Source: a virus. Taken from it: a stretch of 55,049 bases of DNA. The position numbers and the translations under genes are program-made. Shown piece by piece: positions 1 through 55,049 of this stretch. A model generated the notes under the pieces. It was not told where the DNA came from. It was given only the letters and a program-made list of their open reading frames with translations, and ran no database searches. Each line of letters opens with the position of its first letter. Within the stretch, counting starts at the first letter, position 1. Where the stretch lies: the IMG/VR virus record IMGVR_UViG_3300035180_000125, positions 1-55,049 of that record; one strand, 5' to 3'.

Positions 1-2
1 AG

Positions 3-354
3 TGTCGTTTTTATGACACACCAATATGGGGTGTTGAGTTTGCTCAATCGGCAGTGCTAGAATTGAGGCTCCACAACCGAGGAACAGGAGTTCAAGTGAG
101 CGGTACGTCAAGCTACGAAGTGTTCAAGCAAGCTGAAGCTCGCATCAAGAACAAGTCTGGGGGACATCAAGGACGAGGTGATCGTTGCCCTATGGAAGCA
201 GTCCGTTGAGCTGCTGGCACAATGCAAGAAGCTTCAAAAATCTCTTGACACAGATGCCAGAGATGCCGCACAATCCTATCATCAAGACGACATCGCTCAG
301 TCCAGGGCAGCGATAGCCGCTGGCATGAAGATGCCTGTTGTTCCAAACATTTGA
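3..354 (+). pseudogene. Small phage protein, frameshifted, open at left edge
   Basis: No family is recognised. A GTG at 96 preceded by AGGAG (86-90) starts a charged, helical protein beginning VSGTSSYEVFKQAEARI. The same frame is open back to position 3, so the gene may begin outside the window. The frame closes early, but coding-like sequence (ALWKQSVELLAQCKKLQKSL) resumes one frame over and ends at TGA 352-354. The switch falls on a run of five G at 159-163; four G would restore one 85-residue protein. The lesion could be a read error or a real frameshift. Confidence 0.5.
34..63 (+). promoter_or_regulatory. Sigma-70-like promoter
   Basis: TTGAGT (34-39) and TAGAAT (58-63) are separated by 18 bp and lie 33 bp before the GTG at 96. 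The site overlaps an open frame, so it could be coincidental. Confidence 0.35.
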
Positions 355-364
355 AAGGAAGATC

Positions 365-517
365 ATGGATTTGCAACGTATTGTGAATGGATGTCCAGAC
401 ATCGCAGCGAAAACGTTCAAGCTAAGCTTCATAGCTAGCTGGATGTTGACTGTTCCAATTGACGGTGCAGACTGTACTGACGAGTTAGGCATGTACATGG
501 CTGGAAATGAAATCTGA
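365..517 (+). CDS. Hypothetical small protein (50 aa)
   Basis: ATG at 365 follows the ribosome-binding site GAAAGGAAG, placed just after the preceding stop. The product begins MDLQRIVNGCPDIAAKTF and has two cysteines and a hydrophobic centre (SFIASWMLTVPI) that is too short to be a clear membrane helix. No family is recognised. It is the last reading frame before a 345-bp non-coding stretch. Confidence 0.5.
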   Translation: MDLQRIVNGCPDIAAKTFKLSFIASWMLTVPIDGADCTDELGMYMAGNEI

Positions 518-535
518 CATTCTTGCCGTAGACCG

Positions 536-565
536 GAAGATTTCCAAAGTGATTTCCCACTTTTG
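536..565 (+). repeat. 30-bp imperfect direct repeat, copy 1
   Basis: This unit carries the core ATTTCCCACTTTTG and matches the unit at 730-759 at 26 of 30 positions by eye. The two copies start 194 bp apart in a gene-free stretch. Confidence 0.6.
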
Positions 566-729
566 AGAGTAATCTGAAAGCTGAGCCAGGATTGCTGGAT
601 AGCGTCTGGGCTTTTGGTACTGTATATTTTGCGGTAAGCCGGGAGATTTTCAAGCTGAAATCCTGTATTTCGCACTGGCGAAGTACGGCATACACCTAAA
701 AGATTTCTAGCAACATTTGCCAGATTTCA

Positions 730-759
730 GAAAATTTCCAAGATAATTTCCCACTTTTG
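730..759 (+). repeat. 30-bp imperfect direct repeat, copy 2
   Basis: Second copy of the unit at 536-565, ending in the same ATTTCCCACTTTTG core, about 15 bp before the promoter at 774. Confidence 0.6.
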
Positions 760-773
760 CAGCCATTTGGCTG

Positions 774-809
774 TTGCACAACAAGCGTGCTTAGTGTAAA
801 CTTGCACGC
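774..809 (+). promoter_or_regulatory. Promoter with operator-like inverted repeat, before MazG-like gene
   Basis: TTGCAC (774-779), a 17-bp spacer and TAAACT (797-802) form a sigma-70-type promoter. GCGTGC (785-790) and GCACGC (804-809) are inverted repeats flanking the -10 box, so a bound dimer would cover the promoter. The gene at 863 is the obvious target. Confidence 0.5.
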
Positions 810-862
810 TAAAGTCTTGGGCACCTACGGCCCTGCACAACAACCCTGAAGAAAGGATACAG

Positions 863-1333
863 ATGTCAAAGACCTCATTTCAAGCCGTTGCAGACATGAA
901 TACGGCATTCGGCAACAAGCGCGGGAACTATGCCAATATCGACTGGCAGCGCCTTAAGTCGCAGTGCAAGAATATCCTTGACGAATACAATGAGCTTCTG
1001 GAAGCTCTCGGAGATGAGAGCCCTATCAAGGTCCGCGATGCGCTTTGCGACATCCAAGTATTTGCTATGGGCGCTCAACACTTCATGGGAGTTGACGGGG
1101 ACGGGGACATGCAAGACGTAGTTGACGGCGTTATGACACGATTCATCAAGAGTCAAGAAGACCTTGAAAAGACTCGGGCATTCCACTGGCTTCGCGGCGT
1201 GACTGAGACGTACACAGAGGGCCAGTTCCCGACGATGGTGCTGAAGAGTTCGTGCGATCAACCAGACGCGCCAAAGGGGAAGTTCCTCAAGAGCGTTAGC
1301 TACTCGGACACTAAGTTTCGCCAAGTGAATTGA
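863..1333 (+). CDS. MazG-like NTP pyrophosphohydrolase
   Basis: A 156-residue all-alpha protein resembling the MazG/HisE (PRA-PH) nucleotide pyrophosphohydrolases. The acidic metal-binding pattern is visible: helix 1 has DEYNELLEAL (about 40-50) and the next has RDALCDIQVFAMG (about 58-71), the usual EExxE and DxxxD arrangement. Such enzymes hydrolyse NTPs or dNTPs to monophosphates and often belong to phage nucleotide modules; some lower alarmone levels. ATG 863 follows GAAAGGA. The gene has its own promoter and stands apart from the operons to its right. The substrate cannot be read from sequence. Confidence 0.8.
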   Translation: MSKTSFQAVADMNTAFGNKRGNYANIDWQRLKSQCKNILDEYNELLEALGDESPIKVRDALCDIQVFAMGAQHFMGVDGDGDMQDVVDGVMTRFIKSQEDLEKTRAFHWLRGVTETYTEGQFPTMVLKSSCDQPDAPKGKFLKSVSYSDTKFRQVN

Positions 1334-1404
1334 CGGGCTAGCTGAAAGACTGGCACGGCTATTCGTCCGATTCTTTCTTTTCTGGCGTGCTGGTCAAGTT
1401 TGTG

Positions 1405-1471
1405 GACAATTCCACAGAATCTGTGATTGTCGGGCGATATATCGCCTAAGTCCACAGACCCGAAAGGGTCT
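1405..1471 (+). other. Cluster of strong inverted repeats (possible structured RNA or control site)
   Basis: Three structures lie in 67 bp. First, GACAAT-tc-CACAG (1405-1417) pairs with CTGTGATTGTC (1421-1431) around a 3-nt loop. Second, GGCGATATATCGCC (1433-1446) is a perfect 14-bp palindrome. Third, AGACCC-GAAA-GGGTCT (1456-1471) has a tetraloop and a short T-rich tail and may terminate transcription from 863. No gene is seen between 1334 and about 1520. Confidence 0.5.
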
Positions 1472-1482
1472 TTCAAAAGCCC

Positions 1483-1511
1483 TTGACAGGGTTTTCTGAA
1501 AGCCTCAAAAT
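1483..1511 (+). promoter_or_regulatory. Sigma-70-like promoter
   Basis: TTGACA (1483-1488), a 17-bp spacer and CAAAAT (1506-1511), directly after the hairpin cluster and before the small frame at 1571. Confidence 0.5.
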
Positions 1512-1570
1512 ACAGGCACTGAATCACAAACCCAGTAAAGGCGCCAGAACAAGCCGCGCAGGCCCTGAAA

Positions 1571-1636
1571 ATGGCGCAAGCATGGGCAGACATTGGCGAG
1601 CATGTGCGGGTTGAAATGCGCCAGCGTTTGAACTAG
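1571..1636 (+). CDS. Very small protein (21 aa), tentative
   Basis: ATG 1571 follows AGG at 8 bp and encodes MAQAWADIGEHVRVEMRQRL plus one residue. The same frame is coding-like back to an ATC at 1523 (37 residues), which also has AGG six bases upstream but no standard start codon. The predicted transcription start near 1518 would remove that ribosome-binding site. The function is unknown and the gene is weakly supported. Confidence 0.25.
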   Translation: MAQAWADIGEHVRVEMRQRLN

Positions 1637-1664
1637 ACGAAGTAACCACACAAACAAAAGGGGC

Positions 1665-1693
1665 TTGACAAGCTAAAAATCAGGCCCTAGAAT
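1665..1693 (+). promoter_or_regulatory. Sigma-70-like promoter
   Basis: TTGACA (1665-1670), a 17-bp spacer and TAGAAT (1688-1693) are near consensus and lie 33 bp upstream of the ATG at 1727. Confidence 0.65.
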
Positions 1694-1726
1694 GCAAAGC
1701 ATCAAACAACGCAACGAAAGCAAATC

Positions 1727-2125
1727 ATGGTCTACATTCAACGACGCGAAGGTCGCAATCTGGGAACTGTGGACGAGTTCACGACGTACAAGGAAACCCG
1801 CGCAATGCTTAAAGAATACCGCATGGCTGACCCGAATGCACACCACTACATTTCAAGCCGCGCACGCTGCGCCGTGCAACTGGCACAGGCTGAAGAAAAA
1901 TCCCGGCAAGGAGGTTATTCGTTTGAATGGCAGATTGACCCTGATGTGACGGCCGCAGACTGGTCTGATGATATGGATCATTCAACATGGTTTTGCACGA
2001 TGTATAATGATGAAGGAGAACACGTTTCAAGCCTAGGCGGGATTGATTTCGGCCCGTCCGGCTCGCCTTATGGCGACAATTACAGGCGAGTGATTGAGGC
2101 AGAACTTGCAAGCGAAATCGAATAA
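1727..2125 (+). CDS. Conserved phage hypothetical protein (132 aa)
   Basis: ATG 1727 is preceded by GAAAG at 7 bp and by a near-consensus promoter. The N-terminal half (MVYIQRREGRNLGTVDEFTT, then KEYRMADPNAHHYISSRA) resembles a small family common in proteobacterial phages. The C-terminal half is acidic and aromatic (DWSDDMDHSTWFC, LGGIDFGPSGSPYGDNYRR). No catalytic motif is recognised. It is an early gene under its own promoter. Confidence 0.7.
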   Translation: MVYIQRREGRNLGTVDEFTTYKETRAMLKEYRMADPNAHHYISSRARCAVQLAQAEEKSRQGGYSFEWQIDPDVTAADWSDDMDHSTWFCTMYNDEGEHVSSLGGIDFGPSGSPYGDNYRRVIEAELASEIE

Positions 2126-2131
2126 CCATAC

Positions 2132-2160
2132 TTGACGACTCGAAATAAATCGTGTACACT
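2132..2160 (+). promoter_or_regulatory. Sigma-70-like promoter
   Basis: TTGACG (2132-2137), a 17-bp spacer and TACACT (2155-2160). The -10 box abuts the GTG at 2161, so a transcript from here would begin inside that frame and mainly serve the gene at 2313. Confidence 0.55.
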
Positions 2161-2283
2161 GTGAAAAAGAACGGCGCATTTTGGGAAGTCCGCAGCAGCG
2201 CAGGAATTGTGCAATTCCGAAGCCTGCGCCGTGTAAACTGCGTGGGCTGGGTGAAAGAAAACACGCCGAAAACTGAAGAGTGA
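2161..2283 (+). CDS. Hypothetical small protein (40 aa)
   Basis: GTG 2161 opens a basic frame (VKKNGAFWEVRSSAGIVQF) that ends at TGA 2281-2283, followed by TAA. No ribosome-binding site precedes it because the -10 box touches the start codon. It would need read-through transcription or a later start. No family is recognised. Confidence 0.35.
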   Translation: MKKNGAFWEVRSSAGIVQFRSLRRVNCVGWVKENTPKTEE

Positions 2284-2312
2284 TAAAGACCCCGCGACAA
2301 AGGAATACCAAA

Positions 2313-2444
2313 ATGCAAAATAACGCACATTACGCAAAGACCATCAAGACCCGCCAGCAGGAACAGAAGAGCGAAGAGCAGCGCGCACGCTTGCAAAAGC
2401 GCCGCATGTGGGAACGAACGAACACCAAACGGGAAGCAGTATAA
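2313..2444 (+). CDS. Hypothetical small basic protein (43 aa)
   Basis: ATG 2313 follows AAAGGA at 9 bp. The product is rich in Q, E, K and R (from TIKTRQQEQKSEEQ onward) and is predicted helical, perhaps nucleic-acid binding. It ends 12 bp before a strong terminator and is probably transcribed from the promoter at 2132. Confidence 0.55.
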   Translation: MQNNAHYAKTIKTRQQEQKSEEQRARLQKRRMWERTNTKREAV

Positions 2445-2456
2445 CCCGCCAGAAAC

Positions 2457-2486
2457 AAAGCCCGCCTAGTGCGGGCTTTTGCTTTT
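2457..2486 (+). terminator. Intrinsic terminator
   Basis: AAAGCCCGC (2457-2465) pairs with GCGGGCTTT (2471-2479) around CTAGT, followed by TTGCTTTTG. The core AGCCCGCCTAGTGCGGGCT recurs exactly in the terminator at 12706-12728. Positions 2487-2629 hold no gene, only a small hairpin GCGCC-ACA-GGCGC (2523-2535). Confidence 0.8.
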
Positions 2487-2629
2487 GTGTTTGGCGTTAA
2501 TCCGCAGGAAGGCCGCTAGAACGCGCCACAGGCGCCGATACGCTAGCAGGGCAGGGCCAGCATATAGGCGAAGCATTGCAGACGATCCTAGGCCGTTTTA
2601 ACAGGTTTTACCATTCCGTCTGTGTGGCG

Positions 2630-2657
2630 TTGACAAGTTCGCTACCCGTGGCACAAT
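2630..2657 (+). promoter_or_regulatory. Sigma-70-like promoter
   Basis: TTGACA (2630-2635), a 16-bp spacer and CACAAT (2652-2657), upstream of the small gene at 2689. Confidence 0.5.
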
Positions 2658-2688
2658 GCGAAGCATCAAAACCAAGCCGCGCCGCAAA

Positions 2689-2940
2689 ATGTCTGATTCT
2701 GTCATGTTGAAAGTTTCCGCCCTTCTGGGCCGTTCGCCCGCTAACATGCTGGCACAGGCGGAAGAGTGGGAAGCCCGCGCTGCCAAGAGTCTGCCACCAG
2801 GGCGGGTTTTCAAATACGGTGCCATGAGTGTGTCTGTTCCGTTTGAGGCTACGTATGAAGACGTTATTCAAATTGCGACAGACCTTCTAGAGTTCGCAAA
2901 GAACCAACTACAAGCCTCGACAGAGGCTGCTCACCACTAA
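2689..2940 (+). CDS. Hypothetical protein (83 aa)
   Basis: The same frame has an ATG at 2656, but that overlaps the -10 box, so the ATG at 2689 is preferred despite a weak ribosome-binding site. The product begins MSDSVMLKVSALLGRSPANM. It is amphipathic with a mid-protein PPGRVFKYGAMSVSVPFEAT stretch and a helical C-terminus. No family is recognised. A terminator follows at 2947. Confidence 0.5.
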   Translation: MSDSVMLKVSALLGRSPANMLAQAEEWEARAAKSLPPGRVFKYGAMSVSVPFEATYEDVIQIATDLLEFAKNQLQASTEAAHH

Positions 2941-2946
2941 CAAACA

Positions 2947-2971
2947 GGGCCGAAAGGCCCCATTTTCATTT
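2947..2971 (+). terminator. Intrinsic terminator
   Basis: GGGCC-GAAA-GGCCC (2947-2960), then CATTTTCATTT. It is short but GC-rich and sits between the genes at 2689 and 2981. Confidence 0.6.
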
Positions 2972-2980
2972 GGAGGTTTC

Positions 2981-3220
2981 GTGAACACCGAAGAACTTAA
3001 GCGGCCTGTTGTAAAGGCTCCAGAAATGGTGGACATCATCGACTACCCGCCACCGATAGGAAACAACTTGCTCGCCATCAGCATCGGTGGTAAACTTTGC
3101 GAAGTTACATGGAAGCGCGGAGACGAAAAGCACTTTGTCTCTTGGATGCCGTACCCTAGAATTCCAGCCAAGTCGAAGCAAAGGGTGCATGACATGTACT
3201 TCAATGGCTGGCGAACGTGA
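2981..3220 (+). CDS. Hypothetical protein (79 aa)
   Basis: GTG start at 2981 with TGGAGG (2971-2976) at 4 bp. The product begins VNTEELKRPVVKAPEMVDII and contains a beta-rich centre (NNLLAISIGGKLCEVTWKRG). No family is recognised. The stop is 7 bp before the start of the cell-wall hydrolase, suggesting co-transcription with 3228-4907. Confidence 0.6.
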   Translation: MNTEELKRPVVKAPEMVDIIDYPPPIGNNLLAISIGGKLCEVTWKRGDEKHFVSWMPYPRIPAKSKQRVHDMYFNGWRT

Positions 3221-3227
3221 AGAAAGT

Positions 3228-3725
3228 ATGAAAAATGCAGGAATTTCTATTTACAATTCTCGCAGCCGCAGCAAGTTTCGCGGCTATTGTCGCAGGGCTG
3301 TTGCATTGTCAGTGAAATCTGCTATAGTGGCTGCATGCGTGTTCTATATGCCGACGTTTGCAGAAGCAATTCCAGAGCGTCATGAAAAGTGCCTAGCATC
3401 CGCTGTGTACCACGAAGCACGGGGCGAGAGCACTAAGGCGCAACGCGCAGTTGTTGACGTAATCGTGCATAGAGCTGTAGAATCAGGGCAGACATATTGC
3501 CAAGTAGTCTCAGAGAGAAGTCAGTTCTCTTTGTACAGGAAGCATGGCATCAAGAGATACGACACAGACCAAAAAGAGCTGCTATACTCCGCACTGACCC
3601 ATAAACGAGTTCTCAACGATGAGAATTTCAAGTTCTTCTATAGCGGGAAGAAGCCTCGGTGGGCAGGCCACATGGCCTGCAAGCCTATCGGAAAACTGAC
3701 ATTCTGTAAGGAAAGAAATGGCTAA
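3228..3725 (+). CDS. Exported SleB-type cell wall hydrolase
   Basis: A 165-residue protein of the Hydrolase_2 (SleB) family, peptidoglycan hydrolases of the lytic transglycosylase type. A Sec signal peptide is visible: basic N-region, then VKSAIVAACVFYMPTFAEA ending near residue 44. The conserved YHEARGES, with the likely catalytic Glu near residue 62, and the later VIVHRAVES and QFSLY blocks follow. ATG 3228 is preceded by GAAGAAAG. It lies among early genes, far from the late GH19 endolysin, so it may act on the wall during infection rather than at lysis. The palindrome TTCTCA-N4-TGAGAA lies inside it at 3610-3625. Confidence 0.8.
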   Translation: MKNAGISIYNSRSRSKFRGYCRRAVALSVKSAIVAACVFYMPTFAEAIPERHEKCLASAVYHEARGESTKAQRAVVDVIVHRAVESGQTYCQVVSERSQFSLYRKHGIKRYDTDQKELLYSALTHKRVLNDENFKFFYSGKKPRWAGHMACKPIGKLTFCKERNG

Positions 3726-3915
3726 AGACCTGGCAACACAGTGGGAATACAAGTCATACGTCTTCCAGCTCGATGCGCTTGACAGGGCGGAGAAGCGCAT
3801 GGTACAGTTCAAAGACAGCAAGGCGTATGAAATGTCCGGCTTCAAAGCAAGAGACTCTGCAACAATTTCAGAGTTCTACAATAAGTACCCTAAACTCAAA
3901 AAAGGAGTAGAATGA
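3718..3915 (+). CDS. Hypothetical protein (65 aa)
   Basis: ATG 3718 overlaps the hydrolase stop by 8 bp and is preceded by GGAAAG, so the two are translationally coupled. The charged helical product starts MAKDLATQWEYKSYVFQL. No family is recognised. Its TGA overlaps the thyX start (ATGA). Confidence 0.6.
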   Translation: MAKDLATQWEYKSYVFQLDALDRAEKRMVQFKDSKAYEMSGFKARDSATISEFYNKYPKLKKGVE

Positions 3916-4907
3916 GTAAGACTGAAGGCCAGTACGGCATCAAAGCTACCGTCATTTGCGACAGCATTTCTTCGGCTGGCATTCGATTCACGACGTTTGA
4001 AATCGAGTACCCACGGCTGATCCTCGCAGAGTTCAACACGCACCGAATGTTGTCCCGAAACTCTGCAAGCAGCCGAGCAATCCCATTCCTAAAGATGGTC
4101 GAGCAGCTTACTGCACGCCCTGTGCGCTTCGGGCAAGCAAACCCTGGAATGCAAGACAAGGGTGTTGACTTCGACGCCAACATTGAAGTAGAATCTGACT
4201 TCTGGCGAGCTGAAGGTAGCCCTGAGCACATCTGGAGCGAAGCTCGGGAACACGCTGTAGAGTTCGCAAAAGGCATGTACGAGGCTGGATACCACAAGCA
4301 AGTGTACAATCGACTTGTTGAGCCTTTCCAGATGATGAAAACTGTTGTTTCTGGCACGGAGTTCGGTAACTTCTTCTGGCTGCGAGACGACGATGCAGCG
4401 GACCCGACGATTGCAGAGCTGTCGCGCTGCATGAAGCTGGCAATGGCTGGGAGCGTCCCTCTGGAGCTGGAAGACGGCGAATGGCATCTTCCGTATGTCA
4501 AAGCTGTGAGAAATCTCACAGGAACTCTTAACTACTTCATCGAAGCTGAAAAAGAAGGTTTCTGGATTCCGCTTGACGAGCGTGAAGCAATTCATGTATC
4601 ATCTGCACGTTCGGCGGCGGTGAGCTTCAGAAACACGGACTACGGCCTCGAAAAGAGTGAAGAAGTCTATGCCCGACTTGTCGGTGACAAGCGTAAGCAC
4701 GCATCTGCGCTGGAGCATCAGGCAACTCCGATGATGCCAACGACGTTTGGAGACTCGGACGATCAAGATGATTGGAACATCCCTACAATGCCGCATACGT
4801 GGGAGCGTGGGATTAGCCACATGGATCGTCAAGGCCGTCTGTGGTCTGGCAACCTTCACGGGTGGATTCAGCACCGAAAGTTGATTCCCGGCGAGAACAT
4901 GGAGTAA
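3912..4907 (+). CDS. thyX: FAD-dependent thymidylate synthase ThyX
   Basis: A 331-residue ThyX, which makes dTMP from dUMP using methylene-tetrahydrofolate and reduced FAD. The signature (RHRxxSxNxxSxR type) is present as HRMLSRNSASSR at about residues 43-54, and the phage-type QVYNRLVEPF segment is at about 135. It is longer than bacterial ThyX (about 230-250), as many phage versions are. ATG 3912 follows AAAAGGAGT and overlaps the previous stop. With ribonucleotide reductase and dNMP kinase downstream it forms the dNTP supply set. Confidence 0.95.
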   Translation: MSKTEGQYGIKATVICDSISSAGIRFTTFEIEYPRLILAEFNTHRMLSRNSASSRAIPFLKMVEQLTARPVRFGQANPGMQDKGVDFDANIEVESDFWRAEGSPEHIWSEAREHAVEFAKGMYEAGYHKQVYNRLVEPFQMMKTVVSGTEFGNFFWLRDDDAADPTIAELSRCMKLAMAGSVPLELEDGEWHLPYVKAVRNLTGTLNYFIEAEKEGFWIPLDEREAIHVSSARSAAVSFRNTDYGLEKSEEVYARLVGDKRKHASALEHQATPMMPTTFGDSDDQDDWNIPTMPHTWERGISHMDRQGRLWSGNLHGWIQHRKLIPGENME

Positions 4908-4909
4908 CA

Positions 4910-5023
4910 GTGGCAAGGCTAGTTTTTGTTTTCGGAATTGTTTGGCTACTCTCGTTTCTCTGCTACACTGCGTTTCGGAGTTCAACTCTCAAACAGAAGC
5001 TGATCTTTGCCAAGGGGCGCTAG
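4910..5023 (+). CDS. Small membrane protein (37 aa), possibly frameshifted
   Basis: GTG 4910 opens a hydrophobic helix (VARLVFVFGIVWLLSFLCYT) and stops at TAG 5021-5023. In the next frame a second hydrophobic helix (ALVAIFTASVATAVLAAIII) runs to TAA 5083-5085. One extra T in the TTT near 4974 would join them into a protein of about 58 residues with two membrane segments. Whether it is one or two genes cannot be decided here. Confidence 0.4.
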   Translation: MARLVFVFGIVWLLSFLCYTAFRSSTLKQKLIFAKGR

Positions 5024-5093
5024 TCGCCATTTTCACAGCATCCGTGGCAACCGCTGTACTGGCAGCGATTATCATCTGTTTCTAACCAGTACA

Positions 5094-5896
5094 ATGAGAA
5101 AGTACATGAAGAAGTTTTTTGCTACCATAGCAATCGCAGCACTGGCTATCGCCTCTACTGGCTGCACCCGAATCGAAACCGGCGAGGTCGGGGTGCGAAT
5201 CGGTTACGACAAGCAATTGAAGCAGGGCGAGCTGCTTCCGGGAAGCTTCAATCAAACTCTTGTCGGGTCAATCATAACGTTCCCTATTAAGGATGTGTCC
5301 GCAGTCATTGACAACATGACGCCGATTGCAAAGACGACAGCACGATGAAGGACTTTGACCTGTCAGTCATCTACAGCATCAACCAAAGTCAAGTTGCAGG
5401 ACTGTACAGCTCGAATAGCCGCAGCTTCCACGCGGAAGCTAACGGTGATATCTACCTGATGTGCAACTATGTGACGCAGACCGCACGGAACGCAGCGTAC
5501 AAGGCTGCGCGAGAGTACGAAGCACTGACGATGAACGACAACCGCGAGGCGATGGAGACTCAAATCAAGGCCATCAACGCAACGCTTCAGGCTGAAGGAC
5601 TTGGCAACTCGATCACGATTTCGCGTGTTCAAATCCGTGGAGTTGTCCCGGCAGACTCTGTGGTTGCTAGCGCAAACGAGCTTGTGCGAGCAAAGAATGG
5701 CCTGCTGCAAAAGGAAGTCGAAGTTCGCACGGCAGAGGCCGAGAGCCGTCGAATCGCTGCCCTGAATGCCAATGCTGGCGCGATCCAATACATGCAGGCA
5801 GCGGCACAGATGAAGATTGCGGAAGGTATCGCTGCTGGCAAGGTCCAAGCAATCGTTGTGCCCTACGACTTCAAGGGCATCATCAACACCAAGTAA
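5094..5896 (+). pseudogene. Prohibitin/SPFH-like lipoprotein, split by a frameshift
   Basis: The first part has a lipoprotein signal (MKKFFATIAIAALAIASTGC, lipobox near residue 20) and the start of a band-7/prohibitin domain (TGEVGVRIGYDKQLKQGELL). Its frame ends at TGA 5343-5345. The rest of the domain (ATG 5345; DFDLSVIYSINQSQVAGLY, then a coiled-coil tail rich in E, A and R) continues in the next frame to TAA 5894-5896. One extra G near 5331 would restore a continuous protein of about 267 residues (IAKDDSTMKDFDL). The start could be 5094 or 5106. SPFH proteins scaffold membranes; in a phage this one might protect the host envelope or block superinfection. Confidence 0.7.
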
Positions 5897-5899
5897 AGC

Positions 5900-5939
5900 T
5901 TGACAACTCGCCGAAGCTGCATACAATAGCGGCTTCGGC
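5900..5939 (+). promoter_or_regulatory. Sigma-70 promoter with inverted repeat over the -10 box
   Basis: TTGACA (5900-5905), a 16-bp spacer and TACAAT (5922-5927). GCCGAAGC (5910-5917) and GCTTCGGC (5932-5939) are perfect inverted repeats flanking the -10 box. It drives the operon starting at 5969 (replication genes). Confidence 0.65.
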
Positions 5940-5968
5940 TTAGAACCAACCAGAAAGGAACTTACAAG

Positions 5969-6220
5969 ATGGCGATGTCACTCAACAAACTGATTTCCAG
6001 CGTTCAATCTCGAATCGCTCAGCGTGCAAACTTCATCTCTGTACGTGAGCAAGACTACCTACTGTTCAAGTTTCTCAGCCAGTACCAAGTGACCAAAGCA
6101 ATTCGTGAAGAGTTGAAGGTGATGGGCAAAGATCAAAAACTTGACAAGGACGTTCTGCGAGAGCTTTGCTGGACTCGCCAGCGACGCCTAGCTACGAAGC
6201 GTTTGATTTCACTGGCGTGA
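5969..6220 (+). CDS. Hypothetical basic protein (83 aa)
   Basis: ATG 5969 follows GAAAGGAAC. The product is helical and basic (MAMSLNKLISSVQSRIAQRA, later WTRQRRLATKRLISL). It is the first gene after the promoter and ends 4 bp before the primase-helicase, so it is probably a replication-associated or DNA-binding protein; that is inference from position only. Confidence 0.6.
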   Translation: MAMSLNKLISSVQSRIAQRANFISVREQDYLLFKFLSQYQVTKAIREELKVMGKDQKLDKDVLRELCWTRQRRLATKRLISLA

Positions 6221-6224
6221 CCCG

Positions 6225-8006
6225 ATGACGGCACCGGCTGAAAAGTACGGAATCGACCTCAGTTACGAGTACAAGACAGCATGCCCGCGCTGCCGACGTA
6301 ACGGCCGCGACAACGCTGGTAACAACCTGCATGTATATGGCGCCGGTAACGGCGCCTTTTGCTGGTCTTGCAATTTCACTATCCCTTCAGATGAGCACAT
6401 GGCTAAGATGGGGTGGGATGCCGAAGAGGAAGAGGATGAAGAAGTAATGACAAGAGAAAAAATCACAGACGAACAGAACGCTGAAATAAAGAGCTACACC
6501 GGGACGAAGGGCCACGGCTACCGTGGAATCCGGGACGAAACCAACAAGTATTTCGGAGTTCGCTACGAGTACGACGCCGAGACTGGCGAGCCTTGCAAGC
6601 AGTATTTCCCGACGACTATTGACAGCCAGTTGGCTGGATACCGAACCCGCGTATTCCCGAAGGACTTCTCGAACCCTATCGGTCAGGTCGGAAAAGAATG
6701 CGACATGATTGGTGAATTCCGATTCAAGAACTCCAAGCGAACGGTTATTATCGTTGGCGGAGAGACGAAGCTGCTTAACACTTACCAGATGCTCAAAGAC
6801 GATCTTGAACGTCGTGGTAAGTCGGAGTTTGAACCCCCTGCTGTCGTGTGCTCAACGCTCGGCGAGAGCGGGGCATACAAGCAGGTACAGAGCCGCTACG
6901 AGTTCTTTGCACAGTTTGAAAAGATCATCGTTTGCATGGATGCGGATAAGGCTGGGGAAGAGGCTGCGGAGAAGATCGCAAAAGTCTTGCCAAAGGGTCG
7001 CGTGTACGTCATGTCGATGCGCTTCAAGGATGCGGATGACTACGTTAAAGCCGGAAAAGAGCGAGATTTCATTCAGGACTTCTGGAATGCAAAGCAGTAC
7101 ATGCCTGCTGGCGTTCTTGGCTCTGGGGAGCTGTCTGGCCGTCTGCGAGAGGAAGCTTTAGTAGAGAAGATTCGTTTCCCCGACTTCATGGAAGAGGTCA
7201 ATGAAATGACTGCTGACGGCATCGGCCTTGGCCGAATCGTCAACATCGGCGCTGCCTCTGGTCTTGGCAAGACTGTGTACGTTGACGAATGCGTCATGTA
7301 CTGGGCTTTCAACTGCCCGCACCTTGTCGGCATCGTCTCTATGGAGCTAAATGCCGGTCAGTACGGTATTTCGATGTTGAGTCGGTACATCAAGTACAAG
7401 ATCAACAACATCAAAGACCATGCAGAAAAGTCGAAGTTCCTAGACCAAGACTGGGTAAAGGCAAAGGAAAAGGAGCTGTTCTACCGTGAAGATGGTTCGC
7501 ACAGGTTCTACCTAGTCGATGATCGTGACGGTTCTGTTGAAGACCTCAAGGCTGTTGTAGAACAGTTGGTGATTTCATGTGGAGTTCGTGTTATCATTCT
7601 GGACCCGTTGCAAGACATCTTGGACGGAATGACGAACGAAGAGCAGGCTGTGTTTTTGAAGTGGCAGAAGGGCTTGATTAAGAGCCACAGCATGACCTTC
7701 ATCAACATCAACCACGTTCGTAAGTCGGGTGGCGGCCAATCCCAGCAGAATTCCAGCGGCGCTATGATTTCTGAAGAAGACTTCCAAGGAAGTTCTACGA
7801 TCTTCAAGTCAGCAGCCTTGAACATCCTTCTGGTTCGTGATAAGATGAACCCTGACCCGATTGAGCGCAACACCACGAAGGCGTTCATCAGTAAGAATCG
7901 TGACAACTCCCAAACCGGCCCTGCCGGTGAGTTCTACTACGATGCCGAGCAGCACAAGCTGTACAACAAGCGGAAGTGGCTTGAATCTAACCATGTGAAG
8001 TATTGA
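6225..8006 (+). CDS. T7 gp4-like DNA primase-helicase
   Basis: A 593-residue bifunctional replication protein. It has an N-terminal zinc-binding domain (CPRC at about 20-23, CWSC at about 46-49), a Toprim-type primase domain with CMDADKAGEEAA near 235-246, and a DnaB/RecA-type hexameric helicase. The Walker A is GAASGLGKT (about 341-349), the Walker B VIILDPLQDIL (about 455) and the DNA-binding loop region ININHVRKSGGG (about 490-500). It primes and unwinds at the fork with the polymerase at 13788. ATG 6225 lies 4 bp after the preceding stop. Confidence 0.93.
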   Translation: MTAPAEKYGIDLSYEYKTACPRCRRNGRDNAGNNLHVYGAGNGAFCWSCNFTIPSDEHMAKMGWDAEEEEDEEVMTREKITDEQNAEIKSYTGTKGHGYRGIRDETNKYFGVRYEYDAETGEPCKQYFPTTIDSQLAGYRTRVFPKDFSNPIGQVGKECDMIGEFRFKNSKRTVIIVGGETKLLNTYQMLKDDLERRGKSEFEPPAVVCSTLGESGAYKQVQSRYEFFAQFEKIIVCMDADKAGEEAAEKIAKVLPKGRVYVMSMRFKDADDYVKAGKERDFIQDFWNAKQYMPAGVLGSGELSGRLREEALVEKIRFPDFMEEVNEMTADGIGLGRIVNIGAASGLGKTVYVDECVMYWAFNCPHLVGIVSMELNAGQYGISMLSRYIKYKINNIKDHAEKSKFLDQDWVKAKEKELFYREDGSHRFYLVDDRDGSVEDLKAVVEQLVISCGVRVIILDPLQDILDGMTNEEQAVFLKWQKGLIKSHSMTFININHVRKSGGGQSQQNSSGAMISEEDFQGSSTIFKSAALNILLVRDKMNPDPIERNTTKAFISKNRDNSQTGPAGEFYYDAEQHKLYNKRKWLESNHVKY

Positions 8007-8189
8007 TTGAACAGCAACCCTCCTATATACCCATCAGAGACTGACACTAAATACTACTTAGGTATGTCTCTAAGAGAGAAGTTGGCAGTTGAAGCAATGT
8101 AGAGCCTTATATCGACTGGAACTCCACATCAGTCGGTAGGGGCAATAGCTGTCGAGATAGCTGACGACGTGTTAAAAGCCCTACACTAG
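8007..8189 (+). pseudogene. Small phage protein interrupted by in-frame TAG
   Basis: A TTG at 8007, directly after the helicase stop, opens a 60-codon frame: YPSETDTKYYLGMSLREKL, then AVEAM, TAG at 8100-8102, SLISTGTPHQSVGAIAVEIA and a real TAG stop at 8187. An ATG start at 8064 is also possible. It resembles a very common small phage family (GMTLRDYFAAKAMQ-type) in which Gln usually stands where the TAG falls, so CAG to TAG is the simplest single change. Suppression, mutation or read error would all fit. Confidence 0.5.
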
Positions 8190-8200
8190 AAAGGAACGTA

Positions 8201-8395
8201 ATTAGTCTAAGTCAAAAAGAGGCAATCAACAAGATTGCACAACTGGGCGCTGAAGCCCAGAGCAAGATTTCTGAAGCCGAGTTCATCGCTGACGAAGCTG
8301 GCGTTGGATTCTACATGGAGCTTGGCGGCTATGGTATGGGAGGTTACTACGACCCTCATGACCAAGAGTGGCAAGCGTCGTCCCATTCGTGCTGA
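8201..8395 (+). CDS. Hypothetical protein (64 aa) with an ATT start
   Basis: The frame is coding-like (SLSQKEAINKIAQLGAEAQS, then GVGFYMELGGYGMGGYYDPH) and ends SSHSC before TGA. No ATG or GTG starts it; an ATT at 8201 stands 6 bp after AAAGGA, where a start codon should be. AUU initiation is known (infC) but rare, and a mutated ATG is equally possible. The product resembles the neighbour at 8680, which also ends in a Ser-rich tail and Cys. Confidence 0.45.
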   Translation: MSLSQKEAINKIAQLGAEAQSKISEAEFIADEAGVGFYMELGGYGMGGYYDPHDQEWQASSHSC

Positions 8396-8400
8396 CCAGT

Positions 8401-8568
8401 ATGGAACAGCTCGAACTGTTTTAGCCTATCCCTGAGTTACTTGTAGGCGTTCGCGTCGGCAATGAAATTCAGCAATACAAGGTAGGCTAACTATCTCACG
8501 AGAAGGCTGCGGAATTCATCAAGCAAGAGATTACTCAAGCTAGTGTGGTGTTGGTGCGAGTCAAGTGA
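8401..8568 (+). pseudogene. Hypothetical small protein interrupted by TAG and TAA
   Basis: ATG 8401 opens 55 codons: MEQLELF, TAG (8422-8424), PIPELLVGVRVGNEIQQYKV plus G, TAA (8488-8490), LSHEKAAEFIKQEITQASVV and so on to TGA 8566-8568. Both interruptions are one C-to-T change from Gln codons. The segments between stops are compact and coding-like, and the frame meets the next start by overlap. No family is recognised. Confidence 0.4.
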
Positions 8569-8687
8569 ATCCCTACTACGCTGCACTTTGCTTCTCAATC
8601 CAGATGCTTGTATTCTTTCCGTACCTGATACCAGTGTACAAGCACAACACTTTCAAAATTGAAAAGGAGAAATCTGAAAATGGCTAA
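8565..8687 (+). CDS. Small membrane protein (40 aa)
   Basis: GTG 8565 overlaps the preceding TGA (GTGA). It encodes one hydrophobic helix (CFSIQMLVFFPYLIPVY) followed by a charged tail, and runs 8 bp into the next gene. It fits a single-pass membrane peptide; the evidence is composition and tight packing only. Confidence 0.35.
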   Translation: MNPYYAALCFSIQMLVFFPYLIPVYKHNTFKIEKEKSENG

Positions 8688-8925
8688 GACTGAATTCATT
8701 GTCGGTGGTGTCGATCTGAACGAGTACAAAAAGCAAAAGGAAGCTGTTACTCAGGTAGCCGTCAAAGCAGTTGCAGAGCGAATCGAGGGTATTAAGAAGC
8801 TTCTCGGAGAAATCAAGGACATCCAGCAAGCCTCTGACATCCCTGTCGATCTTGAAGACCTTAAGTGGACGCTGGAAGACGTTTATACTGTCAACGACTG
8901 TAATTCTTCGTCTGCCTACTGCTGA
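8680..8925 (+). CDS. Hypothetical protein (81 aa)
   Basis: ATG 8680 follows AAAAGGAGAAA. The N-terminus is MAKTEFIVGGVDLNEYKKQK, followed by a helical, acidic body and the tail NSSSAYC. No family is recognised. It belongs to a run of short proteins between the primase-helicase and the nucleotidyltransferase-like gene. Confidence 0.6.
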   Translation: MAKTEFIVGGVDLNEYKKQKEAVTQVAVKAVAERIEGIKKLLGEIKDIQQASDIPVDLEDLKWTLEDVYTVNDCNSSSAYC

Positions 8926-8938
8926 AATGGAGGGCCAC

Positions 8939-9361
8939 ATGAGTAATATCGTTCTTGGCGTGGTTGACATCAGTTAAATTCGCGCTAAACGCGCAGCCAT
9001 GCGAAAAGATGCTGTCAAGTTTATCTCTGACGGCATCGAAGAAGCTACGAAGCAGTTTAACGAGCTGATGCTGCTTGAAGAAGGAGAAGAAGCGGAAGCA
9101 GAGGCGCTTGCTGCCCGTATCAATGACATTCTCGAAAATGTCAAAGTCGTTGTAGACGTTTCTTGCGTTTCATACCAACTTCCGTGCAGTGACGACGGGT
9201 ATTACGACGAGCGACCGTTCTCGTATCGGCTTGAAGACCCGGAAGACGAGGGCGGGGCTGTCGATGCTTATGGATCGAAAATCATGGGAAACTGCTTGAC
9301 ACGCTTCAAGAAATGGAAGTACAGTGCCGTGACTGGTATAGCTCCCGCTGCTAAGCTTTAA
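8939..9361 (+). pseudogene. Hypothetical protein interrupted by in-frame TAA
   Basis: ATG 8939, preceded by GGAGGG, starts MSNIVLGVVDIS, then TAA at 8975-8977. The frame stays open (IRAKRAAMRKDAVKFISDGI) through a Glu-rich helix and YQLPCSDDGYYDERPFSYRL to a TAA at 9359. An internal ATG at 8999 could make a 120-residue product but has no ribosome-binding site. The VDISxIRAKRAA context fits Gln at the stop. No family is assigned. Confidence 0.5.
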
Positions 9362-9377
9362 CTCGAAAGGAAGAAAA

Positions 9378-10272
9378 ATGTTGGTAATCGGATCACTTGC
9401 GCTAAAAATTCGTGGACTCTCTGACCGGGAACCGAATGACCTCGACTTCGTAGCCACGTATGAGGATTCGCTTGAGATTCGAGAATCAGTTCTTCCTACA
9501 TCGTTTTACCCGATAAACGGCGGAGATTCGATGTGCATGCGGTTGAGGGATGGCCGCATGTGCGAGGTAGAGCTTGCATAGGAAGGTAGCCGAGCTGAAA
9601 AGCTTCTGCGTTTTGTCGAAGAACATGACGCAGAAAAGACTTGGACTGTTTTATCTGGTGGCGTCACAGTGACTGTTCCGAGCCTGAACGTGCTCTACAT
9701 GCTGAAGATGTCGCACAGGTACTTGAAAGACAGCCCACACTTCTTAAAGACCATGCAAGACATCCACGCAATGCGAAAGCTTGGGGCAGTAATCCCGGCA
9801 GAGTGGGAGTCCTTCTATCAGGATCGCATGCGCGACACTTACACGCACAGCATCCTAACCTGAAAGTTGACAAGGGGCTTTCTTCGATGCTACAATGACT
9901 AGAGTTGTTCAAAAGTACGACCACGATACTGTCCACGTAGCAGTGGCGCACCTTGACAAGCCTGAAGACGAAGAGGTGATGTGCAGCAAGGAAATGTTCC
10001 TTGCGTGTGACAGGAAGATTCAGCTATACTCAGTTGTAGAGGAAGCTATGGTGCTGGCTCTGGAAAGAAGCCTCGTACCCTACCCTGGAAAGAAAACGCC
10101 AAAAGAAGCGTTCACGCTGACCTTGATGAAGGTTTGTACCTCAATCACGTCAGGCTGGCGAGAGTTTGCATTGGAAAACTACGATGCAGCTCTTGATTTG
10201 TACTAAGACGCCTATATTGATCGCTTCAATGCTGGCGTCGCAAACCAAACCGTAAAACTGAAGGGGAATTGA
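9378..10272 (+). pseudogene. Nucleotidyltransferase-like protein (DUF7275 type), four lesions
   Basis: The start (MLVIGSLALKIRGLSDREPN, then DLDF) matches the minimal nucleotidyltransferase pattern GS...DxD. The middle block YMLKMSHRYLKDSPHFLKTM and the late block LTLMKVCTSITSGWREFALE match a known phage family. The gene is broken by TAG 9579-9581, a missing base near 9851 (frame to HPNLKVDKG), a missing G in the run 9874-9877 (frame to AFFDATMTRVVQKYDHDTVH) and TAA 10204-10206, after which DAYIDRFNAGVANQTVKLKG runs to TGA 10270-10272. The undamaged gene would encode about 298 residues. RNA, nucleotide or protein nucleotidylation is possible; the substrate is unknown. Confidence 0.65.
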
Positions 10273-10273
10273 T

Positions 10274-10771
10274 TTGAAGAAGTTTTCTACTTTCGCAATT
10301 GCTGCACTTCTGGCCGTGTCGCTTACCGCATGCGGTGGCGGAGAGTCTTACGCAGCATCACCTCAACCAGTAGCCCCGCTACCTGTTGCTGTAGACGCAT
10401 CTGGCGTTCCTCTGCCGCAACAGTATCAGCCGCAGTACCAACAACCTCAACAGCACGCCAAAGAAGGCGTCGGAGCCGGTACGGCGGCTGCGGCTGGCGT
10501 AATCGGTGGCGGCTTGCTTGGCTACATGATGGGCAAGTCTTCAACGCCGAAGCAGAGCACTGTGATTGTCAACCAGCAACAAATTGTGCAACACGCTCCA
10601 GCCCCCGCCTACAGGGCGCCTGTGGCTCCGAGCTATGATCGTCGCCCGATCTACAACCCGCAGCCGCGCCCGTATGTTCAGCAACATAGCACGACAAACT
10701 CTCGCGGAATCACGACAACTCCCAGTCGATCTTTCGGCGGCCGGTCTGTTACCCGCGTAGGCCGACGATAA
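10274..10771 (+). CDS. Glycine-zipper lipoprotein
   Basis: A TTG start at 10274 sits 7 bp after AGGGG. The 165-residue product has a lipoprotein signal peptide (KFSTFAIAALLAVSLTACGG, lipobox LTAC near residue 20) and a Pro/Gln-rich linker. A glycine-zipper-like segment follows (GVGAGTAAAAGVIGGGLLGY, about 75-94), then a basic, Ser/Thr-rich tail. It would sit in the inner or outer membrane of the host. Early membrane lipoproteins in phages often act in superinfection exclusion; that role is inference. Confidence 0.7.
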   Translation: MKKFSTFAIAALLAVSLTACGGGESYAASPQPVAPLPVAVDASGVPLPQQYQPQYQQPQQHAKEGVGAGTAAAAGVIGGGLLGYMMGKSSTPKQSTVIVNQQQIVQHAPAPAYRAPVAPSYDRRPIYNPQPRPYVQQHSTTNSRGITTTPSRSFGGRSVTRVGRR

Positions 10772-10788
10772 TTCTCAAAGCTGAGAAT
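10771..10788. promoter_or_regulatory. Palindrome ATTCTCA-N4-TGAGAAT (operator-like)
   Basis: Perfect inverted repeat with 7-bp arms around AAGC, directly after the lipoprotein stop. Its core TTCTCA-N4-TGAGAA recurs at 3610, 21041, 26669 and 50368. The right arm ends 93 bp before the UvrD-like start. Confidence 0.65.
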
Positions 10789-10809
10789 AGCCACTACAGC
10801 AAAAGGGGC

Positions 10810-10838
10810 TTGCATTGTTGAGCGGAACGGCTCATAAT
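10810..10838 (+). promoter_or_regulatory. Promoter for the UvrD-like helicase operon
   Basis: TTGCAT (10810-10815), a 17-bp spacer and CATAAT (10833-10838). The spacer holds TGAGC-N6-GCTCA (10819-10834), a possible operator. It lies 42 bp upstream of ATG 10880. Confidence 0.6.
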
Positions 10839-10879
10839 TCACCCCATCGACACACAACGTCTTGAACGGAAAGAAACAA

Positions 10880-12451
10880 ATGAGCCGCACTCCTACACAG
10901 CAACAACAGCAATGCATCACCGCTCTCAAGACCGAAGACATGCTCAAGATAGAAGCATGCGCAGGCTCTGGAAAAACTTCTACGCTCACCATGATGGCCG
11001 CGTCTCACGAAGTTCCCAGCCTGTACTTGGCATTCAACAAGGTCACTGCGACCGAATCAAGCAAAAAATTTCCGAAGCATGTGGTTTGCAAGACCACTCA
11101 CAGCATGGCTTACGCCGCTTTTGGCGCAAAGCTGCGCGACAAGCTGAGCCGTCCCAAGGGCCGTTACGTCAACGTTGCAGGCACTGGCTCGGAAATCGCA
11201 CGGTACTTCAACGTTAACTCCTTTGAGACGGCGGATGGCGTTGCTATCAGCGCAAATTTCATCGGCCTGCTGGCCCGTGAAGCTGTTGCTCGATTCGAGC
11301 AGTCGGCTGATCCTAAACTGGCTATGAAACACGTTCCGATGGCGGACCTCAAGGACAAGCTCGCAGAGAACATGCAAGCACTGAACTACGTCAAGGGCAT
11401 CGTGTTCGGAGTTGCACAGAAGCTCTGGAGCAAGCGCACGAAGATCAACAGCCCTGTTCTTGCTACTCACGACACGTATCTCAAGATGTACCAGCTCTCG
11501 AAGCCCGTGTTCCACGGTTTTCAAGTCGTGTACGTCGATGAGTTCCAAGATACCACGCCATGCGTTCTGGACATAATCCTGAACCAGCAAGGCCACATGA
11601 AGATTGTCATGGTGGGGGATGCCCGCCAAGCAATCTATGGCTGGCGCGGGGCTGTCAATGCGATGCAGATGGTAGATTGTGCTTCGCGCCACTTGACCAA
11701 GAGCTTCCGCTACGGTCAGGCTGTTGCAGACATCGCCACTGCGGTGCTTGAAGGCGCAATGACTATCACCGGAAACGAGAAGATCGCGTCTGTTGCCAAG
11801 AACGCAGGTATCGTCGATGAATCTCAGCCGTACACCCGGCTGTTCCGCACAAACAGCGCGCTGTTGTACGCTGCAATCAGCGAGATTCGGAAAGGCACTG
11901 AAGTTTCTATCGAAATCGACGTGAAGGACTTCGTTAAGCTGCTACAATCGGCTGTCGCTCTCTACCGTGGTGATATGAAGAACGTCAAGCACGACAAGAT
12001 GCTGCCGTACACGGAATGGTATGAAATGGTTGCTGAATCTAAGGGTGATGCCGAGCTTGGCCGGATTGTCAAGGTTGTCAAGGAAGGTCTTGCAGAGAAC
12101 TGGATTTCCATCCTAAAATGCCACTGCAACAGCCGTGAACCCCATGTGACGTTCACGACGGCGCACAAGTCGAAGGGCCGCGAGTGGAGTCAAGTGCGTA
12201 TTGAAAGCGACTTCAAATCGTGCTACAATGAAGACGGCGAGTGGACTGGCCTGTCAACTGAAGAGCAAAATCTGCTGTATGTTGCTTCTACGCGGGCAAT
12301 CGACAAGCTGGAATACAATCTGACTGTCGCCGAATATCTCGGCGTGTGGGAAGACAGTGAAGAGCAAGGCACCGACGAGCGTTTCGGCGCGTATGTGAAA
12401 TCGCAAGTTGCGCTGCTTAAGCGTGATGTTAACGAGGATATCGCAGCCTAA
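10880..12451 (+). CDS. UvrD/Rep-family (SF1) DNA helicase
   Basis: A 523-residue superfamily 1 helicase. Motif I ACAGSGKTS is at about 26-34, motif II DEFQDT at about 220, motif III VGDARQAIYGWRG at about 245, motif IV LTKSFRYG at about 273, motif V TAHKSKGREW at about 427 and motif VI LLYVASTRAIDKLE near 464. It lacks the large 2B insertion of UvrD, as in compact phage helicases of the Dda type. It probably helps replication start, recombination or removal of bound proteins. ATG 10880 follows GGAAAG; an in-frame TTG at 10862 lacks a good ribosome-binding site. Confidence 0.9.
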   Translation: MSRTPTQQQQQCITALKTEDMLKIEACAGSGKTSTLTMMAASHEVPSLYLAFNKVTATESSKKFPKHVVCKTTHSMAYAAFGAKLRDKLSRPKGRYVNVAGTGSEIARYFNVNSFETADGVAISANFIGLLAREAVARFEQSADPKLAMKHVPMADLKDKLAENMQALNYVKGIVFGVAQKLWSKRTKINSPVLATHDTYLKMYQLSKPVFHGFQVVYVDEFQDTTPCVLDIILNQQGHMKIVMVGDARQAIYGWRGAVNAMQMVDCASRHLTKSFRYGQAVADIATAVLEGAMTITGNEKIASVAKNAGIVDESQPYTRLFRTNSALLYAAISEIRKGTEVSIEIDVKDFVKLLQSAVALYRGDMKNVKHDKMLPYTEWYEMVAESKGDAELGRIVKVVKEGLAENWISILKCHCNSREPHVTFTTAHKSKGREWSQVRIESDFKSCYNEDGEWTGLSTEEQNLLYVASTRAIDKLEYNLTVAEYLGVWEDSEEQGTDERFGAYVKSQVALLKRDVNEDIAA

Positions 12452-12464
12452 CAAAAGAGAACTA

Positions 12465-12662
12465 ATTAACGAAATCAAAGACCTGTCCGAATCCATCATC
12501 GAACTAGCACTGGCCGGGGCAAATCAGGACGGAAACGTTCCTGCGCTCGAAGAAATTCCTGACTACGTTTTCAACGCTGTCATTCTTGCTCTCGCAACTG
12601 GCGGGATGAAAGGTGCTATGATCGAAGGCTGGGCACCGGACTTCGGAACAGTTTCAAAATAG
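12465..12662 (+). CDS. Hypothetical acidic protein (65-78 aa)
   Basis: The frame encodes EIKDLSESIIELALAGANQD, then EEIPDYVFNAVILALATGGM, and ends at TAG 12660. The start is unclear: ATG 12426 would overlap the helicase by 26 bp with a weak ribosome-binding site, while an ATT at 12465 is well placed after AAAAGAGAA. Coordinates here use the ATT. No family is recognised. Confidence 0.5.
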   Translation: MNEIKDLSESIIELALAGANQDGNVPALEEIPDYVFNAVILALATGGMKGAMIEGWAPDFGTVSK

Positions 12663-12705
12663 GACTGTCAATCGCAAGCGGCGACTGTCTTCGTCAGTGA
12701 GTAAC

Positions 12706-12728
12706 AAGCCCGCCTAGTGCGGGCTTTT
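12706..12728 (+). terminator. Intrinsic terminator
   Basis: AAGCCCGC-CTAGT-GCGGGCTT followed by TT. It closes the helicase unit. The stem and loop are identical to the terminator at 2457. Confidence 0.75.
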
Positions 12729-12740
12729 CATTGGAGCTAC

Positions 12741-13088
12741 ATGGATCGCATATTCGTCTTTGGATCGAATTTAGCAGGCAGGCATGGTAGAGGTGCAGCT
12801 TTAGACGCAAAACGGCTCTACGGGGCTGTATATGGTGTTGGCGAGGGTCCAACAGGGATGGCCTATGCCATTCCAACAAAAGACCACAACATTCGCACGC
12901 TGCCGCTTGACACTGTAGAGAAGCATGTGAGAAAATTCATCCTCTACGCAAGGCAGAACTGGAATAAGAAATTCCTAGTGACGCGGGTGGGCTGCGGCCT
13001 TGCCGGATACACAGACGCAGACATATCGCCTATGTTCAAGTTTGCGCCATCTAATTGTGACCTCCCAGACGGGTGGAGAAAGTACTGA
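12741..13088 (+). CDS. A1S_2505-type phage protein, macrodomain-like
   Basis: ATG 12741 follows TTGGAG. The 115-residue product matches a widespread small phage family: IFVFGSNLAGRHGRGAAL near the N-terminus, GPTGMAYAIPTKDHNIRTLP in the middle, and FLVTRVGCGLAGYTDADISP, then PSNCDLPDGW, at the end. The glycine-rich GSN...GRGAA start and the late VGCGLAG are reminiscent of macrodomains, which bind ADP-ribose, but the assignment is by pattern only. The function is unknown. The presence of an NAD+-repair pair 4 kb away makes an ADP-ribose-related role worth testing. Confidence 0.75.
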   Translation: MDRIFVFGSNLAGRHGRGAALDAKRLYGAVYGVGEGPTGMAYAIPTKDHNIRTLPLDTVEKHVRKFILYARQNWNKKFLVTRVGCGLAGYTDADISPMFKFAPSNCDLPDGWRKY

Positions 13089-13089
13089 C

Positions 13090-13208
13090 GTGTTTTGTTG
13101 GCATAAATGGGCAAGTGGTCTGGGTTAAACTGGTGTAAGACGTGGAGAACTTTCCTCCAGTTCAGGACTTGCGAAAAGTGTGGTAAGACTCAGCAAAGGA
13201 GCGTTTAA
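13090..13208 (+). pseudogene. Small CxxC protein, frameshifted
   Basis: GTG 13090 starts VFCWHKW; the conserved end KTWRTFLQFRTCEKCGKTQQ runs to TAA 13206-13208 in a neighbouring frame. One extra G in the GGG run 13109-13111 would give a 39-residue protein of a common phage family (WHKW...CEKCGKTQ). The paired cysteines suggest zinc binding. The second half alone also has an ATG at 13107. Confidence 0.5.
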
Positions 13209-13621
13209 TGAAAGATTTAGAACTGGCAAGGGGTCTGGCAGAGAAATTCCACGCTGGGCAGATGTACGGACGCCATCCGTATATGTACCATCTTGAAATG
13301 GTTTCTTCGGCACTGAAAGATGACGGTGATGAACGTCTTGCAATAATTGGAATGCTTCACGACATGCTAGAAGACACAGCCTGCAAGGTTGAGCTTCTTG
13401 AAGCGTTGTTTGAAGACAACATCGTTGAGGCTGTTCTTGCCATTACTCACAAAAAGAGTTGGCAGTCACGGGAGGAATACCTCACAGAAGTGAAGGCGAA
13501 TCCTCTGGCTAAGAAAGTCAAGCTTGTGGACTTGATGATGAATATGCGAGAAAGCATCCTGCGAGGCGACATGAAGCGCGTAAAGAAGTACGCCGAACAA
13601 ATCGCGTTGCTGGCAAAATGA
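13208..13621 (+). CDS. HD-domain hydrolase, SpoT/Mesh1-like
   Basis: A 137-residue HD phosphohydrolase. The metal-binding set follows the (p)ppGpp hydrolase pattern: FHAGQ at about 15, YHLEMV at about 27, LHDMLEDT at about 50-57, and the closing KLVDLMMNM (KLxDxxxN) at about 105. It could hydrolyse alarmones or another phosphorylated nucleotide and so keep host synthesis running; the substrate is not shown. ATG 13208 overlaps the previous stop (TAATG) and follows AAAGGAG. Confidence 0.75.
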   Translation: MKDLELARGLAEKFHAGQMYGRHPYMYHLEMVSSALKDDGDERLAIIGMLHDMLEDTACKVELLEALFEDNIVEAVLAITHKKSWQSREEYLTEVKANPLAKKVKLVDLMMNMRESILRGDMKRVKKYAEQIALLAK

Positions 13622-13651
13622 GGGGGAGCGCAACCTAAAGGTGGAATGTGC

Positions 13652-13804
13652 ATGAACTGCGCAAAAAAAAAAAAGAAAGACGACTGTTCATCGCTGCCGT
13701 TCCACAAAATGAAGAAGATCGGCTACAATCCAGATACAGATGCACAGATTGTCCAGTGTACTTTCTACGTTCAAGAAAAGGAGAAGGATGAGAGGCGTAT
13801 TTGA
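13652..13804 (+). CDS. Hypothetical Cys/Lys-rich protein (50 aa)
   Basis: ATG 13652 lies 7 bp after AGGTGG. The product starts MNCAKKKKKDDCSSLPFHKM and overlaps the polymerase start by 17 bp. Its lysine stretch is encoded by a run of twelve A (13663-13674), a slippery tract where ribosomes or polymerases could change frame. No family is recognised. Confidence 0.5.
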   Translation: MNCAKKKKKDDCSSLPFHKMKKIGYNPDTDAQIVQCTFYVQEKEKDERRI

Positions 13805-16190
13805 CATCGAAGCCAATGGGCTTCTTGACCACACGACAATTGACTACTTGGCAAGCCCGTTCAAGCTTAAGCCGACGTTCATGGTGTGGTGTCTAGTTGT
13901 ACAAGACATCGACTCTGGCGCTGTCTACAGGTTCGTAGGGGACGAAGTTCGTACAGAGTTTCCGCGCCTGCTAGCAAAGATGACGACGATCGTCGGCCAC
14001 AACATCATCGACTACGACCTTTTGGTGCTGAAGTTGTGGCTTGGCATTGATTACGAAATAGGCGAGCAGTGCTATATAAATGGCAACCCTGTTGAAATCA
14101 TCGACTCCCTTGTTTTGTCAAAGGTGTTGAACCCTGATAGGTATGGCGGTCACTCGCTTGACGAGTGGGGTAAGCGACTCGGGCTTGATAAGATTGATTG
14201 GCGAGCTAAAGCTGTAGAGCTTGGCCTCATTCAATACAACTCGCCGAAGGGAGCTGAGTTCGCACAGTATCACCCAGAAATGCTGGTGTACAATGAACGC
14301 GACGTTGCAGTGAACGTTAAGCTCTACTTCAACCTTGTCGATGAAATGGGTAGCTGGAACTGGCAAGGTCCGTTTGTGCTTGAGCAGATGACGCGGGATA
14401 TCGTCACTCGGCAATCGCACAGGGGTTTCTGGTTCAATGCTGAACTTGCTGAAGCAAATGTCCGAGAGCTTGATGCTAAGATGGAAGAAATACGGCTGCT
14501 AGTTGAGCCGCTGCTTCCGCCTAAGCCAATGGGTCTGACAAAACTGAAAGGTTACATTCCACCGAAGATTCAGTTCAAGAAGAATGGTGAACCGTCAGCC
14601 GTCGTTCTTAAATGGATTGAACGTCACGAAGGCTCCATTTTGGAAGAATCTGGGCACTGGTGGTACAAGGTCTACGACAAGCATGGCAAAATGCCGATGC
14701 CTGCCGACGAAGCTGTGATGACGCATGAGCCTGCCACTGTCAAGGATACCACGCACATCAAAGGGTGGCTTGTAGAGCTGGGCTGGCGTCCGACGCAATA
14801 CAAGGAACGTGACCTGACCTGTGATAGTAAGAAGAAGAAGCTGACGCCAGAGAAGTTCGCTGACACTGTTGAGCGGTACGTTGAGCAGACGCTTTCAAGC
14901 CCGTTCAAACGTGACCGTTGTAGTGAGCTAGACGTTCCTGCTTCGCGGCTTCGGGATAAGCTGCTTAAGCACGACCTGAAGCGCCCGCTGAAGGTGTACA
15001 CCAATCCGACTATCACCGTTGGAATGGAGAAGGAAATTGACCCGGCGTTGTTGGAGCTGGCAGACCAGTTTCCGCACGCAAAGCTTGTCTCTGAGTACCT
15101 GACATATGCCCACAGGCGTAACAGTATTCTCGGCGGAGGTTTTGATCCTGACGACTTGGACGATGACGATGAGTTCGCTGGAAAGGGTTTTATGGCCGCT
15201 GGACGCATTGCAGAAGACGGACGTATCCAGACACCTGCCGACTCGTGCGGGGCTGGTACAAGCCGTTTTAAGCACCGTCTCGTGGCTAACATCCCGCGTG
15301 TGACCAACCTGTATGGCAAGAATATGCGGGCGCTTTTCGGAGTAGACAAGGATGACGGGTTTCTTCAACTTGGTTACGACTTTGATTCGCTCGAAGCGAA
15401 GATCGAAGCCCACTACGTATACCGCTACGCGGGTGGGCCTGAGTACGGAGTTTCACTCACGGCTGAGAAGCCGAATGACTGCCATAGCGTGCTCGCGCGC
15501 CAGATCACGGGAATTCTCGGACGTGAGTTTCCTCGATCAACTGCGAAGAACGTCAAGTACGGGTGCAGTTACAATGCTCAGCCAGCGCGTGTGGCTAAAA
15601 CGGTGGGCTGCGATTTGGATACAGGTCAGATCATCTTCGATGCGTTCTGGGAGCAGGCAAGCCCTCTGAAGGAGCTGAAAGAGAAGATGCAAAAATACTG
15701 GGAAGGTCCGGGCCAGAAGAAGTTCCTTATGGGCATTGACAACCGAAAGTTGCCGATCCGCACAAAGGGGAACGTCATCAATACGGCATTCCAGTCGGCT
15801 GGCGTCATCTGTGCCAAGCGTGCGATGGTCATCCATGAAAAAATGTTGAAAGATGAGGGCCTGTGGGTTGACTTTTTCCGTGATGACTGGAAGAATAAGG
15901 TCTTCTGCCAGCAACTGATTGCCTACCACGACGAAGCTCAGCTAGAGGTTCGTCGGAGCATGGTGGCATGGAAGAAGTTCGGCAGCGAGGCCGAGTGCAA
16001 GGCATTTAAGAGCGAAGACGGTAAGGTCTGGAGCGACCCAGTTCACAATGACAAGGGGTGGTTCCGTGGCTACTGTAGAGCTGGCGAACTTGCAACAATC
16101 GCTGTGCGAGAGGCTGGACAATACTACAAACTTAACGTAGAATTGTCTGCTGGGTACATGCTAGGCACCGACTGGGCTAGCTGCCACTAA
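13788..16190 (+). CDS. Family A DNA polymerase with proofreading exonuclease (T7-like)
   Basis: An 800-residue replicative polymerase. The 3'-5' exonuclease motifs are FDIEANG (about 5-11), VGHNIIDYD (about 64-72) and YNERDV (about 167). The polymerase motifs are A, GYDFDSLEAKIEAH (about 529), B, RSTAKNVKYGCSYN (about 583) and C, AYHDEAQ (about 712). There is no 5'-3' exonuclease domain; that activity is supplied by the separate gene at 23142, as in T7. ATG 13788 follows AAAAGGAGAAGG. It acts with the primase-helicase and the SSB-like protein. A tRNA gene starts 6 bp after its stop. Confidence 0.96.
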   Translation: MRGVFDIEANGLLDHTTIDYLASPFKLKPTFMVWCLVVQDIDSGAVYRFVGDEVRTEFPRLLAKMTTIVGHNIIDYDLLVLKLWLGIDYEIGEQCYINGNPVEIIDSLVLSKVLNPDRYGGHSLDEWGKRLGLDKIDWRAKAVELGLIQYNSPKGAEFAQYHPEMLVYNERDVAVNVKLYFNLVDEMGSWNWQGPFVLEQMTRDIVTRQSHRGFWFNAELAEANVRELDAKMEEIRLLVEPLLPPKPMGLTKLKGYIPPKIQFKKNGEPSAVVLKWIERHEGSILEESGHWWYKVYDKHGKMPMPADEAVMTHEPATVKDTTHIKGWLVELGWRPTQYKERDLTCDSKKKKLTPEKFADTVERYVEQTLSSPFKRDRCSELDVPASRLRDKLLKHDLKRPLKVYTNPTITVGMEKEIDPALLELADQFPHAKLVSEYLTYAHRRNSILGGGFDPDDLDDDDEFAGKGFMAAGRIAEDGRIQTPADSCGAGTSRFKHRLVANIPRVTNLYGKNMRALFGVDKDDGFLQLGYDFDSLEAKIEAHYVYRYAGGPEYGVSLTAEKPNDCHSVLARQITGILGREFPRSTAKNVKYGCSYNAQPARVAKTVGCDLDTGQIIFDAFWEQASPLKELKEKMQKYWEGPGQKKFLMGIDNRKLPIRTKGNVINTAFQSAGVICAKRAMVIHEKMLKDEGLWVDFFRDDWKNKVFCQQLIAYHDEAQLEVRRSMVAWKKFGSEAECKAFKSEDGKVWSDPVHNDKGWFRGYCRAGELATIAVREAGQYYKLNVELSAGYMLGTDWASCH

Positions 16191-16196
16191 AACTGC

Positions 16197-16272
16197 GCGT
16201 CTGTAGCTCAAAGGATAGAGCAAGAGTGTTCTAGGCTACGGGTTGTGGGTTCGAGTCCTACCAGACGCGCCA
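16197..16272 (+). tRNA. tRNA, anticodon TCT (Arg) with an imperfect anticodon stem
   Basis: A 76-nt cloverleaf with encoded CCA. The acceptor stem GCGTCTG/CAGACGC is perfect, the D stem GCTC/GAGC is perfect with an 8-nt loop, and the T stem GTGGG/CCTAC with loop TTCGAGT is good. The anticodon arm is AGAGT-GTTCTAG-GCTAC: by position the anticodon is TCT (16230-16232, reading AGA), but only three of five stem pairs form. The arm also contains CTA one base along, so a suppressor reading cannot be fully excluded. It would supply rare Arg codons. Confidence 0.8.
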
Positions 16273-16288
16273 ATCTCAACAATGAGAA
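16273..16288. promoter_or_regulatory. Near-match of the TTCTCA-N4-TGAGAA palindrome
   Basis: ATCTCA-ACAA-TGAGAA, one mismatch from the motif, immediately after the tRNA and 12 bp before the GTG at 16300. Confidence 0.4.
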
Positions 16289-16299
16289 AAGGAGAAAGA

Positions 16300-16590
16300 G
16301 TGAATAACGTTCATACCGAGCTGACTGCCCGCTTCGAGGCTTTCGATTCTGAAAATCCTCAAGTCTATGACCTGTTCAAACAGTTCAGTTTCGAGCTGAT
16401 TGCCACTGGCAAGAAGAAGAGCAGCGCATGGCTGATTGCAAACCGCCTCCGCTGGGAGACTGCAATCAAGACGACTGGCGACGACTTCAAAATCAGCAAC
16501 GACTTCATCGCGCTGTATGCTCGAAAGTTCATGCGGAACTACCCCATCTATCGAGGCTTCTTTGTCACGAAGCCGATGAAGCGGGCTTGA
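16300..16590 (+). CDS. Conserved phage hypothetical protein (96 aa)
   Basis: GTG 16300 is 5 bp after AAAGGAGA; an ATG at 16282 in the same frame lacks a ribosome-binding site. The product (FEAFDSENPQVYDLFKQFSF, later SAWLIANRLRWETAIKTTGD, then ISNDFIALYARKFM) matches a small family frequent in phages of proteobacteria. Its function is unknown; it is helical and has no catalytic motif. Confidence 0.7.
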   Translation: MNNVHTELTARFEAFDSENPQVYDLFKQFSFELIATGKKKSSAWLIANRLRWETAIKTTGDDFKISNDFIALYARKFMRNYPIYRGFFVTKPMKRA

Positions 16591-16910
16591 GCAAGAAGCT
16601 TGCCAAGGCAGGTGCTAGGGACTACGAAAAGCTTGTCGCTGCCTGCCTTACCTCGTTGCTATCTGGTGAAAAAGATGTTAACATCGCTTTCTCTGCTTGG
16701 ATGAGGTTTCCAAGAGACTTTCCAAAAGGGGTCATGAGTAGCAGCGACGGAGCAATTCAAGTCCGTCGCATCAAAGCACTGAAACTGCTTGCGTGGCTTA
16801 GAGAAAGAGGCTACACTGATATAACTTCTGAGCATATTAGAGTGCAACAGATTCAGTTCACAACGTTTGAGAAGGAGATTGTAAATGGGATTTTGGGACA
16901 AGAGCCGTGA
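16587..16910 (+). CDS. Hypothetical protein (107 aa)
   Basis: A TTG at 16587 overlapping the preceding TGA is the most likely start, since the frame is coding-like from there (SKKLAKAGARDYEKLVAACL, later FSAWMRFPRDFPKGVMSSSD). It ends 26 bp inside the next gene, in another frame. No family is recognised. Confidence 0.5.
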   Translation: MSKKLAKAGARDYEKLVAACLTSLLSGEKDVNIAFSAWMRFPRDFPKGVMSSSDGAIQVRRIKALKLLAWLRERGYTDITSEHIRVQQIQFTTFEKEIVNGILGQEP

Positions 16911-17244
16911 CTTCAGCGACCTTAGTGGTAAGGTCATCAAGGAAATCGAAGTTCAAGGCGATGACAAGATCGTCTTCTACGCTGAAGATGGTAAGACCTA
17001 CGAAATGTACCACGATCAAGACTGCTGCGAGCACGTCTGCATTGAGTCTATTGTCGGCGATCTTGCTGGCCTGATCGACTCGCCAATTCTTGTGGCTTAA
17101 GAGGAGTCGCAGGATGCTCCGAGTATCGAGTACGGTACGTGGACGTTCTACAAGTTGGCAACCCGCCACGGCTACGTCGATATCCGCTGGCACGGCAGCA
17201 GCAACGGGTACCACAGTGAAGGTGTCAGCTTCTACGAGGTGTAA
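16885..17244 (+). pseudogene. DUF7448-like protein interrupted by in-frame TAA
   Basis: ATG 16885 follows GAGAAGGAG. The first part carries the family pattern YEMYHDQDCCEHVCIESIVG and LAGLIDSPILVA, then TAA (17098-17100). The conserved C-terminal part follows in the same frame ([20 protein letters not shown], then [15 protein letters not shown]) to TAA 17242-17244. Because the end is as conserved as the start, the interruption looks recent or bypassed. The function of the family is unknown. The next gene starts 4 bp later in the same frame. Confidence 0.6.
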
Positions 17245-17247
17245 CTC

Positions 17248-18033
17248 ATGCTTTCTGCAAAGAGTGTGACGGGGTTGGAAACCCCTGTTAAAGTGTGGAA
17301 GTTCCCGTGCGGAGAAGTAGGTGTCAAGATCGAAACTGGCTTTACGCACGGGGAAGTTGAGATTACACTCCTGTGGGAAGGAAATGACGACCTTCTAGCC
17401 CTTGGGCAACTGGTTGATGCGCTTCGACACAACGACGTGCAACACATCGCGCTGAACATTCCGTACTTTCCATACTCGCGCCAAGACCACCGTTGCAACC
17501 AAGGAGAGGGCTATGCCCTTAAGATGGTTGCAGCCTACATCAACAGCTTGAACTTCTCAAGCGTCTACACAATGGACGCCCACAGCTACGTTCTTGAAGC
17601 AGTCGTCAACAACCTTGTTGTGACAGAACAGGCTGAGTGTGCGTGGAGCCTGCCAAGTTTCGATATCTTTGTTGCACCTGACGCTGGTGCAAGTAAGAAG
17701 ATTTTCAAGCTGACTTCAAACCGGCCTGAATCGAAAGTGCTTGTCGCAGACAAGAAGCGAGACTATACTGGGAAGATCGTTGACACTACTGTGTATGGTG
17801 GCGAAGAAATCACTGGAAAGACAGTATGTGTTGTCGATGACCTGTGCGATGGCGGTGTGACGTTTATTGAGCTTGCAAAAGTGCTGAAGAAGCACAAGCC
17901 AAAGACGATGGCACTATACGTTACACACGGATTTTTCACGAAAGGTGCTGAAGTTCTAACACAGTTTTACGATACAATCTACGTCTCGAACCTGATGAGC
18001 AACGCGGCGAAGCCGCACGTAAAGGAGATTTGA
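17248..18033 (+). CDS. PRPP-synthetase-like enzyme, probable ADP-ribose pyrophosphate synthetase (NARP1 Adps)
   Basis: A 261-residue protein of the ribose-phosphate pyrophosphokinase fold. It shows the ATP-binding YFPYSRQDHR (about 72-81) and a phosphoribosyl loop VVDDLCDGGVTF (about 194-205), where the usual sequence is DDxxDTGGT. It is shorter than bacterial Prs (about 310). It is followed directly by an NAMPT-like gene with no NMN adenylyltransferase nearby, the arrangement of the phage NARP1 pathway. There Adps puts pyrophosphate on ADP-ribose and Namat adds nicotinamide to regenerate NAD+. Ordinary PRPP synthesis is the alternative. GAGG 8 bp upstream supports ATG 17248. Confidence 0.8.
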   Translation: MLSAKSVTGLETPVKVWKFPCGEVGVKIETGFTHGEVEITLLWEGNDDLLALGQLVDALRHNDVQHIALNIPYFPYSRQDHRCNQGEGYALKMVAAYINSLNFSSVYTMDAHSYVLEAVVNNLVVTEQAECAWSLPSFDIFVAPDAGASKKIFKLTSNRPESKVLVADKKRDYTGKIVDTTVYGGEEITGKTVCVVDDLCDGGVTFIELAKVLKKHKPKTMALYVTHGFFTKGAEVLTQFYDTIYVSNLMSNAAKPHVKEI

Positions 18034-18034
18034 T

Positions 18035-19648
18035 TTGAAGAGCTTCCCCCTGACCCAAGCCGATTTCTACAAGCTGTCGCACAAGAAGTTCATGGTCGAT
18101 GGCGCGACAAAGATTTACGCCAACTTCACTGCCCGCAGCGGTAAGTACGCCAAGTGGGCCGACGACAAGAAGCGCGTTGTCTTTGCCGGCCTGCAACACT
18201 TCATCAAGGAATTCTTGATCGAAGAATGGAACCGCGAATTCTTCAACAAACCGAAGGCTGAAGTCATCGCCAAGTTCAAGCGCCGTGTTGAAACCTCGCT
18301 AGGAGTCGGCGCAGTAAGCATGGCTCACTTCGAGGCCCTGCACGACCTGGGCTACCTGCCGCTGAAGATCAAGGCCCTGCCTGAAGGCTCGAAAGTCCCG
18401 TTCAAGGTGCCGCTGCTGACCATCGTCAACACTGATGAAGACTTTGCATGGTTGGTCACGTATATCGAGACAGTGCTTTCGACTGAGCTGTGGGCAACCA
18501 CGACGGCTGCAACGACTGCGTACCAGTTCCTGACGCTGTGCAACAGCTTTGCAGACCAAACTGTTGGCAATCGCAACCACGTCATGTTCCAGTGTCACGA
18601 CTTCTCTGCCCGTGGCGTTATCGGCCGCAATGGCGGCGCGCTGACGGGTCTGGGCCACCTGATGTCGTTCAGCGGTACTGACACGGTTGCAGCAATCGAC
18701 CTCGTTGAAGATTACTACAACGTCGATGCAAGCAAGTATTTCATTGCTGCGTCTGTGCCTGCAAGCGAACACAGCGTTACGTCGCTGGGCAGCAGCGTGC
18801 TTGGTGAATTTGACACAATCAAGAGCTGGGTCACTGAAGCGTACCCGACTGGCATCGTCTCTGTCGTTTCAGACACCTATGACTACTGGCGAGTTCTTAC
18901 CGAGTTCCTGCCGGCGATGAAGGATGACATCGAAGCTCGAAAGCCAAACGAACTCGGACTCGCAAAGGTTGTTGTGCGGCCTGACAGTGGCGACCCTGCC
19001 CACGTTATTGCGGGCTACCGCCCTGATGAGTATTACGTCGAAAACATCAAGTTTCCAGGGGAGTACGCTATCGGAGAGGTAAAATACAAGACTGTTTACA
19101 CGTGCCGGCTGACCGGAAAAGAGTTGACAGAGAACGAAGTCAAGGGTAGTATTGAGCTTCTGTGGGAGACGTTTGGCGGAACGGTCAACAAGTTTGGCTA
19201 CCGCGAACTCGCTCCGTGCATTGGCTTGATCTACGGCGACAGCATCACCTTGGAACGCGCTGATGACATCTTCCGACGACTGCAACAACGTGGCTTCGCA
19301 AGCAACAATGTCGTATTCGGTGTGGGGTCTTACACATACCAGATGGCGAGTCGTGATACACTCGGCATGGCAGTAAAAGCCACAGCAGCAGTGGTTGACG
19401 GACAGCTCAAGGAGCTTTTCAAAGACCCTGCAACGGATGATGGCACCAAGAAGTCTGCTCGCGGTCTGATGCGAGTTGAACTGATCGACGGCGAGTACGT
19501 TATGTTCGACCGCCAATCGGAAGAGCAAGAGGCCGCTGGCGAGCTTCGCACTGCCTTTGAAGATGGTGCTCTGCTGATCGACGAAACGTTTGAAGTCATT
19601 CGAGCACGAGTTCAAGACATCGTGCTTGAAGAAGACGCAACCAACTAA
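18035..19648 (+). CDS. nadV: Nicotinamide phosphoribosyltransferase-like (NARP1 Namat or NadV)
   Basis: A 537-residue NAMPT-family enzyme with a TTG start 7 bp after AAAGGAG, overlapping the upstream Shine-Dalgarno/stop region, so the pair is co-translated. The catalytic His block is SVPASEHSV (His near 245; human His247) and VRPDSGDP (about 313) is the phosphoribosyl-binding block. In NARP1 the homologue joins nicotinamide to ADP-ribose pyrophosphate and forms NAD+ in one step; in plain salvage it makes NMN from PRPP. The adjacent Prs-like partner favours NARP1. Either way it counters NAD+ loss, for example from Thoeris, DSR or Sir2-type defence. Confidence 0.9.
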   Translation: MKSFPLTQADFYKLSHKKFMVDGATKIYANFTARSGKYAKWADDKKRVVFAGLQHFIKEFLIEEWNREFFNKPKAEVIAKFKRRVETSLGVGAVSMAHFEALHDLGYLPLKIKALPEGSKVPFKVPLLTIVNTDEDFAWLVTYIETVLSTELWATTTAATTAYQFLTLCNSFADQTVGNRNHVMFQCHDFSARGVIGRNGGALTGLGHLMSFSGTDTVAAIDLVEDYYNVDASKYFIAASVPASEHSVTSLGSSVLGEFDTIKSWVTEAYPTGIVSVVSDTYDYWRVLTEFLPAMKDDIEARKPNELGLAKVVVRPDSGDPAHVIAGYRPDEYYVENIKFPGEYAIGEVKYKTVYTCRLTGKELTENEVKGSIELLWETFGGTVNKFGYRELAPCIGLIYGDSITLERADDIFRRLQQRGFASNNVVFGVGSYTYQMASRDTLGMAVKATAAVVDGQLKELFKDPATDDGTKKSARGLMRVELIDGEYVMFDRQSEEQEAAGELRTAFEDGALLIDETFEVIRARVQDIVLEEDATN

Positions 19649-19655
19649 GGAAACT

Positions 19656-19908
19656 ATGGTAAACTCCGCACTTGCTTTCACTTCGTCATTCCTGTTTTTC
19701 GCGCTCAAGTCGTGGCAACAGTTTAATGTAGTCCACAAGAAATACTGGTGGATTCTGCCGACAAGTATGGCGATGGCGCTGTGTGAAGTTTACGTAGTTG
19801 CTACGGTGGCTAAAATGGCTGGGCGTTATCGCCCTTGTCATTGGTTTCGGAGCGGGACTTGGATCAATGCTTGCAACATGGTTGCATAGCAAGTTAATGG
19901 AGAAATGA
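19656..19908 (+). pseudogene. Small multi-pass membrane protein, frameshifted
   Basis: ATG 19656 follows AAGGAAAC. Hydrophobic segments SALAFTSSFLFFAL and WWILPTSMAMALCEVYVVAT are in the first frame. A third, GVIALVIGFGAGLGSMLATW, follows one frame over and leads to WLHSKLMEK and TGA 19906-19908. Removing one A from the AAAA at 19812-19815 restores VATVAKWLGVIAL and an 83-residue three-helix protein. It sits between the NAD+ genes and dNMP kinase; its role is unknown. Confidence 0.6.
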
Positions 19909-20528
19909 GAGCAATGATTGTTGAATCCCCGTCGGTTATGCCGCAACTCGGTTTTGGAGAACTTTACAAGACCTCATTTTTCGACCCACCTAAGCCGAAG
20001 ATCATCGGCTTGTCTGGCAAGGCTCGCAGCGGGAAAGATACAGCCGCTGGAATGCTGAAGACTGCATTCAACGCAAAAACAGTTGCGTTCGCCGACCCAA
20101 TTCGAGACGCTATGCGCGTGCTATTCGACTTCAATGAAGAGCACTTCAATGGCAGTTTGAAAGAAGTTGTCGTGCCGTGGATTGGAAAGTCTCCGCGCCA
20201 ACTGATGCAGACGCTCGGAACAGAGTGGGGCCGCAACATCGTCAACAACGATATCTGGCGAATCCTAGCAGCCCGAAAGATCGAACAAATCACTGAAGAC
20301 TCCAACCATGCAGTCGTCACAGATGTGCGGTTTGAGAACGAAGCTAAAATGATTCGCTCAATGGGTGGCCGAGTATGGCACATCGTCCGAGACAGCATTC
20401 CTACCGTCAGCGCACACGCCAGTGAGGCTGGTATCGCTTTCCATGACGGCGATGTCATCATCCATAACAACGGCACCCTCAAAGACCTGTTCGACTCGGT
20501 GTGCGATAGCTTCTTAGAGGTAGCATGA
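19905..20528 (+). CDS. Deoxynucleoside monophosphate kinase
   Basis: A 207-residue P-loop kinase. GLSGKARSGKDTAA (about 35-48) is the Walker A, followed by FADPIRDAMRVLFDFNEEHF, LMQTLGTEWGRNIV and VTDVRFENEA, the pattern of phage dNMP kinases (T4 gp1 type). It phosphorylates dNMPs to dNDPs and feeds dTTP synthesis after ThyX. The start is ATG 19905 or 19914; the former overlaps the previous stop. Confidence 0.9.
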   Translation: MRAMIVESPSVMPQLGFGELYKTSFFDPPKPKIIGLSGKARSGKDTAAGMLKTAFNAKTVAFADPIRDAMRVLFDFNEEHFNGSLKEVVVPWIGKSPRQLMQTLGTEWGRNIVNNDIWRILAARKIEQITEDSNHAVVTDVRFENEAKMIRSMGGRVWHIVRDSIPTVSAHASEAGIAFHDGDVIIHNNGTLKDLFDSVCDSFLEVA

Positions 20529-20760
20529 AAAACCAATCGTCCAGTACGAGAGCATGTACTTCTTTGGGTTCTCTGATCCAATCGGCCACTCAGTATTAGT
20601 CGTTCCTGTGGACCATCCTGGGCACGACGGGCGCGTGACAAACACCAAACTCGCAACAACGTCAGCCGTGCAGTCTTACGACGAAACGACTGGAATTTTC
20701 GAGACGAAAAACACTGTTTATGTGCCGGCTGCGGCACTTGACAAGAAAGGCAAAGCGTAA
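20525..20760 (+). pseudogene. Hypothetical protein, frameshifted near its start
   Basis: ATG 20525 overlaps the kinase stop (ATGA), but its frame stops after 24 codons. The coding frame (KPIVQYESMYFFGFSDPIGH onward to TAA 20758) is one base off. A sixth A in the AAAAA at 20528-20532 would give MKKPIVQYES and 78 residues. An internal ATG at 20554 could start a shorter product. Beta-rich; no family recognised. Confidence 0.5.
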
Positions 20761-20764
20761 TACA

Positions 20765-21109
20765 ATGGCGGACTCAAACATCGCAGCACAGCGAGTGACT
20801 GAACTGTCGCTGCGAATGGCACATCAAGTGACCGACGAGAACACAATCTCTGAAGTGTTCAATGCTCTTGGGCAGACCGTTGTAGCGTTTGTAATCGACT
20901 ACCTTGTCGCAAACGACAAACCTCTCAACAACGAAACAGTTGTTGGCGAACTTAACAAGTTCTGTGCCCTGGCTTCAATGCAAGCTGGTTTCATTCTGAG
21001 CAAGTCTGAAATTCACCATCTGCATCGCCGAATACCAAAATTCTCAAGCTTGAGAACAATCAAAGGAGAAACTAATGCTGAACACCCTCTTCCCCACCAA
21101 GACCGTTGA
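20765..21109 (+). CDS. Hypothetical helical protein (114 aa)
   Basis: ATG 20765, 4 bp after the preceding stop. The body (NIAAQRVTELSLRMAHQVTD, later NKFCALASMQAGFILSKSEI) is helical. The last 30 residues run over a palindrome (21041-21056), the next ribosome-binding site and the next start, and look non-coding, so the real end may be earlier. No family is assigned. Confidence 0.55.
   Translation: MADSNIAAQRVTELSLRMAHQVTDENTISEVFNALGQTVVAFVIDYLVANDKPLNNETVVGELNKFCALASMQAGFILSKSEIHHLHRRIPKFSSLRTIKGETNAEHPLPHQDR
21041..21056. promoter_or_regulatory. Palindrome TTCTCA-AGCT-TGAGAA
   Basis: A perfect copy of the recurrent motif, here a continuous 16-bp palindrome. It lies 18 bp before ATG 21075 and just upstream of its AAAGGAG. 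Confidence 0.65.
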
Positions 21110-21296
21110 CTCTGTCCTGTCCGCCTTCAACAAGGTTCTGTCTGACCTACAAGAAGTTGCAGCAGCAAACGAAGCTGAAGTGACGAAGCAACGACAAGTC
21201 ATCCTGGATGCTCAAGCTAGTCAGCGCGCCGCCGAAGATCAAATCTCCCGCGCAAACGCCGCTGCCGACAAGATCAATGCCCTGCTGGGCAACTAA
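21075..21296 (+). CDS. Small coiled-coil protein (73 aa)
   Basis: ATG 21075 follows AAAGGAG at 7 bp. The sequence FNKVLSDLQEVAAANEAEVT, then a Gln/Ala-rich helix, predicts one long coiled coil. It precedes the SSB-like gene, so it is probably made with replication proteins; the function is unknown. Confidence 0.65.
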   Translation: MLNTLFPTKTVDSVLSAFNKVLSDLQEVAAANEAEVTKQRQVILDAQASQRAAEDQISRANAAADKINALLGN

Positions 21297-21361
21297 TTTG
21301 CCGCAAGGCGAATAACTAGAGCAAAAACGCTCAACTAACCTACCTTTAGAAAGGAAACACA

Positions 21362-22258
21362 ATGGCTTTCAAACCTGCAAATGCTTCGCGTACCTCTGGC
21401 GGCAACTTCGAGCCGAGCAACTTCCCGACTCCGCGTGCTGGTAGTCGTAAGGCCCGAGTCTCGCTGATCGTTGATATGGGCGTCCAGAACCGCGAGCCAT
21501 TTGAAGACCAGAACACCAAGGAAATGAAAGAACAGAAGCCCTGCCAACAGGTTGCTGTGTTTGCCGACCTAGTTGCGGACACCGTGGACTACGGTGGCTC
21601 GATTGGCAAGCAACACTACCGCCTGCTTCTGAACAAGAGCTTCCAAGGCAATGTGCAAGGTATCAACTTTGTCGCTACACCGCCGAAGGATGCCAAGGGC
21701 AACCTGATTCAAGGCAAGCCGTGGGGCTTACACCCTGCAAACCTCCTGACCAAGATTGCGAAGGCTGTCGGTCGCCCGGATGTCATCGAGTCGATGGACG
21801 CTGAAGAGCTGATGGGCCTGCCTTTCATGGCTCAAGTCGAAGTCAAGGAAACTGAAGACAAGAACGGCAAGAAGGACAAGGAAGGAAACGTTCTGGTCTA
21901 CAAGAACGTCAACTTCAAGGGTGCTGCTGAAGTGCCTGAAGATGATGACGGCAACCCGCTGCCAGTGGCTGAGCTTAACAACCCGGCTCTGTGCATCACG
22001 TTTGACAACGCTCGCAAGGAAGACATCAAGTGGATTCGTGCAAGCCTTATCAAGCAAATCAAGCTGGCGAACAACTACGCTGGCTCGGCGATGAAGAAGG
22101 CCATCGAAGCTTTTGAAGCTGAAAATGCTCAAGGCGGAGATGAAGGCGAAGACGAAGCGCCGGCCCAGAAGCCTGCTGCAAAGGCTCCTGCGAAGAAGAC
22201 GGCTGCAAAGCCGAAGCCGGTGCCTCAAGACGACGCTGACGACGATGTGCCGTTCTGA
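21362..22258 (+). CDS. Single-stranded DNA-binding protein-like
   Basis: A 298-residue protein with a Gly/Ser/Arg-rich N-terminus, a beta-rich core (VAVFADLVADTVDYGGSIGK, then HYRLLLNKSFQGN) and a flexible Ala/Lys/Pro linker. The acidic tip DDADDDVPF, ending in Pro-Phe, is typical of bacterial and phage SSB tails that recruit partners. It would coat single strands at the fork. It is larger than bacterial SSB (about 170) and its OB fold is inferred, not seen as a motif. ATG 21362 follows GAAAGGAAAC. Confidence 0.75.
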   Translation: MAFKPANASRTSGGNFEPSNFPTPRAGSRKARVSLIVDMGVQNREPFEDQNTKEMKEQKPCQQVAVFADLVADTVDYGGSIGKQHYRLLLNKSFQGNVQGINFVATPPKDAKGNLIQGKPWGLHPANLLTKIAKAVGRPDVIESMDAEELMGLPFMAQVEVKETEDKNGKKDKEGNVLVYKNVNFKGAAEVPEDDDGNPLPVAELNNPALCITFDNARKEDIKWIRASLIKQIKLANNYAGSAMKKAIEAFEAENAQGGDEGEDEAPAQKPAAKAPAKKTAAKPKPVPQDDADDDVPF

Positions 22259-22259
22259 T

Positions 22260-22490
22260 ATGGAGTTCAAGCAGTATGCCAGCAAGGGCTTTGCCGAAGC
22301 CCGCAGCCTTACTGACGGTGAAGGTTTGCAAGAGCTGCGAAACGCAGGTATCAGCGTCACGACAGAATACGCAATTGCATTCGATTCACTTCAGGCTAGA
22401 ATGGTTTTCAGGAATCCTGTGAATCACGCCGACCAGTGGTACGTTGCCCGAGCGTTCTTCGATAAGAATTACGATTCGACGCCAGCGTAA
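22260..22490 (+). CDS. Hypothetical protein (76 aa)
   Basis: ATG 22260 lies 1 bp after the SSB-like stop. The product (MEFKQYASKGFAEARSLTDG, later YAIAFDSLQARMVF and DQWYVARAFFDKNY) is mixed alpha/beta. No family is recognised. It closes the transcription unit at the terminator 22498. Confidence 0.6.
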   Translation: MEFKQYASKGFAEARSLTDGEGLQELRNAGISVTTEYAIAFDSLQARMVFRNPVNHADQWYVARAFFDKNYDSTPA

Positions 22491-22497
22491 AGCTGCT

Positions 22498-22532
22498 GCC
22501 CGCTACCTTCACGGGTAGCGGGCTTTCTTTTT
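22498..22532 (+). terminator. Strong intrinsic terminator
   Basis: GCCCGCTACC (22498-22507) and GGTAGCGGGC (22514-22523) form a perfect 10-bp stem with a 6-nt loop, followed by TTTCTTTTT. It ends the SSB unit. Confidence 0.9.
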
Positions 22533-22546
22533 GAAAGGAGAAGAGA

Positions 22547-23129
22547 TTGGTTGTTGAAGATTTCAAGAATGAGAATGGCGAGTGGGCTTATCAGCCTACA
22601 GTGGATGGTAAGAAGGTGTTTACTGTCGGTGGCGGGTATTACCACGAAATGACAAAGCGTTGTAGAGTAGGCGGCCGATATCAGAAAAACAACCCGACAT
22701 ACATTGGCTGTACAACAACTTTCAAATCCTGCCACGCCTTTGTTGAATTTGCTAGAACTCAGATTGGTTACGGAGAAGGCGACTTAGACAAAGACATACT
22801 GCTGAAAAGGAAACAAGGTTTACTGCCATGAGCTTTGTGTGTTTGTTCCAGCAGCAGTTAACTCACTCTTGACAAAGAGTAACGCGGCTAGGGGAGAATT
22901 GACTATTGGAGTGAGCTGGGACAAAGAAAGAGAGAAGTTTAAGGCATCCATTAGTATTAAAGGAAAGACGCACAGCCTTGACCGCTTCTCTACACCAGAA
23001 GCAGCTTTCATTGCCTACAAGAAAGCAAAAGAAGCTGAGTGCAAGCGTGTAGCTGAAGAGTACAAATCCCAAATCGACCCGCGTGTGTACCAAGCTTTGC
23101 TTGACTACACTGTTGAAATTGACGACTGA
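22547..23129 (+). pseudogene. AP2/HNH-type DNA-binding (homing-associated) protein, frameshifted
   Basis: A TTG at 22547 follows AAAGGAGAAG. The first part ends HAFVEFARTQIGYGEGDLDK, then DILLK, the usual core of phage AP2/HNH proteins. Its frame then runs out at TGA 22829-22831, while the family continuation (VYCHELCVFVPAAVNSLLTK, then RGELTIGVSWDKEREKFKAS and FSTPEAAFIAYKKAKEAECK) lies one frame over to TGA 23127-23129. One A fewer in AAAA 22805-22808 restores DILLKGNKVYCHELC and about 193 residues. It may be a selfish nuclease remnant. Confidence 0.65.
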
Positions 23130-23141
23130 AAAGGTGAGCTA

Positions 23142-24173
23142 ATGACGACTCTGTGTTTTGACTATGACCCGATTCTGTACCGAGCTGGGAGCGTAGGCGA
23201 AGAGCGAACAATCAAGGCCGTTCATCGAACCTCTGGCGACGAATACGAGTTCGCTACGCGGACAGCATTCTGGGGACACTGGAAGAAGAAAGCTGGCGGG
23301 TGGCTAGCCGAGTACAACGCTGCCAAGAGCGAAGGAAACCGCCGCAGCGCCGACGAATTCGACATCATCGACGTACAGACGCCTGAGCCGCTTCACAACT
23401 GCCTTCACACGATGAAGCAAATCATCACTGGCATTAAAGAAGCTGTAGGTGCGGATACATACTACGGCTATTCTGGCCGTGGCAAGGTCTTCCGGGAAGA
23501 CGTATCGACTGTCATCAAGTACAAAGGCAATCGAGACGGCACCCTTCGTCCTGTGCATCTTGATGCCCTGAAAGAGTATCTAGTCAAGCACCACGCATGC
23601 AAGATAATCGAGTATATTGAAGCTGACGATGCATGCTCAATTGACAGCTATAATTCTTGGCAGAAGTGGAAGAAGACTAAGAGCGGCAAGGATAAACTTG
23701 TTCTCGGCTACGTCGATAAGGATTACCTGCAATGCGCTGCCCACCTGTATCACATCGAACAAGGTGGAGACATCGACTCTTACGACGGCTTCGGTTCGTT
23801 GTATTTGAACGAGAAGGGGGTAGTGAAGGGCCGTGGCCGCATGTGGCTGTATCAACAGGTTTTGAACGGGGACGACGCTGACAACTACTTCGCCAACTCC
23901 GCGTGCGACATGAAGTGGGCAGAGAAGTCTGCGTATGCGCTCTTGAAGGACTGCAAGAACGACAAGGAAGCCATCGAGGCGCTTGTAAAGGGCTACAAGA
24001 CCCTCTACCCTCAACCTAAGGCAATTACGGGCTGGAGAGGCGATACGCTCGACATTACGTGGCTAACGATGCTACAAGAGAACTTCACGCTGGCGCACAT
24101 GCTGCGCCACAAGGAAGACAAGGTAGACGTTGTTGCTACGATGAAAAAGCTTGGCGTGGAGTTTGAAGACTGA
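23142..24173 (+). CDS. 5'-3' exonuclease (T7 gp6-like, PIN/FEN fold)
   Basis: A 343-residue FEN-type exonuclease: an N-terminal acidic FDYDPILYRAGS, then YSGRGKVFREDV, IKYKGNRDGT, IEADDACSI and a C-terminal GDDADNY that completes the metal sites. It would remove RNA primers, degrade host DNA and act in recombination, and it supplies the activity missing from the family A polymerase. ATG 23142 follows AAAGGTGAG; the end overlaps the HNH gene (ATGA). Confidence 0.88.
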   Translation: MTTLCFDYDPILYRAGSVGEERTIKAVHRTSGDEYEFATRTAFWGHWKKKAGGWLAEYNAAKSEGNRRSADEFDIIDVQTPEPLHNCLHTMKQIITGIKEAVGADTYYGYSGRGKVFREDVSTVIKYKGNRDGTLRPVHLDALKEYLVKHHACKIIEYIEADDACSIDSYNSWQKWKKTKSGKDKLVLGYVDKDYLQCAAHLYHIEQGGDIDSYDGFGSLYLNEKGVVKGRGRMWLYQQVLNGDDADNYFANSACDMKWAEKSAYALLKDCKNDKEAIEALVKGYKTLYPQPKAITGWRGDTLDITWLTMLQENFTLAHMLRHKEDKVDVVATMKKLGVEFED

Positions 24174-24724
24174 TGAGCAAGACATTTCAACAACCTTGGG
24201 AGGTCTTTCCAAACATTTGGAAGACAAAGGCCGCGTTCTTTTCGTACCTGCGCGGCGGTCTGCGGATGATTTGGTCAAGATACCCTGCAAAGCTGGAATG
24301 GAAGAAAAAGCAGTTGACACCTGAGCGACCTCCGGGTTACACTGGGCGTGGCAAGAGCTTTGGGAAGTGCCACTACTGTGGGTGCATGTTCACCGGGTCT
24401 GCTCTCGAAGTTGACCACGTAGAGCAGGCGGGTTCGTGCAACTCGTGGGAAACTGCTGGGCACTTCATGGAAAATCTGCTATACTGTAATGACAACTGGG
24501 TGCTGGCTTGTAAGCCGTGTCACAAAGTAAAGTCTCACTCAGAAAAGACTGGCGCCTCATTTGAAGAGGCCGCAATCCAGAAGCGAGTGATCGCCATGAT
24601 GAAGAACAGCAAAGATTTTGTTGTTGACTTCTGTAAGAAAAACGGCTATAATGCCGGCCAACTCACCAACTCAGAAAAACGCAAAGCGGCGTTGACGGAA
24701 ATTTTCACAAAGGAGCTTCAATGA
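24173..24724 (+). CDS. HNH endonuclease
   Basis: A 183-residue HNH nuclease. Two zinc-binding CxxC pairs (CHYCGC at about 65 and CKPC at about 113) frame the motif LEVDHVEQAG...LLYCNDNWVLACKPCHKVKS, with the metal-binding DHV. The type resembles phage NinG-like or free-standing HNH enzymes. It could be a homing nuclease or process replication intermediates; its coupling to the exonuclease by ATGA favours a role in DNA processing. Confidence 0.82.
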   Translation: MSKTFQQPWEVFPNIWKTKAAFFSYLRGGLRMIWSRYPAKLEWKKKQLTPERPPGYTGRGKSFGKCHYCGCMFTGSALEVDHVEQAGSCNSWETAGHFMENLLYCNDNWVLACKPCHKVKSHSEKTGASFEEAAIQKRVIAMMKNSKDFVVDFCKKNGYNAGQLTNSEKRKAALTEIFTKELQ

Positions 24725-24941
24725 CTTTCAAAGTTGGCGACATCGTTCGCGTCACGCCGTCGGCACGACCCTCGACCCAAACGGGATGGGAGAAGGCAAG
24801 CCCTGGGACAACGCTTGGATGAAAGACATTGACAAGGCTGTTGGCAAGACATTTGTGATTGAATCAATCGAGCCTGAAGGTATCGCTTTCGATCCTGACG
24901 GGTATCTGTTCCCTGCGAGTGTTCTTGAACTCGCTCACTGA
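24721..24941 (+). pseudogene. Hypothetical protein, frameshifted
   Basis: ATG 24721 overlaps the HNH stop (ATGA) and starts MTFKVGDIVRVT. The coding frame then continues one base over (VGTTLDPNGMGEGKPWDNAW and IDKAVGKTFVIESIEPEGIA) to TGA 24939-24941. A single missing base near 24755-24762 explains the break. Intact it would have about 73 residues with a small beta-barrel look. No family is recognised. Confidence 0.5.
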
Positions 24942-24951
24942 AAGGAGTCTT

Positions 24952-25791
24952 ATGAGTAACGATTGGCAGCAAAAAGCTGCTACACTGGCCGACACAAATG
25001 TCCTGTCTTGGCGGCAAATTGCCGCTGCGCTGCAAGTGCCGAAGAGTACCGTGTCAGACTTTCTTCGTAAAAACTCCGGAATAGCTACAGAGCCGGCAGA
25101 AGTAGAAGAGCCACCTACGCACGACAACTCTCGAATCCTGTTCATCAGCGACATGCACATTCCTTACCAACACGAGGGTGTGCTACCATTCCTAGAAGGA
25201 CTGAAGAAACGCTATGAACCTACACGAGTTATTTGCCTTGGCGATGAGCTTGACAAGCACGCAATGTCTTTCCACGGCAGCGATCCTGACCTTGACAGTG
25301 CAGGCCCTGAGCTTGAAAAAGCTCTACCTATTATCGCTGAAGTCGAAAAGCTCTTTCCTGTGATGGACCTGATTGATAGCAATCATGGTTCAATGGTCTA
25401 CCGGAAAGCAAAACACCACGGTATCCCGCGTCGGTACATTCGACCGTACAATGAGGTGCTTGGCGTAGGAGAGGGCTGGAAGTGGCACATTGACATGACG
25501 CTGACGCTGCCCGATGGTCAGAAAGTCTACGTGCATCACGGCAAGTCAACAGACGCAATCAAGGTCAGTCAGGCAATGGGAATGTCCCATGTTTGCGGAC
25601 ACTACCACGAAAGCTTCGGCATCAAATACTGGGCCAACCCTCTCGGCCTGTACTGGGCCATGAACGCTGGTTGCCTCATTGATGACAAGTCCCTGGCTTT
25701 CGCGTACAATAACGCAAACCTCAAGCGCCCTATTGTCGGGACGGGCCTCATCATCGACGGCATTCCAGTTCTGGAAGTAATGCCACTTTAA
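24952..25791 (+). CDS. Calcineurin-like metallophosphoesterase with N-terminal HTH
   Basis: A 279-residue protein. Residues about 18-38 form a helix-turn-helix (WRQIAAALQVPKSTVSDFLR), followed by a metallophosphatase with the metal ligands in order: SDMHIPY (about 66), GDELDKH (about 97), NHGSM (about 143), HHGKS and GHYHE (about 217). Such phage enzymes may be nucleases or phosphatases. The DNA-binding front end suggests action on DNA. ATG 24952 follows AAAGGAGTC. Confidence 0.85.
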   Translation: MSNDWQQKAATLADTNVLSWRQIAAALQVPKSTVSDFLRKNSGIATEPAEVEEPPTHDNSRILFISDMHIPYQHEGVLPFLEGLKKRYEPTRVICLGDELDKHAMSFHGSDPDLDSAGPELEKALPIIAEVEKLFPVMDLIDSNHGSMVYRKAKHHGIPRRYIRPYNEVLGVGEGWKWHIDMTLTLPDGQKVYVHHGKSTDAIKVSQAMGMSHVCGHYHESFGIKYWANPLGLYWAMNAGCLIDDKSLAFAYNNANLKRPIVGTGLIIDGIPVLEVMPL

Positions 25792-25800
25792 GGAGAATAC

Positions 25801-26079
25801 ATGCTACAACAAATTCAAATCCCCATCCGTGGCCTTCCTGTACACCTTGTTCTGTTGAGCAATGGCATGGTAGTTTTTGTAAGGGTTGCAGCATTTACTT
25901 CAATCCTTGAGGCTGCAAAGATTGATGGTTCACCCTACGGCTACTTCTTTGAAGAAGACTTAATCCTGTACGCTGACAAAGATAGTGGCGAGTTTTCGTA
26001 CAACACTATGTACGAGTACAAGCAAATTCCCGTAATGCTCAAGTGGCTGAAAGCTCAAGAGCTTCAAAACCCTTTCTGA
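25801..26079 (+). CDS. Hypothetical protein (92 aa)
   Basis: ATG 25801 follows AAGGAG at 6 bp. The product is beta-rich at first (IPIRGLPVHLVLLSNGMVVF) and then helical (MLKWLKAQELQNPF). No family is recognised. It belongs to the operon that runs into nrdA. Confidence 0.6.
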   Translation: MLQQIQIPIRGLPVHLVLLSNGMVVFVRVAAFTSILEAAKIDGSPYGYFFEEDLILYADKDSGEFSYNTMYEYKQIPVMLKWLKAQELQNPF

Positions 26080-26089
26080 AAGGACAGAT

Positions 26090-26248
26090 ATGGAACAAAA
26101 ATGCATTGTGTGCGGAGCTGACGCGACAACTTATTTTGCAGGAAACCCGTCAATCCAGCTTTGCAGCAACCCTGTGTGTGAGCAAGGCATTATTGACGAC
26201 ATCAACGCACAGATTATCCAAGTCACTGTAGACAAGGAGGTGGCATGA
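26090..26248 (+). CDS. Small zinc-finger-like protein (52 aa)
   Basis: ATG 26090 follows AAAGGACAG. Two cysteine pairs (CIVCG at 5-8 and CSNPVC at 25-30) suggest a C4 zinc ribbon. The C-terminal half is a short helix. Its TGA overlaps the next start (ATGA). The function is unknown. Confidence 0.55.
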   Translation: MEQKCIVCGADATTYFAGNPSIQLCSNPVCEQGIIDDINAQIIQVTVDKEVA

Positions 26249-26778
26249 GTCGTATATTCTCTTTCCGTGATCTACAACTGATCCCTGCTCTGTCGAAGTT
26301 CAATGAAATCGAGCTTCTTCAAATCTCGAATGACGCCCTTGTAAATTCTTACCTCCGCCAACTCGGGTTCAACGTGACTCGCGCAATTTTGTACGTCCCG
26401 GCTAAGCACCGAGACTTGCAAGGAAACGTTGGCGTAGGGTTTCGTGCCGTAGGAGAAATCCGTCGTGACCGAGGATTTCTTACGAGCCCCCTATGCACCG
26501 CTACTGAAAGGCTTATTGCGGCTTCGTATTACGATATGTCGCTGACCAAGGAGATTGCGAAGCTACTTGGAAACTCCGTTGACCTTAGAAGTGATGTAGG
26601 CGATGAAGAAGACTCAAACTTAACTACGGAGTTGATTGAGCCAGACTACAAGGAAGTTACGCTTGAAATTCTCACGCTTGAGAAGATTCGTGACCGTATC
26701 CGAGGAACACCGTACAACGATGCAGGCGCGTTGAAGACGCCTGAAGAGTACGCAGAACAGCTTGAAGGACAACAATGA
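26245..26778 (+). CDS. Hypothetical protein (177 aa)
   Basis: ATG 26245 follows AAGGAGG and overlaps the previous stop. The sequence opens MSRIFSFRDLQLIPALSKFN, has VGFRAVGEIRRDRGFLTS in the middle and an acidic helical end. No family or catalytic motif is recognised. The palindrome TTCTCA-CGCT-TGAGAA lies in its 3' part. Confidence 0.6.
   Translation: MSRIFSFRDLQLIPALSKFNEIELLQISNDALVNSYLRQLGFNVTRAILYVPAKHRDLQGNVGVGFRAVGEIRRDRGFLTSPLCTATERLIAASYYDMSLTKEIAKLLGNSVDLRSDVGDEEDSNLTTELIEPDYKEVTLEILTLEKIRDRIRGTPYNDAGALKTPEEYAEQLEGQQ
26669..26684. promoter_or_regulatory. Palindrome TTCTCA-CGCT-TGAGAA
   Basis: A perfect motif copy inside the coding region, ending 91 bp before the ATG at 26775. Confidence 0.45.
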
Positions 26779-27083
26779 CTCTGAATCAATAACAAATGAC
26801 CCCGTGGTAACCTGAGCGCGACCGCCTGACGTTGAAGATTCTCGGCAAGCAACTGGAAGAGCTGAATGAACTCGGCTCTGCTACGGCTCGGTGTATTATT
26901 CAAGGCATTGACGGACGAGAGCCTGTGACAAAGAAGCCTAACCGTGAGTGGTTCATGGAAGAGGTTGCAGACGTGTACGCTACTACGTAGCTTGCAATTG
27001 AACACTTCGATCTAGACATCGAGGACATCAAGGCGCGTGTCGAAATCAAGCGCCAGCGCCTTCTGTCATGGCATGAAATGTAA
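26775..27083 (+). pseudogene. MazG-like protein interrupted by three in-frame stops
   Basis: ATG 26775 overlaps the previous stop. The frame reads MTLNQ, TAA (26790), QMTPW, TAA (26808), PERDRLTLKILGKQLEELNE and EWFMEEVADVYATT, TAG (26988), LAIEHFDLDIEDIKARVEIK, then LLSWHEM and TAA 27081. Elements such as LEELNELGS and EEVADV resemble a MazG-like phage family. All three interruptions are one C-to-T step from Gln codons. There is no alternative start after the second stop. Confidence 0.5.
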
Positions 27084-27095
27084 TGAAAGGAACAG

Positions 27096-29357
27096 ATGAT
27101 TCGAGCAATTCGTAAACGAGATGGAAGTGTAGTTTGGTTTGATGCAGACAAGCTGAACAAGTGGGGAGAATGGGCCGCTGGTATCGGTGTTGACTGGAGC
27201 GGTGTAGCCCTTGAAGCTACACGCAAATGCTTTGACGGTTGTACCACTGACGATCTCCACAAGGCGCTGATTGCAGCCTGCGTTGACCGAGAGACAGCCG
27301 CCCACCTGAAAATGGCTGGACGACTGTACATCGGTGCTGTCTACAAGCAAGCATTCGGAGATTGGCGTGAAATCCCAAGCGTGCAGGATATGTACGAAAG
27401 GATGACCGGCCTAGGGCTGTGGGCGAAGATGGACTACTCTGAGGAAGAGTTGGACTACTGCAACGAGTTCATCAATCATGAACTTGACATGCAGGCTACG
27501 CTGACTGAAACCAAGCAGATCATCGACAAGTACGCTATCTCCGACCGCGTTGACAAGAAGGTCTATGAAACTCCGCAGTTTGTCTACATGCGGATGGCCC
27601 TTGGCAATATGGAGAAGATGCCGAAAGATCGACGGATGCAGGATGTGAAAAAGCTGTACACGTTCCTGTCTCAGAAGAAGATCAACCCTCCTACACCATT
27701 CAGCCTCAACCTCGGTACTGAAAAGAAGCAATATGCGTCGTGTTGCGTCTTCACAACTGAGGATTCTGCTGCTAGTCTGGCTGCTGCTGACCACATCGCC
27801 TACATGATGACTTGTGCATCGGCAGGTATTGGTGGGCATATCAAGACCCGTAGCAAGGGTGATAAGGTCCGCCAAGGCGCTATTCAGCACATGGGTAAGC
27901 TACCCTACTACAAGGTCCAGCAAGCGGCTGTATCGGCCAATTTGCAGGCTTCCCGTGGTGGTGCCAACACGATGCACTTCAACGTGATGGACCCTGAGAT
28001 TTTTGATCTTCTGAAGCTGAAGAATGTCCAGACCATTTCCGACAAGCGCATCAAAGACATCGACTACTCTGTCGGGTATAATGAAGAGTTCGCCCGCAGG
28101 GTTGCTGCGAATTCTTCTTGGATGCTTGTCAGTTACGGCGATGCTCCAGAACTGTACGAAGCGATGTACAGTGGTGATTCTGACAAGTTTGTTAAGCTGT
28201 ATGCGGAAGTTGAGGCCGATGACAGCGTTGCAAAGCAGGTAGTGAGTGCCAGAGAAATAGCTCTCATGTTCTTGACAGAAGCTGTTGAAACTGGGAGACT
28301 GTACGAACACAACACAAGCGAGCTGAATCGTCACACCCCGTTCAAGGATACGATCTATTCATCTAACTTGTGCCAAGAAATTGGGCTTCCGACACTAGGG
28401 TACAACTCGGTGTACGACCTGTACCGCCCGGTGACGGCTGTGTTTCAAGTCCTTGAGGATATGGGTGAAATCGGCCTGTGCTCGCTTGCAGCTATTGCTG
28501 CTGGACTCGTCAGCGACGAAGAGTATGAAGAAGTGGCCTACTACGCTTCGTTGATGATTGATAACGTCATCGACATCATGGAGTACCCGTTCCCACAGCT
28601 CAAGGTTACTGCGCAGGCCCGACGTAGCATTGGTGTCGGAATCACAAACCTCGCCTTTGCTATGGCTAAGGAAGGTCTGAAGTACAGCACTATCGAAGGC
28701 AAGCGGTACATCTTCCGGCTGGCAGAGCGTCACAGCTACTGCCTTCACAAAGCTTCACTGCGGCTTGCCAAAGAACGAGGCGTGTGTGAGTGGGCAGACC
28801 GGACAAAATACGCTGACGGGTGGCTACCTATCGACACAGCAAACAAGGAAGTCCAGCGATTGACTGGACAGCCTCTGCTGTGCGACTGGGAATCGCTTCG
28901 CGCTGAAATGAAGGCTCTTGGCGGTCTTCGCTTCTCAGTGCATGAGGCGCACATGCCATGTGAGTCTAGCAGCGTTGCTGGCGGACATACGAATGGCTTG
29001 TACCCTATCCGAGCCTACAAGGTAGTCAAGACCTCTGGAACAAACAAGAACTTGTTCATTGCTCCAGAACTCGATACACTGGCGTCGAGCTATGAGCTTG
29101 CGTGGGAGATTCCTACGAACGACATGATCGACGTGTATGCCATTGTCCAGTGCTTCACTGGTCAGGCAATCTCTGCCGACCTGTACATCAAGTACGACAA
29201 GGAAGGTAAGCGCGAGCTGTCTGCGAAGACGCTCTTGCAAGAGTGGCTGAGACGTGTTAAACTGGGAATGAAGAGTCGGTACTATATCAACTCTTCTACT
29301 GGCGTCGATCTTATGATCGAAGAGCCGGAACCTGTCTGCGATAGCTGTTCACTGTGA
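27096..29357 (+). CDS. nrdA: Class I ribonucleotide reductase, large subunit
   Basis: A 753-residue NrdA that reduces NDPs to dNDPs. It has a short ATP-cone-like N-terminus and the redox cysteine in SCCVF (about 211). The catalytic loop SNLCQEIGLPT is at about 430, the radical-transfer tyrosine pair in KSRYYINSSTG at about 728, and the C-terminal CDSC shuttles electrons from the glutaredoxin at 30752. ATG 27096 follows AAAGGAACAG. Its partner NrdB follows after one small gene. Confidence 0.95.
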   Translation: MIRAIRKRDGSVVWFDADKLNKWGEWAAGIGVDWSGVALEATRKCFDGCTTDDLHKALIAACVDRETAAHLKMAGRLYIGAVYKQAFGDWREIPSVQDMYERMTGLGLWAKMDYSEEELDYCNEFINHELDMQATLTETKQIIDKYAISDRVDKKVYETPQFVYMRMALGNMEKMPKDRRMQDVKKLYTFLSQKKINPPTPFSLNLGTEKKQYASCCVFTTEDSAASLAAADHIAYMMTCASAGIGGHIKTRSKGDKVRQGAIQHMGKLPYYKVQQAAVSANLQASRGGANTMHFNVMDPEIFDLLKLKNVQTISDKRIKDIDYSVGYNEEFARRVAANSSWMLVSYGDAPELYEAMYSGDSDKFVKLYAEVEADDSVAKQVVSAREIALMFLTEAVETGRLYEHNTSELNRHTPFKDTIYSSNLCQEIGLPTLGYNSVYDLYRPVTAVFQVLEDMGEIGLCSLAAIAAGLVSDEEYEEVAYYASLMIDNVIDIMEYPFPQLKVTAQARRSIGVGITNLAFAMAKEGLKYSTIEGKRYIFRLAERHSYCLHKASLRLAKERGVCEWADRTKYADGWLPIDTANKEVQRLTGQPLLCDWESLRAEMKALGGLRFSVHEAHMPCESSSVAGGHTNGLYPIRAYKVVKTSGTNKNLFIAPELDTLASSYELAWEIPTNDMIDVYAIVQCFTGQAISADLYIKYDKEGKRELSAKTLLQEWLRRVKLGMKSRYYINSSTGVDLMIEEPEPVCDSCSL

Positions 29358-29363
29358 TACACT

Positions 29364-29381
29364 GCGGGGCGAAAGCCCCGC
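29364..29381 (+). terminator. GNRA-loop hairpin after nrdA
   Basis: GCGGGGC-GAAA-GCCCCGC is a perfect 7-bp stem without a T-tract, 7 bp after the nrdA stop. It may protect or process mRNA or partly terminate transcription so that NrdA and NrdB levels differ. Confidence 0.5.
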
Positions 29382-29398
29382 TCACTAAAGGAGAAACA

Positions 29399-29629
29399 AT
29401 GCCCGTTAAAATAATCCGAAACGAACCCACCAGTGGCAAGACCTGCGAAATTGACGACCTTAAAGATGATGATTCTTACATGGACGATGATGGTGAAATC
29501 TACATCATCAACAAGTACCTAAGCGCTGGTATCGTAGGATTCGGAATATGTGGAAATGTCATACTGTTTGAAGACGCCGTAAGCAGTACCAAACTCATCC
29601 CTATCAACCTCGAAATCACTGTCTGCTGA
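29399..29629 (+). CDS. Hypothetical acidic protein between nrdA and nrdB (76 aa)
   Basis: ATG 29399 follows AAAGGAG. The acidic segment DDLKDDDSYMDDDGEIYIIN is followed by a glycine-rich hydrophobic stretch (AGIVGFGICGNVILF). The end overlaps the nrdB start (ATGA). Placement suggests a link to nucleotide reduction, but no family is recognised. Confidence 0.55.
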   Translation: MPVKIIRNEPTSGKTCEIDDLKDDDSYMDDDGEIYIINKYLSAGIVGFGICGNVILFEDAVSSTKLIPINLEITVC

Positions 29630-30735
29630 TGACTGTATTCAACGCACAAAACACTGAATGGAAGAGCGGAGAGGGTTCGCTCTTCATGGGGCAAAGCCCT
29701 GCCATGCACGATAGCGTCAATGTTCGCTACCCGGCAATTCAAAACATCTACAAGCGACAGGTAAGCCAGCGATGGGTCGAAGATGAGTTCAACCACGACC
29801 AATCTCGCCTAGACCTTCTGAACTGCCCAGAGTCGGTGTACAAAGTCATGCTGATGAATCTGGCGTACCAGTGGGAAGCTGACAGTGTTGCTTCCCGCTC
29901 AATTGCGCCGCTGCTTGCTCCGTTCGTTACCAACTCTGAGCTGTGGGCCGCACTGTTGGAAAATACCAACATGGAAGTCGTTCATGCTCTGACGTACAGT
30001 GAAATCGTTCGGCAGTGCGTTGCCGATCCGAGTGAAGTTTTCAAGATGGTAATGGAGAACGAAAAGACCATCGCCCGATCTTCCACGGTCAACAAGGTGT
30101 TCGATGGCCTTGCTGTTATGGGCGCGCTGCGCACGCTGAAAGAAAATGGCGTCAATCAGTTTGCTGTCGGAGAGCAGACGCAGTACAATACGGCGTTCAT
30201 GGCCGTTGTCGCTTTGTGCTGCCTTGAGCGAATTCAGTTCATGGCGTCATTTGCTGCAACGTTTGCTATTGTCGAGCAAGGCTACTTCCAGAGCATTGGC
30301 AAAGCTGTACAGAAGATCATGCTTGACGAAATTGCAGTGCATGCAGCACTTGATGCTGAAGTGCTGAAGGTCGAACTTTCTACAGAACGTGGCTTGATCG
30401 CTCGAAAAGAGTGTGGTAAACTGATCCACATGATGCTACAAGAGGTTGTTGACCAAGAGCTTCAGTGGTCAGAATACCTGTTCAGCGAAGGCCGAGCTAT
30501 CGTTGGACTGAATCCTGCGCTGCTGAAAGACTGGGTACGCTACAATGCTCAGCCTGTGTTCGACGCCTTGGGCTATGATTTGGACTGGGATCGCATCACT
30601 GTCAACCCGCTTCCGTGGATGCAGAACTGGATCGACATTGACAAGACCCAAAACGCTATGCAAGAGGCAGACGGAAACAACTACGCGCTTAACGTCGTCA
30701 AGAACGACCTCGGCGAAGAAGAACTAGACTTCTGA
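29629..30735 (+). CDS. nrdB: Class I ribonucleotide reductase, small subunit
   Basis: A 368-residue ferritin-like radical-generating subunit. Metal ligands appear as QWEADS (about 85), EVVHALTYSE (about 113-122), LERIQF (about 199) and DEIAVHA (about 233). The C-terminal EEELDF is the tail that docks on NrdA. It is coupled to the upstream gene by ATGA. Radical type and metal (Fe or Mn) cannot be read from sequence alone. Confidence 0.93.
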   Translation: MTVFNAQNTEWKSGEGSLFMGQSPAMHDSVNVRYPAIQNIYKRQVSQRWVEDEFNHDQSRLDLLNCPESVYKVMLMNLAYQWEADSVASRSIAPLLAPFVTNSELWAALLENTNMEVVHALTYSEIVRQCVADPSEVFKMVMENEKTIARSSTVNKVFDGLAVMGALRTLKENGVNQFAVGEQTQYNTAFMAVVALCCLERIQFMASFAATFAIVEQGYFQSIGKAVQKIMLDEIAVHAALDAEVLKVELSTERGLIARKECGKLIHMMLQEVVDQELQWSEYLFSEGRAIVGLNPALLKDWVRYNAQPVFDALGYDLDWDRITVNPLPWMQNWIDIDKTQNAMQEADGNNYALNVVKNDLGEEELDF

Positions 30736-30751
30736 GAAAGGAACTGATACA

Positions 30752-30976
30752 ATGATTTTTGTCTACAGCAAAAGCGCCTGCCCTCAGTGCGACAAACTGA
30801 AAGCCGGTCTGAAGATTCACGGCACTGAGTACACTGAGGTCCGCGTCGATCAAGACGCAGACGCAATGAAATTTGTCCGAGAAGCAGGACATCGCAGCGT
30901 TCCGCAGGTATACTCTGCGTATTGCGGTGGCGAATACATCGGTCAACGCATGGTTGACGTTGCCCGATTCATCTGA
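30752..30976 (+). CDS. Glutaredoxin
   Basis: A 74-residue glutaredoxin or NrdH-like protein with the active site CPQC (10-13), the cis-Pro loop HRSVPQVY (about 47-54) and GGEYIGQ (about 59-65). It would reduce NrdA. The spacing to nrdB (16 bp) and the AAAGGAACT site show that it is in the same operon. Confidence 0.9.
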   Translation: MIFVYSKSACPQCDKLKAGLKIHGTEYTEVRVDQDADAMKFVREAGHRSVPQVYSAYCGGEYIGQRMVDVARFI

Positions 30977-30986
30977 AAGGAGAACC

Positions 30987-31190
30987 ATGCTCAAGTCGAT
31001 TGCAGCTTTTCTCACTTCCCTAGGCGCGTTTGGAATCCTGGCTTTCGTAGTCATTTGGATTCTGGCTATCATCGGATGGATCATGAACGTTTGTAAGCTG
31101 TTTGTGCATCTTCCGCTGTTCGACATCGAGACGATTGTCCGACTGATCGGGCTCTTCCCTGCTGCTGGTGCAATCGTTGGCTGGTTCTGA
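30987..31190 (+). CDS. Small two-pass membrane protein (67 aa)
   Basis: ATG 30987 follows AAAGGAG. Two hydrophobic helices (FGILAFVVIWILAIIGWIMN and IVRLIGLFPAAGAIVGW) flank a short linker. It ends the rightward nucleotide operon. No family is recognised. Confidence 0.6.
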   Translation: MLKSIAAFLTSLGAFGILAFVVIWILAIIGWIMNVCKLFVHLPLFDIETIVRLIGLFPAAGAIVGWF

Positions 31191-31193
31191 CGC

Positions 31194-31222
31194 TTGACGT
31201 AGGGCTGTACAACCAGTACAAT
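31194..31222 (+). promoter_or_regulatory. Sigma-70-like promoter with overlapping inverted repeat
   Basis: TTGACG (31194-31199), a 17-bp spacer and TACAAT (31217-31222). TGTAC-AACCA-GTACA (31206-31220) overlaps the -10 box. AACCAGTACAAT is shared exactly with 5084-5095, although no good -35 box exists there. Confidence 0.6.
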
Positions 31223-31253
31223 CAATTCCGTTGAAACTGAAAAGGAGAAATCA

Positions 31254-31375
31254 ATGTACTTCGTGACATCGAATCGAAGTCCGGCTACAAAGCCGCCCAT
31301 GACAAGCTCCACAAGGAGCTGTCGGCAGAGCGACTGAAGAAGGTCGCTGCAAAGAAGCGAGCCAAGAAGGCTTGA
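31254..31375 (+). pseudogene. Small basic protein, frameshifted at its start
   Basis: ATG 31254 follows AAAAGGAG, but its frame gives an unlikely sequence. One frame over, VLRDIESKSGYKAAHDKLHK and a Lys/Ala-rich end run to TGA 31373. A single extra base just after the ATG would give about 40 residues. It is the first gene after the promoter at 31194. Confidence 0.45.
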
Positions 31376-31391
31376 GCCAGCGTGGCCCGAT

Positions 31392-31414
31392 GCCCAGCGG
31401 ATACTGGGCGTTTC
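31392..31414 (+). terminator. Weak intrinsic terminator
   Basis: GCCCAG (31392-31397) pairs with CTGGGC (31404-31409), followed by GTTTCT. It precedes a second promoter. Confidence 0.45.
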
Positions 31415-31443
31415 TAGAAATCGCAGCCTTCCTGCGCTTTGGT

Positions 31444-31452
31444 TGCTATAAT
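31444..31452 (+). promoter_or_regulatory. Extended -10 promoter
   Basis: TGC-TATAAT (31444-31452) is a perfect extended -10 element without a clear -35 box, 48 bp before ATG 31500. Confidence 0.45.
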
Positions 31453-31499
31453 GGCCGACTGCCAGAGCACCTGTACCCTGAGAATAAGGAGAATCAATA

Positions 31500-31669
31500 A
31501 TGACCTTCCGCTTCTATATCACTGACCTGTTTGACGGTTGCATTCGAGGTACGACAGCGAAGAAGTCGCAAATAAATTTGCAGGATGCGACGACTACTTT
31601 GTAGTTGACACCCAGGCTGGCGAGTGGTTGGTGTCTGACAACAGTCGTCAGTCAGTCGAAGAAATTTAA
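31500..31669 (+). pseudogene. Small conserved phage protein, frameshifted
   Basis: ATG 31500 follows AAGGAGAATC. The start MTFRFYITDLFDGCIRGT and the end SEEVANKFAGCDDYFVVDTQ, then AGEWLVSDNSRQSVEEI, belong to one small family but lie in different frames. A single extra G near 31552 (ACG to ACGG) joins them as RGTDSEEVA, for 56 residues. The function of the family is unknown. Confidence 0.6.
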
Positions 31670-31704
31670 TTCTAGCCCTAACAACCACCTATAAGGAGAA
31701 ATAC

Positions 31705-31977
31705 ATGACCGAACTGATCGCAATCCAAACCGCCGAAGGCACCGTCAACGTCAACGCCGAACTGCTGCGTGCGTACTACACCGAAGCCAGTGGAGTGCTG
31801 CAGGCTGAAGCTGACGCAAAAGAGCAATTCAAGGAAGTCATCGAAGCGCAAGCAGAAGCGATGAACATCGACAAGAAGACCTTGACAAAGTATTTCAAGG
31901 CTAGGTTCAAGGAAGCCACCAAGGAGGCTTCTCAACAAGGTCAAGTTTTCGCTCAACTAGACGAAGCTTTCGAGTAA
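31705..31977 (+). CDS. Small helical protein (90 aa), last rightward gene
   Basis: ATG 31705 follows AAGGAG. The N-terminus is MTELIAIQTAEGTVNVNAEL, followed by a long charged helix (AEADAKEQFKEVIEAQAEAM) and a basic KKTLTKYFKARFKEATKEAS segment. Similar small phage proteins are sometimes labelled regulators, without proof. It ends at the convergent terminators. Confidence 0.65.
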   Translation: MTELIAIQTAEGTVNVNAELLRAYYTEASGVLQAEADAKEQFKEVIEAQAEAMNIDKKTLTKYFKARFKEATKEASQQGQVFAQLDEAFE

Positions 31978-32010
31978 AAAAAAAGAGCTAACCCCTTTCG
32001 AGTTAGCTCT
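31976..32010 (-). terminator. Terminator of the leftward late operon
   Basis: AGAGCTAAC (31984-31992) and GTTAGCTCT (32002-32010) form a perfect 9-bp stem. Read leftward it is followed by nine T, the complement of A 31976-31984. Confidence 0.85.
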
Positions 32011-32036
32011 AAATGCTTACCACAGCATAATCATTT

Positions 32037-32073
32037 AGCCCATCATGAGAAATCGTGGTGGGCTTTTGCTTTA
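32037..32073 (+). terminator. Terminator of the rightward operon
   Basis: A 12-bp stem with two G-T pairs (32037-32048 with 32053-32064) closed by a GAAA loop and followed by TTTTGCTTTA. It faces the leftward terminator, so the two halves of the genome are insulated. Confidence 0.8.
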
Positions 32074-32358
32074 CTTGGCTTGTTCTTTTGCTGGCAGGAT
32101 GCCTGCACTTTCGGACGTTACCCACGTCAGTATGACGTTGACTACGCTTACAAGTCCTGCGCAGACCGTCGTAATAAGGTCAGCGTCAAGGTTAGCCGGG
32201 ATAGGGTAGCCATAGGCTTGGGCTACGTTAACTGCCGCGACAACTACACCACCGACAACGGTTGCCGAGACTTGGCCCGACTTCCATGCTTCTTTGTTTG
32301 CAACCGCCTCGCCCTTACGGAAGAGGTCAGATACTGCGACTACTTGGGTCAGATTCAT
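32071..32358 (-). CDS. Holin-like membrane protein (95 aa)
   Basis: Two hydrophobic segments (VSATVVGGVVVAAVNVAQAY and TTVCAGLVSVVNVILTWVTS) follow a short N-terminal part. Size, topology and position beside the endolysin suggest a holin or antiholin. It is the last gene of the late operon, 6 bp after the endolysin stop. No spanin pair is recognised here. Confidence 0.55.
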   Translation of the reverse strand: MNLTQVVAVSDLFRKGEAVANKEAWKSGQVSATVVGGVVVAAVNVAQAYGYPIPANLDADLITTVCAGLVSVVNVILTWVTSESAGILPAKEQAK

Positions 32359-32364
32359 TTGAGT

Positions 32365-32940
32365 TTACTTTGGAGTTTGTACAGGTTCTTGTGCCACTAC
32401 AGGCGCCTGCCTTACCAGCGCAATTTTAGCTCTGGCGTACAGTTCTTCACGGTCTTTTAGTCCGTTTGTCCAGCCATTGATTTTCTTCGTAATAGCAAGG
32501 AAGTTTCCAGCATCAGCCAGTTCGTTCAGCCCCTTCGATGCCCACCACCATGCAGCCGAGCGACATGCATTCTCAGTTGATTCAAGAAGCTCTGGCTTGT
32601 TCACACAGTCGATGCCAAGAGCCTTGCTCACTGCGACGTAGTTCGTGCGGCCTGTGACTTGGATAAGGCCACGGCCCTTGTACTTGATGCCATCGCCCTT
32701 GACTGTGTTGCCAAGGTCTTTGCGTCCCTCGTAGGCCGCTCCAGAGGCGATTTCAGCCACGTAACGGAGCTGCCCTGACTCGTGCCCTACCTGAGCCAAG
32801 AAAGCGGCTTGGCGGGCCTCTGAGTCGATTTTGAACTCTGCCATAGCAGCGTTCAGTGCTGGCAAAAACTTCTCGCCACGCGCCTTAGCGTATGGCATGA
32901 TTGTGAGAAGCTGAGCCAGCGTGAGCTGGCTTGTATTCAC
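32365..32940 (-). CDS. Endolysin, glycoside hydrolase family 19
   Basis: A 191-residue GH19 (chitinase-like) muramidase that cuts peptidoglycan at lysis. The catalytic acid lies in QVGHESGQ (about 51-58), with the second Glu in AAYEGRKDLGNT (about 68-79), the substrate block YKGRGLIQVTGRTNY (about 87-101) and SAAWWWASKGLN later. There is no signal peptide, so release depends on a holin. The start overlaps the upstream holin stop. Confidence 0.92.
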   Translation of the reverse strand: MNTSQLTLAQLLTIMPYAKARGEKFLPALNAAMAEFKIDSEARQAAFLAQVGHESGQLRYVAEIASGAAYEGRKDLGNTVKGDGIKYKGRGLIQVTGRTNYVAVSKALGIDCVNKPELLESTENACRSAAWWWASKGLNELADAGNFLAITKKINGWTNGLKDREELYARAKIALVRQAPVVAQEPVQTPK

Positions 32941-33263
32941 TTTTCTTCCTTGTCGTCAATTACGTTACGGACAATCTTCAGCTTCATAGCCAGTGCAATA
33001 AGTGCTGGAGTTCCCATGTGAGCTGCGACTCCACAAAGCACGCCGACCAGTGGACCTGATACGCCTGCATACTCGCATCCGAAGAACGTCATCATGCCTG
33101 CAAACGATGCTGAGCTAAGATGAGCAATCAGGTTGTACCAAGAGAACTTTTCCTTCTTCTCAAAGTAGGATACAATCCCGCCCCAAAGAGAGATACCAAG
33201 AACACCGAGATACGTCAGAACACCAGAATGAATGAATTCAGTTTTTGGGTCAAGATTGCCCAT
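32937..33263 (-). CDS. Holin
   Basis: A 108-residue membrane protein with three hydrophobic stretches: GVLTYLGVLGISLWGGIVSY, LSSASFAGMMTFFGCEYAGV and GPLVGVLCGVAAHMG. It has a charged cytoplasmic loop EKKEKFSW and a charged tail, in keeping with phage holins of the LydA/holin-3 type. It overlaps the endolysin start and would form the lysis pores. Confidence 0.75.
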   Translation of the reverse strand: MGNLDPKTEFIHSGVLTYLGVLGISLWGGIVSYFEKKEKFSWYNLIAHLSSASFAGMMTFFGCEYAGVSGPLVGVLCGVAAHMGTPALIALAMKLKIVRNVIDDKEEK

Positions 33264-33266
33264 CGC

Positions 33267-34163
33267 TTATACCATGTAACTGCCGTTGATTAGAAGATCG
33301 CCAGACGCTAGAATGGTCAGGGATGTTAGTGTCGCTGCTGACGTTTGCTGAGCGAGAGTGATTACGCTGGTGCCAGTGCTTGCGTACGCAACCAGTGTGC
33401 CAGTGTATGTTACACTGATGCCAATAACGCTGAATGGACTTGTCGGAGTGGATGCACTCGACGCAAACGGAAGGCCCGTAATCGTGAAGTTTCCGGTGCC
33501 CGTGTGAGCTGTCCAAGTTACCCTGGCAGAGAACATCACACGGTTTCCAATGCGCGTGTACGTGCCAGTTTGAAGAGTGTACGTGCCGGCTCCAGCAGTT
33601 GTAGTTCCTGCGATTACCGGGGTAAATGTCCCCTCTTGGTAGTAGTCAAGCGTGTTAACGTCGCTTGAAAGCGTCGTCCCTACTTTGTATCCTACTGCGG
33701 ACACTGGTGCAGCATTGAACGTGATTACCGATGTTCCACCAGCAGAGGTTCCAATGTTGATGGTTGTCGTTGACCCTGATACGCCACCAGTTCCGATGTT
33801 CACAGTCTTTGTAGTCGCCGTCAGCGTGGCTCCAGTACCGATGTTGATCGTTGTAGCGGCCGTAGAGTTTCCAAACGTCAGTGACGTACCAGTCACTGTG
33901 AACGTCGCATTCGAGTACGTTGTAGGGCCTGTAAACGTCTGGGTTAGGTTTCCAAGCGTTGCAAGTTGCCCGGTAATAGCTGGAAGCGTAAACGTGTACG
34001 TTGTTGCAGTAGGGAAGCCAGATACTGCGAACTCTGCAACCTTCGTGGAGTCTGTAGCGTCTCCAATACCGAACGTGCTGGAGTTAGCTACACCCCCATA
34101 AGACCCGGCCAAGGCGTTGAGCTGTTCGATGTAGTCTGTCTGCCCGATATAGAATGTCGGCAT
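33267..34163 (-). CDS. Tail fibre / receptor-binding protein
   Basis: A 298-residue Ser/Thr/Gly-rich protein. The middle has repeated TTINIGTGATL-like strands (VNIGTGGVSGSTTTINIGTS), typical of trimeric beta-helical fibres. The end DYYQEGTFTPVIAGTTTAGA, then YTRIGNRVMFSARVTWTAHT, is a common fibre tip. It probably binds the host receptor. Confidence 0.7.
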   Translation of the reverse strand: MPTFYIGQTDYIEQLNALAGSYGGVANSSTFGIGDATDSTKVAEFAVSGFPTATTYTFTLPAITGQLATLGNLTQTFTGPTTYSNATFTVTGTSLTFGNSTAATTINIGTGATLTATTKTVNIGTGGVSGSTTTINIGTSAGGTSVITFNAAPVSAVGYKVGTTLSSDVNTLDYYQEGTFTPVIAGTTTAGAGTYTLQTGTYTRIGNRVMFSARVTWTAHTGTGNFTITGLPFASSASTPTSPFSVIGISVTYTGTLVAYASTGTSVITLAQQTSAATLTSLTILASGDLLINGSYMV

Positions 34164-34993
34164 CAGATTTCCTCAATTTGTAGCGATGTCGCAAACTGGT
34201 TCAGGAACTGGTATTGAAGTCCCGATGCTCGCGTCATCTTCCCGTAGATTTGGAAGATTTGCTCTTCCATCGTATCGCTCGACCCTGGGCACAGACTTAC
34301 AAACACAGGCTTATACATACCGTTGCCACGGATGATATTCCACATCTGGTTTCGGTCAGTCGCGGGCATAAGGCCAAGGTCAAACGTGAGCGTCTTGTAC
34401 GAAGCACCACGGTCTGTGCGAAGATCGCCAGCATCGCTTCGTTCGTGTCTAGTAGTCTCGTCAACTTCGACTTTTGCACCGTACCCAGTGTTTACTGACG
34501 GCGACCAATACTGGCCTACGACGATCTTTGCAGCCTCTACATACCCCAGAGCGTTGGAAGTATCTACGAGGTCGATGACGACCTTCTTGACTGCTGCCGG
34601 AGTAAGCCAAACGTCTGCGTAGGCCGATCCACCGTATGAGTAGGCGTTGACACCGAGAGGCATCGTACCCCACGTCGAACTGCCAAGAGAGCTTGGCGCT
34701 GCAATGATTGTGCCAGAGTCGGTCACTGGCGATGCATCCGCAGTGTTGGTGTAGCACCTAACGCGGATTGTTGCAGCAGAGGTCAAGCTGCAAAATGGCA
34801 ATGCCACTGCGCTGACTACCTCTGCTGTATTCCAAGTCAATGTAAGTGTGGCAGAAGTCGAAGTGCTCCGCCATACCTCTGATTTGATGTCCGTCAGCAT
34901 GTTGCTAGCTGCCAGAGTTCCTGCCGTAGTCGATGCTACGAGGGTTGCTGCACGGTTTGCAGCATTGTCGTACACAATACGCAAGTTAGCCAT
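34163..34993 (-). CDS. Tail-associated protein (276 aa), carbohydrate-binding-like
   Basis: ATG 34993 (MANLRIVYDNAANRAATLVA) follows GGATGG; earlier in-frame starts overlap the terminator. The family is seen in siphophage tail loci. The first half looks like a galactose-binding-type sandwich (SEVWRSTSTSATLTLTWNTA), and the C-terminal half has GASYKTLTFDLGLMPATDRN. It overlaps the fibre gene by one base. Confidence 0.65.
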   Translation of the reverse strand: MANLRIVYDNAANRAATLVASTTAGTLAASNMLTDIKSEVWRSTSTSATLTLTWNTAEVVSAVALPFCSLTSAATIRVRCYTNTADASPVTDSGTIIAAPSSLGSSTWGTMPLGVNAYSYGGSAYADVWLTPAAVKKVVIDLVDTSNALGYVEAAKIVVGQYWSPSVNTGYGAKVEVDETTRHERSDAGDLRTDRGASYKTLTFDLGLMPATDRNQMWNIIRGNGMYKPVFVSLCPGSSDTMEEQIFQIYGKMTRASGLQYQFLNQFATSLQIEEI

Positions 34994-35009
34994 TATACAC
35001 CATCCATTC

Positions 35010-35050
35010 AAAAAAAACGCAAGTAGGGAGGTGACATTTCTGTCCCTCCC
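35010..35050 (-). terminator. Probable leftward terminator after the HNH gene
   Basis: GGGAGG-T-GACA pairs with TGTCCCTCCC around TTTC (35026-35050). Read leftward, eight T (35010-35017) come after an 8-nt gap. It could lower transcription into the fibre and lysis genes or permit partial read-through. Confidence 0.5.
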
Positions 35051-35061
35051 ATTTGCCATTA

Positions 35062-35460
35062 TCAGTTTGAGAACGTCACGATGCCGTGAGGCGATCCGTA
35101 GTATTTCCGTTCCCAGCGGTCCTTGCAATACTGCGAAGAGCACGACTTAATTTGAACCGGCATCCACGCCATGTTGCTAACACTGTCGCACCCGCCAGCG
35201 GCAAGCGATATTACGTGATCGACTGCCCACCCAGGACACGCCCCGTAAGACTGTCCGGTTGCCGGGCATGGGTGATACCGCTTAAAAGCCGCTAGAACGG
35301 CGCTGGAGCGTTTTATTTCTCCTGCCTGTGTCCTAACTGGCTCTCCGCACTGACGGTACTCTACAAGCGGGTTTAAGGCTTCTGAGGCCGGTTGTAGTGG
35401 CCCCGCACCAGATGCCATTGCGGTAGCCAGCAGCATGGCTGTTATAGCGGTCTTCACCAT
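35062..35460 (-). CDS. Exported HNH endonuclease
   Basis: A 132-residue protein with a signal peptide (MVKTAITAMLLATAMASGAG) and an HNH core: CPGWAVDHVISLAAGGCDSV, then SNMAWMPVQIKS and KDRWERK. Four or more cysteines fit disulphides in the periplasm. Secreted HNH proteins are frequent in late regions of phages of Gram-negative bacteria, where they could cut extracellular or competing phage DNA at lysis; this is inference. The start overlaps the upstream gene by 7 bp. Confidence 0.75.
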   Translation of the reverse strand: MVKTAITAMLLATAMASGAGPLQPASEALNPLVEYRQCGEPVRTQAGEIKRSSAVLAAFKRYHPCPATGQSYGACPGWAVDHVISLAAGGCDSVSNMAWMPVQIKSCSSQYCKDRWERKYYGSPHGIVTFSN

Positions 35461-36035
35461 ACGATTGACAGCACCTCTTCTTTTGTCGAACAGGCGTCGA
35501 TCATAGCACGAAGCTCCCTAGCCCTTGCATGAGCTGCTTGGACTTTAGCACCGAGCATCAAGCCAACCTGTGTCATAGCCGGAGCCGACAGGCTGACATT
35601 GGTGTTGTCTGCCAAAGTAAACTCTACATCAGCAGGCATTCCGAGGCTTAGCAGAGTTTGCTCCATCAGGACTGCATCCTTGATATTCCCCCGTGACTCT
35701 GAATCTGAGTCGAAGACGCCGTAAGGCGTCTCTAGTGGTGCATCAATGGCCGCAGTCCGTGCAGCCTTTATCTCTTCCCATTTGGACTTCTTAACGTCGT
35801 CCAATGTTTCAGTGTCCATCCATGTAAGGCCGTCAGGCCCGAGGACGTGCGTCGGAGACGGACGAGGAAGTGGGCACACCCACTCTCCGTCAACCCATCT
35901 ACATCTAGAAGGCATACCTCCAGGGGGTTCGCCATCGACTACTGATTCGCCGTCTGCCAGGATGAACGACGAGATAAATTCGTCGTCAACTGACATGACT
36001 GGGCGACCAGTAGTATCAACTATAGTCGCTCTCAC
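35454..36035 (-). CDS. Tail fibre assembly-like protein (DUF4376)
   Basis: A 193-residue protein. Its C-terminal two thirds match DUF4376: KWEEIKAARTAAIDAPLETP, GVFDSDSESRGNIK, FTLADNTNVSLSAPAMTQVG and a final STKEEVLSIVW. The Pro-rich middle (CPLPRPSPTHVLGPDG) links it to a small N-terminal domain. Such proteins accompany fibre genes as chaperones or fibre-attached parts. Confidence 0.75.
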   Translation of the reverse strand: MRATIVDTTGRPVMSVDDEFISSFILADGESVVDGEPPGGMPSRCRWVDGEWVCPLPRPSPTHVLGPDGLTWMDTETLDDVKKSKWEEIKAARTAAIDAPLETPYGVFDSDSESRGNIKDAVLMEQTLLSLGMPADVEFTLADNTNVSLSAPAMTQVGLMLGAKVQAAHARARELRAMIDACSTKEEVLSIVW

Positions 36036-36044
36036 TTTTTCTCC

Positions 36045-39000
36045 TTATACCTTTGTTACCCATGTAGAGAACTCTGCACGAGAGTATGACTCAGTGTTTG
36101 AGAACGTGGCAGAAAACACCGGAGTTGTGACTGGTGTCAACGTGCTGCTCAGGTAGTACACCGTGTATCTGACAACCGGAATCGCTGTTACGTCTGCTGT
36201 AGGTGTCACATATGCCTTAAATGGAACAGTAAGGTATGCTCCTTTAACGTTGTTTACACCAGATGCAGGAGAAAACCCGATTACTGGCCGGATATCGCTC
36301 ATACCAAACTCTCTTGCATTTGGTCCTGGCGGGTACAAGCCAGGAGCCGCAGGAGCACCAGAGTACGAGAAGTATGCATCGACAACAACTCCAACGTATA
36401 CAACACTTGTTGCCTCAGCAGGAAACTCGATTGCAATTGAGATATGCCCAGTTGTCTCCAGCTTTCTGTTAGCAACTGCTGCAATAGACGGTCCGTTCAA
36501 AGTCTTTGACTCGTAATTCACGTTAGCAAGCCAATCGTTGACGAATCCAGAGCTAGCCGCAGCGCGTGCAAGGATGTTAACCGCATTGACTTCCAACTTG
36601 TCAGTTGTAATCGTTCCGGCTGTGATCTTTGCTGCATTCAAGCTTCCAATCTGAGCATCACCGATAGCTGCACTTGCGATGTATGTGCTTGCGTTTGATG
36701 CGTTGATTGGACGGGTAGAGCTTACTCCGAACCCTGGTGGGTTCCACGGACCCGCTGTAGAACCTGACAATCCAACCTCTTCAAGCTTAACTCGTGAAAT
36801 AAACATCCAAGAGTCAGTATTAGGGGAGATTGTGCCAAACTTCCGCAATGCCACTCTGGCATAAGCCACGCCGGCAGGGACAGTGAAGGCTTGTTGATGG
36901 CGCTTATACCCGCTCAGAAGAAGTCCCCCTGCCGCAGACGCAGCGTTGTAGTCTGCGTCGTTTCCGTAGCTACCAACCATAGTCCCAGACGAGTTGTAAG
37001 TGTATACGAACACGTCAACGTTGCAACGGTGGGCTCCAGAGTATGCGCTTACGACATACCGCTTTCCAATCACGACAGGAATCTGGTCACTCAGAATTTC
37101 AAAGTAGCCAGTCGCGGTCGTATTGTTCTGCCATACTTGCAGCGTCGTAGTACCTTCGCCAACTCCACCGTTCACAGTCCACGATACACCCGCCATACCC
37201 AGGTGGGACGAGTTGATGTAGTCGTATGTTGCAGTAAACGGGTTGTTACTTACAGTCCATCCCTGCAATCCGTGACTGAAGTCTGAATTGTAGCACAGAT
37301 TACCTGCAAAAGCAAGCACAGCATTACTGACCTGAGTCCCAGCCCCAGATGATACACCTTGGATACTTCCAGACGCATCGACCGATGTGTTGTTGGCGTT
37401 GTCAGCAGGTTTGCCCGTGCCAGATACTCCAGTCCACGTTGCTGTAGTTCCAGCAGTTGTGATGCTGGCAGAAACGTCTTCGACAGCAGGCTTCCAGTCT
37501 GTGACCTTGTTGCCATACTCGCACTGTGGGTGCCAGATGTGCAGTGTAATTCCAGTCGGGATATTGATGTCGATGAAGTTGAATGTCGCGGCAGTGTAGT
37601 TCGATACTGTATGCCCTTCAAGCTTGTAATACTGCCATGAGGTAGTCGATGCAAGCGTGTTAGGACTCGGAGCAACGTCACAGATGTCCAGAGTTGTATT
37701 GGCAGTGCCAGTCGCAACTTTGTGATACATCGAAACAGCGTAGATGTCGTTTCCACGAATTACGTTTGCTACACGGATAACAGAGGCAGTTGTCGTGACA
37801 ACCTGAATCACGTTACCAGTGAGCCCGTTTGGAAGCGTTTGCGACACAAGCGAGAGTGCCGCAGTGCCACTAATAAGCGAGCCAAAAGTCGTTGCTTCAG
37901 AATTCTTCCACAGGTTTGACCCGCCAATGTCAAGTGCGCTGTTCAGCACAGCACCATCAGCAAGGACAGTCCCGCCAGAATCCTTCATGTTCACGCCAAG
38001 CTGGGCACCTACCGTGGCGTTGTCTGCCGGCTTTCCGCTTCCTCCGACACTGGCCCAGTTGTTTGACGACAGATGCCCAAATTTGATTTTGGTTGCCGTG
38101 GCGTTCAAGCCGTGGAAAGAAGAGTCAAGGTAGAGTGCAAGGTTTGCGCTTGCAGCTACAGTCCGCAGAAGCGTCGTGTTCTGGTAGTAGCGAACGTTTG
38201 AACCGTCATATGTCACTGTGAATACGTCTCCGACAGCATACGTCGGCAGGCCGACAGCTACAGCAGTTCCGCTCTCGTAAACGGACACCTTTCCATCATT
38301 CTGAATGCAAAAGGCGTAGTCGATAGAGGCAAAGTTTGCATCACTTGTCGGGTCAGTATTAAGTCCAAGCATGAACGCAGAGTTTGTCTGCGCAGGACTG
38401 AACGTTACGTAAGCACCACCAACATATCGCTCAACGCTATATACAGCAGCATCCCACAGAAGAGTTCCAGTGGTTTTCGTCACTGAACTTCCTGACACAG
38501 TTACCGCCCCGGTTCTAGCCAGAGTTACACCAGCCGTAGCTTCCATATCTCCGGTGTACCCGTAGTCAGTCAGTGCCCGAGGATTACTTCCAGTCCCGCT
38601 TACGTTCAACAAGCCATTTTGCAGGGAGAATGTCACCAGACTCCACGCATTAGGATCGTTAGTCACGTCACCAGCATAACTCTCATAGCCGTTGCCCTCG
38701 CCGCACCCAGGGATGCCGACAAGAACGTAAGACGCACGGCCCTTGAAGTTTGTACTTCCGAAGATTGAGCGACTGCCACCGCATCTATAGATTGCAGTAT
38801 CGAGGCCACCTGTAAGGCGATTCGACATTGGCTCATCGAACGTCGTCACAACTACAAGTTGAGAGGCATCGGTGGCGTTCAGGTCTTCTGCCAGCGCGGC
38901 TGCATCAAGGTAGCGCACGGCGCTAGATGTGACGCGATACTTCCGATAGACAGTTCCAAACCCTAGCTGAGCCCGACGAACATACACACCACTGCCAACT

Positions 39001-42000
39001 GTACCTGCGTATGACGCTGTGCTGTTTGTTGAGCGGATGTACAGGCCAGCGTACAGCGTTTCAACAGTGTTGAACGTCGCTCCAACGTTACAGCGATACC
39101 AGCCATTTCCAAGCGATGTAATCGTCGCTGTCGGTGTTGTTGCTGTTCCAGTTGCTACAGCGGCTGTTGACACAGTGCCAGCCGACAAATCGAACACAGC
39201 CGATACACCGTTTACAACGCTTCCGCTTCCGAGTGTCATTCTAACGAATGACCGCTCAGCAGCTTTAACGTCGTAGTATGCATTACGAGTTCCAACAGCA
39301 GACAGTACATATGACTGATACAGACTTTGGTTACTTGAAGTAGCATTTTCAGTGATCTTCATCACTGAGCCAGTCGAACCGTCTTCAAGAGTTACGCCAG
39401 CAGTCACAGTCTTTGTGATTACCGGGGCGTCAGACAACCACACAGCATTTGTGAAGTCTTCTGACCACAACAGGCCGTTTGCGATGTACGGGTTAGCTGT
39501 TGTAGCTCCACCGTACACGTCGTACTGTTCGTTTAGCACAGAAGAGCCGTCAGCCCGCGCAAGCACGTTAAGGCGGTACGACCGCCCGGTTGCGCTGATC
39601 TGAGAGTTGTTGTCAACGTCCATCAGACCGACTGCAATACCAGTCGGCTGTGTTGTCGAAGACAAGCCTCGTGAGAAAGCCCTAAACTGACGGATACCGA
39701 GCCCGGCAGAAGTTACCTTACCGCCTCCAGCGCCAGACAGTGTTCCATCTGCCGCAATCGTCACAGAGGTATTCTCCACAGCAGAGGCTGCATAGAACTC
39801 TTGACGAGAAGACTCTGTTCCGTCGATGCACTGGATTGACGGCTGTCCAAATTGCGCAGTAACAGCCAGGGTGAATGCAGTAGACTTGTACAGGCCGTTC
39901 CGCACTGCAAAGATACTTGCGTTAGCTGCCCAGCAGAAGTTTGTTCCGCCAGTGAGCTTAGCACCAGTAAGGCAGTCGTAAACTCCGGCATCAGAGTTCG
40001 TCATACCCGTAGAACCGGCTGGGTAGATATACCCTACCACGATATACCAACGGTCTTGAACGAGGCTTGATACGGAGACACCTGCAAAATAGCCGTCCAA
40101 CTGTAGCGTTGATGTGTTAAGGTCGCAAATGTTCGAGTCGCCTTGCTGCACTCCGATGTATACGATTCCGCCATCTGTGTTTGTCCCGACCCTGCGCACA
40201 GGGATGATGTATCGGTATGTCTTACTGTCTGAAACCGTCACGTCGCGTGAAATAGGGCCACCTTGCCAGTTGAACTGGCCGACAGTGCTAGTGACTTGCC
40301 AGACACGCTGCTGCGTATTATCAGACCCAGCCATCATGAGCTGAGTTTGAACTCCGACAGACCCGTACCCAGTCCAGCCATCGACACCGATGGCCCACCG
40401 AGAAGGGTCAACCATGTTTCGGCGAAGCGACTCCTGAGAGAATCCGTATCCCTGTTGGTCAACGATGTTCGCAATCGACAGAGGTGAACCTGCTGCAAGA
40501 ATCACATTACCAGCCGCATCCTTGATGCTGAGCCCGCGAGTATCAATCTTAGTTGCAGTCAGGGAACCGTCAACAACAACTGAAGCGTCAACCGCATCAA
40601 CGAGTCGAAGGTTCTGGCAAGCTTGCTGAATCAGGTTAGACCCGATTGTGCTGTACTGCATCCAGATGCCAACACGGATATAAGCCACGTTGGACGGAAT
40701 AAGCCGCGATGGCATTCCAGCGCCGAACTGTCCGCCGCACTCTACCCATTGATTTTGAGGCGACACGAGCCCGCCAAACACGTATCCAGCGTAAATCCCG
40801 CCCCAACCAGTCGAAGTAACCTCTGTACCAGTCGCAGTGAACATGCGAACGTAGAGGTACATATTCCGGTCTGATCCAGTACCTGAAAACAGATTTGCTG
40901 TAAGCTTGTAAGTCTTCGCGGGATTGATCTGGATATTACGGCTCTCCGCACGCGAGTCGAGGGTAGTCGAGTCGATGTACAGATTACCTGCGGCGCCAGT
41001 TGCAGTTGTGTTGCTCTTGTAAGCTACAGCTCCAGTCGTGATAGTCCAAGCGGCTGGGTCTGAGAACGATGGGTCATCGTTCATGGCACTGCCCTTCCCA
41101 GTAACCTTAAGCTTATCTGTCGTGATTTCGTTTGCACCAATCTTACCAGCAGTGACGGCGTTAGCTGCGAGTGCAGCAGTACCGACAGTACCTGAAACAA
41201 GAAGGTTTCCATCGACAACAGCATTGACGAGCGACCATGACGTTCCGTTCCAAAACTTCGTCTGTGAAAAGCTCACAGAGTTGTTATACTGGACAACTAC
41301 GTCATTCAGGATCGGTCCACCACTCGCCGTGGCCGTCGTTGTTGCCAAGGTGTCGCTGTAAGTGTTAGTGCCTCCAGAGAGCGCGACGTAAAACGTTTGC
41401 GAGCCACGCTGACCGTTCACCCCATTAGTGCCGTTTGTACCATTGGTTCCGTTCGTTCCAGCAGCACCGATGGCGTACACAGTCGTGCTGTTCCACGTAG
41501 CAGAGCTAGTGGTAGTCGTGAGAGCATCGGAAACCTTCACAGAGATAGCCCAGAGCGTTTGTCCTGCCACGGCAGCACCGGGGGTAAGGTTCCAGCCGTT
41601 AGGCGTTGTAGGGGCTGTAAACGCGCCTGTGGCCCATGTGTAGGTAGACGTTCCAGACGGGTAGGTAGTAGGCGCAGCAGCGGCCCACTGGTAGACTTCC
41701 AGCACGCCAACACGCTGACCGTTGAGGCCATTGGTTCCGTTCGTTCCGGCTGCGCCAGACGGAGAAGACGAGGTAGCAGTCCACGTAACTGCGGACGTTG
41801 TAGATGTGCCAGAGTCTGCAAAGACCTGACGCACCACGTAGAGGGTTTGACCGTTGACAGCCGCAGGAGGCGTCAAGCTCCATCCGTTAAGTGTGGCAGG
41901 GGCAGTGAACTGACCAGTCGCCCAAGTATAGGTAGACGTTCCAGACGGAAATGTAGCAGGAGCTGCAACAGCCCATTGATACATTTCGAGAATCGCTGTT

Positions 42001-42782
42001 CGAGTTCCGTTCGTTCCACTAGAGCCAGCATTTGCCTTCGACAGAGTGAAAACCTTGTCGATTGTCGTAGTGCCAAACGTGGCACGAAGCGTCAAAGTGG
42101 TGACATTCTTCGCAGTAGGATATGCAGCCGTAACTGCATAAGCCCCCGCGCTAGCGCCAGAAGCTGTAAGTGTGTAGGTCAGCGTATCTGGGTTTCCGCC
42201 AGCTACAAGAGAGAACGTGCAAACTGAGGTTACATCCGTAGTGCCTTGGAATACCTTGAAGTTTCCAGACGCACCAGTGTAGCTAGTAACGTTCCCTGCG
42301 TTGTCGCCGGGGAGCGTGTGAGCTTCGTTTGTCAGGTATCCAGTCAGTGAATCAATACCTTCGCGGACCTTTACAACTGTCAAGTCATCAGTATACGTCA
42401 CACTGTTTTCAGTCAGCGTGAGGCGCAGGGTAACTGCATCAGACGTGAGTTGTGCTGGCGTGAACGTGAATACTCCAGCCGTAAGTGCAGGCACAACCGA
42501 CATCGTACCGCTACCGGAAACGATTGTCAGTGTAGGTGTAGCAGTCAAATTGCGCACGTTCGCGGTCACTGTGATTGACGCAGGCGTAGTGCTACCCGAC
42601 TTAGGGATTTGGAAAATCTGCGAAGTCGAAGACAGCCAGATTTGCTTTGTTCCTTCAACGATAAGTCCAAGGCCAGTCACGTTAGACTGACTTACTTGGA
42701 TGTTATCCGCCATCGTGACAAGATTCAGACGAGGGCTTGTGAGCGGGAGCTGAACGTCACGCGCATTGACTACTGTTGCCAT
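36045..42782 (-). CDS. Giant central tail fibre / tip protein (2245 aa)
   Basis: The longest gene. The N-terminal Ig-like region is followed by two about 90-residue tandem repeats (each with YPSGTSTYTWATG or FPSGTSTYTWATG) separated by collagen-like GTNGTNG linkers. Then come KIGANEITTDKLKV and several beta-sandwich modules that look like LamG or carbohydrate-binding domains. A fibre-base-like AAKITAGTITTDKLEVNAVN and a beta-rich end close the protein. TDKL segments are common in lambda gpJ-type tip proteins. It probably contacts the cell surface. ATG 42782 overlaps the upstream stop. Confidence 0.8.
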   Translation of the reverse strand: MATVVNARDVQLPLTSPRLNLVTMADNIQVSQSNVTGLGLIVEGTKQIWLSSTSQIFQIPKSGSTTPASITVTANVRNLTATPTLTIVSGSGTMSVVPALTAGVFTFTPAQLTSDAVTLRLTLTENSVTYTDDLTVVKVREGIDSLTGYLTNEAHTLPGDNAGNVTSYTGASGNFKVFQGTTDVTSVCTFSLVAGGNPDTLTYTLTASGASAGAYAVTAAYPTAKNVTTLTLRATFGTTTIDKVFTLSKANAGSSGTNGTRTAILEMYQWAVAAPATFPSGTSTYTWATGQFTAPATLNGWSLTPPAAVNGQTLYVVRQVFADSGTSTTSAVTWTATSSSPSGAAGTNGTNGLNGQRVGVLEVYQWAAAAPTTYPSGTSTYTWATGAFTAPTTPNGWNLTPGAAVAGQTLWAISVKVSDALTTTTSSATWNSTTVYAIGAAGTNGTNGTNGTNGVNGQRGSQTFYVALSGGTNTYSDTLATTTATASGGPILNDVVVQYNNSVSFSQTKFWNGTSWSLVNAVVDGNLLVSGTVGTAALAANAVTAGKIGANEITTDKLKVTGKGSAMNDDPSFSDPAAWTITTGAVAYKSNTTATGAAGNLYIDSTTLDSRAESRNIQINPAKTYKLTANLFSGTGSDRNMYLYVRMFTATGTEVTSTGWGGIYAGYVFGGLVSPQNQWVECGGQFGAGMPSRLIPSNVAYIRVGIWMQYSTIGSNLIQQACQNLRLVDAVDASVVVDGSLTATKIDTRGLSIKDAAGNVILAAGSPLSIANIVDQQGYGFSQESLRRNMVDPSRWAIGVDGWTGYGSVGVQTQLMMAGSDNTQQRVWQVTSTVGQFNWQGGPISRDVTVSDSKTYRYIIPVRRVGTNTDGGIVYIGVQQGDSNICDLNTSTLQLDGYFAGVSVSSLVQDRWYIVVGYIYPAGSTGMTNSDAGVYDCLTGAKLTGGTNFCWAANASIFAVRNGLYKSTAFTLAVTAQFGQPSIQCIDGTESSRQEFYAASAVENTSVTIAADGTLSGAGGGKVTSAGLGIRQFRAFSRGLSSTTQPTGIAVGLMDVDNNSQISATGRSYRLNVLARADGSSVLNEQYDVYGGATTANPYIANGLLWSEDFTNAVWLSDAPVITKTVTAGVTLEDGSTGSVMKITENATSSNQSLYQSYVLSAVGTRNAYYDVKAAERSFVRMTLGSGSVVNGVSAVFDLSAGTVSTAAVATGTATTPTATITSLGNGWYRCNVGATFNTVETLYAGLYIRSTNSTASYAGTVGSGVYVRRAQLGFGTVYRKYRVTSSAVRYLDAAALAEDLNATDASQLVVVTTFDEPMSNRLTGGLDTAIYRCGGSRSIFGSTNFKGRASYVLVGIPGCGEGNGYESYAGDVTNDPNAWSLVTFSLQNGLLNVSGTGSNPRALTDYGYTGDMEATAGVTLARTGAVTVSGSSVTKTTGTLLWDAAVYSVERYVGGAYVTFSPAQTNSAFMLGLNTDPTSDANFASIDYAFCIQNDGKVSVYESGTAVAVGLPTYAVGDVFTVTYDGSNVRYYQNTTLLRTVAASANLALYLDSSFHGLNATATKIKFGHLSSNNWASVGGSGKPADNATVGAQLGVNMKDSGGTVLADGAVLNSALDIGGSNLWKNSEATTFGSLISGTAALSLVSQTLPNGLTGNVIQVVTTTASVIRVANVIRGNDIYAVSMYHKVATGTANTTLDICDVAPSPNTLASTTSWQYYKLEGHTVSNYTAATFNFIDINIPTGITLHIWHPQCEYGNKVTDWKPAVEDVSASITTAGTTATWTGVSGTGKPADNANNTSVDASGSIQGVSSGAGTQVSNAVLAFAGNLCYNSDFSHGLQGWTVSNNPFTATYDYINSSHLGMAGVSWTVNGGVGEGTTTLQVWQNNTTATGYFEILSDQIPVVIGKRYVVSAYSGAHRCNVDVFVYTYNSSGTMVGSYGNDADYNAASAAGGLLLSGYKRHQQAFTVPAGVAYARVALRKFGTISPNTDSWMFISRVKLEEVGLSGSTAGPWNPPGFGVSSTRPINASNASTYIASAAIGDAQIGSLNAAKITAGTITTDKLEVNAVNILARAAASSGFVNDWLANVNYESKTLNGPSIAAVANRKLETTGHISIAIEFPAEATSVVYVGVVVDAYFSYSGAPAAPGLYPPGPNAREFGMSDIRPVIGFSPASGVNNVKGAYLTVPFKAYVTPTADVTAIPVVRYTVYYLSSTLTPVTTPVFSATFSNTESYSRAEFSTWVTKV

Positions 42783-44251
42783 TAGATTAGTACCTCAAAG
42801 TCTACTTTAGGGCTGATCCAATCTTTCGTGATTGAGATAATCTGCCCTGTTTTACCGCTTGATAGCCCGAAGCGGCTGTGCTTGATTGTCTGGCTATTAC
42901 CGAGTTCTTCTTGAACAAGCGAGTAATACCCTGTGTATTTGTACACCCTGCGCTGGACGTTGAACATATTCAAACGTCGCAGTGCTTCTGTGGTAGCGTC
43001 CGACGCTGTGAGAAGCAAAGTCTCAACCATTGTCGGGTCGGTGTACAGGTTATAATTTGCCGCTGCTGCGGTATCTGTTCTCGTAACAGTCAACCATTCC
43101 TCTGCGTACAGTGCAATATGCGCCGCAGGAATACCAGTTTCCAAATTACTCTGAACAGTCCAGTTCTTGCAGTATCCGAGTTTTACACTGGCAACAACAG
43201 GGACCAATTGTGAAACTTCAATGGACCGCTCAACCATGTCAGCCGCAGTAACCGTAGTTCCAGCACTACCTTGCGGAAGCGTCAGCTTTACGATTGACAT
43301 AAGCCCAGCCTGAGACATCACAAGTCTAGCGCCGACACTAGATGCCACCTTGTTGCAAGCCTCAAGAACGTTTGTCCGGTCCTTCATGTACAACCCGATG
43401 GGTTGCGTGTGGGCTGCTGCAAACGTTGCTAGTTTGGTTGTGTCGAGGTCGGCTGTGGTGAACCGCTGAGTTGCACTACCAAAACCCGTCACAAGCCTCT
43501 GAACGATGCCAACCACGTCATTGACGTAAGTCGTGTTCTTGTCGCCCTGTACGCTGCATGTGACAGTCCCTACTGGCGGCTTTGTCAGCCTGAACTTGCC
43601 AGTCGTCAAAAACGGTGTGATAGCTACAGGTACACCGTTGTCACGAACTTCGATAATGCTCTCGATGGGTCCGTTGTGAACTTGGTACTCATACAGTGCT
43701 GCGTCAACAAGTACAGGCCCAATGTTGTGGCACTCGCCAAAACACAGAGGAATTAGATTGTCAGCAAAAGACGTTGCCCCGCCAATCTTTGTCTCTGAGA
43801 CTGGAGTGTTTAGTCTCTGAAGTTTATCACTGATCTTGATATTGATTCTGGTGCGCGACCGAGTATCAATTCCAGTAGTGATGCCGTTGAAAATTTGCCT
43901 GAAGTCTGCCCGAGGCCACGATACGTCGCCTACGAAAATTTCAAGCTGCCTGTTGCTCCAATAATCGTCAAGCCAACTATCAAGAGAGCCGTCGATATTG
44001 TTTAGCTCAATATCCCCGAAGCTGAGCGACACATTGCCGTCCAGAGCCAGGGATTGCGTGTATTTGATTCCGCCTACTACCAATGGACTGTAGAGCGTGT
44101 TGGCAGGGGTGTCTGACGCTCCCGTCACATACCCCCGATTAGAGAGGTAACGTGTCACCACACTACCTCCCACCTTCACATCTACTTCCACAAGGATACA
44201 GCGAATTGCAGCGGGATTATCCAGCCACGCTGCGAATTCTTGACCCGTCAT
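42782..44251 (-). CDS. Tail tip / distal tail protein (489 aa)
   Basis: Directly after the tape measure, where distal-tail and baseplate-hub proteins lie. It starts MTGQEFAAWLDNPAAIRCIL and has beta-rich tail-hub features (QLEIFVGDVSWPRADFRQIF, RTRINIKISDKLQRLNTPVS). No Pfam domain is certain. It would join the tail tube to the fibre at 36045. Confidence 0.7.
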   Translation of the reverse strand: MTGQEFAAWLDNPAAIRCILVEVDVKVGGSVVTRYLSNRGYVTGASDTPANTLYSPLVVGGIKYTQSLALDGNVSLSFGDIELNNIDGSLDSWLDDYWSNRQLEIFVGDVSWPRADFRQIFNGITTGIDTRSRTRINIKISDKLQRLNTPVSETKIGGATSFADNLIPLCFGECHNIGPVLVDAALYEYQVHNGPIESIIEVRDNGVPVAITPFLTTGKFRLTKPPVGTVTCSVQGDKNTTYVNDVVGIVQRLVTGFGSATQRFTTADLDTTKLATFAAAHTQPIGLYMKDRTNVLEACNKVASSVGARLVMSQAGLMSIVKLTLPQGSAGTTVTAADMVERSIEVSQLVPVVASVKLGYCKNWTVQSNLETGIPAAHIALYAEEWLTVTRTDTAAAANYNLYTDPTMVETLLLTASDATTEALRRLNMFNVQRRVYKYTGYYSLVQEELGNSQTIKHSRFGLSSGKTGQIISITKDWISPKVDFEVLI

Positions 44252-47200
44252 GAGAGAGTTACCTTAGCCCTTTCAGCATAAGAGTTTGCACCAACAGCAT
44301 CCATCGTACCTTCCACGACAGCTTGAGCATTACGCTCTTGTGCGTCGTAGTTAGCTGCAATAAGCTGACCAGTCTGTTCACGTTGTCCTTCGCGCAGGTT
44401 CTGAACTTCTTGGCGCAGGGCCTTGATTTCAGATACAAGAGCTTCGTCAGACTTCAGACCATACTGTGCGTAGTCCATCTGATATGCTTTGTTTTCAGAG
44501 GCCGTCAGCACCGCTTCACCTTGGTGAAGCTCTGCAACGTACCCGTCAAACGGGACATATGAAAGACCGTTTGCGTGTGAGCCGTTGATGGTTGATGCCA
44601 CTACACCCATACTCATAACAGCTCGCAGCTCTTCAATTGCTTGAGTAACTGTGAGAACGCTTTCGTTGATCGTGATAAGTCCGTCTACTTGCTTGTTCAG
44701 GGCATCGAGGCTCTGCTGCTGGACAGTTGCCTGACCAGCAGTGCTAGATTCGAGTGCCGCAGTTTCTGCAAGAACACGGTTGAAATCTGCTGTGTACTGT
44801 TCACCAGAGGCAAACATATCACGAGACATCTTCAGGAACTCTGTCGCTACGCTTTCAAAGTTCGAGATTGCAGTTTCATCGCCAGCCTGAGCACGCTTTG
44901 AAACGTCGTCGTATCGCTCCAGCTCTGTCAGGTACTTTTCAGTGCCAGACAGCGGAGACATATCCCCAGTAATCAGCGACGACTTGAAATCTCCAAGAGA
45001 CTTCGAGAAGTCCAAGAACTTGTCACGAAGGTTAGTGATAGACCCGGCTTCGTTGTCATACGCTGTACGAAGCTTGTCGCGTGCAGCAGATACAGCAGCG
45101 TCCGCAGAATCGGCCAGCTCGGCAAAAGCGCCTGAGAGTGTCAGCACCTTGATTGCAAGGGCTTCTCCTTCTGCACCTGAAGCGTTGAGTTGGTCAATCA
45201 GAGAACGGAACCCGTCCTTCGTGATCGGCATTTCAACACCAAGCTTTGCAAACTCGATTCGGAGCTTAGAGAGCTTCGAGGCATTGCGTTCAGCTTCACT
45301 GAAGAACCCTTCGCTATAGGCGTCGAGCGCATCAATAAGCTCTTGCAGGCCACCAGCAGCGCGGATAAGGTCACGATTTAGGTCTGTACCAAGGCCAACC
45401 GCGTCTAGCTTGTCGCGTGCAGATACGAGGTCTTTGTACAGTGCAACCATATCTTCAACAGACCCAGAGAAGTCGTTGATTATTTCACCGATACCGTTTG
45501 CCACTTGCGTTTGGAACTTGAAGACGTGTCCGAGGATTCGGACTGTCATGAAGTCTTTCAGCTCAGACTCTTGCTTCAGAATGCTCTGACGAACAATTTC
45601 TGTAGCTACGTCGCCTTGCTTGTTAATGATTGTTGAAAAATCAACAGCAGCGATGCCGAGCTTTTCAAGCTGAAACTTCGCAGTCTCTACGCCCGATGCC
45701 ACCCGTACAAGAGTCTCAAGATAACCTTCACCGACCTTCTGGAAGTCGTCAAGGCCGGGGATAGCAGCCTTAGCAATTCTATCTCCAGCAGCACTAAACA
45801 CTGCGCTCAACTTTTCCTTGATCTGTTCAGCAGAAAGGCCATCAAGCTTGATCTTGCCGATGTCAACAACGAACCCGCGCAGGCGGTTTTCGATGTCCCC
45901 GAGTGGCATTCCAAGTGCTTGACCAGCAGACGAAACAGCGTCGTGGAATCCACGGAAAATCTTCGTGAATTGGTCAGAAGTTTCTGCGCCAGCTTGGCCG
46001 TAGATCGTCTCGTTGCTAGTTGAAGTTGTGATCCCGAGGGTCTTCTTCTTCTTCTCGATGTCCGCGTATACTTGGGCATTATACCCGCGAGTCATAATGC
46101 TGTCAAGGCTTTGAGCACTTCCGTAAAGCCCTTGCCCCTGTACAGAGGTCTTGGTGCCAAACAGATTTGCTACCTTGTTTACAGCCCAGCTTGACAGGCC
46201 CCCAGTAATCTTGTCCAGCCCTTGAATCTTATCAAGGAAGTGCCCGGCCGACGCCAGCGCATTCCCAAGGCCGCTACGCTCAAATCCTACGTCAATTCCG
46301 GCTTGGCCGGGGTCTACGCCCACACCACGGGACACCAAGTTCGCCAGACCGCCCATGCTTGCGTCAATAGAACGCAGGCTTGCAGCCATCTGCGAGGAGT
46401 AGCGCATAGTTGTCGTGTCAACCTCTTCGAGAGCAGAAATCGAGTTTTCAATACTCTTGCTAGCGGCTCCAGAGCCGCCGAGTACAGTGCCAGTTCCGGC
46501 GTTACCTTGGTCAACCGAGCCACCGCTACCACCGCCGACTGCTACACCAATAGCTGCCAGCATTGCCGCAACCATAGCGAAAGCAGGAATGTTTGCAGGG
46601 AACGGTGCTGCCAACGCGCTAGTCAGCGCAGTAATAGCGTTAGCCCCCTGCTTCGTGCCTTCTGCTGCGACGTGAGGGCCTACAGACGCAACTTCAGCCG
46701 CAGTCTCAGTTGCCTTAGAAGTCACAAACAGGGATGTGAATGCTTCGAGAAGCCCAGACTTTTCAACGAACGACTTGATAGACATGGCAATCTCAAAAGC
46801 ACGGAAAGTCTTTTCCGCCGCTTCGAGCGCCTTGTATCCGCGAGAGCCTTCAGCGAAGTATCCCTTAGCCGCACCGGCCATATCGCCATACGACTTGATT
46901 CGAGCTTCGGCTTCAAACTCCGCAGCTTCCTTCATCATCTTGGCCTTCTTGTCCGGGTCAGTTTCCTTGTTGACAAGTTCCCAAGCCTTCTTAACCGTGC
47001 TCATTCGCGCTTCGTACTTGTCGAAAGCGTTAACCAGGGCATCTACAGCCTTGAGGCCCTTACCCATTCCATTTGCGAGAGCATCACCAAACTTCTCTGC
47101 CCGCTTCGGGTCCATGAGCTTGTTGAACTCTTCCTCGACTTGGAGTGACCCAAGCTTTCCAGACGCCGCAGCAATTCGTTCACGCACAGCAAGCTGGGCC

Positions 47201-49446
47201 TGAAGAGTTTCTACAATCTTTTGCTCAGCCTGAGACAGCGGACCTGCATTGAGCATTGCTGCAATCTGCTGGCGAGTTTCAGCAGCTTCGAGTTCTTCGA
47301 TAGCTCCCTTAGCCATGCCATACGTTTGCACCTTATACTCCAGGGCCTTCGCCTCGTCTTCGAGAGACTTAAGCTTTGAGTTTTGTTGATCTTGGCGTGC
47401 CTTCTCAATCTTGAGAGTTTCAAGGGTACGTTCATTATCAACTTCGATGGCAGAAGTCTTCTTTGCGATTGCAATCAGTTCATTTTGACGCGAAATAGCC
47501 AGCGTTGTCGCGGCATCAACCTTTTGGCTTTGCAGGCGTTGCAGATGCTCTTCGAGTTCAATTACCTTCTTCTGGGCCGGGCCTACCTTGTCGTAGTCGA
47601 GGCCGTGAGCTGCGAGGCGCTGACGAAGTTCGTCCTGCTCCTTCAGCTTTGCATTCAGGGCGTCGAGTTCGTCGTTAAACTTCTTCGTCGCAGTTTCAGC
47701 GGCCTTAGCTGCCTTAGCATCTTCTGCAACCTTCGGGTGAGGATTTGCATTCCACTTCGCAGGGTCCATTGTTAGGGTCGGAGTGACAGGCGCTGTAGCG
47801 AGCTTGTCGTTACCCTTCATAAGTTTGTCGAGTTCTCCGTTACCTGCCTTCAAGTCCTTGACCCAGCTATCTGCAACTTCGTGCGCCTTGCCAAACGAGG
47901 CAATGACGTTTCCGTTGAAGTCCTTCACGTCCGTGGTGATGTCACCAATGACGTTAGAAGCCGCTTCAAAGCCTCCTGCGAGCTTGTCAGCACCTACGGC
48001 CTTGGCGCCTGATGCGAGGCCGCTGAAGAGCGATTTAAGGGCATCGCCGACCATTCCGATTGCAGAGAGAAGCCATGTGAAAGGCGCCACAACCAGCTCA
48101 ACAATGCTGATACCAATCTTTGCAACAACCCATCCGGCAACCTTCAGAAGATCAATAGCACCCGCGATGAGCATGCGAACTGTAAACAGCGCAGCTCCAA
48201 TCAAACTGAAACCTTCCCCGGCACCAATAATGGCACCGATCCAGTTACCGAGCATTCCACCAATGTTCCAGACATCCTTTCCAAGACCGACGATTTGGTC
48301 CCAGATTTCTCCGATGGTATTCTTATTCTCTTGCACCCAGCGCATAACGCTGATGAACGCATCGCCGAGGCCACGCGCCACAGCAGGAATCATTTCCTCG
48401 ATTACGCGGAGAGACTTAGAGAGTTCATTATTGAACCCCGTGTCCTGCCCCATTTCGCCGATGGCCTTCGTCCACGCATTCTTGATTCGTTGCACACCAC
48501 CTTCAAAGGTGAGAGGCATCTTGTCAAACTGTTCGCGCCACTGCGGGAGATTTTCTTCGATAGCCTTACCGACAAGCTCCATAGAGAGCTTACCAGTTGA
48601 ACCCATTTTCTTGAGTTCTGCTGTGCTCTTTCCCGTGTACTTTTCGAGGGCACGCATAAGCACTGAGCCGTTTTCGGCAACAGCGTTAAATTCCGCACCG
48701 TTAAGGACGCCAGAGCTGAACGACTGCGACAACTGGAGCATCACTGAAGATGCTTCTGCGCCGTTTGCTCCGCCGAGTTGAAGAGCCGTGGCAATACCTT
48801 CAACCATCTTACGCGCATACTCAGAGTCCTTACCCATACGCTGCATAGATGGCGCGAGACGGGTGTAGAGCTTCACAGAGTCTTCGAGCGGAACGCGCAG
48901 GCGCTGAGAAAGATCATACATTTGCGCCTGAGCGACCTTCGCATTGTTCATGCTTCCAGTGGCATTTTCTAGGCGGGCTGTCATCATCTGCCACTCATCA
49001 GCTTGCTTGACAATACTGCCAGCGAAGTTGAGCGCTGTGTAGACTGAGAATGCAGTCGTCATCGCCTTGATTGTACTGGTCATCACCGTGTTAGATGATG
49101 AATGCCGCTCAGTGGCGCGCTGAGCGTTTACAGATGCCCCTGCAAGGGCGTTAAGTGATGCCACAGCCTGCTGAAGTGAATTAGCAGTAGCCAGGGCATT
49201 TGAATTAACGTTGGCAAGCACCGAGTTCAAACCGCCGAGGGCTTGCGTCCATGCGGCTGTAGTCGCTGAAGCTTGCAGGTTGAGAAGGTTAGACAAAGAC
49301 GATGTAAGCTTGCCTACATTCTTTTCCGCCTTATCAGCAGCACCAGCAAGACCACCCTGACCGTTGCGGCCAGCCAGGGCAGTTGTGGCCTCTGTAATAC
49401 CCGTCGATTCAACGACAATCCCAAGACGGGATACGTCCATTGTCAT
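44248..49446 (-). CDS. Tape measure protein (1732 aa)
   Basis: It sets tail length and is threaded through the tube. The N-terminal third carries a tape-measure domain (RKMVEGIATALQLGGANGAE, ASSVMLQLSQSFSSGVLNGA, ENGSVLMRALEKYTGKSTAE). Hydrophobic stretches follow near residues 425-475 (AGAIDLLKVAGWVVAKIGIS), and the rest is long coiled coil. At about 1.5 angstrom per residue the tail would be about 260 nm; that is an estimate. The start overlaps the chaperone extension by 4 bp. Confidence 0.93.
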   Translation of the reverse strand: MTMDVSRLGIVVESTGITEATTALAGRNGQGGLAGAADKAEKNVGKLTSSLSNLLNLQASATTAAWTQALGGLNSVLANVNSNALATANSLQQAVASLNALAGASVNAQRATERHSSSNTVMTSTIKAMTTAFSVYTALNFAGSIVKQADEWQMMTARLENATGSMNNAKVAQAQMYDLSQRLRVPLEDSVKLYTRLAPSMQRMGKDSEYARKMVEGIATALQLGGANGAEASSVMLQLSQSFSSGVLNGAEFNAVAENGSVLMRALEKYTGKSTAELKKMGSTGKLSMELVGKAIEENLPQWREQFDKMPLTFEGGVQRIKNAWTKAIGEMGQDTGFNNELSKSLRVIEEMIPAVARGLGDAFISVMRWVQENKNTIGEIWDQIVGLGKDVWNIGGMLGNWIGAIIGAGEGFSLIGAALFTVRMLIAGAIDLLKVAGWVVAKIGISIVELVVAPFTWLLSAIGMVGDALKSLFSGLASGAKAVGADKLAGGFEAASNVIGDITTDVKDFNGNVIASFGKAHEVADSWVKDLKAGNGELDKLMKGNDKLATAPVTPTLTMDPAKWNANPHPKVAEDAKAAKAAETATKKFNDELDALNAKLKEQDELRQRLAAHGLDYDKVGPAQKKVIELEEHLQRLQSQKVDAATTLAISRQNELIAIAKKTSAIEVDNERTLETLKIEKARQDQQNSKLKSLEDEAKALEYKVQTYGMAKGAIEELEAAETRQQIAAMLNAGPLSQAEQKIVETLQAQLAVRERIAAASGKLGSLQVEEEFNKLMDPKRAEKFGDALANGMGKGLKAVDALVNAFDKYEARMSTVKKAWELVNKETDPDKKAKMMKEAAEFEAEARIKSYGDMAGAAKGYFAEGSRGYKALEAAEKTFRAFEIAMSIKSFVEKSGLLEAFTSLFVTSKATETAAEVASVGPHVAAEGTKQGANAITALTSALAAPFPANIPAFAMVAAMLAAIGVAVGGGSGGSVDQGNAGTGTVLGGSGAASKSIENSISALEEVDTTTMRYSSQMAASLRSIDASMGGLANLVSRGVGVDPGQAGIDVGFERSGLGNALASAGHFLDKIQGLDKITGGLSSWAVNKVANLFGTKTSVQGQGLYGSAQSLDSIMTRGYNAQVYADIEKKKKTLGITTSTSNETIYGQAGAETSDQFTKIFRGFHDAVSSAGQALGMPLGDIENRLRGFVVDIGKIKLDGLSAEQIKEKLSAVFSAAGDRIAKAAIPGLDDFQKVGEGYLETLVRVASGVETAKFQLEKLGIAAVDFSTIINKQGDVATEIVRQSILKQESELKDFMTVRILGHVFKFQTQVANGIGEIINDFSGSVEDMVALYKDLVSARDKLDAVGLGTDLNRDLIRAAGGLQELIDALDAYSEGFFSEAERNASKLSKLRIEFAKLGVEMPITKDGFRSLIDQLNASGAEGEALAIKVLTLSGAFAELADSADAAVSAARDKLRTAYDNEAGSITNLRDKFLDFSKSLGDFKSSLITGDMSPLSGTEKYLTELERYDDVSKRAQAGDETAISNFESVATEFLKMSRDMFASGEQYTADFNRVLAETAALESSTAGQATVQQQSLDALNKQVDGLITINESVLTVTQAIEELRAVMSMGVVASTINGSHANGLSYVPFDGYVAELHQGEAVLTASENKAYQMDYAQYGLKSDEALVSEIKALRQEVQNLREGQREQTGQLIAANYDAQERNAQAVVEGTMDAVGANSYAERAKVTLS
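47402..47417. promoter_or_regulatory. Near-match of the TTCTCA palindrome inside tape measure gene
   Basis: TTCTCA-ATCT-TGAGAG, one mismatch from the motif. Being deep in a long gene, it may be chance. Confidence 0.2.
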
Positions 49447-49910
49447 GTCAGTTCCTTAGACTCGTTATCGTCTTCTGTCCGCTTACGATTGAACCCTCGT
49501 AGCACAGACAGAATCTTGTTTTCAACCGCAGTACGGTCGATTTCCTCTTCATCTTCGACGTGGCGGAATGGCGCTGGGCGATCCTTTGCAGTAGCTTGTG
49601 ACAGCTCTCCAACATACTCTTCGCTCAGGTTCTTGATTGTCAACCTCTCCCACAAGGAAAGGTCAAGCTCCGTACATCGAATCCAACTTTCAATTTCAGA
49701 CCATGAAAGTGGAACTGGCCCCATGCCATTGGATGACATGAGGCCAGCTTCATGCAGCAGACCAATCAGGTATCCAGCCGCGTGTTCTTGTTCTATTTCA
49801 GGCAGTCTAAGCGACGGGTGATTTTCATCCGCCGACTTGAACGTGGCAAGGCGCGATTTCTTTGAACCTTCAGGCGTCGCGTGCAGCCAGCCTAGCTGGC
49901 GTACATACAA
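49443..49910 (-). CDS. Tail assembly chaperone, -1 frame extension (gpT-like)
   Basis: This frame has only a TTG at 49910 and no ribosome-binding site, and it is open upstream to the slippery site at 49934-49940. It is in the -1 frame relative to the preceding gene. A ribosome slipping at T-TTT-TTG would make a fusion reading through FGAVSKSLSLYVRQLGWLHA into this acidic, helical domain. The organisation matches gpG/gpGT of lambda and similar siphophages; the extension contacts the tape measure during assembly. Confidence 0.8.
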   Translation of the reverse strand: MYVRQLGWLHATPEGSKKSRLATFKSADENHPSLRLPEIEQEHAAGYLIGLLHEAGLMSSNGMGPVPLSWSEIESWIRCTELDLSLWERLTIKNLSEEYVGELSQATAKDRPAPFRHVEDEEEIDRTAVENKILSVLRGFNRKRTEDDNESKELT

Positions 49911-49924
49911 CGAGAGGGACTTGC

Positions 49925-50332
49925 TTACTGCGCCAAAAAATTTGACGTGTCGCCCAGGGCCTCGTCAACTTGGTCCTTGATCCACGAAAGCTTCGGGTCA
50001 GAGAATACGGTACGGAATCCCGACTCGTCCTTCACTGCACTGCCGCCGATGCCAAGATTTTGTGCGCCAGCAACGCATGCAACCAGAAGCTCGATGCCTT
50101 CTTCACGCATCACCTCTGCCGAAACCTTTTCCTTCTTCGCGGTGCGCTTCAGTTGGCGGTTCTGCATGGCAGTAACAGCGTTCCGGTATTGCTTCGAGCT
50201 AGTGCCGTAGAGGGTGATCATCACAGGCTTTTGCTTGCCTTCGCCGTCCGCGAACAGCGGCTCGCCGGATACCGGGTGGCGCAGTTGCAGGTCGAAGGTG
50301 TCCTTGAGGGCAAGAGTAGTAAGATCAAACAT
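49925..50332 (-). CDS. Tail assembly chaperone (gpG-like)
   Basis: A 135-residue protein between the tail tube and tape measure genes. It begins MFDLTTLALKDTFDLQLRHP, has GKQKPVMITLYGTSS and ends DEALGDTSNFLAQ, with the slippery heptamer in its last codons. The ATG at 50332 follows GAAAGGAAAC. The short product is made by normal decoding and the longer one by frameshifting. Confidence 0.82.
   Translation of the reverse strand: MFDLTTLALKDTFDLQLRHPVSGEPLFADGEGKQKPVMITLYGTSSKQYRNAVTAMQNRQLKRTAKKEKVSAEVMREEGIELLVACVAGAQNLGIGGSAVKDESGFRTVFSDPKLSWIKDQVDEALGDTSNFLAQ
49934..49940 (-). promoter_or_regulatory. Programmed -1 frameshift site T-TTT-TTG
   Basis: Read leftward, the codons AAT-TTT-TTG (49942-49934) contain the heptamer T-TTT-TTG, where both tRNAs can re-pair one base back. 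The 0 frame stops nine nucleotides later (TAA 49925-49927) and the -1 frame is open for another 160 codons. Confidence 0.75.
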
Positions 50333-50367
50333 TGTCGTTTCCTTTCAGTTGTGGTAAGATGAAATTG

Positions 50368-50383
50368 TTCTCATTGGTGAGAA
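50368..50383. promoter_or_regulatory. Palindrome TTCTCA-TTGG-TGAGAA in the late operon
   Basis: A perfect motif copy between the tail tube terminator (50421-50443) and the chaperone start (50332), the only copy in a late intergenic region. Confidence 0.6.
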
Positions 50384-50420
50384 TCTTGTTGAGCCTTTGC
50401 AATGTACTATTTGAAGCACA

Positions 50421-50443
50421 TTGAAAAGGCCCCGAAGGGCCTT
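50421..50443 (-). terminator. Leftward terminator after the tail tube gene
   Basis: Read leftward, AAGGCCC-TTCG-GGGCCTTTTC has a perfect stem and a stable tetraloop. It probably lets the tail tube protein be made in excess over chaperones and tape measure. Confidence 0.7.
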
Positions 50444-50450
50444 CATTCGA

Positions 50451-50888
50451 TTAGACTTCGATGATATCGGTAGTCACTTCGATAGTCGTTGTTGCACCAG
50501 TAATCTGGTCAACAGAGCCGACGTTCGTCTTGTAGCTCATCACTACGCCAGTGAAGTAGAGCTTCTTGCCGTTCTGAAGCGTTACGCGGAACGTGTACGC
50601 AGTATCCACACCAAGGGCAGTTTGCAGAGCGGTTTGCCCGGCATCAGTTGTGTCGCGGCCCATCTGCACTTGCAGTGAACCGTTGTTGTACGAACCCTTG
50701 AACTTCTGCACACGACGGCTGCCGAGCGGAGTGTGATTCACGAGGTTGTATTCACGTCCGACTTCGCCGAGGTCAGTAACTTCACCGACCAGGGTATACG
50801 TGAGAGCGTTGTATCCAGTAGCATCAAACGTTGCAGGCGCTGAAGCTGAGAGTGCCAGTGTAGAACCAGCGGAGGTCATGACAGACAT
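50451..50888 (-). CDS. Major tail protein (tail tube)
   Basis: A 145-residue tube subunit: MSVMTSAGSTLALSASAPAT, GEVTDLGEVGREYNLVNHTP, a KFKGSYNNGSLQVQM strand, AYTFRVTLQNGKKLYFTGVV and GATTTIEVTTDIIEV. This matches phage tail tube proteins with a central QM-containing strand and a closing ExTTDI end. It sits between the tail terminator and the chaperones, as expected. The ribosome-binding site AAAGGAAAA precedes ATG 50888. Confidence 0.88.
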   Translation of the reverse strand: MSVMTSAGSTLALSASAPATFDATGYNALTYTLVGEVTDLGEVGREYNLVNHTPLGSRRVQKFKGSYNNGSLQVQMGRDTTDAGQTALQTALGVDTAYTFRVTLQNGKKLYFTGVVMSYKTNVGSVDQITGATTTIEVTTDIIEV

Positions 50889-50910
50889 GATTTTCCTTTT
50901 TCAGATAAGA

Positions 50911-51267
50911 TTAAAAGTACAGGTGAGCAGTAATACCCGTACCGTTGGTAACAGTAACAGTTCCGTTGCCCTCGATGAATGCCCAAATATCATCGAGTTC
51001 AACAAATGTTGTACCAGATGCAGGCACAGTGATTGCCTTGCCACCGGCAGTCGAGATAGTTCCGCCATACCCAGCAGGCGTGAGGGATACCGGGGCAGTG
51101 CCTGTGAGGGTAACAGTCACAGCCGAAGCCGTGGTGTTGTAGAGAAAAAGTCGCTGATCGCTTCCACGGACGAACGTGAGCGTATCAGAGGCAGTGAGAG
51201 TAGTACGGGCCACGTTGATAGGTGCCCCAGAATCTATTACGCCGTTTGTTTGGGTGATTACAGCCAT
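50911..51267 (-). CDS. Hypothetical structural protein (118 aa)
   Basis: A Thr/Gly/Val-rich beta protein (TLTASDTLTFVRGSDQRLFL, TASAVTVTLTGTAPVSLTPA), probably an Ig-like or decoration fold. It is located between the tail terminator and tail tube genes and begins after AAAGGAAAC. No family is assigned. Confidence 0.6.
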   Translation of the reverse strand: MAVITQTNGVIDSGAPINVARTTLTASDTLTFVRGSDQRLFLYNTTASAVTVTLTGTAPVSLTPAGYGGTISTAGGKAITVPASGTTFVELDDIWAFIEGNGTVTVTNGTGITAHLYF

Positions 51268-51279
51268 TGGTTTCCTTTG

Positions 51280-51690
51280 TTATACCGACTCGTATCGGTA
51301 CTTGATTAGAACTGGAACGATGACCCAGCCAGAATCGTCAGGAATTGCCCGTCCGATTGAGGGAGTCTCTTCGACAGATACTGCACCAGTCTTCGGCACA
51401 ATCGGGTAAAGATCGACAATGCTTTGTGAGAGTAGCTCTACCTGTCGCATCCCATAGCCTTTCGGCGCCCAGCAGTTAACTTGGAACAGGCCCTTCAAAG
51501 TCTTTCGACTTCCAGATAGTTCGTTGTTGGCTGTCAGGTTAGGGATAAGAAAGCACTCCAAAAATACAGTTCCAGCAAGCTTGTTAAACGCTACGTTCTG
51601 AAACGATACTGGAATGGGTGTCGGAGTTTGAGAGTCAGCCCAAGTGCTCAACCGAGACTCAAGAGCTGAACGGATTGCGGCGTTGCTCAT
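51280..51690 (-). CDS. Tail terminator protein (DUF4128-like)
   Basis: A 136-residue protein: MSNAAIRSALESRLSTWADS, PVSFQNVAFNKLAGTVFLEC, KTLKGLFQVNCWAPKGYGMR and a closing GWVIVPVLIKYRYES. This is the pattern of DUF4128/gpU-like tail completion proteins. It overlaps the upstream neck gene by 4 bp. Confidence 0.75.
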   Translation of the reverse strand: MSNAAIRSALESRLSTWADSQTPTPIPVSFQNVAFNKLAGTVFLECFLIPNLTANNELSGSRKTLKGLFQVNCWAPKGYGMRQVELLSQSIVDLYPIVPKTGAVSVEETPSIGRAIPDDSGWVIVPVLIKYRYESV

Positions 51691-52115
51691 TTGTACTTAC
51701 TAGCGATTGCTTGGATTGACAATGCCACCATACGGTACGGGCCTACCTGACCAGACCAGCCATCTGTTTGGGGCCAGCCTAGAACTTCAGCTCTATATGC
51801 GTATGAGAGGTTGTTTGTGAGTGTCAGCTTTCCGTCTTTCCTGAAGAAGTCCAGGCCACGGAGAGCGTTGATTCTGTTGATGCTGTCTGCACCGCTCGGG
51901 CTTTTTGAGCCGCTAAGCTCTTCTGATAATGAGCCGGACTCTGGATACCACTGATTAGACAGCCAGCCGTGGGCGTAGTGTCCAGGATTTGAAGGAGAGG
52001 GTGTAAGTTCTACGACAGATGTGAAAAGCTCTTTGGCAATTTGAAAACACTGCCGATTGGCTTTCATCAATACTTTCGTACTATTTGCCCTTACAGAGTC
52101 TGCGAATTTTCCCAT
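51687..52115 (-). CDS. Head-tail joining protein (HK97 gp10-like)
   Basis: ATG 52115 follows AAAGGAAGCG. The 142-residue product has helix 1 MGKFADSVRANSTKVLMKAN, ELFTSVVELTPSPSNPGHYA, LRGLDFFRKDGKLTLTNNLS and YAYRAEVLGWPQTDGWSGQV. This is the typical neck-protein layout (a TPVDTG-like turn, then NxxxYAxxxExG). It connects head and tail. Confidence 0.78.
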   Translation of the reverse strand: MGKFADSVRANSTKVLMKANRQCFQIAKELFTSVVELTPSPSNPGHYAHGWLSNQWYPESGSLSEELSGSKSPSGADSINRINALRGLDFFRKDGKLTLTNNLSYAYRAEVLGWPQTDGWSGQVGPYRMVALSIQAIASKYK

Positions 52116-52179
52116 CGCTTCCTTTAGTGTTTGTGATTGTAGCACGGCATATTGATTTTGTCAAGTGCCGTGCCGTTCA

Positions 52180-53655
52180 TCAATAAATCTCCATCATGCG
52201 AAGCAGGTCAGCCCTGTTGTGGTGCAGTGTGTATGCCCACCGGACTACTGTGGCCCCGTCCCTATACGTGGAGAAAAACATCTTGTCTCCAGCCAGCGTC
52301 GTGCTTTGTGGGTACACGTTAGTGACCCACGGCTCGATAGCCAGCTTGATAATGTCGAACCTGAACACACGGCCCGTGGACTCTTTCTGAATGTACAGAT
52401 AATCCGACGACGCCACAGAACACGAGCCGGAGTTAAACGTCTCTGCTTGATTGCCATACGGTACACCGTTCATCCACCAGTTGAGGGCAATGTCATACAC
52501 GTCAAGCGTGTTTGTTCCAGCTCCACGGAAAGAGTAGATGTACCTTCCTCCCTGCTTGAAAGCTGTAGGCCATGAGGTATTGATTGCTTTACTCGGGATG
52601 CCTTGCCACTCTGCGTCATTGATTACTCCGATCCAGTCCGCAGTTCCGCCAGAACTCATAGCGCCGCCTCGGGTAGTGCCAGGGGTAAGTACTGTCCAAG
52701 TGTTCGCAGAGATACTGTACTTGTAGATTGCAGCGGCGGCGTTTCCGAGCAAGTACATAGCGTCATCATTGCCTTCGATTGCAAACACGCTAGTAGCATC
52801 CGGTGTAACTGTCCAAGCCGCAGCCACTGTGAGCACAGAGTTAGGGCCGGCTGTGTTACTAGCCACGACACGAATCTGCCCAGCGCCTGTGCCCGACGTG
52901 ATACGGACCTGATAGTTGCTCCAGCAGTTTACTGGGAACGTCACAGAAGTATTCAGTGTCGTAGTTGTCGATCCGGCAATAGCTGTACCCGTCGAAAACA
53001 CGCCTTGCAAGCTTCCAGTCGATACCAACTGTCCGTCTGTTCCCCACGATGTAGGAAGGTTTGTGACAGACTTTTGAGTCCATGCGTTAGTGGCTCTGTC
53101 ATACACAGCGAAGCCAACGGCTGTAGTACCTGCGTTAAAAAACCACATCGAGCCTGACCACACAGAGTATTGCGTTGTGGCGTCAAAAGCAACTGAGCTG
53201 GCAGGAGATACAGTTAGAATACTGTTGGAACCGGCTGTCGTAGAGACTACAACCCCTTCGTATCCAGACCCTGTACCAGCTACAACTCGAATCTTGCATC
53301 CACGGATGTCGCGTACAATAGTTCGGTTCGTAGTAAGCTGCGTAGTAGTGCCAGCCGTGGCGGTATTTACTGTACTGCCGCCGAGTGCCCCGATAGCTCT
53401 AAACTCGCCGCACGACCCTGCGCCGAATGATCCCGCAACGCCTGCGCTCGGAAGCTGGAGCCAAGCGTCCTGCTCTGCGTTGTAGTTCCAAATGCTACTA
53501 GCACTGGCAACAAAATATACGCAATCGTTAGATGGCATAAGCCCATCGTTGTCCCCGGCTACGAAGCTGCCGTTAGTAGTTCCAGTTGGAGCTGGCGTGC
53601 AAAACTCCCATACCTTACGGTGGAGAAGCTTCTTCAATTTAACTGTAGTTGCCAT
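52180..53655 (-). CDS. Kelch-like beta-propeller virion protein (491 aa)
   Basis: Four or more kelch-like blades end in Tyr/Trp strands: SIWNYNAEQDAWLQLPSA, FAVYDRATNAWTQKSVTN, IYKYSISANTWTVLTPGT and LDVYDIALNWWMNG. Between them are repeated TTTTLNTSVTF and GQIRVVASNTAGPNSVLTV-type strands. Such propellers in structural loci are thought to decorate heads or bind host surfaces. The 64 bp before the next gene hold no obvious promoter. Confidence 0.7.
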   Translation of the reverse strand: MATTVKLKKLLHRKVWEFCTPAPTGTTNGSFVAGDNDGLMPSNDCVYFVASASSIWNYNAEQDAWLQLPSAGVAGSFGAGSCGEFRAIGALGGSTVNTATAGTTTQLTTNRTIVRDIRGCKIRVVAGTGSGYEGVVVSTTAGSNSILTVSPASSVAFDATTQYSVWSGSMWFFNAGTTAVGFAVYDRATNAWTQKSVTNLPTSWGTDGQLVSTGSLQGVFSTGTAIAGSTTTTLNTSVTFPVNCWSNYQVRITSGTGAGQIRVVASNTAGPNSVLTVAAAWTVTPDATSVFAIEGNDDAMYLLGNAAAAIYKYSISANTWTVLTPGTTRGGAMSSGGTADWIGVINDAEWQGIPSKAINTSWPTAFKQGGRYIYSFRGAGTNTLDVYDIALNWWMNGVPYGNQAETFNSGSCSVASSDYLYIQKESTGRVFRFDIIKLAIEPWVTNVYPQSTTLAGDKMFFSTYRDGATVVRWAYTLHHNRADLLRMMEIY

Positions 53656-53656
53656 T

Positions 53657-54094
53657 TCACGTTACCTGAATTTGGTTGTAAAGTCCAGCACTGCTGGCGT
53701 TAGAAAAGTGCCAAGGCTCATGCATACGGTATACAAGTCGCCCTGTGGTTGCCTCGCCTACGCTCATATTATTCACACCGAAGTACGGCCCGGAGATAGC
53801 GTTCATGCTTCCGTCTTCAATGCTCGCCCGAACCAAGTCCCTGTTTGTCAGTGACGGCATTTTCTCAAGAATAGCTTGGAGCATGTACGTCAATGAATCC
53901 ACAGAGTCTTGGTCAATAACTGCTGTAACAGTTCCTGCCACAGCTCCAGTATTCACGCTAGCTGTTTTTGCGTTAAGAGCTTCTGCGGCTACGCGGATAC
54001 CCCCTGCCGCAGTGTTGATAGCTTGAGCGATGTCCTTTAGCTGGACAAGCGTTGCGTCTGTAGCAAGATTCTCAAATGCGTTTCTGAGTGCCAT
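53657..54094 (-). CDS. Structural-locus protein (145 aa)
   Basis: A helical N-terminus (MALRNAFENLATDATLVQLK, DIAQAINTAAGGIRVAAEAL) and a C-terminal part with MHEPWHFSNASSAGLYNQIQ. It lies 1 bp before the beta-propeller start and may anchor it as a fibre stalk. No family is recognised. Confidence 0.55.
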   Translation of the reverse strand: MALRNAFENLATDATLVQLKDIAQAINTAAGGIRVAAEALNAKTASVNTGAVAGTVTAVIDQDSVDSLTYMLQAILEKMPSLTNRDLVRASIEDGSMNAISGPYFGVNNMSVGEATTGRLVYRMHEPWHFSNASSAGLYNQIQVT

Positions 54095-54420
54095 TATTGT
54101 CCATCCTCAATCCAAAGAGTGAACCCGGAGCCATCGACGCCAAGCCCAGTCTGTACCCACAGACCTGCCTGACCTGTGCCGAAAGTTGGCTGTGTCGCAG
54201 CCACAACTAGATTCTGCGGTCCTGCTGGCCCAGCGGGGCCTTGAATTCCCTGTGCGCCGGCTGGACCTACCGGGCCTTGTAGTCCAATCTGAGGGCCTAC
54301 TACGACTTGCACAACATCTGGAGCTTGCTGCACTGAAAACTGGACGTTCTCAGTTCCAGACATTACTGAGAACTCTACTACCGGGGCGTCGTTTGATACT
54401 GTAAGAGTTACGTCGCTCAT
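54094..54420 (-). CDS. Collagen-like virion protein (108 aa)
   Basis: An N-terminal beta segment (MSDVTLTVSNDAPVVEFSVM) is followed by a Gly-X-Y tract from GLQGPVGPAGAQGIQGPAG to PAGPQ (about residues 47-70). A short globular end (FGTGQAGLWVQTGLGVDGSG) closes it. The collagen-like part implies a trimeric fibre, probably on the head. It overlaps neighbours by 1 and 4 bp. Confidence 0.68.
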   Translation of the reverse strand: MSDVTLTVSNDAPVVEFSVMSGTENVQFSVQQAPDVVQVVVGPQIGLQGPVGPAGAQGIQGPAGPAGPQNLVVAATQPTFGTGQAGLWVQTGLGVDGSGFTLWIEDGQ

Positions 54421-54773
54421 CTTGTCTTGTCCGGGTCCACGTATCTAACACCTTCCAGAACTGTCCAAGTATCCCCTGAGAGGGTTGTAATCTCAAGGTC
54501 ATAGGAGTACATTCCAGCAGACCATGTAGCAGTGGTTGCAGCAGGGACGCTGTTTAGCGTAACAGACTCTGAAGAGCTACCAGAGATAGCAGCAGTGCCG
54601 TTGGACGTGTTCCACTCGTACACGAGGTTATCTGTCGAGTCACGAAGTTGCAGCCTTGCTGATGAAATTCCAATTAAAGCCCCCGTAGAGTATTTCAAAC
54701 TGTCTACGATACGCATAGCTGAAATCGTGTCGCCTCTGCGAATTCGCGGCATTGTGTATGTTGCTGGAGTCAT
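54417..54773 (-). CDS. Ig-like structural protein (118 aa)
   Basis: ATG 54773 overlaps the upstream stop (TAATG). The product is a beta sandwich: ALIGISSARLQLRDSTDNLV, YEWNTSNGTAAISGSS, WSAGMYSYDLEITTLSGDTW and EGVRYVDPDKTR. Similar proteins with a DVTR-like end stand next to collagen-like head-fibre genes in other siphophages. It probably belongs to the same surface fibre. Confidence 0.55.
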   Translation of the reverse strand: MTPATYTMPRIRRGDTISAMRIVDSLKYSTGALIGISSARLQLRDSTDNLVYEWNTSNGTAAISGSSSESVTLNSVPAATTATWSAGMYSYDLEITTLSGDTWTVLEGVRYVDPDKTR

Positions 54774-55049
54774 TACTTCCTCACATAGAAGCTGTACAGA
54801 ATCGGATCGTTGCAAGTAGGGTTGATTTCCTTCTGAGTGACAATTTTGTATACTGTCCCACGAATCTCAATAACATCTGTAGCAGGGTCGATTATGATTG
54901 GCGTAGATGTCGTACCTACCTTATGTGGCGGGCGAACAAATACCTCCTTGTCTCCTGCCTGTACCATCGTTCCGTACTTCACACTGTAGCCATTGCTTTG
55001 CATAGTCAAATCGGTTACTACGGCCTGAATGGGATACTCGACAATACTT
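54773..55049 (-). CDS. Head-tail connector protein, cut by right edge
   Basis: The frame is open to the window edge; an internal ATG at 55003 is not needed. Visible parts are VVTDLTMQS, YGTMVQAGDKEVFVRPPH, ATDVIEIRGTVYKIVTQKEI and PILYSFYVRK. This size and beta-strand pattern resembles small head-closure proteins of siphophages. More head genes are expected to the right. Confidence 0.6.
   Translation of the reverse strand, partial: SIVEYPIQAVVTDLTMQSNGYSVKYGTMVQAGDKEVFVRPPHKVGTTSTPIIIDPATDVIEIRGTVYKIVTQKEINPTCNDPILYSFYVRK

Follow-up and report, generated by a model that had tools for sequence, protein, structure and literature searches.

The Adps-Namat pair of SPbetaL1 is the biochemically and structurally solved NARP1 system, and a selectivity clamp in it reads the adenine of ADPR-PP (PMC12774641). 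For one part of this clamp, the selectivity-clamp loop (SCL), the published rule is an Arg, or a Lys/Tyr plus a following stacking residue (PMC12774641). The NrsA-NrsB pair of the Vibrio phage ICP1 raises NAD+ under the Nezha defence (PMC11559045), and bacterial NARP1 exists and works in Paenibacillus (PMC12774641). Another type of NAD+ salvage, NARP2, is represented by KVP40, in which NadV accompanies phage NMN adenylyltransferases (NMNATs) in the Nampt route.

We analysed a stretch of viral DNA of 55,049 bases (hereafter the window), which is a complete IMG/VR entry and probably a fragment of a larger viral genome. A gene pair in it shares gene order and catalytic core with SPbetaL1 but differs in identity (45-48% in Namat and 35% in Adps), in the clamp residues (Tyr/Met/Ser against Phe/Tyr/Thr in SPbetaL1) and in about 40 extra residues (329-368) of the Namat-like protein. 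With ICP1, the window has in common the gene order, a loop of the CDG type and the residues GKY in the SCL, whereas NrsB retains Tyr at clamp position 7 and reads TCD in place of SRD. The likeness to KVP40 is limited to the Nampt superfamily and a role in NAD+ salvage; KVP40 has NMNAT-type genes, no Prs/Adps gene and no clamp, and its NadV belongs to another clade. Taken together, we consider it highly likely that the pair is a NARP1 module (Adps plus Namat) that would let the phage rebuild NAD+ after the action of a defence NADase. It very probably adds one slightly divergent member, with a small lineage-specific change in the clamp, to a pathway already known, and is not a new system.

Genomic context of the gene pair

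The virus is a tailed phage, with genes for a tape-measure protein, DNA polymerase, primase-helicase, ribonucleotide reductase (RNR) and a ThyX-like protein, and the pair sits within a replication and nucleotide-metabolism block, near the genes for RNR, ThyX and a dNMP kinase. The sequence-only reading had described a PRPP-synthetase-like gene with the loop DDLCDGGV followed at 1 bp by a NAMPT-like gene, and this description was confirmed. Both open reading frames are present (Table 1); the first stops at a TGA (18031-18033) and the second begins at 18035, which leaves the adps-like gene directly beside the namat-like gene, as in NARP1. The two products match PHROG 619 (ribose-phosphate pyrophosphokinase, E 2e-75) and PHROG 448 (nicotinamide phosphoribosyl transferase, E 1e-181), respectively. 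Comparison with the nearest relative revealed purifying selection on both genes (dN 0.14 / dS 1.6 and dN 0.06 / dS 2.0); because dS is near saturation, these values indicate a dN/dS clearly below 1 and nothing finer. Scans for promoters and terminators gave chance-level results, PADLOC returned no useful match, and a search for an RyR-domain cADPR hydrolase partner (PF02026) found none.

Table 1. Features of the gene pair and its right-hand neighbour (window positions)
Feature	Position	Strand	Basis
adps-like gene (putative ADP-ribose pyrophosphate synthetase, Prs fold, 261 aa, ATG start)	17248..18033	+	family matches, tree, AlphaFold model
Altered ribose-5-phosphate loop DDLCDGGV, residues 197-204	17836..17859	+	alignment
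Ribosome-binding site AAAGGAG of the second gene	18021..18027	+	sequence; precedes TTG
namat-like gene (putative nicotinamide ADP-ribose transferase, 537 aa, TTG start)	18035..19648	+	families, trees, model
Selectivity-clamp loop (SCL) FTARSGKYAKW..., Lys then Tyr as in ICP1 NrsB	18125..18178	+	alignment
EHSV with catalytic histidine His246	18767..18778	+	alignment; His invariant
Selectivity-clamp helix (SCH) GSYTYQMASRD	19325..19357	+	alignment
Deoxynucleotide monophosphate (dNMP) kinase, neighbour outside the pathway, right edge of the variable site	19905..20528	+	PF21448, E 2e-33

Two further elements were observed upstream. A tRNA-Arg (tct) gene at 16197-16272, between the DNA polymerase and the pair, also occurs in the related contigs L051, L054 and L055 and is missing from most relatives. 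At 12741-13088 lies a gene for an A1S_2505-family protein (NF049995, E 3e-42), whose GSNLAGRHGRGAA stretch looks similar to a macro-domain; phage Adele has a macro-domain gene near NARP1.

Phylogeny and ribose-5-phosphate loop of the first protein

In true Prs enzymes, this loop grips the 5'-phosphate of ribose-5-phosphate (R5P). The alignment showed DDMIDTGGT in E. coli Prs and DDLCDGGVT in the window protein, which carries CDGG in place of the DTGG-type loop expected of Prs plus Nampt pairs. The loop is variable among the seven true Prs proteins compared, but CDGG was found in none of them, whereas it is common to the pairs of the window, Bas62 and Lewan; ICP1 has the near match CDGA, and SPbetaL1 has SSFGG. 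The Bas62 record was used as a stand-in for Bas63, which is named in PMC12774641, and the closeness of the two pairs was assumed. The AlphaFold model of the protein reached a pLDDT of 86, and its nearest solved folds are all Prs or Prs-associated (Z 20-22).

A tree of 31 proteins placed the first protein on the Adps side, split from the seven true Prs by a 98/97 branch. Nesting the window clade inside Prs cost 93 log units and was rejected in the topology test (p 3e-8), and a basal position in which the clade is merely grouped with all Prs was disfavoured (p 0.013). Clustering with true PRPP synthetases, the outcome that the sequence-only reading had named as contrary to its proposal, was not observed. 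The loop and the tree position agree, and they support the assignment of this protein as a putative Adps rather than a Prs.

The second protein and its selectivity clamp

Among solved proteins, the best sequence relatives of the second protein were SPbetaL1 Namat (423 bits) and H. ducreyi NadV (377 bits), with the Xcc and mammalian Nampts at 186 bits or less. In the trees, a 100/100 branch groups it on the Namat side with SPbetaL1, the Bas62 relative and ICP1 NrsB, the last being its nearest tested relative, and separates it from the KVP40/KP27/Burkholderia Nampt proteins. Its nesting among phage Nampts was rejected (p 5e-6), and a basal placement of the window clade within the Namat side, adjacent to Nampt, was not (p 0.11). 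Thus, as the sequence-only reading had anticipated, both proteins fall on the Adps/Namat sides when compared with known Adps/Namat and Prs/NadV proteins. The structural comparison bore out that reading in its top match in the PDB, SPbetaL1 Namat (9w5w; Z 42.1, rmsd 1.6, 44% identity), with ordinary Nampts at Z about 37; however, the fold alone is indecisive, because the match to H. ducreyi NadV (9ke8, Z 41.1) is nearly equal. The latter enzyme (L021:3828-5315) was crystallised with NMN and yet shares the Namat side of the tree and the fold, which means that the substrate cannot be established from clade or fold.

The clamp residues were aligned on the SPbetaL1 numbering. The window protein retains the catalytic core, Ser190, Ser391, an aromatic residue at 392 (Tyr) and Tyr394; at these four positions Nampts have Gly, Gly, Gly or Ala, and Leu. 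In the SCL, Lys37-Tyr38 agrees with the published rule. In the SCH, the NARP1 motif GSX..X.X.TRD calls for aromatic residues at positions 3 and 7; the window has Tyr at position 3, Met at position 7 (residue 396, Tyr in SPbetaL1 and Tyr/Phe in the pattern) and Ser for Thr398. The Met/Ser combination was also found in relatives with 89% and 61% identity and, since it is common to three diverged members, it is a kept lineage trait and not a random loss. With this variant, one could readily probe to what extent the published selectivity rule is required.

In H. ducreyi NadV, positions 391, 392, 396 and 362 all deviate from the Namat pattern, and no adps gene accompanies it on its 5.6-kb plasmid. 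The enzyme is possibly a natural reversion to Nampt, and the loss of the clamp and the absent adps look like one.

Search for an NMN adenylyltransferase

The sequence-only reading had noted no NMNAT near the pair and had named an NMNAT elsewhere in the phage as evidence to the contrary. In a profile search, the NMNAT domain PF01467 was absent from the whole 55-kb record, itself a fragment beyond which an NMNAT may conceivably lie, and from two pair-bearing relatives of 87.5 and 87.8 kb, which agrees with that observation. The domain was present in 0 of 22 viral records with Adps-Namat, several of which (the window included) are or may be fragments, versus three of three Nampt phages (KVP40, XZ1 and KP27).

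Presence and absence of the pair at a single site

Contigs that encode a related DNA polymerase fall into two sets, with and without the pair. Near relatives that have it show the polymerase first, then at least one small gene, followed by adps, namat and the dNMP kinase; L052, L053, L057, L061 and L064 show nothing of the pair, and their small genes lead straight into the dNMP kinase. The distance from the polymerase stop to the inside of the kinase gene is accordingly 1.5-2.2 kb in pair-less contigs versus 3.8-4.6 kb in pair-bearing ones. The pair was gained or lost as a single block between the same flanking genes, a pattern that would be expected of a counter-defence cassette, although it is not proof of one. 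These data broaden the range of NARP1 to a group of uncultivated phages in which the pair comes and goes at one site, and the relatives with and without it provide a natural comparison of counter-defence. More distant Namats were found in G016, G025, G026 and G027, three of which grouped together in a quick tree, apart from the window clade and nearer bacterial proteins; in one locus (L115, record G025), the Namat-like match contains one in-frame TAA.

In the window, the dNMP kinase comes second among the annotated genes downstream of the pair and is preceded by a small open reading frame (19656-19889). A phage dNMP kinase triggers the Kongming NADase defence (PMC12774641). We considered a general link between NARP1 and the kinase and discarded it, given that outside this phage group only one pair-bearing record (Felixounavirus) has the kinase. 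A functional tie between them would be a guess, because the kinase is present in pair-less relatives and absent from most other NARP1 phages.

Upstream of the DNA polymerase, 13208-13621 encodes a RelA/SpoT-like HD_4 hydrolase. Most of the near relatives with the pair, though not every one, also have it, and the pair-less near relatives compared all lack it; these numbers are too small for a conclusion.

Alternative explanations

The pair could be an ordinary PRPP synthetase with a Nampt (NadV), in which case it would make NMN and the host NMNAT would complete NAD+. This would agree with the labels that the proteins still bear in curated libraries (ribose-phosphate diphosphokinase and nicotinate/nicotinamide phosphoribosyltransferase), with the loss of the second clamp aromatic in the window protein, and with H. 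ducreyi NadV being a Namat-side protein able to form NMN. However, the tree tests rejected the Prs clade, the R5P loop is altered, and H. ducreyi NadV has gone further, having lost the first clamp aromatic, Ser391 and Ser362, all of which the window protein keeps, along with lacking an Adps partner; we thus regard this explanation as highly improbable. A Namat with the Met/Ser clamp might instead use ADPR-PP and PRPP about equally, yielding both NAD+ and NMN. SPbetaL1 Namat already has a PRPP activity of about half that of human Nampt, and its clamp mutants lose the ADPR-PP reaction only (PMC12774641); moreover, the conservation of Met/Ser in three diverged members speaks against a random loss. 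On the other hand, single clamp changes in SPbetaL1 Namat cost only 1.3- to 1.7-fold (PMC12774641), and other phage pairs also have Met (UPM2146) or Cys (PA22062) at SCH position 7, so that such a dual use of donors appears unlikely.

The location of the pair among RNR, ThyX and dNMP kinase genes would also suit an auxiliary metabolic role, namely supplying NAD+ for phage nucleotide synthesis and not counter-defence. We find this very unlikely, since close relatives with the same replication block lack the pair, and since a counter-defence function of these enzymes has been proven for SPbetaL1 (PMC12774641) and ICP1 (PMC11559045).

The NARP1 assignment is supported by the phylogeny, the altered R5P loop, most of the SPbetaL1-type clamp residues, the absence of NMNAT and the gene order. 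By analogy with the tested homologues, from which the substrates, the chemistry and the counter-defence role are taken, a host defence NADase would cleave NAD+ to nicotinamide and ADP-ribose during infection; Adps would transfer pyrophosphate from ATP onto ADP-ribose to give ADPR-PP, and Namat would join nicotinamide and ADPR-PP directly into NAD+ without an NMN adenylyltransferase. This would allow the phage to replicate even though the defence is meant to starve the cell. That the phage would meet Thoeris, DSR, SIR2 or similar defences in its host, as the sequence-only reading proposed, is an inference.

Bacterial chromosomal relatives nearly always adjoin an NrtR-like gene

A genome scan gave the best 80 bacterial relatives (loci L119-L198), with 47-52% identity in Namat and including Acinetobacter, Achromobacter, Marinomonas and Chromobacterium. 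An Adps-like gene was present in 77 of these loci, nearly always with the loop DDICDGG, and 76 had a neighbour gene matching one Acinetobacter gene (L017:5549-6316). All eight such neighbours examined, the Acinetobacter one included, correspond to NrtR (Nudix plus NrtR_WHD in Pfam), and an NMNAT HIGH-type motif was found in none of the 80 loci. The best database match (Acinetobacter, 50%) had been considered as a Prs-NadV-NMNAT operon, which was rejected with the identification of its third gene as NrtR; the public label of this neighbour, "bifunctional NMN adenylyltransferase/ADP-ribose pyrophosphatase", is wrong. These "prs-nadV" pairs resemble that of the window in the CDGG loop and the clamp aromatics, and differ in being chromosomal and adjoining NrtR; they are putative NARP1 pairs.

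It is conceivable, though distinctly unlikely, that the window lineage is a NARP1 subtype in which the Tyr/Met/Ser clamp changed the choice of donor (ADPR-PP plus PRPP, or another ADP-ribose derivative), selected in at least three diverged phages, and that it arose as a phage offshoot of the NrtR-adjacent Adps-Namat operon of many Proteobacteria. In the literature searched, NARP1 and NrtR were not found named together. ADP-ribose binding makes NrtR release DNA (PMC12735969). The association of the close chromosomal homologues with NrtR points to NAD+ repair fed by ADP-ribose as the possible function of some operons that now bear the prs-nadV annotation.

Follow-up and report, generated by a model that had tools for sequence, protein, structure and literature searches.

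Conserved tail-gene frameshifts were reportedly described by Xu et al. in 2004, and the locus analysed here can be set beside several tail assembly chaperones that resemble it. In phage lambda, according to PMC5009743, the chaperone and tape measure genes are neighbours, and a -1 shift close to the 3' end of G adds a longer product, GT, to G itself; the tape measure protein is bound by G and by the G portion of GT, the tail tube subunit by the T portion, and a molar ratio of 30 to 1 is crucial. Our locus appears to share this gene arrangement, but unlike lambda it carries the slip sequence T TTT TTG / A AAT TTT and has little sequence similarity to lambda G. The HK97 chaperone (2ob9) is likewise distant, with 9% identity to the G protein studied here. 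Caulobacter phage Sansa has tape-measure chaperones of 161 and 310 aa that are both matched by our structural model of G and that look like the G and GT of one phage, and Escherichia phage Seurat has a 268-aa chaperone matched by both the G and the T models. Identity of the Sansa and Seurat proteins to G is nevertheless only about 17-22%, and the T model's match to the 310-aa Sansa protein has an E value of only 1.4.

The stretch of DNA analysed (the window) is a whole virus record of 55,049 bases, in which the G and T frames both lie on the minus strand, between the tail tube gene upstream and the tape measure gene downstream (Table 1). Positions 30050-55049 have no near DNA match among 50,697 phage records. 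G begins with ATG, with a AAAGGAAA stretch 5' of it. The T frame opens at 49964, immediately 3' of a TGA, and closes at the TGA at 49445-49443, which is overlapped by the ATG of the tape measure gene (ATGA). G and T overlap by 40 nt, read in the G frame as GAG GCC CTG GGC GAC ACG TCA AAT TTT TTG GCG CAG TAA, with the slip site inside. Together they span 890 nt, where 297 full codons would take 891, and T is therefore exactly -1 relative to G, as the initial annotation had stated. Its description of T as open upstream to the heptamer (at 49940-49934) also agrees with the coordinates, as does its placing of the zero-frame stop nine nucleotides after the slip site, counted to the end of the TAA; the protein of about 297 residues that it predicted is one residue shorter on translation.

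Table 1. Features of the G/T locus and neighbouring tail genes in the window
Feature	Position	Strand	Basis and remarks
G frame (zero-frame product)	49925..50332	-	135-aa tail assembly chaperone; phrog_313 in relatives, 2ob9 fold match
T frame (-1), read as C-terminal part of GT	49443..49964	-	PF23812 Phage_TAC_18 in relatives
Putative GT fusion, 296 aa, via -1 shift	49443..50332	-	Predicted by translation
Zero-frame TAA stop	49925..49927	-	Starts 6 nt and ends 9 nt past T TTT TTG
Slippery heptamer T TTT TTG	49934..49940	-	In phase with G codons
Second slippery heptamer A AAT TTT, overlapping T TTT TTG	49937..49943	-	In phase
Tape measure protein, 1732 aa	44248..49446	-	PF20155 TMP_3, E 1.5e-53
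Major tail (tube) protein	50451..50888	-	phrog_158, E 2.5e-19; PF08813, 24.3 bits (cut-off 24.2)
Tail terminator	51280..51690	-	PF13554, E 3e-18

We conclude with high confidence that this is a G/GT tail assembly chaperone pair in which -1 ribosomal frameshifting yields G and a longer GT. Most ribosomes would translate G and terminate at the TAA, while a minority would move back by one base within TCA-AAT-TTT-TTG, using T TTT TTG, A AAT TTT or both, and continue in the -1 frame to produce GT, a protein of an estimated 33 kDa or so. By analogy with lambda, G would coat the tape measure protein, the T part would recruit tail-tube subunits, and both G and GT would leave the finished tail. Frameshifting is very likely because slippery heptamers occur above chance in the relatives, because T lies at -1 wherever both halves are recognised and because a considerable share of the rows offer T no start-like codon ahead of the conserved core.

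The comparison rests on a main table of 34 rows: the window, 25 loci picked from L002-L029 and L038-L077 (the others being the same contigs again or near-identical copies), and eight named-phage regions (L030-L037), six of them from 82 records with a T match and two from 6 records with a G match. Removal of the duplicates L050 and L029 gives a set of 32 rows, and removal of L004 and L031 as well gives the 30 rows used for the heptamers. In all 26 rows in which both halves were recognised by profile, T is -1 relative to G; in the other eight (L025-L029, L032, L049, L050) the G half was unrecognised and its frame was assumed so that T would be -1, and one of these, L026, also entered the G alignment (A3). 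The overlap measures 13-94 nt across rows, with the exception of L027 (562 nt). Among the first 12 G relatives, several of them near-identical, AAT TTT TTG is kept in 11, and L011 has CTT TTC ATC. An in-phase X XXY YYZ heptamer lies within the overlap in 27 of the 32 rows, where the frequency outside the overlaps of these genes would predict 0.96 (30 per 381 overlap codon positions vs 18 per 6998 codons elsewhere), and in 25 of the 30 non-duplicate rows (window included), compared with an average of 3.4 rows and never more than 13 after synonymous recoding of the G codons (2000 trials), figures that are strong rather than exact because related rows are not independent.

Could T instead be a separate gene, translated from a weak start of its own or by termination-reinitiation after the G stop? 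The sole early ATG/GTG/TTG in the T frame of the window is the TTG at 49910, 14 nt past the G stop. One or two such codons precede the conserved core in 18 of 30 rows, three of which have an ATG, and L036 and L037, which lie outside that count, both have start-like codons too. All eight named phage records annotate the two frames as separate genes, with T starting downstream of the G stop and with no joined product. Against this, the window TTG has no upstream Shine-Dalgarno match, which bears out by sequence the earlier claim that the second frame lacks start signals, and no ATG/GTG/TTG occurs between the slip site and the conserved core in the remaining 12 of 30 rows. Similarity in the T frame begins at the slip site (consensus FFxxVxxxLxLYVRHLGWLHATPE), so that residues 5' of the start-like codons can still be aligned as far as that site, and the heptamers, being far above chance, also argue against a separate T start. 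The start count used its own 30 rows, which keep L004 and L031 and omit L050, L029, L036 and L037 (L036 and L037 on account of weak T matches and a differing core); another start scan, which ended at an earlier W in L026, L030, L031 and L032, is not the source of the 12 of 30. Judged by sequence, T appears to have no efficient independent start, and we regard its translation as a separate gene as very improbable.

The variety of slip sequences bears on a second alternative, that RNA polymerase slips on the T6 run and makes a shifted message, with no slippage by the ribosome. The window and most close relatives carry T TTT TTG, L074 has T TTT TTA, L034 has T TTT TTC and L027 has T TTT TTT, and a T run of at least six is present in the window and many relatives. 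However, distant relatives show the same -1 arrangement where there is no long homopolymer, with G GGA AAG in L023 (which we take to be lambda's own slip site), C CCA AAC in L051 and G GGA AAC in L028 and L029 (G frame assumed in both), and likewise with A AAT TTT where the first two bases of the next codon are not TT (L025, L026, L030, L031, L032, L037, L070, L071). We therefore consider polymerase slippage very unlikely and favour slippage by the ribosome, at a slip sequence that appears to be exchanged between lineages while the -1 frame relation stays fixed. An error of sequencing or assembly that split one fused gene might be suspected since homopolymer runs are error-prone, but it has a negligible probability and is refuted by the relatives, because the same split is found in independent contigs, from L004 (99% identity in G, 96% in T) to relatives at 50-65% identity, and is always -1 where both halves are recognised.

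The initial annotation had proposed an alignment of relatives as a check and had named, as evidence against its reading, close relatives in which both frames persist but the heptamer is lost. The -1 relation came through this comparison intact, but the heptamer is not fixed: 5 of 30 rows keep the -1 arrangement with no canonical heptamer, namely L011, a close relative with 64% identity in G, and the more distant L033, L035, L036 and L052. Other rows that lack T TTT TTG have a different canonical heptamer in its place. In four of the five heptamer-less rows the corresponding site comes close to a canonical heptamer (C CTT TTC, G GCT TTT, A ACT TTT, G GAT TTT); the review PMC5009743 gives G GAU UUU as the site at which pea enation mosaic virus shifts frame, and the PRFect paper (PMC10885494) states that most annotated frameshift overlaps have no X XXY YYZ. 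For these reasons we do not regard the five rows as decisive counter-examples, although L011 does match the proposed refutation when that is taken word for word. A scan of bacterial genomes with one peptide pattern returned 15 stretches, none of which was confirmed by tblastn.

Stimulatory RNA structures usually lie at a spacing of about 5-9 nt. No conserved structure was found at that spacing, the consensus fold of 17 rows consisting of 4 pairs at -2.1 kcal/mol. Eight single folds, two of the window and six of relatives, gave z values between -0.74 and -3.25, with five lower than -2, consistent with some local structure, and had no common fold near the slip site. A hairpin in the window that starts 21 nt past the heptamer, over conserved codons, is paired in 169 of 272 cells over 17 rows (74-113 when slid by 1-3) and in 77 of 96 cells in six chosen rows (28-43 when slid), an excess that is partly expected because the hairpin was taken from the window itself. 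Inspection by eye revealed no Shine-Dalgarno-like stimulator upstream of the slip site.

In the window itself, T TTT TTG is present and in phase as initially annotated, but the overlapping in-phase A AAT TTT had been missed, and the distinction matters for the product. Tandem slippage on T TTT TTG translates to the junction SNFLGAVSK; the previously proposed SNFFGAVSK would result from slippage on A AAT TTT or from a shift that precedes decoding of the A-site codon, so that a search for this peptide alone could miss the main product expected of T TTT TTG. At the HIV site U UUU UUA, PMC5009743 describes the junction as a mix of 70-80% Leu and 20-30% Phe. The junction residue would be informative, and the ratio of the predicted peptides DQVDEALGDTSNFLGAVSK and DQVDEALGDTSNFFGAVSK would reveal which heptamer or slippage step is used. 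Among the AAT TTT rows (n=17, four near-duplicates dropped), the codon that follows is TTG or TTT in 8 of 8 rows with no preceding A and is another codon in 7 of 9 rows with one (Fisher p 0.002, relatedness uncorrected), which is the pattern expected under selection to keep one or more functional heptamers. We tentatively propose, with rather more doubt than conviction, that such a compound site, in which A AAT TTT and T TTT TTG overlap on the same AAT TTT codons, may serve as an evolutionary bridge through which lineages swap heptamers by single, often synonymous, changes and retain the -1 shift, and that phages with both heptamers may make two GT isoforms, with Leu or Phe at the junction. 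Another in-phase T TTT TTG, at 35015 on the minus strand, is attributed to chance because its -1 frame closes within 10 codons.

Family assignments are clearer in the relatives than in the window. PF23812 (Phage_TAC_18) was found in 23 of 25 aligned T sequences at E<=0.01, and the window's own T scores 26.3, narrowly below the cut-off of 27; phrog_18915 (unknown function) matches 24 of the 25 and phrog_3817 (tail chaperonin) one. Among 20 G sequences, phrog_20684 (unknown function) is matched by 10, phrog_313 (tail assembly chaperone) by seven, the window's G reaching an E value of only 0.0026, and PF06894, the lambda G family, by one (E 0.0064), with no match for the window's G; a CIDE-N (Pfam) match in one sequence (E 0.0002) was taken as chance. 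The family phrog_4966 (311 positions, unknown function), matched by two of the 20 G sequences, is covered by the window's G at 21-104 and by its T at 235-306, and since the two halves match in succession it probably holds joined GT proteins. Searched by sequence against solved structures, the G profile gave a histone methyltransferase as its best match (E 0.38) and the T profile gave no match up to E 1.

Structures were predicted with pLDDT of 90.1 for G and 88.8 for T. Among solved structures, the G model is matched best by the HK97 tail assembly chaperone 2ob9 (Z 5.0 over 97 residues, rmsd 5.7, next row 2.7), although a Z of 5.0 is middling and, by the tool's own warning, may mean only a common arrangement. 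Compared with viral proteins, the G model matches the two Sansa chaperones (E 6.4e-07 and 1.7e-06) and those of Seurat (1.7e-03), CcrColossus (3.1e-03), Loki (0.02) and K1H (0.027), among many other proteins that are unnamed; a match to a protein of a Colwellia phage labelled as Slt transglycosylase (E 2.8e-04) is put down to chance or misnaming. The T model matches the Seurat chaperone at E 1.7e-03 with an rmsd of 12.1, and its best solved matches, mostly Bcl-2-family helical proteins with Z of at most 3.8, are taken as chance. By profile and predicted fold, G and T thus appear related to known chaperones, with weak profile matches for the window's own proteins. The gpG/gpGT reading offered by the initial annotation draws support from synteny, from the relatives' chaperone profile matches, from the predicted fold of G and from the conserved -1 overlap.

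The mechanism is well supported as an ordinary programmed -1 frameshift, a known device that is new only for a poorly annotated phage family. Among the matches listed in one library, no title or abstract start deals with this family, and the phage Effie paper (PMC11126041) uses the word "frameshift" a single time, within the title of a reference. The frameshift reading permits a proper annotation of both genes in a family that includes Effie, MD-2021a and CGphi29, and the exchange of slip sequences at a fixed frame relation offers a compact natural set in which to study the heptamers that bacterial ribosomes accept. At present the records of Effie, MD-2021a, CGphi29 and three Vibrio phages show G and T as separate uncharacterised proteins, and across the named relatives the one label given to either is that of a G called an ABC transporter.

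Downstream of the slippery T TTT TTG in the overlap of the chaperone genes G and T lies a hairpin that begins 21 nt past the heptamer and spans the codons SLYVRQLGWLHAT; among relatives, a G-C pair of its inner stem is swapped to C-G.

A second T TTT TTG occurs in phase within an eight-T run of another ORF, whose real start may lie further downstream. As a frameshift site this copy was ruled out, and we regard it as a chance occurrence because its -1 frame is closed within 10 codons.

In Acinetobacter phage Effie and in MD-2021a, the chaperone pair is followed (from 2440 of the compared region) by a short gene and then by a gene labelled terminase, the label being that of Effie; the tape measure gene is not next after the pair, and the gene order is therefore different. 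In Vibrio phage vB_VaS_L1, an annotated gene on the opposite strand separates T from the tape measure gene.

Elsewhere in the window, a 491-aa ORF without a PHROG match adjoins the neck and terminator genes and has weak Kelch matches, and one tRNA gene is listed with the other features.

Coordinates of features in the window and in the compared region of vB_VaS_L1
Feature	Position	Strand
tRNA-Arg (anticodon TCT)	16197-16272	+
ORF with second T TTT TTG	34163-35143	-
Second T TTT TTG	35015	-
Hairpin	49875-49912	-
491-aa ORF	52180-53655	-
Intervening gene, vB_VaS_L1	2457-2909	-
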